From an uncultured Clostridia bacterium (GTDB lineage: Bacteria > Bacillota > Clostridia > Oscillospirales > CAG-272), in assembly GCA_947632285.1 (NCBI GenBank), contig CANROT010000011.1, positions 1 to 32,156 of the forward strand: DNA of 32,156 nt, read 5' to 3'. A program made the translations under genes and the position numbers. Of the stretch, positions 1 through 32,156 are shown piece by piece; positions within the stretch are counted from its first letter, which is position 1, and each line of letters starts with the position of its first letter. Below the pieces are notes generated by a model, which ran no database searches, was not told the origin of the DNA, and worked only from the letters and a program-made list of their open reading frames with translations.

Positions 1-73
1 AGAGCAGTAAAAGAACGAGCAATGCGGGCAGCCGCTTTATGATATTCAATAGCAACGAAAGCCCCTCCCTCCG

Positions 74-553
74 TTATTTATGGTATTTGCCGCCGCCGAT
101 GATGGAGCATGAGCGGTAGATGATCTCATACAGTATCGGCTGCATCATTCCGTGCGGGAACGTGAAGTCCGAGACGGAAAGTCGAAGGTCGCACGCCCTC
201 TTGACGGATTCGTCAAGCCCGTATGAGCTGCCGATGATGAACGCGAGCTCCGAGGCGGACCCTGCGGCGCGGTCAAGATATTCGGCGAACGCGGGCGAGT
301 CAAAGCGGCGGCCCTCGACGCAGAGCGCGATCTTGTGCGCCCCGCGCGGTATCGCGCGCACTATCAGCTTTCCCTCGGCGGCGAGCGCCGCGCTTATCTC
401 GGCGGGCGACGGGTCGGAGGGCAGCTTTGACGGCGAAAGCTCGGTTTTTATTATTTTTGAAACGCCGGAAAGGCGCTTTGTGTATTCGGCGACGAGCTCG
501 CGGTGCGCGGGCTCCTTGAGCGCGCCGACCGTTATGATGTGAAATGTGTACAT
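74..553 (-). CDS. rlmH: 23S rRNA (pseudouridine1915-N3)-methyltransferase RlmH
   Basis: 159 aa ORF; SPOUT-type C-terminus FIIGSSYGLDESVKRACDLRLSVSDFTFPHGMMQPILYEIIYRSCSIIGGGKYHK is typical of RlmH; TAA stop. Confidence 0.95.
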   Translation of the reverse strand: MYTFHIITVGALKEPAHRELVAEYTKRLSGVSKIIKTELSPSKLPSDPSPAEISAALAAEGKLIVRAIPRGAHKIALCVEGRRFDSPAFAEYLDRAAGSASELAFIIGSSYGLDESVKRACDLRLSVSDFTFPHGMMQPILYEIIYRSCSIIGGGKYHK

Positions 554-555
554 TA

Positions 556-1326
556 TTATATAAGCCTTGCGGGCGCGTCATGCGGGGCGAAATTGAGGCT
601 GAACGGTCTGCCCTCACCCTCGAGCGCCGCCCCGACGGTGCTCATCGCGAGCGCCGGGGTGTTATTCTCCCTTGAGATGTGGGCGAGAAGGAACGAGCCT
701 GTCCCGCGGCGCAAAAGCTCGCGGGCGAGTATTGCTGCCGCATCGTTTGAAAGGTGTCCCGTGTTCGAGAGTATGCGGGATTTCAGATACGGCGGATAGG
801 GGCCGCGCATGAGCATGTCAACGTCGTGGTTCGCCTCGATAACGGCGTGCGTGCAGCCAAAGAGCGCCTCCGCCATGTCGCCGGATACAAAGCCCGTATC
901 GGTAAGGACGCCGATGCGGACCCCTGCCCCGTCTATGTCGACGGTGTAGCCGACGGAGCAGGCGCTGTCGTGATGCGTCGGGAAGCTTTTGACCGTGAAC
1001 GGCCCGACATTGACCGAATACATCGGCGTGTGCGGTACGGCGCAGCCGCAGAGCTCCGAGCCGAGGGACGTGAGCGAATCCTCGGTGATGTGGACCGGAA
1101 TGCGGTATTTTCTTGAGGTCACGTCGAGCGCGGAGACGTGGTCGCGGTGCTCATGCGTGACAAATATCGCGCGCACGGCGGACATATCCCCGCCGACGGA
1201 GGCGACGCCGCGCACAAGGCAGGCGGAGCTTTTGCCGCCGTCTATGAGTATCGCGTCTTCCCCGGCGCGAATGTAGACGCTGTTGCCGGAGCTGCCGGAA
1301 TAGAGTGTGTATGCTTCTGTTTCCAC
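556..1326 (-). CDS. MBL-fold metallohydrolase, YycJ/WalJ-like
   Basis: GSSGNSVYI start and THEHRDH metal-binding motif; lies directly beside rlmH, as walJ lies near rlmH in Bacillus. Confidence 0.85.
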   Translation of the reverse strand: METEAYTLYSGSSGNSVYIRAGEDAILIDGGKSSACLVRGVASVGGDMSAVRAIFVTHEHRDHVSALDVTSRKYRIPVHITEDSLTSLGSELCGCAVPHTPMYSVNVGPFTVKSFPTHHDSACSVGYTVDIDGAGVRIGVLTDTGFVSGDMAEALFGCTHAVIEANHDVDMLMRGPYPPYLKSRILSNTGHLSNDAAAILARELLRRGTGSFLLAHISRENNTPALAMSTVGAALEGEGRPFSLNFAPHDAPARLI

Positions 1327-1329
1327 GGT

Positions 1330-1740
1330 TCAGAGCGACGAGACCCAGCTTTTGATCACGGGGAAATAGTAAAGCTCTATGATCTCATACATGAAGACGA
1401 AGATGATCGCAACGAGCGGGATCATGAGATATTTCGCGATCTTTTTGCGGCGCTTGTCCGTGCTTAGGATCGCGAGCTTTTCCGCCTCGCCGACGGTGTC
1501 CGGAATGTCGTCTTCCGTGAGCGGTTTCCCGGAAAATCCGCGCCTGAGAATGAATGCGGTGAGGAACAGCGCACAGCCGGCGATCATATATGCCCACATC
1601 ATGACCTGTAACCAGAACATCGGTATATATTCGTTTTCGGCGAGCATGACGACGACGCGGTAGAGGCCGAAGATGAGGACGATCGCGACGGCGGAGAGCA
1701 GATAGAGCTTTACGTTCGGTTTCTTTGGTTTCTCGCTCAT
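1330..1740 (-). CDS. small integral membrane protein of unknown function
   Basis: 136 aa with several hydrophobic segments; overlaps the galK stop by 4 bp (ATGA at 1737-1740), suggesting translational coupling. Confidence 0.75.
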   Translation of the reverse strand: MSEKPKKPNVKLYLLSAVAIVLIFGLYRVVVMLAENEYIPMFWLQVMMWAYMIAGCALFLTAFILRRGFSGKPLTEDDIPDTVGEAEKLAILSTDKRRKKIAKYLMIPLVAIIFVFMYEIIELYYFPVIKSWVSSL

Positions 1741-3032
1741 AGGACGCGGACGGCGCCGAGCGCGCGAATGCGGAGCACCATGCAGGCGCCCTCACCGAAG
1801 ACGGAGTCGAGCAGCTCGCGGTAGCCCTCTACATATTCGTTCGGAACGAACGCCTGCACCGTCCCGGCAAAGCCGCCGCCGTGGACGCGCCATGCGCCGC
1901 GCTTGTCCTCGAGATACGATTCCGAAACGGCGAGCGCGACGGAGAGCCCCTGCTCGGAGACGTTTTTCGTCGTGTAGACGTTCTGGAGGTATTTGTAGCT
2001 CGAATCGCCGGAGGCGAGGATATAGTGAAGGAATCCGTCAAGGTCGTCATTTTTCAGGCAGGCGACGGCTTTTTCAACGCGCCCGTCCTCCCTGATCTCG
2101 TGGTAGGCGCGCAGCCATGCTCTGTCACCGCACTTCTCGCGCAGAGGGCGCGCGGTCATAATGATATCTTCAAGCGGGACGGGGCGGAGCACCGGCTGAC
2201 CGAATTCTGCGGCGACCGCTTTCATCTCTGCGGGAACGGAGGCGTAATCCTCGTTCAGGTCGGCGTGGTTGCCGCCGGTCGCGGTGATGCAGAGCGAATA
2301 GCCGTGCTTTGTGAGCGAGAAATCGAGCCCCTCCGCCTTCGGGTGCGCCGGGTCCATGAAATCTATCGTTATAAGTCCGCCCCACGCGCACGCCATCTGA
2401 TCCATGAGTCCGCACGGCTTGCCGAAGAAGACGTTTTCCGCGTACTGCGAGATCGTCGAGATCTCGGTCGCGGTGACTCTGCCGTCATTGTATAAGTGCG
2501 AGAGAATGTTGCCGACCATGTCCTCGAACGCGGCGGAGGACGAGAGCCCGGAGCCGCCGAGCACGTCCGAGGTCGTGTAGGCGTCATAGCCGCCGACATT
2601 GAAGCCGTTTGCGCGGAACCCGTCCGCGACGCCGGCGATTATCGCGTCCGACTTGAAAAATCGAGATTCGTCCGGCGTGCGGAATTTCTTTGTGTCGACG
2701 ACGTCCTCGGGGAAGCCGGCGCTCTTGATGCGGATAACGGAGTCGTCGCGCTTTGAGGCGACGGCGATGCAGTCAAGGGTGATAGAGGCGGCGATGACGC
2801 AGCCGTGCTGGTGGTCGGTGTGGTTGCCCATGATCTCGCTCCTGCCGGGAACGGAGAAGAGGGAGACGTCGCGATCCACGCCGTAGATCTCCTCAAACGA
2901 GGTGACGGCGTCGAGCCAGCGCGTCCTCTGCGTGGCGACGTCGGGGTTGCCGACTTCAAGCTCGCGCAGCGCGGCAAATTTTTCGTCAAGGCCTCCGGAG
3001 GAGATGAGTTCTTTCAGTTCCGTAGTTTTCAT
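1737..3032 (-). CDS. galK: galactokinase (GHMP kinase family)
   Basis: 431 aa; PGRSEIMGNHTDHQHG signature, GGSGLSSSAAFE GHMP ATP-binding motif, and a C-terminal HGGGFAGTVQAFV motif. Confidence 0.92.
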   Translation of the reverse strand: MKTTELKELISSGGLDEKFAALRELEVGNPDVATQRTRWLDAVTSFEEIYGVDRDVSLFSVPGRSEIMGNHTDHQHGCVIAASITLDCIAVASKRDDSVIRIKSAGFPEDVVDTKKFRTPDESRFFKSDAIIAGVADGFRANGFNVGGYDAYTTSDVLGGSGLSSSAAFEDMVGNILSHLYNDGRVTATEISTISQYAENVFFGKPCGLMDQMACAWGGLITIDFMDPAHPKAEGLDFSLTKHGYSLCITATGGNHADLNEDYASVPAEMKAVAAEFGQPVLRPVPLEDIIMTARPLREKCGDRAWLRAYHEIREDGRVEKAVACLKNDDLDGFLHYILASGDSSYKYLQNVYTTKNVSEQGLSVALAVSESYLEDKRGAWRVHGGGFAGTVQAFVPNEYVEGYRELLDSVFGEGACMVLRIRALGAVRVL

Positions 3033-3071
3033 GATATGTACCTCTTGTCGGGTTTTATATATTTTTTGTTT

Positions 3072-3860
3072 TCAGAGCTTTACGCGGCGGACGAGGGAGG
3101 ACTTCGCCGTCTCGTGGTCGACGTCGAAGACGACGCCCTCGAGCGCGGTCTGACCGTCCGCGACCTCGAACTTGCCGGGGAGATGATCCTTCGTGAAATT
3201 TATGATTATGTCGGAGCGGATACCGAGGATACCGTTTTGCGGCCCCGTCATACCGAGATCGGTGACGTAACCGGTGCCGCCCGGGAGAATGCGGACGTCC
3301 GAGGTCGGAATGTGGGTGTGCGTGCCCCACACGGCGGCGACGCGCAGCTCGCGGATACTGTCAAGATATCGGGCAAACGCGAGCTTTTCCCCCGTTGCCT
3401 CCGCGTGCAGGTCAAAGACGGCAAAGTCATAGTCCGAGGCGTTCCGGCGGAGGATCGATTCCGCCGTCAAAAACGGGGAGGCGAGCGACTCGTCGTTTAT
3501 ATATACGGTCCCCGACACGTTCCCGACGAGGACGCGGACGCCGCCGACCGGCACGATGCAGTACCCGACGCCGGGGCGCTCCGCCGGATAGTTCGCGGGG
3601 CGCAGGATGCGCGGGTCCGCGTCGAGGCGGTCGAATATCGCGCTCTTGTCAAAGATGTGGTTCCCGGTCGTTATGACGTCGGCCCCGGCGGCAAAAATAT
3701 CCGCGGCAAGCGCCGGGGTGAGCCCCCTGCCGCCCGCGGCGTTCTCGCCGTTGACGACGGTGAGGTCCGGGGCGTATTTTTTTGCGGCGGCGGCGAGCAG
3801 CGCGCCGAGCTCGCGCACCGCGCGTTCGCCGACGATGTCTCCTATGGCGAGTATACGCAT
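3072..3860 (-). CDS. YmdB/TIGR00282-like metallophosphoesterase
   Basis: MRILAIGDIVGERAVREL...NGENAAGGRGLTPALA...GNHIFDK; the start at 3860 is preferred over the longer 3971 ORF. Located just downstream of rny, a familiar Firmicutes gene pair. Confidence 0.9.
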   Translation of the reverse strand: MRILAIGDIVGERAVRELGALLAAAAKKYAPDLTVVNGENAAGGRGLTPALAADIFAAGADVITTGNHIFDKSAIFDRLDADPRILRPANYPAERPGVGYCIVPVGGVRVLVGNVSGTVYINDESLASPFLTAESILRRNASDYDFAVFDLHAEATGEKLAFARYLDSIRELRVAAVWGTHTHIPTSDVRILPGGTGYVTDLGMTGPQNGILGIRSDIIINFTKDHLPGKFEVADGQTALEGVVFDVDHETAKSSLVRRVKL

Positions 3861-3992
3861 ATTTGCCCCCCGGTCACAAAGTTTTCTGTCGTTCTTCCCG
3901 AATAAACGCCCGCGCTGCCGCCCGGACGCTTGTTCCGGAAGAACGGCGGGGGAGCCGCGCGGCTCCCCCACCTGTTTTTTACGAAAGAAGCC

Positions 3993-5543
3993 TTATTTTG
4001 CGTAATCTATTGCTCTGCTTTCGCGTATGATATGCACCTTGATCTGTCCCGGGTATTCAAGCTCGGATTCGATGCGCTTCACGATGTCATGAGCGATGAT
4101 CTTCATCTTGTCGTCGCTGATGATCTCCGGCTTAACCATGATGCGTATCTCGCGCCCTGCCTGGATCGCGTAGGACTTTTCGACGCCTTCGAACTCGCTC
4201 GTGATCTCCTCGAGCTTCGTAAGACGCTTGATATAGTTTTCGAGGTTCTCGCGCCTTGCGCCCGGGCGGGCCGCCGAAATGGCGTCCGCCGCCTGAACGA
4301 TGAGGGCGATGACGGTCTTCGGTTCAACGTCGCCGTGATGGGCCTCGATGGCGTGTATGACGTCCTTGTTCTCGCGGTACTTCTTCGCGACCTCGACGCC
4401 GAGCTGGACGTGGGAGCCTTCCGCCTCCTGCGTCAGCGCCTTGCCGATGTCGTGCAAAAGGCCCGCGCGGCGCGCGAGCGCCGGATCCGCTCCGAGCTCG
4501 TCCGCAAGAATGCCGGAGAGCAGGGAGACTTCTATCGAGTGAACGAGCACGTTCTGCCCGTAGCTCGTGCGGTACTTGAGCCTGCCGAGCAGCTTGATGA
4601 GCTCGGGGTTCAGCCCGTGAACGCCGGTGTCGAAGGTGGCGCGCTCGCCCGCCTGGCGGATCGTGTTGTCGACCTCGCGGCGCGCGCGCTCGACGGTCTC
4701 TTCAATGCGCGTCGGATGAATGCGCCCGTCGGAGATGAGCTTTTCTATCGCGATCCGCGCGACCTCGCGGCGGACGGGATCAAAGCTCGAAAGCGTGATC
4801 GCCTCGGGCGTGTCGTCGATGATGAGGTCGACGCCCGTGAGCGTTTCGATCGTGCGAATGTTGCGGCCCTCGCGCCCGATTATGCGACCCTTCATCTCAT
4901 CGTTCGGCAGCGTGACGGAGGAGATCGTTACTTCGGAGACATGGTCCGCGGCGCAGCGCTGGATCGCGAGGGAGAGAATGTTCTTCGCCTTCTCCTCCGC
5001 CTCGTCCTTAAAGCGGCGCTCGTACTCGTCGAGCTTCATTGCCGTCTCGTGCTGGATCTCGGATTCGAGGCTGTCAAGGAGCTCGGCCTTCGCCTGCTCG
5101 ACGGTCAGCCCGGAGATACGCTCGAGGGCGTCCCTCTGCTCGGCGATGGCGCGCGACAGCTCTTCGTTTTTCGCGTCGAGGTCGCGCATTTTCTTGTTCA
5201 AAGACTCGGTCGTCTTTTCGTTGGCCTCGATCTTGCGGTCGAGAGCCTCTTCCTTTTTTGCAATTCTGTTTTCGGTATTCGTTATTTCGCGCCTGCGATC
5301 CTTGATCTCGCGGTCCGCGTCGTTTTTCTGCCGGAGTATCTCTTCTTTCGCCTCAACGAGCATTTCCTTGCGCTTCGTTTCGGAATCCTTGATCGCGTCG
5401 GAGACTATCCTTTTGGCCTCGGTCTCAGCTTCACTGACCGTGCGGTCGACGATGCGGCGAACGTGCCGCCTCCATAAAAAGCCTATGAGAAGACCGATTA
5501 TTATACCGATCACGGCGGCAATTGCCGCCCATAAATATTCCAT
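3993..5543 (-). CDS. rny: ribonuclease Y
   Basis: 516 aa; N-terminal TM segment, coiled coil, KH domain ([17 protein letters not shown]) and HD domain ([22 protein letters not shown]). Confidence 0.96.
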
Positions 5544-5665
5544 TTATGATTGCACCTCCATTTCTTTTGACATTTGCTTTTCAGCGGTTGATTTTTTGAT
5601 AACAGTACATATGTATGACAGGGGCGCCGAAGTAAATACCCCACCACATCGCATATACATCTTAT

Positions 5666-5693
5666 TTTATACCAAAAACATGCGTCCTGTCAA
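5666..5693 (-). promoter_or_regulatory. putative sigma-70-type promoter for rny
   Basis: Minus strand: TTGACA (5688-5693), 16-nt spacer, TATAAA (5666-5671), upstream of the rny start. Confidence 0.6.
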
Positions 5694-5766
5694 GTGGCAC
5701 TTGTATGTAATTGTGCGTATCACGTGAATAATTTAGACCGCGGCGGTAAAATTTTCCTTTTTCCGG

Positions 5767-5795
5767 GTGACAACCGCGCCTTTTTGGTATATAAT
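5767..5795 (+). promoter_or_regulatory. putative sigma-70-type promoter for the flavin reductase gene
   Basis: GTGACA (5767-5772), 17-nt spacer, TATAAT (5790-5795), about 30 nt before ATG 5827; GTGAGG ribosome-binding-like sequence between. Confidence 0.6.
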
Positions 5796-5826
5796 ATGTT
5801 GTAGAACGCGAAAGTGAGGTACGGAT

Positions 5827-6342
5827 ATGGAAGGATATAAAAAAATCGCGCCGACGGAGCTCGAGGGAAACGTCTTTCACATGATCGGGGACGAATGGAT
5901 GCTCGTGACGGCGACCGACAAAGAGGGCGGATATAATACGATGACGGCGAGCTGGGGCGGCGTCGGCGTGCTCTGGGGGGAGCCGGTCGCCTTTGTTTTC
6001 GTGCGCCCTCAGCGGTACACGCACGGATTTACCGAGTCCGGCGACTGCGTGACGCTGTCGTTTTTCGGCGGCGAGTACAAGCGCGAGCTCTCGTACTGCG
6101 GCACGAAGAGCGGCAGGGACACGGACAAGGTCGCGGACACGGGCCTTTTACCCGCCAAAACGGACGAGGGCTCCGTCGGATTTTCGCAGGCGACGGTCAT
6201 TCTCTCCTGCCGGAAATTATATTCCGACAGGCTCCACGAGGCGGGATTTACGGACGAGGCGGTCCGCGCCGCGTCATACCCGGGCAGGGACTATCACACC
6301 GCCTACGTCTATAAGATCGAGGGCGTATACGTCAAGGAATAA
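5827..6342 (+). CDS. flavin reductase family protein (FMN-binding split barrel)
   Basis: 171 aa; NTMTASWGGVGVLWGEPVAFVFVRPQRYT is typical of flavin reductase-like proteins. Confidence 0.85.
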   Translation: MEGYKKIAPTELEGNVFHMIGDEWMLVTATDKEGGYNTMTASWGGVGVLWGEPVAFVFVRPQRYTHGFTESGDCVTLSFFGGEYKRELSYCGTKSGRDTDKVADTGLLPAKTDEGSVGFSQATVILSCRKLYSDRLHEAGFTDEAVRAASYPGRDYHTAYVYKIEGVYVKE

Positions 6343-6448
6343 CGGCGGAGTAAAAGCAAAAGATGAGCCGCCGCGATATTTCGGGGCCGGTCATAAAACA
6401 ATATGTTGTTTGAGCTTGTCATTAAGACGGGACAGCGGATAAAAACGC

Positions 6449-6500
6449 TATCTGTCGGGCAAGTCAGAAACGGAATTCGAATTTTAAAAGGGAGAAAACA
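6449..6500 (+). repeat. leader direct repeat, copy 1
   Basis: TATCTGTCGGGCAAGTC identical to 7075-7091; similarity continues through GAAA..CGAA..TT..AAA.GG.G.AAAC up to the start codon region. Confidence 0.75.
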
Positions 6501-6501
6501 A

Positions 6502-6921
6502 ATGGAATATATTCGTATAACAAATGGCGATATGGACGGACTTAAAGCGCTTCACATAGGTTACAAACAGGAGATTGGAGAAGAAACGCCTACGGATGAG
6601 AACTTTGACAGCCTCTCTGAGGCTATTAAAAAGGGTCAAATTATCTTTTACGGGTGTGCTGATAAGGGTAGATTGATCGCCTGCTGTTCCATCACACCGA
6701 CCTATTCAACCTTTAACTACCAAACAGGAGGCGTGTTTGAAGATTTCTACATTGTTCCCGAATATCGGCACAAAGGAATTGCAAGACAATTAGTCAGATT
6801 TGCTTATCAAGAAAGCGGTGTGGGTTCTCTCACAGTTGGATGTGCGGATTGCGATATTAAAATGTATCAGTCATTAGGTTTTACTATCCAGCTTGGAAAT
6901 CTGTTCGCGTTTGAGGGTTAG
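6502..6921 (+). CDS. GNAT family N-acetyltransferase
   Basis: FEDFYIVPEYRHKGIARQLVRFAYQE acetyl-CoA-binding motif; ATG 6502 follows GGGAG; ends in TAG. Confidence 0.85.
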   Translation: MEYIRITNGDMDGLKALHIGYKQEIGEETPTDENFDSLSEAIKKGQIIFYGCADKGRLIACCSITPTYSTFNYQTGGVFEDFYIVPEYRHKGIARQLVRFAYQESGVGSLTVGCADCDIKMYQSLGFTIQLGNLFAFEG

Positions 6922-7074
6922 ATCCTCTTTTGCCGAGACGTTGCAAACCACCTTAGGAACTAAAGGGCGCTGCGAGGTTTTATCTCTTACAGCAGAAAGC
7001 CGCCTGTCCGAAACGGCAAGCACCTTGCCTCCGGTAGTGTGCATCGCCGAACAGATAAACCGGCTTTGCGTCTT

Positions 7075-7126
7075 TATCTGTCGGGCAAGTCTGAAATGAA
7101 AAGCGAAACTTGAAATGGAGGAAACG
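7075..7126 (+). repeat. leader direct repeat, copy 2
   Basis: Second copy of TATCTGTCGGGCAAGTC plus degenerate continuation, again immediately upstream of a start codon (GTG 7132). Confidence 0.75.
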
Positions 7127-7131
7127 ATAAA

Positions 7132-7326
7132 GTGAATAAAGTTCACGTGCTGCAAATCATCTTTTTAACTCTTCAAATTTTCGCGGCTATCCCGTTAACA
7201 ATAGCGGTGTTTGGAGATATGGATCCTGCCATTATTTCAGTTTCAGCGGTTCTAATTTGGGTGGGACTGCTTGGAAACATGATATGCGCGATCATCAGAG
7301 CCGTTCAAGAATCGAAAAAGAAATAA
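7132..7326 (+). CDS. small membrane protein (64 aa)
   Basis: GTG start preceded by GGAGG; two hydrophobic segments (LQIIFLTLQIFAAIPLTIAVF and IISVSAVLIWVGLLGNMICAII). Confidence 0.6.
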   Translation: MNKVHVLQIIFLTLQIFAAIPLTIAVFGDMDPAIISVSAVLIWVGLLGNMICAIIRAVQESKKK

Positions 7327-7372
7327 ATTACTGCTTATCGCCCCGGCAGTTAAAACCGAATATTGAAAATCA

Positions 7373-7420
7373 GACCGTTGACACACCGGCTCCCCGGTGA
7401 AAAAGTCAACGGTCTTTTAT
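7373..7420. terminator. intrinsic terminator
   Basis: GACCGTTGAC (7373-7382) / GTCAACGGTC (7405-7414) with inner CACCGG/CCGGTG hairpin, followed by TTTT; downstream of the 7132-7326 gene and between convergent genes. Confidence 0.75.
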
Positions 7421-7455
7421 CATATATACTGTTTTACGACAGCCGCGGCGGTTTT

Positions 7456-8538
7456 TTATTTGCCGTTCCACATTTTTTCGGCGCACACCGTTAGCGCGGC
7501 GGAGATAAGGAGGGTGGCGCCGAGGAACAGAGCGGTGTGACCGTATTTAAAGCTGCCCTCTGCCGAGGCGAGCAGGAGCGGCGTTGCCCTGAATGCGCCG
7601 ACGGAGCCGAGCCTTGAGAGCGATTCGGCGCCGAGCCGCGCCGCCATGTCGGGCAGCAGCGTTATTATGACCGAGACGGACAGAACGGAGACGGTCTTTT
7701 TCAGTATCTCGGAGAGCGCGCAGACGGTGACGGCAAAGGCGGCGTGTGAGATGAGGCGGACCGCGTAAAGGAGCGCCGTATACTGCCCGACCGTCAGGGA
7801 CGCGTCCATATCGGAAAAGGTTTCAATGGAGATGAGCGGTGCCGAGGCGAGCGGGAGCTCGTATGAATTCGCGATCACGACCGCGTCCGCCGCGTTCCAT
7901 ATCGCAATCAGAATGAGCGATGTTGTCAGCGCGGCGGCAAATTTCGCGGCGAACGTCCGCCGCCTGCCCATGGGCGTCGCCCGGAGGACCTGCGCGAATT
8001 CGCCGCTCGACGATCTCTTTTCGTGCTCGACCGTGAAAGCGCCGGAGGCGGCGATCATTATCGCCGCGTAAAGCGTGTAATCGAATCCGGTGAAGAACAG
8101 CTCCTGCCAGCCCGTGTCGTACACGAACTGCGCCTCCTGCCCGAGAGCGCTCTTTTCGTCGATATAGTACAGGTGCTCTTCGATTTGTTTGAATACCTCG
8201 TCGCGCGCCGCGGCGGCGCTGTATTCGCTGAGGTATCGGCTGTATTCCTCGGCGGAGATCTCCCCGCTCTCAAGGGCGCGCTCCATTTCGTCCGCCCTCA
8301 GAATGATGTCGTTGAGCTCGGCTCGGATCGCGAAGACGCGTTCGCGCGTCTTTTCATTTGCGGGGCCGGCGAGCTCGGTCATATATTCGCGGTAGCAGTC
8401 GTCGGTGAACGTGGGCTTCGGTGTGAGGACGTTCGCGGATATGACGCACTTTGCCGCGAAAAGCAGCACCAATATAAAGATGCAGCGGGACGAGATGAGC
8501 AGCTTATAAACCTCCGCCGAAAAGATCCCGCGCCTCAT
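7456..8538 (-). CDS. ABC-2-type transporter permease-like membrane protein
   Basis: 360 aa; N-terminal TM, large exofacial region, then multiple TM segments; ATGA overlap with the upstream permease gene. Confidence 0.7.
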   Translation of the reverse strand: MRRGIFSAEVYKLLISSRCIFILVLLFAAKCVISANVLTPKPTFTDDCYREYMTELAGPANEKTRERVFAIRAELNDIILRADEMERALESGEISAEEYSRYLSEYSAAAARDEVFKQIEEHLYYIDEKSALGQEAQFVYDTGWQELFFTGFDYTLYAAIMIAASGAFTVEHEKRSSSGEFAQVLRATPMGRRRTFAAKFAAALTTSLILIAIWNAADAVVIANSYELPLASAPLISIETFSDMDASLTVGQYTALLYAVRLISHAAFAVTVCALSEILKKTVSVLSVSVIITLLPDMAARLGAESLSRLGSVGAFRATPLLLASAEGSFKYGHTALFLGATLLISAALTVCAEKMWNGK

Positions 8539-9794
8539 ATCCCCTCCCCGGCGCCGTTCTTTTTGCCGAGAAGACGGCGCCCGAGCGCGCGATGCGCGCC
8601 GAACCGCTCCGCGGAAGAGGCGCGCGAATAAACGAGCGCGAATACGGCGGCGAGAAGGACGGAGAGGAGCAGGAACACGGCGGCGATGAATATCGGGTAT
8701 TCGACGGGGAACCCGAATACGTTCACGGAGCGGTACCGCTCAAAGAGGCCGTCCGCGTTCATTGTCGCGATGATGTTGAAATACCGGACGGCGGCGTTCG
8801 CATGGTTGTAAAAAATGCCGTTCAAAAGAAAGCTCACGCCGATGACGCCGAGCCCGAATATGTACGTTGCCGCAAAGTGACCGAAAACGACGCTCACGGC
8901 GAGCACCGAAAGCGAGAGCAGGACGGCGGAGAGCACCTGAAGGAGCAGCGTTATCGCGAAATATTCCCCGACCGATATCACGTGCGGGTCGAGGCGATGG
9001 CCGCTTATGACCTGTATCGCGTTATATGGCGAGCTGCAGCCGAAGGAAATGCCGAAGATCGCGAACGTCGAAAGTGCGAATATGAGCGCGACCGCCGCCG
9101 AAACTGCGGTCAGCGCCGCGATCTTGGCGGCGGCGGTGGCGCCGCGGCCGCGCCGGGTCGCCCTTATGACGGGGAGTATGCCCGCGCCGAGCTCCGAGGT
9201 GAAAACGGTCGAGGCGGCCGTGAGCGTGACGATGAGGATAAAGATATTGACGGCGTCATACGCAAAGTATTCGCCCCATCCGTGCGGATATTCAAAGCCG
9301 ATCCGGACGTTGTTCCTCGCCTCCGTATACGCGCGGATGACCTCGGACTGATTCCTGTATGCGTAGGAGCCGTGCGGCGTGCCGGAAAAATCGAGCTCGT
9401 AGAGGTTCGTTTCCGCCGTTTTTATGACGCCCTCGATGTCGTCGCCGTAAGTGCGAAAGCTCGTGTCCGTAGAGTTCAGGAGCGCATAGAAGAGCATGTC
9501 GGGATATGTGTCCGAATATGTATTCGAAGTCGGCGTCCCTCCGCCTTCTTCGCCTGATTGCTGTCCCGCGATATTTTTCATAAATACGATATAATTTTCC
9601 CGTATCGTATCCGGGTCATCGGCGCACAGCCTGAAAAAATCGACGGCGACGTCCGAGGGGATCATCTCGGTTTTCTTTGTTTCGTTCGCGGTGTAAAGCG
9701 CGACCGCGCAGTTTAGGGCGAGCATGGCGGCGGCGATTATCCACACATATTTTGCGCCGAATATTTTTCGGAGCTCAAAGCACACGTACTTCAT
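8535..9794 (-). CDS. ABC-2-type transporter permease-like membrane protein
   Basis: MKYVCFELRKIFGAKYVWIIAAAMLALNCAVALY start is typical of ABC-2 permeases; start at 9794 makes a 4-bp ATGA overlap with the upstream lipoprotein gene. Confidence 0.7.
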   Translation of the reverse strand: MKYVCFELRKIFGAKYVWIIAAAMLALNCAVALYTANETKKTEMIPSDVAVDFFRLCADDPDTIRENYIVFMKNIAGQQSGEEGGGTPTSNTYSDTYPDMLFYALLNSTDTSFRTYGDDIEGVIKTAETNLYELDFSGTPHGSYAYRNQSEVIRAYTEARNNVRIGFEYPHGWGEYFAYDAVNIFILIVTLTAASTVFTSELGAGILPVIRATRRGRGATAAAKIAALTAVSAAVALIFALSTFAIFGISFGCSSPYNAIQVISGHRLDPHVISVGEYFAITLLLQVLSAVLLSLSVLAVSVVFGHFAATYIFGLGVIGVSFLLNGIFYNHANAAVRYFNIIATMNADGLFERYRSVNVFGFPVEYPIFIAAVFLLLSVLLAAVFALVYSRASSAERFGAHRALGRRLLGKKNGAGEGI

Positions 9795-11116
9795 TTTTCG
9801 CCTTCCTCGGGGTTGATACGGTATATCTCCCCGGTCTCCGTATCGTACCTTATGAACCGGTGATCCGGCAGCCCGATATCCCACACGTCGTATTCTTCAT
9901 CGTAGTCGTATGAGGTACAGTCGCAGTAAATGTATCTTCCGAGAACGACAAAATCCTCCGGCAGGAAGAAGGAGCTGTTTTCCTCTATATCGGGGCGCCA
10001 TATCTCCGTTTTTTCCGAGCCGTCATGCTTCATTCGGTATACGGTCCGCACGTCGACGCTTTTGAGCTGGTGTGAGGTTTTATCGGAACTGCCGTATATG
10101 CCGCCGCTTTTCGGGACTCTTATCATGACCGTGTCCTCTCGCACGGTATAGTAGATATAATTTTCGGTCACATAGTAATAGCCGAGGTCATCTATGCCGA
10201 CGCCGAGTGCCTTTTCCCCCGAGCCGTCGGGCGCGCAGCTTTTCAGCCCGTCATCGTCCACATAGATAAAGCCGTCGTCCGTTTTATAATAGAGACAGCT
10301 CTCACCTATGCCCTCGTGTATTTCTCCCGTGTCAATGTCAAGGCAGTACATGCTGTTATCCGGTGCGGAAAGCAGCAGCTTGCCGTCAAATGCCATATCG
10401 GGCGTGTATTCGATGCCGTATTCGGTTATTTTTCCCGTTTTTGTATCCTGACTGCAAAAATAGTCGTGCCACTCGCCCGTCTTCTCATCATTAAGCGTGT
10501 CGATGTAAAAGCATACGCCGTTATGAACTACCATGTCAAGCAAAAGATAACTCGAGTCGTTATCGCGCAGCCACTTATATTCGCCGGTTTTCATGTTATA
10601 CATTGCAAAACCGTTTACCTTTGTATATGTATCGGACGATACGTCTTCCGAATAATCGTCTGCATAAAAGGAATACTGCTGACGGTAATAGATGTTATCG
10701 TCTTCGATATAAAATTCATAGCCCGCATCTATGCCGTAGAACGGGCAGTCATATGTTCCGTGGGTACACGTCGGGTCTGCGCAGACATACGTTATATTTC
10801 CCGTTTTCGGGTTATATCGGTAGAGGGTGTAACCGGCGGAAACGGATTTGTCGGCATCGTTTTTCGCCGTGAAATAGAGCTCACCGTTGTATATTGAAAT
10901 ATGCGTTGTTGTGACATTCCTGCTGACGCCTACGATACCGTCGACCCCGTCGCCGCTTTCTTCATATGTGAACATCTGAATGTCGCCAGGCGTGTACTCT
11001 CCGTAATCGTAGAAATATTCAAGGTCACCGCCGCACGAGCAGAGAAGGAGCGCGGCGGCGGCAAGCACAAAGAGCACGGACTTTTTAATGATCCGTTTCC
11101 GGAATAAAGTCAGCAT
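9791..11116 (-). CDS. putative lipoprotein, beta-propeller/DUF5050-like
   Basis: Lipobox LLLCSCGG; repeated NGELYFTAKN...YRYNPKTGNITYVCADPTCTH-type units. Start at 11116 is favoured (AAAGGAAGG upstream); the ORF extends to 11137. Confidence 0.65.
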   Translation of the reverse strand: MLTLFRKRIIKKSVLFVLAAAALLLCSCGGDLEYFYDYGEYTPGDIQMFTYEESGDGVDGIVGVSRNVTTTHISIYNGELYFTAKNDADKSVSAGYTLYRYNPKTGNITYVCADPTCTHGTYDCPFYGIDAGYEFYIEDDNIYYRQQYSFYADDYSEDVSSDTYTKVNGFAMYNMKTGEYKWLRDNDSSYLLLDMVVHNGVCFYIDTLNDEKTGEWHDYFCSQDTKTGKITEYGIEYTPDMAFDGKLLLSAPDNSMYCLDIDTGEIHEGIGESCLYYKTDDGFIYVDDDGLKSCAPDGSGEKALGVGIDDLGYYYVTENYIYYTVREDTVMIRVPKSGGIYGSSDKTSHQLKSVDVRTVYRMKHDGSEKTEIWRPDIEENSSFFLPEDFVVLGRYIYCDCTSYDYDEEYDVWDIGLPDHRFIRYDTETGEIYRINPEEGEK

Positions 11117-11202
11117 TTTCCGGTACCTTCCTTTCATTAATACGATATGCGGTATCCCTCAAAAGCGCGGCTTTTACAGATTCGGGGAACCGGTTTCCGA
11201 AT

Positions 11203-11219
11203 ATATTGTAGCACAATAT
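11203..11219. promoter_or_regulatory. inverted repeat over a possible minus-strand -10 element
   Basis: ATATTGT-AGC-ACAATAT, 7-bp arms; on the minus strand it contains TACAAT. Confidence 0.4.
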
Positions 11220-11331
11220 TTTGCGGCGTGCATTAAATTTTATAAAATTTTTTCAAAAATTTTTTGATTTGTTTGCCCGTAAGTGGGAAAACGCGACAAA
11301 AATCTGCGCCGCGCGGGCGGCGTTAAAAAAA

Positions 11332-11360
11332 TCTTAAACCGTTCTTAAACAAATCTTAAA
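11332..11360 (+). promoter_or_regulatory. response-regulator-like operator: three TCTTAAA boxes at 11-bp spacing
   Basis: TCTTAAA at 11332-11338, 11343-11349 and 11354-11360; a degenerate CGTTAAA lies at 11321-11327. Confidence 0.7.
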
Positions 11361-11370
11361 AAATCATGTC

Positions 11371-11398
11371 TTGTTTTTAAACAACCGGGTGATAGAAT
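11371..11398 (+). promoter_or_regulatory. putative promoter for the lipoprotein-ABC operon
   Basis: TTGTTT (11371-11376), 16-nt spacer, TAGAAT (11393-11398), just downstream of the TCTTAAA boxes. Confidence 0.6.
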
Positions 11399-11422
11399 TG
11401 AGAAAAAGCCGGTATCACGGGG

Positions 11423-12364
11423 GTGGACATGATGAGGACGGGAACGGAGAAGAAACATAAAAAAGCGCTTGCGCGCGCAGCGCTCTCTTTGCTGCTTTCT
11501 GCGGCGGCGGTCTTTTTTTGCGGCTGCGAGGGCGAGGGGACGCGCGGGGACGGGGGACCCGTACAGGTCATATTTCCGGAGGCGTTTGAAATGAGGACGG
11601 CGGACGATGGCTGGGTCTACACGTTCTGCCATGATTTTAACAAAGACGGCAGCGAGATATCCGACAGGAGCATATATACGTCGTTCTTCCGCGCGTTCAA
11701 TATCCGATATGCGTACACGGACGGGACGGAGTCGACGTTTGACATCGGCGGCGGCACGCCGCTCGGCAGAGATATGAAGAAGATATCGGAGCTTTTGTAT
11801 TCCGAGCCGCTCCCGAGAAAAGAGGATCTGCTCGCCGTCGACAGGGAGAGCGTCGCCTTTGAGGCGATAGACGGGGACATGTTTTTCGATATGATGACGG
11901 CGGCGCTGAACGGCAGGGCGCACCCGGTCGGCAATTGGAGCGTTTATCCGGAACATGGGCTTTTGCGCGAGCAGGGCTATGAGGACGGGTATGCGTTCCA
12001 GTTCGGATTCGTATGCGAATGCGGGGTGTTCGAGGCGTCGTTCATAGACGTTCTCTATCCGGCGGACGGCGCGCCGTGCGGGTATGTCCAGCTCTCGGAC
12101 ATGGTGGACGCCGGGACGGCCACGGGAGAAGAGAGCGAGCTTTTCCGCGTGCTCTCGGAGATATCGGGCGGTATCACGGGGGAGGACGACCTCTATTTCG
12201 GGGACGAAAGATACAAAGGCGAGACGCTCGCCTCGGTGGACCTCGGGCGGCTCTACGCCATGTTTGAGAAAATAGACGCGGAGGACGGCATTGAGCTGTT
12301 GTTCCGAAAAGCAGAGGGCACGCCCGAGTCGGAGGAGCTCACGGACCGGAGGGGCGGCGTATGA
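11423..12364 (+). CDS. putative lipoprotein
   Basis: Signal peptide with lipobox-like AVFFCGCEGEG; GTG 11423 or ATG 11429 start; 4-bp overlap with the next gene. Confidence 0.65.
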   Translation: MDMMRTGTEKKHKKALARAALSLLLSAAAVFFCGCEGEGTRGDGGPVQVIFPEAFEMRTADDGWVYTFCHDFNKDGSEISDRSIYTSFFRAFNIRYAYTDGTESTFDIGGGTPLGRDMKKISELLYSEPLPRKEDLLAVDRESVAFEAIDGDMFFDMMTAALNGRAHPVGNWSVYPEHGLLREQGYEDGYAFQFGFVCECGVFEASFIDVLYPADGAPCGYVQLSDMVDAGTATGEESELFRVLSEISGGITGEDDLYFGDERYKGETLASVDLGRLYAMFEKIDAEDGIELLFRKAEGTPESEELTDRRGGV

Positions 12365-14343
12365 TAAGGTGTTCCGGCGTCACAAAATCTTACGGAGAGG
12401 GCGATGTGCTCGATTCGTTTTCGTACACGTTCGGGGACGCGGGATTTTATCTTCTGCTCGGGGAGAGCGGGAGCGGGAAGACGACGCTTTTGAACGTCGT
12501 CTCCGGAATGATACCGTTCGATTCCGGTGAAATAGAGGTGTGCGGGCGGAAATTTTCGGGCGCGGTCGACGCGGTCGATATGGACGCCGCCGGGTGCGGA
12601 TCGGACTATATAACGCAGGACACGTTTTTTGTCGATTTTCTGACGGTCGGCGAGAATCTCCGCCTCATTCGCGACGACAAACCCAGAGTTGAAGACGTCC
12701 TTATGCGCGTCGGGCTCGGGGGGAAAGAGGAGATGCACCCGCCCGAGCTGTCGGGCGGGGAGCGCCAGCGTCTCGCGATGGCAAGGGCGCTCATGACCGA
12801 CGGGCGGGTGCTGTTTTTGGACGAGCCGACCGCGTCGCTCGACGCGGAAAACAAGCGCGCAGTGTTCTCGCTCATAAGGGAGATATCGGCGTCCCGCCTT
12901 GTTATCTGTTCGTCGCACGACGCGGAGGCGGAGGCATACGCGGACCGCGTGATCAGACTTGAAAAGGTCGCGCATAATGATGCGCATAATGTCTCGCAAC
13001 ATACTGCGAGGCGCGCAAAAAAGCGCCGCGAAGTAAAAAAGCGCCCGATGCGGGAGCTTTGGCCCTTTTTGAAAAAGTGGTCGTCGTCAAAGGGGCGCGC
13101 GTTTGCGCCGGATATATGTTTTTGCGTTTTCCTCACGCTCGCGCTGTGCCTATTGATGATCGCGGACACGCCGCGGCGAAAGTTAGACGCAAACGCGGAA
13201 AATCTCTACCGCATAAATGTCGTGAAGGTCAGAACGGAAAATGACCGCGCCGAGGACTACGCGCTGCTCGACGGGCTCGACGGCGTCCGCGATATAATAC
13301 CGGAATACGGCTCGCTCCTGCCCGACCTCGGCGGCGAATATGACCCGGACACGGGCGTTTTCGAGGGGACGGAGGAGGTCGAATATGAGCTCACGGATCA
13401 GCACGCGCTCCCGGGAGAGGCGGCGCTGTTCCCGTTTTCGGACCGGATCGAATACGGCACGTATTTTACCGGCAAAGATCAGATGATAATCACCGACGCA
13501 TACGCCCGATATCTGTGCCCCGGCGACCCGGGCGCGGCGGTCGGGCGGACGTTCGTGAAAAATCTCTACGGGCTCGGGGAGACGGAGCTTTTGATCGTCG
13601 GCGTGCTCGGGCCGATGGACGATTTTGAGTACAGGTACTTTCAGGTCGCGGGCGGCGGCGTCGCGGACCTTTTTTCCGAATACGACGCGGCCGTCTCGGA
13701 GACGAAGACGCACGAGGACGAGTTCTACATAAACGGCGACCTCTTCGATGAGTATGCGAAGGGCGAATATTTCGGCGTCGGCGCGCGGCGGTCGTATTAT
13801 CTCTATTTCGACGGATATCGTGAGACCGTGGAATTTCTCGAAAAAAACGCGGAGCTCTTTGAGGCGCGCGGGTTTTACGGCATTCCGTTCGCAGACCGCG
13901 AATTTGTGATGCCGGTGTTTGAGGGGCTGTCGTACATACTTCTGCCGCTGTCTGCGCTGATAACGCTTTTGTCCGTCGTGTTTTACGCTTTTATCGTCAA
14001 AACGGAGCTTTCGTACAACAACGGCTTTGTTTCGGCGTTCAATTACGCGGGCTTTACGGTGATGCAGGCTGTCCGCGGGCTCGTGCGGCTGAATCTGCGC
14101 CGTTTGTTTGTCGCGTTTGCGGTCTCGGGCGCGTGCGCCGCCGCGATAAGCGTCGGCTTGAACCTCTTAAACAGGCGGTTCGCGTTCGTACCGTTCGAGC
14201 TTTTCACGTATAATGTCCCGCTGCTCTTCGCGTCGGCGGCGGCAGTTGCCGTGTCGGCAGCCGCAGCGGTGAATTTCTTCCTGCGCCGCCTTAAATATAA
14301 GAGCTGGTACGAGAACCTGATAGCGAACAGGGATCTTTTGTAA
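12361..14343 (+). CDS. fused ABC ATPase / FtsX-like permease (MacB-type architecture)
   Basis: Walker A GESGSGKTT, signature LSGGERQR, Walker B VLFLDEPTASLD, then one TM, a large exofacial domain and three C-terminal TMs. Confidence 0.88.
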   Translation: MIRCSGVTKSYGEGDVLDSFSYTFGDAGFYLLLGESGSGKTTLLNVVSGMIPFDSGEIEVCGRKFSGAVDAVDMDAAGCGSDYITQDTFFVDFLTVGENLRLIRDDKPRVEDVLMRVGLGGKEEMHPPELSGGERQRLAMARALMTDGRVLFLDEPTASLDAENKRAVFSLIREISASRLVICSSHDAEAEAYADRVIRLEKVAHNDAHNVSQHTARRAKKRREVKKRPMRELWPFLKKWSSSKGRAFAPDICFCVFLTLALCLLMIADTPRRKLDANAENLYRINVVKVRTENDRAEDYALLDGLDGVRDIIPEYGSLLPDLGGEYDPDTGVFEGTEEVEYELTDQHALPGEAALFPFSDRIEYGTYFTGKDQMIITDAYARYLCPGDPGAAVGRTFVKNLYGLGETELLIVGVLGPMDDFEYRYFQVAGGGVADLFSEYDAAVSETKTHEDEFYINGDLFDEYAKGEYFGVGARRSYYLYFDGYRETVEFLEKNAELFEARGFYGIPFADREFVMPVFEGLSYILLPLSALITLLSVVFYAFIVKTELSYNNGFVSAFNYAGFTVMQAVRGLVRLNLRRLFVAFAVSGACAAAISVGLNLLNRRFAFVPFELFTYNVPLLFASAAAVAVSAAAAVNFFLRRLKYKSWYENLIANRDLL

Positions 14344-14356
14344 GGAGGGCGGCAGA

Positions 14357-16243
14357 ATGGAGCTGATACTTGAAAATGTGTCAAAAAGCTACGGGCGGCG
14401 CGTGATATGCGGCGTGTCGTACACGTTTTTGCCGGGAAAGCTGTACGTTATAAAGGGCGTCAGCGGCTGCGGAAAGACGACGCTTTTCAACATCATCGGC
14501 GGCGTTATGGAGGATCACGGCGGGCGCGTCACGCTCGGCGGGCTCGACGCCGCGGAGGACCGGAAGGAGTACAGAAAAAAGGTCGGTTACATATATCAAA
14601 AGAGCCTGCTCTTGTCCGGGGTGACGGTGCGCGACAATCTCTTGCTGATAAGAAATGACGCGGCCGCCGTATCGGCGCTCGCGGAAAAGCTCGGCATAAA
14701 AGAACTCCTTGACCGGACGCCGGACGCCATGTCCGGCGGGGAACGCCAGCGCGCCGCGATAGCGCGCAGCCTTCTGAACGGCCCGGACCTGCTCCTTGCG
14801 GACGAGCCGACCTCGTCTCTCGACGCGGAAAATTCGCGCCGCACGGCGGAGCTCCTCGCCTCATTGAAAAATGACGGCAAAATAGTTCTCGTCGCAACGC
14901 ATGAGACGTGTTTTGACGCGCTCGCGGACGAGATATTATATCTTGACTACGGCGTCATAGACCGTATCGACGTGCGCGAGCCGCGCACGGGCAGCATATA
15001 CGGCGAAAATAAAAAAAGCGCGCCCCCGACAGAGAGAGGGCGGCGCGGCATAAACCTTTTGATGTTCGCGCTTCGGCGGCGCCGCGCGTCACTTCGCTTG
15101 TCGGCGCTTTTGCCGTTCGCGCTCGTGATGTTTCTCGTGATGCTCGTCTCGGCGGCGGAGAGCGAATTTGAAGCGGAGTACGTGCGGTTCGAGGCGTCAA
15201 AGACAATATCGGACCTTATCTGCACGCGGGCGCCGGTCGATTCGCTCGACGAAAAATATAGGTCCGCGCTGCGGTATTATTACCCGTATTACGCCGAGGA
15301 CGGCGGCACGGTCGCAAATTATCTCGCCGACAGAAAGGACAGCGTTTTCTCGCTCGACGGAATGATAAAGTACGGGTCCTTCCCGGAGGCGGCGGACGAG
15401 ATACTCGTCAGCGCCGAATACGCCGCGAAGCACGGCGGCGCCGGCATCGTCGGGAAAACGGTTCGCTTTGCGGGGCGCGATTTCGTCGTTTCGGGCGTGA
15501 CGTATTCGGTCGATAAAGATGAGCCGGGCAGGAGCGCGGAGTTTTTGTCGCGGTACGAGGAAGATTTTTACTACCGCTGGTATCTCGGCGACGACGAGGG
15601 GGCGAGCGTAATATACATTCCGCACGACACGCTTGCCGAATTCGGCAAAATGCGCCCCGAAAAGGAGAATTACAAGGGTATGCGGCAGATCTCGTACCCC
15701 GGTCTGTTCTCGAACGCGGAGGCGGTGCGCGCGTTCCGCGAGTGGCTGAGTCCGAGCTTCGACGAAAGCGAGCTCCCGCCCGGTTTCAAAGCGCCGACGA
15801 CGGTGATAAATAATTTTGACATGAAGGTGCAGACGCTGCAAAAATCGCTCGACGCCGTCGCGCTCGTCCTGCTCGCGTTCTTTTACGTATGCTTTTTGAT
15901 CTTCTGCATCTTCATTCGCATGAGCGTCTCGACCGAGCTATATTACCGCCGCCGCGAGATAGGTTATCTTCGCCTGTTCGGCGTCGGCGAGGGGCGCGTC
16001 GGCAGAATGATACTGTACGAGTATATGTGCAGGTTCGCGGCGTCGTTTGTCATGGCGGCCGTCATGTTCGCGCTTGCGGACGCCGCCTATGCCGCATGTT
16101 TCGGCAGGTTTTTGATGTTCAACGTCCTGCACGTCACGTCGGCGCTTTCCGGCGCGCTCGTCTTCTACGCCGCAACGGTCGCCTCGTCCCTGATCCCGGT
16201 AATGCGAAAGAAGATAATTGAGTTGACTCGGGGGAACTTTTGA
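14357..16243 (+). CDS. fused ABC ATPase / FtsX-like permease (MacB-type architecture)
   Basis: Walker A GVSGCGKTT, MSGGERQR, LLLADEPTSSLD, ATHE H-loop; C-terminal permease half; TAAGGAGG upstream. Confidence 0.88.
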   Translation: MELILENVSKSYGRRVICGVSYTFLPGKLYVIKGVSGCGKTTLFNIIGGVMEDHGGRVTLGGLDAAEDRKEYRKKVGYIYQKSLLLSGVTVRDNLLLIRNDAAAVSALAEKLGIKELLDRTPDAMSGGERQRAAIARSLLNGPDLLLADEPTSSLDAENSRRTAELLASLKNDGKIVLVATHETCFDALADEILYLDYGVIDRIDVREPRTGSIYGENKKSAPPTERGRRGINLLMFALRRRRASLRLSALLPFALVMFLVMLVSAAESEFEAEYVRFEASKTISDLICTRAPVDSLDEKYRSALRYYYPYYAEDGGTVANYLADRKDSVFSLDGMIKYGSFPEAADEILVSAEYAAKHGGAGIVGKTVRFAGRDFVVSGVTYSVDKDEPGRSAEFLSRYEEDFYYRWYLGDDEGASVIYIPHDTLAEFGKMRPEKENYKGMRQISYPGLFSNAEAVRAFREWLSPSFDESELPPGFKAPTTVINNFDMKVQTLQKSLDAVALVLLAFFYVCFLIFCIFIRMSVSTELYYRRREIGYLRLFGVGEGRVGRMILYEYMCRFAASFVMAAVMFALADAAYAACFGRFLMFNVLHVTSALSGALVFYAATVASSLIPVMRKKIIELTRGNF

Positions 16244-16280
16244 AAAAGTTCCCCCGAGACCCCTTCAAAACTTTTTATGG
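16227..16280 (+). repeat. hairpin-plus-tail intergenic element, copy 1
   Basis: CTCGGGGGAACTTT (16227-16240) / AAAGTTCCCCCGAG (16245-16258), 14-bp perfect stem, then tail ACCCCTTCAAAACTTTTTATGG. Confidence 0.75.
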
Positions 16281-16292
16281 ATTGGGAGACGG

Positions 16293-16386
16293 GAAATCTG
16301 CGACTTGCTGTCTTGCTTTAGTGAGCAAGTCGAGAGGTTTGATTATGGTACGGATCAAAAAAGCCCCCTCTTTGAGGGGGTACGGG
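16293..16386. repeat. structured tandem duplicate, unit A
   Basis: GAAATCTGCGACTTGCTG...AGCAAGTCGAGAGGTTTG...GGTACGGATCAAAA...CCCCCTC-TTT-GAGGGGG; parallels unit B. Confidence 0.7.
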
Positions 16387-16396
16387 ATATCGAAAG

Positions 16397-16423
16397 AGAT
16401 TTCGCCCCTGCGGGGCGAAATCT
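16397..16423. repeat. 12-bp perfect inverted repeat
   Basis: AGATTTCGCCCC (16397-16408) TGC GGGGCGAAATCT (16412-16423). Confidence 0.7.
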
Positions 16424-16530
16424 GCGACTTGCTGTTTTGCTTTGGTGAAATTTGTTAGCTTTGGTTAGCAAGTCGAGAGGTTTGTTCTTGGGTACGGGTC
16501 AAAAGAAATGCCCCCTCAAAGAGGGGGTAT
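16417..16530. repeat. structured tandem duplicate, unit B
   Basis: GAAATCTGCGACTTGCTG...AGCAAGTCGAGAGGTTTG...GGTACGGGTCAAAA...CCCCCTC-AAA-GAGGGGG; parallels unit A. Confidence 0.7.
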
Positions 16531-16546
16531 TTCTTTTGACCCGTAC
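16492..16546 (-). terminator. 26-bp inverted repeat / probable terminator hairpin of tRNA-Glu
   Basis: Arms 16492-16517 and 16521-16546, loop AAA; 25 Watson-Crick pairs and one G-T position. The right arm overlaps the last ~10 nt of the tRNA. Confidence 0.8.
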
Positions 16547-16608
16547 GGGAATCGAACCCATGTTTGCGCCGTGAGAGGGCGCCGTCTTAGCCGCTTGACC
16601 AACGGGCC
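16537..16608 (-). tRNA. tRNA-Glu (anticodon CTC)
   Basis: Minus strand GGCCCGTTGGTCAAGCGGCTAAGACGGCGCCCTCTCACGGCGCAAACATGGGTTCGATTCCCGTACGGGTCA folds as a cloverleaf; anticodon loop CTCTCAC; CCA not encoded. Confidence 0.95.
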
Positions 16609-16686
16609 GGGTTTCAAAGCTCGATTATTATATCATAAAAAAGCGGTAAATGCAATACCTTTTTTGAAAAAAGTTTTTCAACCGGG

Positions 16687-17346
16687 TCATTTTGATCCGG
16701 CGGCGCGCTCTTTGCCGGACTTTTTTTCGGAAAAGGGGAGCAGCCCCGAGAAAAAGCTGATGAGCGGGCCCATGAAAAACGCCGTTATGACGGTGCCGAT
16801 GCCGACGACGCCCGTGACCTCTCCCCAGCTCATGCCGGAGACGCGGCAGAGAATGACGCCGAGCGTCACGCAGATGAGGTCGCTCAATATGCGGCAAATT
16901 TTAAAGCTGACGCATGTTTGGCGCTCCGAGATCATGAGCGAGATCGCGTCATATGTCGAGACGCCGAGGTCGGCGTTGAAATACATCGCCGAGCCGAAAC
17001 ACATCACGACTATCGCCGTGACGAGCAGCAGAAGGGACGGAAAAAATGAGAGCTCCGGGAATATGTATTCGAAAAATTTCTGCGAATATTCGGCGGCATA
17101 GCCGAGCAGCGTCAGATTTATAAGCGTTGCGAGGCCGATCTTGCGCCTGTCGAAGATCAGGGAAACGAGCAGGAGCACCGCGTTCGCGATGAGATAGAGC
17201 GTCCCGAACCCTATCGGGATAAGGCTGTCAAGCCCGCTCATAAGCGACTGAAACGGGTCGACGCCGAGGGCGGCGGTGCGGAACATTCCGACGCTGATCC
17301 CGCCGATCAAAACGCCGAGGCAGCTCATAACGATTCGCAGCTTCAA
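16687..17346 (-). CDS. YczE/YitT-like integral membrane protein
   Basis: 219 aa; MFRTAALGVDPFQSLMSGL...NADLGVSTYDAISLMI pattern with about five TM segments. Confidence 0.75.
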   Translation of the reverse strand: MKLRIVMSCLGVLIGGISVGMFRTAALGVDPFQSLMSGLDSLIPIGFGTLYLIANAVLLLVSLIFDRRKIGLATLINLTLLGYAAEYSQKFFEYIFPELSFFPSLLLLVTAIVVMCFGSAMYFNADLGVSTYDAISLMISERQTCVSFKICRILSDLICVTLGVILCRVSGMSWGEVTGVVGIGTVITAFFMGPLISFFSGLLPFSEKKSGKERAAGSK

Positions 17347-17402
17347 AGAGAGCCTCCGAAAGAAAAAATCGACCCTCTAATTATATGCACATAAATCCTA
17401 AA

Positions 17403-17469
17403 AGTCAATAAAAAGTTTTAAAGCGGGGGGACCGGGGGGAGGAAATTTTTCAAAATTTCCTTCCCCCGG
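17403..17469 (-). repeat. hairpin-plus-tail intergenic element, copy 2 (inverted)
   Basis: Arms 17432-17449 / 17452-17469 (18 positions, one mismatch); minus-strand tail TCCCCCCGCTTTAAAACTTTTTATTGACT. Confidence 0.75.
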
Positions 17470-17473
17470 ATAT

Positions 17474-18280
17474 TTACTTAACTCCCTTTGCCATCGCGAC
17501 GATATCCCCGACGCCGTCGAGGACGACGGTGGGGCGGTACGCGTATTCGCGGAGCGTTTCGCGCGTGGAGACGCCGGAGAGGACGAGGACCGTGGACATA
17601 CCGCTCTCCATGCCGGAGATGACGTCCGTGTCCATTCTGTCGCCGACCATGACGGCGTCGCCGGAGTGGCAGTTCAGCATTCGGAGCCCGGTCCGCATCA
17701 TGAGCGGGTTCGGCTTGCCGCAGAAGTATGCCTTTGTCCCGGCCGCCATCTCTATCGGGGCGATGAGGGCGCGGCACGCGGGCGCGATGCCGTTCTCTAT
17801 CGGCCCGGTCAGGTCCGAATTGGCGCCTATCAGCTTGGCGCCCGCGAGGACGAGGTTCGTTGCCTTCGTCAGCGAGTCGAGGGAATATGAGTGTCCTTCG
17901 CCGACGACGACGTAATCGGGATCGACGTCGTTCATCGTTATTCCTGCGTCATAGAGCGCGTTGTGCAGCCCCGCCTCTCCGATGACGAAGACGGAGCACC
18001 CGGGCGACTGCTCCTTCAGAAACGCCGCCGTCGCAAGGGCGCTCGTGTAGAACCGCTCCTCCGGGACGTCGAGCCCCATGCGCGCGAGCTTTTGGTGCAG
18101 CTCGCGCGGCGTGTAGCCGCTGTTGTTCGTCAGGAACAGGTATTCCTTCTTTTCAGCGTGCAGCCAGTCGATGAATTCACTGACGCCGGGCAGCACCTTG
18201 TTGCCGTGGTAGATGACGCCGTCCATATCGCATATGAAACCGGTCTTTGCGTTAAAATCTATTGTTTTTTCGGCGAGCAC
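17474..18280 (-). CDS. HAD-IIA family phosphatase (NagD-like)
   Basis: GFICDMDGVIYHGNKVLPG, FLTNNSGYTPRELHQKL, CGKPNPLMM, VGDRMDTDV motifs. Confidence 0.92.
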   Translation of the reverse strand: MLAEKTIDFNAKTGFICDMDGVIYHGNKVLPGVSEFIDWLHAEKKEYLFLTNNSGYTPRELHQKLARMGLDVPEERFYTSALATAAFLKEQSPGCSVFVIGEAGLHNALYDAGITMNDVDPDYVVVGEGHSYSLDSLTKATNLVLAGAKLIGANSDLTGPIENGIAPACRALIAPIEMAAGTKAYFCGKPNPLMMRTGLRMLNCHSGDAVMVGDRMDTDVISGMESGMSTVLVLSGVSTRETLREYAYRPTVVLDGVGDIVAMAKGVK

Positions 18281-18391
18281 TTGTTTTTCGTCCTTTCGGA
18301 TTTGCTTTTCGGTTCAAGTATAACAGCATTTGCCTCCGTTTTCAACCGCCGGGTGTAAATTATTTGTAAAAAATAATCTGAGTCCGCGCTC

Positions 18392-18420
18392 TTGAATCGC
18401 GGCGGCGTATATGATAAGAT
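18392..18420 (+). promoter_or_regulatory. putative promoter for the CyuA-like gene
   Basis: TTGAAT (18392-18397), 17-nt spacer, TAAGAT (18415-18420); leaves a leader of about 100 nt. Confidence 0.5.
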
Positions 18421-18525
18421 ATAATCAGAAAACTTTTTCTCCGCCCTCGGCGCGTGCGCCGCGGATCCGTTGCCGAGGGTGCCGATAAGAAAACCCGCTA
18501 AATCCGAGCGCGAAGGGGGAACTAT

Positions 18526-19791
18526 ATGGATAAAAATATCAGCGACACGTTCGCGGCGATACTGAGGGAAGAGCTGATCCCGGCGATGGGGTGCACGGAG
18601 CCGATATCGCTCGCGTATGCGGCGGCGGTCGCGCGGCGCGCGCTCGGGGAGCTGCCCGAGGAGGCGGAGGTGACCGTCAGCGGGAACATAATCAAGAACG
18701 TCAAGAGCGTCATCGTGCCGCACACGGGCGGGCTGCGCGGGATAGAGGCGGCGGCAGCCGCCGGATTTGTCGCCGGAGACGAGGCGCGGCAGCTCGAGGT
18801 GCTGGCGGACGTGACGGAGGACGAGATCGAAAAGATCGGGGAATACCTCGGCACGCACAAAATAGCGGTCAAAAAATCGGAGAGCGGCAGGCTCTTTGAA
18901 ATAATCGTCCGCGTGCGCGTGGGCGGACACACCGCCTCCGTAACGCTCGCGGATTCGCACACGAATATTTTGTCCGTCGAGCGCGACGGGGAGAATTTGT
19001 ATTCCGGCGAGAGCAGCCGTGCATGCGCATATGCGGACAGGAGCATGCTTTCCGTCAAGCGGATCGTCGAATATGCGGAGAGCGCCGACCTTGACACCGT
19101 TCGGGACGTGATAAAGCGGCAGATCGAGTACAATTCCGCGATAGCGGAGGCGGGGCTGACGGGAAAGTACGGCGCCGGGATCGGCAGGATATTGATGGTA
19201 ACGAACGGGAACAGCGTCTCGAACCGCGCGCGGGCGTGGGCGGCGGCGGGCTCGGACGCGAGAATGAACGGCTGCGAGCTCCCCGTCGTGATAAATTCGG
19301 GCAGCGGGAACCAGGGTATGACGGCGTCCCTGCCCGTGATCGTGTACGCGCGCGAGCTCGGCGTCTCGGAGGACGAGATGTACCGCGCCCTGATCGTTTC
19401 AAACCTCGTGACCGTGCATCTGAAAACGGGGATCGGGTGCCTCTCCGCGTACTGCGGCGCGATAAGCGCCGGGTGCGGCGCAGGAGCCGGGGTCACGTAC
19501 CTGTACGGCGGGCGCTACAACGAGATCGCGCACACGATAGTGAACGCGGTCGCGATAAATTCCGGCGTCGTCTGCGACGGAGCGAAGGCGAGCTGCGCCG
19601 CGAAGATAGCGTCCGCGGTAGACGCGGGGCTGCTCGGAATGTATATGTATATGCACGGCAGTCAGTTTCGCGGCGGGGACGGGATAGTCACAAAGGACAT
19701 CGAGGACACGATAGAGAACGTCTCGCGCCTCGCCCGCGAGGGCATGAGGGAGACGGACCGCGAGATCCTCGACATCATGATGAGCTGCTGA
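18526..19791 (+). CDS. L-cysteine desulfidase / serine dehydratase alpha-like protein (UPF0597, CyuA family)
   Basis: 421 aa; PAMGCTEPISLAYAAA, SGNIIKNVKSVIVPHTGGLRGIEAAAAAG, NSGSGNQGMTASLPV, CAAKIASAVDAG. Confidence 0.88.
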   Translation: MDKNISDTFAAILREELIPAMGCTEPISLAYAAAVARRALGELPEEAEVTVSGNIIKNVKSVIVPHTGGLRGIEAAAAAGFVAGDEARQLEVLADVTEDEIEKIGEYLGTHKIAVKKSESGRLFEIIVRVRVGGHTASVTLADSHTNILSVERDGENLYSGESSRACAYADRSMLSVKRIVEYAESADLDTVRDVIKRQIEYNSAIAEAGLTGKYGAGIGRILMVTNGNSVSNRARAWAAAGSDARMNGCELPVVINSGSGNQGMTASLPVIVYARELGVSEDEMYRALIVSNLVTVHLKTGIGCLSAYCGAISAGCGAGAGVTYLYGGRYNEIAHTIVNAVAINSGVVCDGAKASCAAKIASAVDAGLLGMYMYMHGSQFRGGDGIVTKDIEDTIENVSRLAREGMRETDREILDIMMSC

Positions 19792-19807
19792 AATTTTGAA
19801 TAAAAAC

Positions 19808-19846
19808 CGGGGGAGCGCCCTTCAAAAAGGCGCTCCCCCGTGATTT
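19808..19846. terminator. terminator hairpin between convergent genes
   Basis: CGGGGGAGCGCC (19808-19819) / GGCGCTCCCCCG (19829-19840), 12-bp perfect stem, followed by TGATTTTATT. Confidence 0.7.
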
Positions 19847-19859
19847 TATTCCGGCGGTT

Positions 19860-22800
19860 TTACTCCGTCACTATATAGTCAAAGTATGTCCCCGTTCCGA
19901 TGGAGCCGGTGATGACGACGAGGAGTGCGGCATTCCCGGGCGCGGACGACACGTCGAGCGCCTGCTTGCCCTCGATTTTGAACGATTCGGAGTTCTCCGC
20001 AAAGGCGACGCCGTCGGCGTCGAACCGGACCGTGCCGTAGCTCCACCTGACGCCGGCATTCATGTCGACGGAGGCGACAGGGTCCCCGAGGGAGCCGATG
20101 TCGCGGGCGAGCTTTGCAAGCTCGGCGGAGGTCAGCGGTTTGCCGCCGTTGTCATATGCGTAGACGGAGAGCGTCGCCTGCCCGAGCTCATATCCGAAGC
20201 GGATCGTGAGCGCCCGGAGCGACTTTGCGTCTATTGTGTCGACGTAGAAGAGCAGCGGGGCGGTGTCCGACCACCACTCGTATGTGGAGCCGGTGTTGGC
20301 TCTGCCGCCCGATTTTACCGTGTCGGTGGGGAAGGAATACGTTTTTTGCGATGTTTCGGCAGCGCCGTAGATGCGGACGCGGTCGACGTTGACATATGTG
20401 TCGGTCGCGGAGGCGTTCTTTTTGCCGGTGACGGTCACCTTCACCGTGTGAGCGCCCGAGCCGAGCACGCCCGTGTCATAGAGCGGGATCGATTCGCAGC
20501 GCTCCTCGGAATAGCAGTCGATCTCGACGGGGTCGCCGCCGTCGATTGAGATCGAGAGGATTCCGTGTCCCGGCGCCGTCGTGCCGTACCAGATGAGGCG
20601 CTCGCCGTCAAAGCTGAGCGTGACGGAGTCTCCGGCGCGGTTCGAGTAGTGGTTGTCGAGGTAGTAGCAGCCGGTCTGCGGGCCGTTCGTCCAGCCGCTC
20701 CCGGTGTACGAGAAATGATTCGGTATCGTGCCTGATGCGCTGTCATTGACGTCGAGGAACGTCTCGACCTCGGGAGCTTCCGTGCCGGACTGTTTGCCTG
20801 CCGGGACCGTTTTTTCCGTGAATGCGGTGAGCGATATCTCGCAGCTCGCAGAGCCGAGCCCGGGGGACGAGACGGTCGCGGTGATCTTGCCCTCGGCTCC
20901 GTACTCGGACGCGATGAAGAATGCGGCGCTCCCGCCTTCAAGGGAGATCGTCTCCTCGCCTATAAAGCGGCCGTGCCCCGAAAGCTCTGTTTTGACTTCG
21001 TTTTCGGCATACGGCACGACATTCCCGTTTTCGTCGACGGCGTAGACCGCGACGCTCACAAAGTCAGAGCCGTCTGCGATGAGCGAGCCGGACTGCGGCT
21101 CGAGGACGAGGCTGACCGGGGCGCCCGGGGAGGTTACCGTGTATGACGCCGCCTCTTTGCCGCCGATGTAGCCGACGGCGTAGAGCTCGCCGCACGAACT
21201 GCCGCGGACGTTTTTGAATTCATACGCCGGGTGCGGAAGGTTCGGATACAGATTCGGCTTTATGCGCCCGACGGACTTGCCGTCAACGAACAGCTCTACC
21301 TCCTCGCAGTTCGAGAAGACCGTGACGGTGCCGGGAGAGGACGGGGTGTTGTAGTTTGCGATATAGACGTTCGGGTCGGAGGCGGGATCCTTCTGCGACC
21401 GGTAGAAGTACGAGGGCATTTTCGGTATGCGGAAAATGTCGTAGAGGCCGCTGTAAAAGACGTTGTCGGTGTTCGTGTAGTTGACCTCGTTGTTGTAGTC
21501 GAACATGCTCCACGCGAAGCCGCCGGCGCAGTATTCGTTCCCGAAATAGTAGTCGACGACCTCGGCGAACGATTTTGTGAACGCGAGCGCGTCCGCGTCG
21601 GACGCCCATGAAAAGCCGTGCCCGGAGTACCAGTCCATCGAGTGCTCCGTTATGATGAACGGCGTGTGGTTCGGCTTGTCCGGGTAGGTGTAGTTGACGG
21701 CGAAGATATCCTCCTCGTCGAGGAAATGACTGTCCGCGTATGACTCCATGCGGCGAACGCCGTGCGTCGGGCGCGTGGGGTCGAGGGATTTTGCGAGCTC
21801 GTTCGTCTTTTCGTAGAGCGCGTCGTTGTCGAACGATTCGTTGACGCGCGTGCCCCAGCTGACGATAGAGGGGTGATTTTTGTCGCGGATTATCATCTCG
21901 CGGACGTTTTCGGTATATATATCCTGCCAATCCTCGCCGCCGATATGCTGCCACCCCGGCGCTTCCTCAAAGACGATGAGGCCTATCTCGTCGCAGCGCT
22001 CGAGGAATGAGGGGTCCTGCGGATAGTGAGAGCAGCGGACGGCGTTAAAGCCCGTTTCCTTTATGAGGTCCGCGTCGGCGCGCTGCTGCTTGTCGTTGGC
22101 AGCTCTGCCGATCCACGGCCACATTTCGTGCCTGTTCACGCCGACGATCTCGGTCCGCTCGCCGTTCAGATAAAAGCCGTCTTCCTCAAACGAGAAGTAT
22201 CTCATGCCGAATTTCGTCTCGACGGCGTCATAAGACGCGGAGCCGTCCGAGACGGACGTTGTAACGGTGTAGAGATACGGGTCGGAGGTGCTCCATAGAT
22301 GCAGGGAGGCGACCTCCGCCTCCGCCGTGACCGTGCCCGAGCCGCCCGCGGCGACAGTTGCGGTGCCGGTCAGCGTCGCGGTCTCCTCCCCGTCGGCAGA
22401 GCGAACGACGGAGGTGACCGTCAGCGTTTTTTCTTCTTTCGAGCCGTTGACGACCTCCGCCCTGACGCGGACCGTGCCTTTATCGGCGGTGAGGTCGTCT
22501 GTCGTGACGAACACGTCGCTGATATATGTATCGGAGGTTATAGTCATTTTCACGTCGCGGACGATGCCGCCGAAGACGCAGTAGTCGACGGGGCCTCCCT
22601 CCGGCGGGATATCGGGCTGGCGCTCCGAGTCAACGCGCACGGCGATGACGTTGTCGCCGTCGCGGAGCGCGTCCGTGATGTCGACGGTGAAGCCGGTATA
22701 GGCGCCCTTGTGGCTGCCGACGGCGGTGCCGTTCACATATACGTCGGCGACGGTCGCGACGCCCTCGAATTCGACCGTCACGCGCCTGCCGTTGTATTCT

Positions 22801-23153
22801 TCGCCGAGCGTGAAGTGGCGGCGGTACCACGATACGAACCTGTATGACTCGATCTGCGAGGCAAAGCCGGGCCCCTTGTGGTCGGTTAAGAGCGTGTTCG
22901 CGTGCGGGAGGGAGACCTTTTCGAATCCCGAGTCGTCAAGGTCGGCGGACGCGCCGTTCTTGTAGTCGGCGGGCGAATAGAGCCATTCGGTGTTGAAATT
23001 CAGCGTTTCACGTGTCATCGTTGCAGTTTCTCCGTTCGGATCTTTTTCCTGATCTTTGTCCTTGTCTTTGTTGTCGTCTTTTCTGCACCCCGCCGCTAGC
23101 ACGGCCGCCGCGGCGGCGAGCAGGAGCGCCGCCGCCCGGTATATGAGCTTCAT
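19860..23153 (-). CDS. glycoside hydrolase family 2 lipoprotein with C-terminal accessory domains
   Basis: 1097 aa; lipobox LAAGC; GH2 sugar-binding and TIM-barrel motifs (GVNRHEMWPWIGRA, NAVRCSHYPQDPSFLERCDEIGLIVFEEAPGW, VSWGTRVNES, FIITEHSMDW); Ig-like and CBM-like regions. Confidence 0.9.
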   Translation of the reverse strand: MKLIYRAAALLLAAAAAVLAAGCRKDDNKDKDKDQEKDPNGETATMTRETLNFNTEWLYSPADYKNGASADLDDSGFEKVSLPHANTLLTDHKGPGFASQIESYRFVSWYRRHFTLGEEYNGRRVTVEFEGVATVADVYVNGTAVGSHKGAYTGFTVDITDALRDGDNVIAVRVDSERQPDIPPEGGPVDYCVFGGIVRDVKMTITSDTYISDVFVTTDDLTADKGTVRVRAEVVNGSKEEKTLTVTSVVRSADGEETATLTGTATVAAGGSGTVTAEAEVASLHLWSTSDPYLYTVTTSVSDGSASYDAVETKFGMRYFSFEEDGFYLNGERTEIVGVNRHEMWPWIGRAANDKQQRADADLIKETGFNAVRCSHYPQDPSFLERCDEIGLIVFEEAPGWQHIGGEDWQDIYTENVREMIIRDKNHPSIVSWGTRVNESFDNDALYEKTNELAKSLDPTRPTHGVRRMESYADSHFLDEEDIFAVNYTYPDKPNHTPFIITEHSMDWYSGHGFSWASDADALAFTKSFAEVVDYYFGNEYCAGGFAWSMFDYNNEVNYTNTDNVFYSGLYDIFRIPKMPSYFYRSQKDPASDPNVYIANYNTPSSPGTVTVFSNCEEVELFVDGKSVGRIKPNLYPNLPHPAYEFKNVRGSSCGELYAVGYIGGKEAASYTVTSPGAPVSLVLEPQSGSLIADGSDFVSVAVYAVDENGNVVPYAENEVKTELSGHGRFIGEETISLEGGSAAFFIASEYGAEGKITATVSSPGLGSASCEISLTAFTEKTVPAGKQSGTEAPEVETFLDVNDSASGTIPNHFSYTGSGWTNGPQTGCYYLDNHYSNRAGDSVTLSFDGERLIWYGTTAPGHGILSISIDGGDPVEIDCYSEERCESIPLYDTGVLGSGAHTVKVTVTGKKNASATDTYVNVDRVRIYGAAETSQKTYSFPTDTVKSGGRANTGSTYEWWSDTAPLLFYVDTIDAKSLRALTIRFGYELGQATLSVYAYDNGGKPLTSAELAKLARDIGSLGDPVASVDMNAGVRWSYGTVRFDADGVAFAENSESFKIEGKQALDVSSAPGNAALLVVITGSIGTGTYFDYIVTE

Positions 23154-23190
23154 GCGAACCTCCGTAATATTTCAGTATTGCTATATTTAA

Positions 23191-23219
23191 ATTATACATC
23201 ACGGAAAAGTGCGGAACAA
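23191..23219 (-). promoter_or_regulatory. putative promoter for the GH2 gene
   Basis: Minus strand TTGTTC (23214-23219), 17-nt spacer, TATAAT (23191-23196). Confidence 0.5.
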
Positions 23220-23262
23220 CAGTAAATTTTTAATATTTATATGACTATTTTAATGCGGCCTG

Positions 23263-23291
23263 TTGACGGCGGCGTGTGTTTGCCGTATACT
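23263..23291 (+). promoter_or_regulatory. putative promoter for the AraC-family gene
   Basis: TTGACG (23263-23268), 17-nt spacer, TATACT (23286-23291). Confidence 0.55.
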
Positions 23292-23311
23292 GAAGCAAAG
23301 GGGGCGGAAAA

Positions 23312-24157
23312 ATGAAAAAGATGGTTTTCCCGGTGACGGACGAGTACCGCGAAAAACTCGAATACGGATTTGCCGGTGTCGGCTGCTGCTACGAGCAGGA
23401 GCACGTCAGGCGGCCGGGCGGCAGGCGGGAAACGGAGTGGATATACCCGTACTATCAGTGGATAGGGTGCAGGCGCGGCGCGGGCGAGGTGATCCTTGAC
23501 GGGAGGCGGTACTCGGTCGGAGAGGGGCAGGGAATGCTGCTGTTCCCGAACGAGCCGCACGAATACTACGCGAAGTCGGAGAGCTGGGAGGTCGACTGGG
23601 TCGTCTTCTCCGGCTCGGGCGTGGACGGCTTCATACGCAAAACGCTCGGCATAGAGCGCTCCCGCGTCTATACGGTGACGGCGCCGCACATGATAAGTGA
23701 CCGCATCGTGCGGCTCTACGAGACGGCCTCCTCGGACGACCCGATGAAGTTCACGGTCGCCTCCGGGATCGTGTATGAGATACTCCTCTACATATACATC
23801 TGCGCGTTCCGCAGTCAGGGCGGCTCGCTCTTTGACCGCGCCGAAAGGCTCCGCCCCGTCTTCGGCTACATCGACGCGCATTACGGCGAGCAGATCCCGC
23901 TCGGGACGCTGTCCGAGCTCATCGGCGTGACGCCGCAGCACCTCTGCATCATTTTCCGCGAGCTCACGGGCGCCACCGTGACCGAGTACGTGAACGGCGT
24001 CCGCATCGGAAAGAGCAAGGAGCTCCTGCTGCGGGAGCGCGGGCTGCGCGTGAAGGAGATCGCGGCGGCTTGCGGATTTTCGGACGTCAGCTACTTCTGC
24101 TCCGTCTTCAAGCGTCTCGAGGGCGTGACCCCGACGGAATTCCGGCTTCGTGGATAA
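23312..24157 (+). CDS. AraC family transcriptional regulator
   Basis: Cupin-like N-terminus (GEVILDGRRYSVGEGQGMLLFPNEPHEYY) and two HTHs (GTLSELIGVTPQHLCIIFRE; VKEIAAACGFSDVSYFCSVFKRLEGVTPTEFR). Confidence 0.92.
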   Translation: MKKMVFPVTDEYREKLEYGFAGVGCCYEQEHVRRPGGRRETEWIYPYYQWIGCRRGAGEVILDGRRYSVGEGQGMLLFPNEPHEYYAKSESWEVDWVVFSGSGVDGFIRKTLGIERSRVYTVTAPHMISDRIVRLYETASSDDPMKFTVASGIVYEILLYIYICAFRSQGGSLFDRAERLRPVFGYIDAHYGEQIPLGTLSELIGVTPQHLCIIFRELTGATVTEYVNGVRIGKSKELLLRERGLRVKEIAAACGFSDVSYFCSVFKRLEGVTPTEFRLRG

Positions 24158-24170
24158 CCATATTCGTATA

Positions 24171-24207
24171 AAAACCGCGCGGTCGCTGTCTGCGGCCGCG
24201 CGGTTTT
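24171..24207. terminator. terminator hairpin between convergent genes
   Basis: AAAACCGCGCGG (24171-24182) / CCGCGCGGTTTT (24196-24207), 12-bp perfect. Confidence 0.8.
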
Positions 24208-24239
24208 CAATAAAGTTAACGAAAATATTCCGGAAGCAC

Positions 24240-25115
24240 TCACCAGAGATCGGAGGACGACGGGAAGGTCTCCGGGTCGGGAGGGTAGCTTTCCGTATCC
24301 GGCGGGTAGCTTTCGGTATTCGAAAGATTCGGGTGGTAGTTGGGGCCGAGCTCCTCCGGGTAACCGAACGCGCCCGCACCGTCGCTTGACGAAGAGGACG
24401 AGGAGGAATAGCTGCTGGTCCCGCTGTAAAAGCTCGAAAGATTCAGAGACGGCTTATAGTTTTCCGCCGCAACGACATCTTTGAGCGCGGCCTCCATCGC
24501 GTCAATAACATCTGAGACTGCATCTGCGGAGAAATAGGAGAATCCCTTTTTGGCGGCGCGTTTTAAATCGGAAATGCAGGATCTGAAATCGTCCGAGGTG
24601 TGCAGCATGCCTGCGGAATATTTCGACATGGCAACTCCGAAGACGCCGTCCGGCGAACCCTTGTTGGCTGCAAGACTAAACATTTGAAGTGCTTTTTTAT
24701 GTTCTTCCTCTGAGGCGTAGTATTTTCCGGCGTCGAGCGCGGCGAGCAGGCTGCCCTTTTTCGCCGCTGCTTCCGCATGCTCGGGAATGAAATTCCCGTC
24801 TATGTCCGTTCCCGCAATGGCATAATATTCATCGCCGGACAGCTGCTCTGTAAGCGACTTGTCGAATTCCCTCTTTTTTGCCTGCTCGAGCGAGACCTTG
24901 CTGCCGCATACGGGGCAAAAGCCCGCGGGCATTTCTTTGTTCAGGCTGATCTCACCGGCACAGCAAGTACACCTAACGGTGACGAATTCTCCGCGTATCT
25001 CGTTGGGAACACCGTATGTGGCGTCTGTCATGTCGACTATATCCGCCGCCGCCTTCTTTATGGATTCGGAAAGATCGCGGAGACTTTCCAGGGTTTTATC
25101 CAATGATTCTGCCAT
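24240..25115 (-). CDS. zinc-ribbon, SEL1/TPR-like protein with Ser- and Pro-rich C-terminal tail
   Basis: CTCCAGE...CPVCGSK zinc ribbon; ALQMFSLAANKGSPDGVFGVAMSKYSAGM SEL1-like; tail SSYSSSSSSSSDGAG...NTESYPPDTESYPPDPETFP. Confidence 0.7.
   Translation of the reverse strand: MAESLDKTLESLRDLSESIKKAAADIVDMTDATYGVPNEIRGEFVTVRCTCCAGEISLNKEMPAGFCPVCGSKVSLEQAKKREFDKSLTEQLSGDEYYAIAGTDIDGNFIPEHAEAAAKKGSLLAALDAGKYYASEEEHKKALQMFSLAANKGSPDGVFGVAMSKYSAGMLHTSDDFRSCISDLKRAAKKGFSYFSADAVSDVIDAMEAALKDVVAAENYKPSLNLSSFYSGTSSYSSSSSSSSDGAGAFGYPEELGPNYHPNLSNTESYPPDTESYPPDPETFPSSSDLW
24262..24324 (-). repeat. 21-bp in-frame tandem repeat in the C-terminal tail
   Basis: GGGTAGCTTTCCGTATCCGGC (24283-24303) and GGGTAGCTTTCGGTATTCGAA (24304-24324), plus a degenerate unit at 24262-24282. 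Confidence 0.65.
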
Positions 25116-25137
25116 CTCAGTTTCCTCTTCTAAAATA

Positions 25138-28100
25138 TTATTGCTCGGCGGTACCCGAGCCGTCGTTTTCGCGATATCCGACGTTCTTCAGTACAGGGAG
25201 CGCCCCGTCGGTGATCTGCCATGCATCGTCTTCCCACAGCATTGTGTTGTGTATGAAATCGGCAGACATGAATTGCTCGTTCGGAACGATGAAATCATCT
25301 GCAAAGATGACATTAAAACCGCAGTCCTCTCTGAAATAGCTGTTTATATCTTTATAGCCGTTCAAAAAGTCATAGGGGACGCCCCATACCGTTAAAGTAT
25401 CACTGTTTTCAATTTTGGAGGCGGAGATCGTACCGGCGAAGAAACAGTTTTTCAGATGTGGCGCACATGCCCCAAAATACGGGTTAAGTCCCCCGACGTA
25501 GGCATAACCGTATGAATTACCATCTTCCTCCGGCAGACTAACGTAAATATTCATCGCGGAATAGCTGTCGGTGATCTCGACGTCCACTTTGCTGATGGTG
25601 ATCCCTGTGAGCCCGCCCGTGTAAATATGCGGTTTGCTTGCGGAGGAATATCCCGCAGTCGTCACAAATTCAATTGAACCGTCGGTGAAGCATTCCGTTA
25701 TCTTGGCCGTTTCGCCTTCCCACTTTCCGTAGTCCCACTTAACGCTTCCGTATATTCCGCCTATAAGACATTTATCTCCAAAATCCGGGAAATTTTTATG
25801 ATAGAAGTTGCTGGGGTCGGCTTCAGAGGGCCGGTTTGTATCATCAGGCGTCCCGTCAGTGCTGCCGCATTCGATATGTATGTCGCCGCTGAAGTATGTA
25901 CGCGTGATATTTATCCCTTCGGAGATCGATCCGGAGATACCGCCGGCAAACAGTCGGACGGCGTCGTAATAAATCTTCGATTTTATATCAAAGGACAGCG
26001 TTGAACATGAATATGAGATATCGTCCGCCTGCCAGCCGGCAATGCCGCCGATGATCGGACACGGTGTCTCGTCCGTCGGATATCGGTTGATCACGGTGAC
26101 GATTGCGATGCCGTCAACGGAGCACCGGGAAAGTTGACCTTGTGCCTCCCCTGCGATGCCGCCGAAATAATGTGCGACGCCTGCCGAGATATTTGCTTCC
26201 GAAAGGCGGCAGTTTTTGATCTCGCCGCCGGATTTGACGCAGATCCCGGCAAGGCTGCGAACATTGATATCTCTGACCGTGAGGCGGGAAACGCTGCAAT
26301 TTTCGATATGCGCCTTGTCCGTCTGTTCGATACAGATCCCGGCGATGTCGCGCTCTTCAAAGTCGTCGTCCGGGGTCCCCGACAATTCAACGTCGGAAAC
26401 GGTTATGCCCGAAACGGAGCCTTTGTTTATGGTGAAAGCGCCGCTGAAGCCGCCGTAAACGGTCAGTGCAATATCCGAGACGGAGCATTCGGCGACGGTG
26501 CTGTCGGCGAGGTTTTCATATACGAGCGCCGCAAAGTTTTTCATCTCTCCGCGGACTTTTGTGACCGAACACGAGCGGACGACACCGTTATTCGAATGCA
26601 CTATCCCTGAAAATCCGGCGTCGGCAGACTCGGAGGTGACGCCCGATACCGTGCAGTCTATGATCTGCCCGTTCTGTTTATTCGATCCGATCAGGGAAAA
26701 GCTCTCTCCCGTTATGTGCAGGTCTTCGAAACGTATATTCTTGATCGTGCCTTCGTTTTCTTCTATCCAATATTCTCCGCTGCCGGTGATCCCGCGTACT
26801 GCGTGTCCGTTTCCGTCAAGAGTCCCGTGAAAGGAGCCGTTGATCGGATCAGACGCGTTTGTAAGATCTATATCGGAGGTGAACATAAACGATGCGCCGT
26901 TATGCTTTTTGATATATGAAATATCGTCTGCGCCGGAGATCTCTATCGTGCCGATACCGTTATTAAAGTGTACCGACGCCGCAATGAACATTGCCGAGGC
27001 TCCGATGGCGGCGGCAGGGACGAGAAAAGCGGATATAGCGCGCAAAGCACGGGAAAAGGCATAGCTTCTGTAACCGTTGCGCTCGAGATTCCAGGCTATG
27101 GCGCCGAAGAAGAGCACGGCTCCGGCAGCCAGCGAGATAACTGTCGCGAGCGTGGCATAAATACCGACATTATACGGCAAAAGCCGCGCGGGGTCAAAAT
27201 AGTTCAGAAGCGCGGATATGAGGAGAAAAGCCATGACCGCAAGCGATGAAAGACAGAACGCAACGGAGAGGTGCCCTGAAAGTGTCATCTTTCGCCTATC
27301 CTCTTTTTGCTTCTGCTGTTTTTTGACGATGATGGCGTCGAGCGTCCTCTGTGCGCTCTTGCGCAGCGTGTCGAGGCTCGCCGCCTCTTTTTCGCAGTAT
27401 GCGCGGAGCTCCCCGATGCTTTTGTCCGCAGCCGCCTTTACTTTCTGCGGCTCCGGCGCAAGGTCTGTCGCTTTGTTAAGATAGGGCAGGTTGTTCGCGC
27501 GCGTCTTTTCGGGATATTCGCGCAGCCTTGCGGACTCATTCGCAAGCTTGTCGAAAAGCGCTTTTGCACGTTCCTCGTCGCCGCGCGAAAACGATGCGAA
27601 ACCGAACGCATTCAAACCCGAGAGCCACTTTCGGTCTTCTTCGGATAATGACGGCTTCGGCCGCGAAGATTCATTCAGCAGAACGAACCCCAAATAAGGG
27701 CGCCAACCGTTGGGGCGCTGTTTTATCAGGAGCTTATACATCTCGGCGGACGGCGGGAGATCCTCGAGGCGGTCGAGGAACGCATTTTTTTCATTCGTGC
27801 AGGCATCGGCGTCCGCGCCGAGCGCCGCGGCGGAGTCAAAAAGCTCGCAGACAAAGCCCGCCCACACCGTGCGCGATGCGGCATCGAGCAGCGACACGCG
27901 CTTTGCGAGGAACATGTATCTGTCACACGGCAGGCTCGGTTTTCCGTCGTTTGGGTCTTTGCAGTTTGCCCAAAGCTTGGCAAGACGGCGGCTTTCATCG
28001 ACCGACCGGGAGTTGCCCTTCGGGTAGATCAAAGCGAGCATTTTGTCAAGCGTTTTCGCCCTATAATGCTTTAATGTGTCAAGAGCGCCCGCAAGGTACT

Positions 28101-28734
28101 TGTCACCTTCGTAAAGGCGGCTCATTTCCTCCAGCGCAAGGAACGTGTTCTCCGGCGAGCTGTTATTTTTGCATGATGTAAGGAGCTTTTTTTCGAGCGC
28201 CGACAGCGGCTCCGAAAATCCGGGAAACGTGAGATACAGCGCGGCGCGCAGAGAGGCTGCGCGGTAGTTCCCGGCGAAAAGACAATCCATAAATCGGAGG
28301 TGACACGCATATCGCGACCGCTTTGCGCACTCCTTGAATCTGGACTTTTCGTCATCGCTGCCGACGCGGCAGGCAAGCGCGAAATTTTCGTCTTTTTCTA
28401 TGCATACGCCGAGGTCGATGAGGGCGTTGTCATCTCTGCATTGGTGATTTGCCAAAAGCAGCCCCCAATATGCCTCTGCGTCGGCGGGATCGGATTTGAG
28501 AGTTTCGTTAAAAAATCTTGCCGCGCGGTCGAATTCTGCCGTCATAAGCATATTCTTTCCGCGTATCGTCATCGGCACGGAGCGGCCGGGTGCGCTTCTC
28601 AGCAATTCGAGCGTCGAAAGGTTGTTGTCCGGGCTTGGCTGTACGTTTCCGCACCGGGGGCATTGGACGGTGGATTTTTTCTGTTTATCCGGGACGGGGA
28701 CAGCGTAGCCGCATGCGGAACATGCTGTGGTCAT
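25138..28734 (-). CDS. zinc-ribbon / TPR-like / multi-TM / beta-helix (GLUG-like) protein
   Basis: Start MTTACSACGYAVPVP...CPRCGN at 28734 preceded by GGAG; AEAYWGLLLANHQC; three TM segments; C-terminal repeats such as IIDCTVSGV, VRSCSVTKV, IENCSVSRL. The upstream part of the ORF to 28944 is probably not translated. Confidence 0.75.
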   Translation of the reverse strand: MTTACSACGYAVPVPDKQKKSTVQCPRCGNVQPSPDNNLSTLELLRSAPGRSVPMTIRGKNMLMTAEFDRAARFFNETLKSDPADAEAYWGLLLANHQCRDDNALIDLGVCIEKDENFALACRVGSDDEKSRFKECAKRSRYACHLRFMDCLFAGNYRAASLRAALYLTFPGFSEPLSALEKKLLTSCKNNSSPENTFLALEEMSRLYEGDKYLAGALDTLKHYRAKTLDKMLALIYPKGNSRSVDESRRLAKLWANCKDPNDGKPSLPCDRYMFLAKRVSLLDAASRTVWAGFVCELFDSAAALGADADACTNEKNAFLDRLEDLPPSAEMYKLLIKQRPNGWRPYLGFVLLNESSRPKPSLSEEDRKWLSGLNAFGFASFSRGDEERAKALFDKLANESARLREYPEKTRANNLPYLNKATDLAPEPQKVKAAADKSIGELRAYCEKEAASLDTLRKSAQRTLDAIIVKKQQKQKEDRRKMTLSGHLSVAFCLSSLAVMAFLLISALLNYFDPARLLPYNVGIYATLATVISLAAGAVLFFGAIAWNLERNGYRSYAFSRALRAISAFLVPAAAIGASAMFIAASVHFNNGIGTIEISGADDISYIKKHNGASFMFTSDIDLTNASDPINGSFHGTLDGNGHAVRGITGSGEYWIEENEGTIKNIRFEDLHITGESFSLIGSNKQNGQIIDCTVSGVTSESADAGFSGIVHSNNGVVRSCSVTKVRGEMKNFAALVYENLADSTVAECSVSDIALTVYGGFSGAFTINKGSVSGITVSDVELSGTPDDDFEERDIAGICIEQTDKAHIENCSVSRLTVRDINVRSLAGICVKSGGEIKNCRLSEANISAGVAHYFGGIAGEAQGQLSRCSVDGIAIVTVINRYPTDETPCPIIGGIAGWQADDISYSCSTLSFDIKSKIYYDAVRLFAGGISGSISEGINITRTYFSGDIHIECGSTDGTPDDTNRPSEADPSNFYHKNFPDFGDKCLIGGIYGSVKWDYGKWEGETAKITECFTDGSIEFVTTAGYSSASKPHIYTGGLTGITISKVDVEITDSYSAMNIYVSLPEEDGNSYGYAYVGGLNPYFGACAPHLKNCFFAGTISASKIENSDTLTVWGVPYDFLNGYKDINSYFREDCGFNVIFADDFIVPNEQFMSADFIHNTMLWEDDAWQITDGALPVLKNVGYRENDGSGTAEQ

Positions 28735-28900
28735 GATGCGTTTTCTCCATTTCGGGTAATTTCGGCATTTCTTGTTAATATAATAGCATAGACGTCTATA
28801 TATTGTCAACTTTAGGACAGCATTTCGGCGCTTTTTGCATATATCTTTGGTGCGCAGCGCTGCCGCACCCGTGACCGTGGATCGATGATATGCAGAAACA

Positions 28901-28941
28901 AAAAACGATCCGCTCACGCAAACGCAGAGCGGATCGTTTTT
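28901..28941 (-). terminator. intrinsic terminator of the SLC13-like permease gene
   Basis: AAAAACGATCCGCTC (28901-28915) / GAGCGGATCGTTTTT (28927-28941), 15-bp perfect stem, 11-nt loop. Confidence 0.85.
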
Positions 28942-28947
28942 CATGAT

Positions 28948-30240
28948 TTATTTCAGAATGAACAAGAAACCGAGCAGAACAAAGAGGAACGCGAAATTGA
29001 AGGCGGAGAACTCGGCGATATATCTGCCCGCCTTTCCGGGGTTGTGCTTTACATACTCGCGGAACGTGATGAGGCTGGCGAGTGAGGCGATCAGCGTGCC
29101 GACGCCGCCGATGTTGACGCCGCGGAGCAGGTCCGCGTAATTGTCCGTGAACTGTGAGAGCAGTATGGCGGAGGGGACATTGCTGATGAACTGGCAGGAC
29201 AACGCGCTGAAAAGGAGCGTGCTCTTTCCGAGCAAAAACGAGAAGAAACCGCGAACGGCGGGTATGCGCGCCATGTTGCCGGAGAAGATGAAGAAAAATA
29301 CGAACGTGAAGAGCAGCGGATAGTCGACGGAGCGGAGCGCCTTTTTGTCCGCGAAGAACAGCACCGGCGGGATAACGAGCAGCCCTATCCAGTACGGGAT
29401 ACCGCGGAAGACTATCGCGATCGCGAGCGCGAAGAGGCAGAGGTAGAGGGCGGCGCGCTTCGGGTCGAAGTCAAGGCGCTCTTTGCCGACCGAGAGCGGC
29501 TCCGGCTTGACGAAGACGATGCAGAAGACGGTGATGAGCAGCACCGAGAGTATGAAGGGCGGCGCCATTATCGACATGAATTCAAGGTTCGGGATATTGA
29601 ACTTCGTGTAGAGGTAGAGGTTCTGCGGGTTGCCGAACGGCGTCAGCATTCCGCCGAGGTTCGCGGCGATGTTCTGCATGATGAACGTGAACGCCATGTA
29701 CTTTTCCTTGCCGGTCGAGGATAAAACGAGATATCCGAGCGGCAGAAAGGTCAAGAGCGCCATGTCGTTGGCGATGAGCATCGAGCCGATAAAGGTGATG
29801 TAGACGAGGGCGAGCACGCTCATGCGCGCGTTTTTGAATATGCGGACGACGCGGCGCGCGAGCATATAGAAAAAGTCGATGTCCTTGAGCGCGCAGACGA
29901 CGGCGAGCACACAGAAAAGGCACGTCAGCGTCTTTAAGTCGAAGTAGCCGAGGTATGCGGCGTCGACGGGGACGAGCAGCGTCGTGAACGCGGCCGCCGC
30001 CATCGCGATGACCATAACGGTGTTCTTCTTGACGAACGCCTCCGCGCGGTGAAGGAGCTCCTCCCCCGTTATGCGCGGGCGGCGCGGGAGCGCGACGGCT
30101 CCCCCTGCTGCCGGGCGCACGAAGCGGACGTGATAATGCCCGGCGGAATTTATGTGGAGCGGCTGCCGCGCGCGGCGGCCGCTTTTAAATTGTGATGCAA
30201 GCTCCGTCCCGGAGTCGGTATTTGTCATATCAGCCTCCAC
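28948..30240 (-). CDS. SLC13/CitMHS/ArsB-like anion permease
   Basis: About 10-12 TM segments; IMQNIAANLGGMLTPFGNPQNLYLY and CQFISNVPSAILLSQFT are typical of the ion transporter superfamily; an alternative start is 30228. Confidence 0.82.
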   Translation of the reverse strand: MEADMTNTDSGTELASQFKSGRRARQPLHINSAGHYHVRFVRPAAGGAVALPRRPRITGEELLHRAEAFVKKNTVMVIAMAAAAFTTLLVPVDAAYLGYFDLKTLTCLFCVLAVVCALKDIDFFYMLARRVVRIFKNARMSVLALVYITFIGSMLIANDMALLTFLPLGYLVLSSTGKEKYMAFTFIMQNIAANLGGMLTPFGNPQNLYLYTKFNIPNLEFMSIMAPPFILSVLLITVFCIVFVKPEPLSVGKERLDFDPKRAALYLCLFALAIAIVFRGIPYWIGLLVIPPVLFFADKKALRSVDYPLLFTFVFFFIFSGNMARIPAVRGFFSFLLGKSTLLFSALSCQFISNVPSAILLSQFTDNYADLLRGVNIGGVGTLIASLASLITFREYVKHNPGKAGRYIAEFSAFNFAFLFVLLGFLFILK

Positions 30241-30362
30241 AGCGACAAATTTTTTGCCGCAATTATTATACTCCGGGCAAAACCGCGTTGCAACTGCAAA
30301 TCCGTTGAAAATCTCACAAAAATAAGGCGCGAAAACGCCTGCGATATTGTCAAAAAGACGAC

Positions 30363-30443
30363 CCGGGGGGAGTGCAAAGATGGGGCGTGACGCCCCATCT
30401 TTGCACTCCCCCCGGACCCCCTCTTCAAAACTTTTTATTGACT
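30363..30443 (+). repeat. hairpin-plus-tail intergenic element, copy 3
   Basis: CCGGGGGGAGTGCAAAGATGGGGCG (30363-30387) / CGCCCCATCTTTGCACTCCCCCCGG (30391-30415), 25-bp perfect stem, then tail ACCCCCTCTTCAAAACTTTTTATTGACT. Confidence 0.85.
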
Positions 30444-30461
30444 ATGGGGGTATTAAAATTT

Positions 30462-31853
30462 TTACGAAAATTCTATTGATTTGAGGTGGCCGCTGCCGCC
30501 GCCGGAAAAGCAGAGGTAGACGGCGCGGACGCCGTCCGGGATATATACGGGCGCAGTGTGCGCCTACCAGATATTGGAGCCGCCGACGGGGACCTCGCCG
30601 AGGACCTCGCCGCCCGGTGACGTTCGAACCGTGAATTTGCCGCCGATGTAGCCGCGCGTTCTGACCGTGAGCGCGCTGACAGAGCGAAAATCGAGGTATT
30701 TGAAGCCGATGACGGCGCCGTCCGCGACGTTTGCGATATAGCCGACCTCGCGGTCGCCGTCGCGTCCGTCCTGCACGACTTTCGGGCAGTCAACGCCGAA
30801 TCTGCCCGGCGAGGACGAAAGATACAGGCAGCACGCGAGATACGCCGGGTACTCCGCCTTTGCCGGGAGCGGTCCGCCGAGCCCCTGAGAGGTGATCTCC
30901 GCCTGGAGAAATCCGCCGTCCTCCGTGCGCGTCAGCACCTCGGCGCAGCCCTGCCGCGAATACCACGTGCCGTTCGTGTGGCGGTGATAAAATATGAGAT
31001 ACCTGCCGCCGACCTCAACGACGGAGCCGTGATTGTTCGCGATATACGCGGACGGGACGTCGACGTCCTTGTACGTGCCGATGCCGATGTCGCCGTTGCT
31101 GACGAGGACGCCGCGGTACGTGAACCCTTCGCGCGGCGACTTCGAGGTCGCGTAACAGAGCTCGTGCATGTGCTCGGACGAGTAGATGAAGTAATATGTA
31201 TCGCCGAATTTGCGTATCGACGGCGCCTCAAAAAAGGCGTGGTTTTGAAAACACGTTCCCTCGCTGTAGGAGCTGCCGGGCACGATGATGACGGGCGGCT
31301 CCCGCACGGTCAGCATATCGGGGCCGAGCACCGTCGCCATCGCGCCGTGGCGGCTCTTGTCGCCGCGGCCGCAGAAGCCGGTGTAAAGGTACGTGAGCTC
31401 GCCCTCGGTCAGAACGCCCGGATCGAACTGCGGCTCGTCCCCTTCGCGGCAGCCGAGCAGCGTCCCGTCCGGGTAGTGAACATAGCCGAGGAAGGAAAAC
31501 TTCCCGGCGGGCTCGTCACAGACGGCGACGGAGACGACGGAGACATGATCGAGGACGTAGTAGAGGTAATAGCGCCCGTCGGGGCCGCGCGTCACGTCCG
31601 GGGCGTAGAGGCACATCGAGCCGTCCCGGTTATAGGGGTCGGCGGTCTTTTCGTATATGACGCCCTCATACCGCCAGTCCCCGAGGTCGTCGACGGGGGC
31701 GGACCAGCAGACGTAGTCGCCGAGGCAGAAGACGTGCCCGTTGTACATGTCGTGCGAGCCGTAGACGTAGACGCGGCCGCCGAAGACGTAGGGCTCCCCG
31801 TCCGGGACGTATTCCCACGAGGGGAGATAGGGATTTACGGGTCTGTTTTTCAT
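30462..31853 (-). CDS. glycoside hydrolase family 43 protein with C-terminal CBM6-like domain, interrupted by in-frame TAG
   Basis: GH43 core (YVFGGRVYVYGSHDMYNG, YAPDVTRGPDGRYYLYYV, FFEAPSIRKFGDTYYFIYS, HGSVVEVGGRYLIFYHRHT). TAG at 30564-30566 is followed in frame by AHTAPVYIPDGVRAVYLCFSGGGSGHLKSIEFS and TAA at 30462-30464. Confidence 0.85.
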
Positions 31854-32156
31854 AAAGTCTCCTTTGTGCGGTCGACGAGCATACGCTCAAAGTCGGAGCA
31901 CGCGCCGATCGTGTCGATACCGTCCGGCGTAAAGCGGACGCCGGCGAGCTCTTTTGTGTACGGCTCCCAGCGCGGGAGCGGCTCGCCGTCTATATCGGTG
32001 CCGTTCGGGTCGCCGGAGCGGATAAAGTTGCACCAGTAGTTACACATGCGGCGGGCAAGGTCGTAGTATTTGCCGGTGAACGGGCGGTGGCACTTCGCGA
32101 GCGTTTCAAAGAAGAACCAGAGGTCGCTCGAGTGAAAGCTGCCGGGCGAGTCGTCC
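31850..32156 (-). CDS. carboxylesterase type B family protein, C-terminal part (truncated by window edge)
   Basis: DDSPGSFHSSDLWFFFETLAKCHRPFTGKYYDLARRMCNYWCNFIRSGDPNG...LPRWEPYTKE; 4-bp ATGA overlap with the GH43 start. Confidence 0.85.
   Translation of the reverse strand, partial: DDSPGSFHSSDLWFFFETLAKCHRPFTGKYYDLARRMCNYWCNFIRSGDPNGTDIDGEPLPRWEPYTKELAGVRFTPDGIDTIGACSDFERMLVDRTKETL

Follow-up and report, generated by a model that had tools for sequence, protein, structure and literature searches.

Does an amber codon inside a bacterial gene, with the reading frame apparently intact on its far side, reflect a mutation, an error in the assembled sequence, a leaky stop or a change in the genetic code? 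The question is raised by a 32,156-nucleotide stretch of DNA (hereinafter, the window, meaning the whole stretch that was analysed) from an uncultured gut Clostridia bacterium, in which a gene for a plant-sugar-cutting protein with a GH43 domain and a CBM6-like domain carries a premature TAG near its 3' end.

The interrupted frame and its relatives

As the original prediction had it, the TAG interrupts a frame that runs on to a downstream TAA; the in-frame sequence past the stop, up to the TAA, reads AHTAPVYIPDGVRAVYLCFSGGGSGHLKSIEFS (Table 1). The gene starts with an ATG at 31853 on the minus strand, sharing the sequence ATGA with the TGA of the upstream gene, the product of which we take to resemble a type-B carboxylesterase. 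Separate translation of the 33-codon tail was rejected because the tail contains no in-frame ATG, GTG or TTG.

Table 1. Features of the GH43 locus, with positions numbered along the window
Feature	Position	Strand	Remarks
Entire GH43 + CBM6-like gene, reading through the TAG	30462..31853	-	463 codons + TAA; relatives align over the full length
Open part up to the TAG	30564..31853	-	429 codons; covers the GH43 catalytic domain (residues 45-313, Pfam PF04616) and the greater part of the C-terminal beta-sandwich
In-frame TAG, codon 430 of 463	30564..30566	-	The codon is CAG in L031/L002, the relative with 96% identity
Post-stop tail	30465..30563	-	33 codons that all relatives conserve; covers the end of strand 426-436 as well as strand 441-462
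TAA	30462..30464	-	Terminator at the place where the family usually ends
Perfect inverted repeat, terminator-like	30364..30414	-	Arms of 24 bp around a 3-nt loop, then a T-rich stretch; 47 bases past the TAA
3' end of the upstream gene	31850..32155	-	Overlaps the start of the GH43 gene in ATGA; truncated where the contig ends

The read-through protein was aligned to 94 loci of other genomes, which correspond to approximately 90 distinct genes given that four pairs represent the same gene twice. In all 94 loci, position 430 is occupied by a sense codon, namely, Glu in 60, Thr in 11, Gln in nine, Cys in three, His in three and a few other residues in the remainder. None of these relatives ends at Trp429, so a family that naturally terminates at this tryptophan, a prospect that the original prediction itself had raised, is rejected. 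Trp429, directly 5' of the stop, is invariant in an alignment of 37 sequences, as are Gly441, Gly451 and Gly453 past the stop, and the tail aligns residue by residue with every full-length relative; judged from the aligned sequences, this continuation of the frame is not chance.

The nearest relative (locus L031, that is, CANQMS010000073.1, the same as L002), from a Clostridia metagenome-assembled genome of the same genus, encodes a protein with 96% identity to that of the window and has CAG (Gln) at codon 430; the next one (L032, the same as L003), at 83% identity, also has CAG. Given the CAG in the nearest relative, a single C-to-T transition explains the TAG of the window, and such a change is of the commonest kind because transitions account for 50 of the 65 differences between the window gene and L031. 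The proposal that the ancestral codon was CAG thus stands with regard to the nearest relatives, with the refinement that the residue favored at this position across the family is Glu. The L031 gene has the same length as the window gene, overlaps the same upstream gene and is followed, after its stop, by a hairpin similar to the one in the window; the two loci differ in the CAG at codon 430 and in the sequence past the downstream hairpin.

The hairpin belongs to a dispersed repeat that consists of AAAAAGTTTTGAAG followed by a GC-rich hairpin, the arms of which often begin with CCGGGGG, whereas the inner part varies (often CTTTTTCAAAAG). The window contains this repeat at 30436-30360 (minus strand), 3' of the GH43 gene, and at 16276 (minus strand), and 12 more copies are present elsewhere in the genome (L113, L116, two in L172, L184, L186, three in L199, L217 and two in L250); the 14-base leader has 14 exact copies in 1.55 Mb, mostly intergenic. 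Possibly, this is a terminator-like or REP-like family. Elsewhere in the window (25138-28944, minus strand), there is a 1268-codon open reading frame with a zinc-ribbon-like start, apparent membrane segments and long C-terminal GLUG/beta-helix-like repeats, as recognized by eye.

Domain architecture of the read-through protein

The membership of the protein in GH43 is supported by a match to the Pfam profile PF04616 that scores 68.6 bits, well above the cut-off of 32.2, and Asp18, Asp144 and Glu209, which, going by general knowledge of GH43, we take to be the catalytic residues, are invariant across the 37 aligned sequences. The original prediction described the tail as the last strands of a CBM6-like domain. 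This description holds in so far as the tail aligns with all relatives and supplies the last strand of a modelled beta-sandwich; the Pfam CBM_6 profile (PF03422) matches residues 373-456 of the read-through protein with an E-value of 3.8e-6 and 27.7 bits, just below the cut-off of 28.9 bits, and in the same search the match is gone from the truncated protein. Modelled with AlphaFold2 (mean pLDDT 87.4, pTM 0.88, tail blocks 93-96), the read-through protein has a beta-sandwich as its C-terminal part; the position of the TAG is within strand 426-436, and strand 441-462, the last one, comes entirely after it. According to this model, truncation would cut the sandwich within its second-last strand and remove the last one, leaving the GH43 domain encoded whole.

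Recoding of UAG

The in-frame TAG itself is all that speaks for UAG being read as an amino acid, be it Gln or pyrrolysine, across the genome or in part of it. The genome has an intact gene for RF1 (prfA), which scores 507 bits where the cut-off is 423, and a weaker second match is consistent with RF2. The Rfam tRNA model detects 38 tRNA genes in this 94.55% complete genome, and ARAGORN found no CUA, UUA or UCA anticodon among the tRNAs in the genome stretches examined; the one tRNA that is truncated, where contig C60 ends, has, by eye, a Leu-type UAA anticodon. The N-terminal domain of PylS (TIGR03912) was not found in the genome, the Methanosarcina control being positive.

The use of stop codons leads to the same conclusion. 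Of the 1,225 genes predicted in 1.55 Mb of the genome, 109 terminate in TAG, compared with 628 in TGA and 488 in TAA; in the window, TAG ends two of 24 mechanically chosen genes, the GH43 gene included. The rarity of TAG noted originally is thus seen within the window, and together with the genome-wide count it identifies TAG as an ordinary minority terminator. When the in-frame sequence past each stop in the 1.55 Mb was given a codon-usage log-odds score, the GH43 gene had the top extension (score 6.3) among the TAG-ended genes whose extension overlaps no other gene. No other of the 109 TAG-ended genes resembles an interrupted gene, the next-best extensions being unlike protein continuations, and the scan thus indicates that the TAG in the GH43 gene is a single event. 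Judged by eye, the high-scoring extensions past TAA and TGA are for the most part shadow open reading frames or the next gene, lying in the same frame. On the strength of the tRNA set, RF1, the PylS search and the extension scan, recoding is rejected, and we assign it a practically negligible probability. The ranking given by the original prediction, with a recent nonsense mutation or an assembly error ahead and recoding last, agrees with these findings and with the CAG of the relative.

In one other case (locus L115 on contig C5, approximately 13396-15054, minus strand), a 451-codon open reading frame ends at a TGA after a Pro/Thr-rich stretch, with the frame open for 99 codons more. It resembled a second interrupted gene at first sight, but the extension comes after the Pro/Thr-rich tail and its coding score is weak; this may be a broken gene or a separate one.

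Age of the stop

Over the 429 codons before the stop, the window gene differs from L031 at 56 of 1,287 bases, with silent changes in 38 codons and replacements in 15 (dN 0.018, dS 0.139); by this comparison, the gene outside the stop is under purifying selection. The 34 codons after the stop contain 8 differences in 102 bases, with four silent changes and two replacements (dN 0.042, dS 0.227). The density of differences is higher after the stop, but not significantly so (P ~0.08), and accelerated decay past the stop was accordingly rejected. In the protein alignment, the window protein shows no private deviation at columns that are at least 95% conserved in the other sequences, and the gene contains neither a frameshift nor a second stop, so the absence of decay in the post-stop frame noted in the original prediction is upheld. 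The purifying selection and the lack of private deviations imply that the stop is young; as far as the sequences tell, the change would then be either very young or not real.

Nonsense allele, error or readthrough

The reading that we consider probable, although by no means assured, is that CAG became TAG in the assembled strain through a nonsense substitution that is isolated and very recent: the stop is absent from the orthologs and is one substitution away from their codon. Under this scenario, the T would be genuinely present in the cells and translation would normally end at Trp429, with RF1 terminating at the TAG. The CBM6-like beta-sandwich, being incomplete, would probably misfold, and the enzyme would then be destabilised or deprived of substrate targeting, its catalytic domain encoded whole.

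A consensus or assembly error, with the cells carrying CAG and an intact gene and the wrong base introduced through low coverage or strain mixture near the contig end, appears less likely, although it deserves serious consideration. The assembly is a fragmented draft of 213 contigs, and approximately 0.3 kb separates the GH43 gene from the end of its contig, C11, where consensus errors are likelier; the rest of the gene shows no sign of decay; and five of the eight post-stop substitutions relative to L031 fall within nine bases (codons 436-438), as strain mixture could give. On the other hand, a mutation equally yields a single base change, and the excess of differences after the stop is, as mentioned above, not significant.

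Tolerated leaky readthrough, in which near-cognate decoding of UAG would yield a little full-length protein and, over a brief evolutionary period, preserve some of the usefulness of the gene, seems improbable to us. The parts of the gene before and after the stop both look constrained, and a case for frequent transient readthrough in bacteria has been made from sequence, with bacterial genes that contain in-frame stops, one of them a TAG/CAG pair, retaining dN/dS <1 (Belinky et al. 2021, PMC7918605). However, among the genomes compared only this one has the stop, and the constraint seen against relatives therefore mostly predates it; its absence from all relatives means that no conserved recoding signal can be claimed; and no suppressor tRNA was found. 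The further idea that UAG is tolerated in a living population as a leaky stop, giving less full-length enzyme and two forms of it, with and without the complete binding domain, as a transient polymorphism akin to phase variation, strikes us as very improbable.

Implications and comparison with known systems

The case is ordinary, and its significance hardly reaches past annotation. The entry for the GH43 gene should indicate a premature stop rather than a short variant, and the TAG of the window should not count as evidence of an altered genetic code in this lineage. More generally, the case shows how quickly an amber codon whose far side is intact can be classified, by looking at the codon of the nearest relative, the tRNA complement and RF1 and by testing, across the genome, what comes after TAG codons.

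Shulgina and Eddy (2021, PMC8629427) point out that recoding can be mimicked by in-frame stops that transitions create in pseudogenes, which is in keeping with the window TAG. The genes described by Belinky et al. (2021, PMC7918605) are similar to that of the window in that a single step separates CAG and TAG between close relatives and the gene is otherwise under purifying selection; however, their stop is common to several genomes, on which the argument largely rests, whereas the stop in the window is present in one assembly only. The closest solved structure is that of TerARA (PDB 9no3), a GH43 arabinofuranosidase/xylosidase from a termite-gut metagenome, which shares the two-domain architecture of the window protein over the full length, both in structure (Foldseek TM 0.93 and 47% identity to the read-through model) and in sequence (full-length phmmer match, E-value 4.8e-126). 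In TerARA, the conserved Trp is followed by Gln, without a stop, whereas in the window gene the stop stands at the codon for that very Gln.
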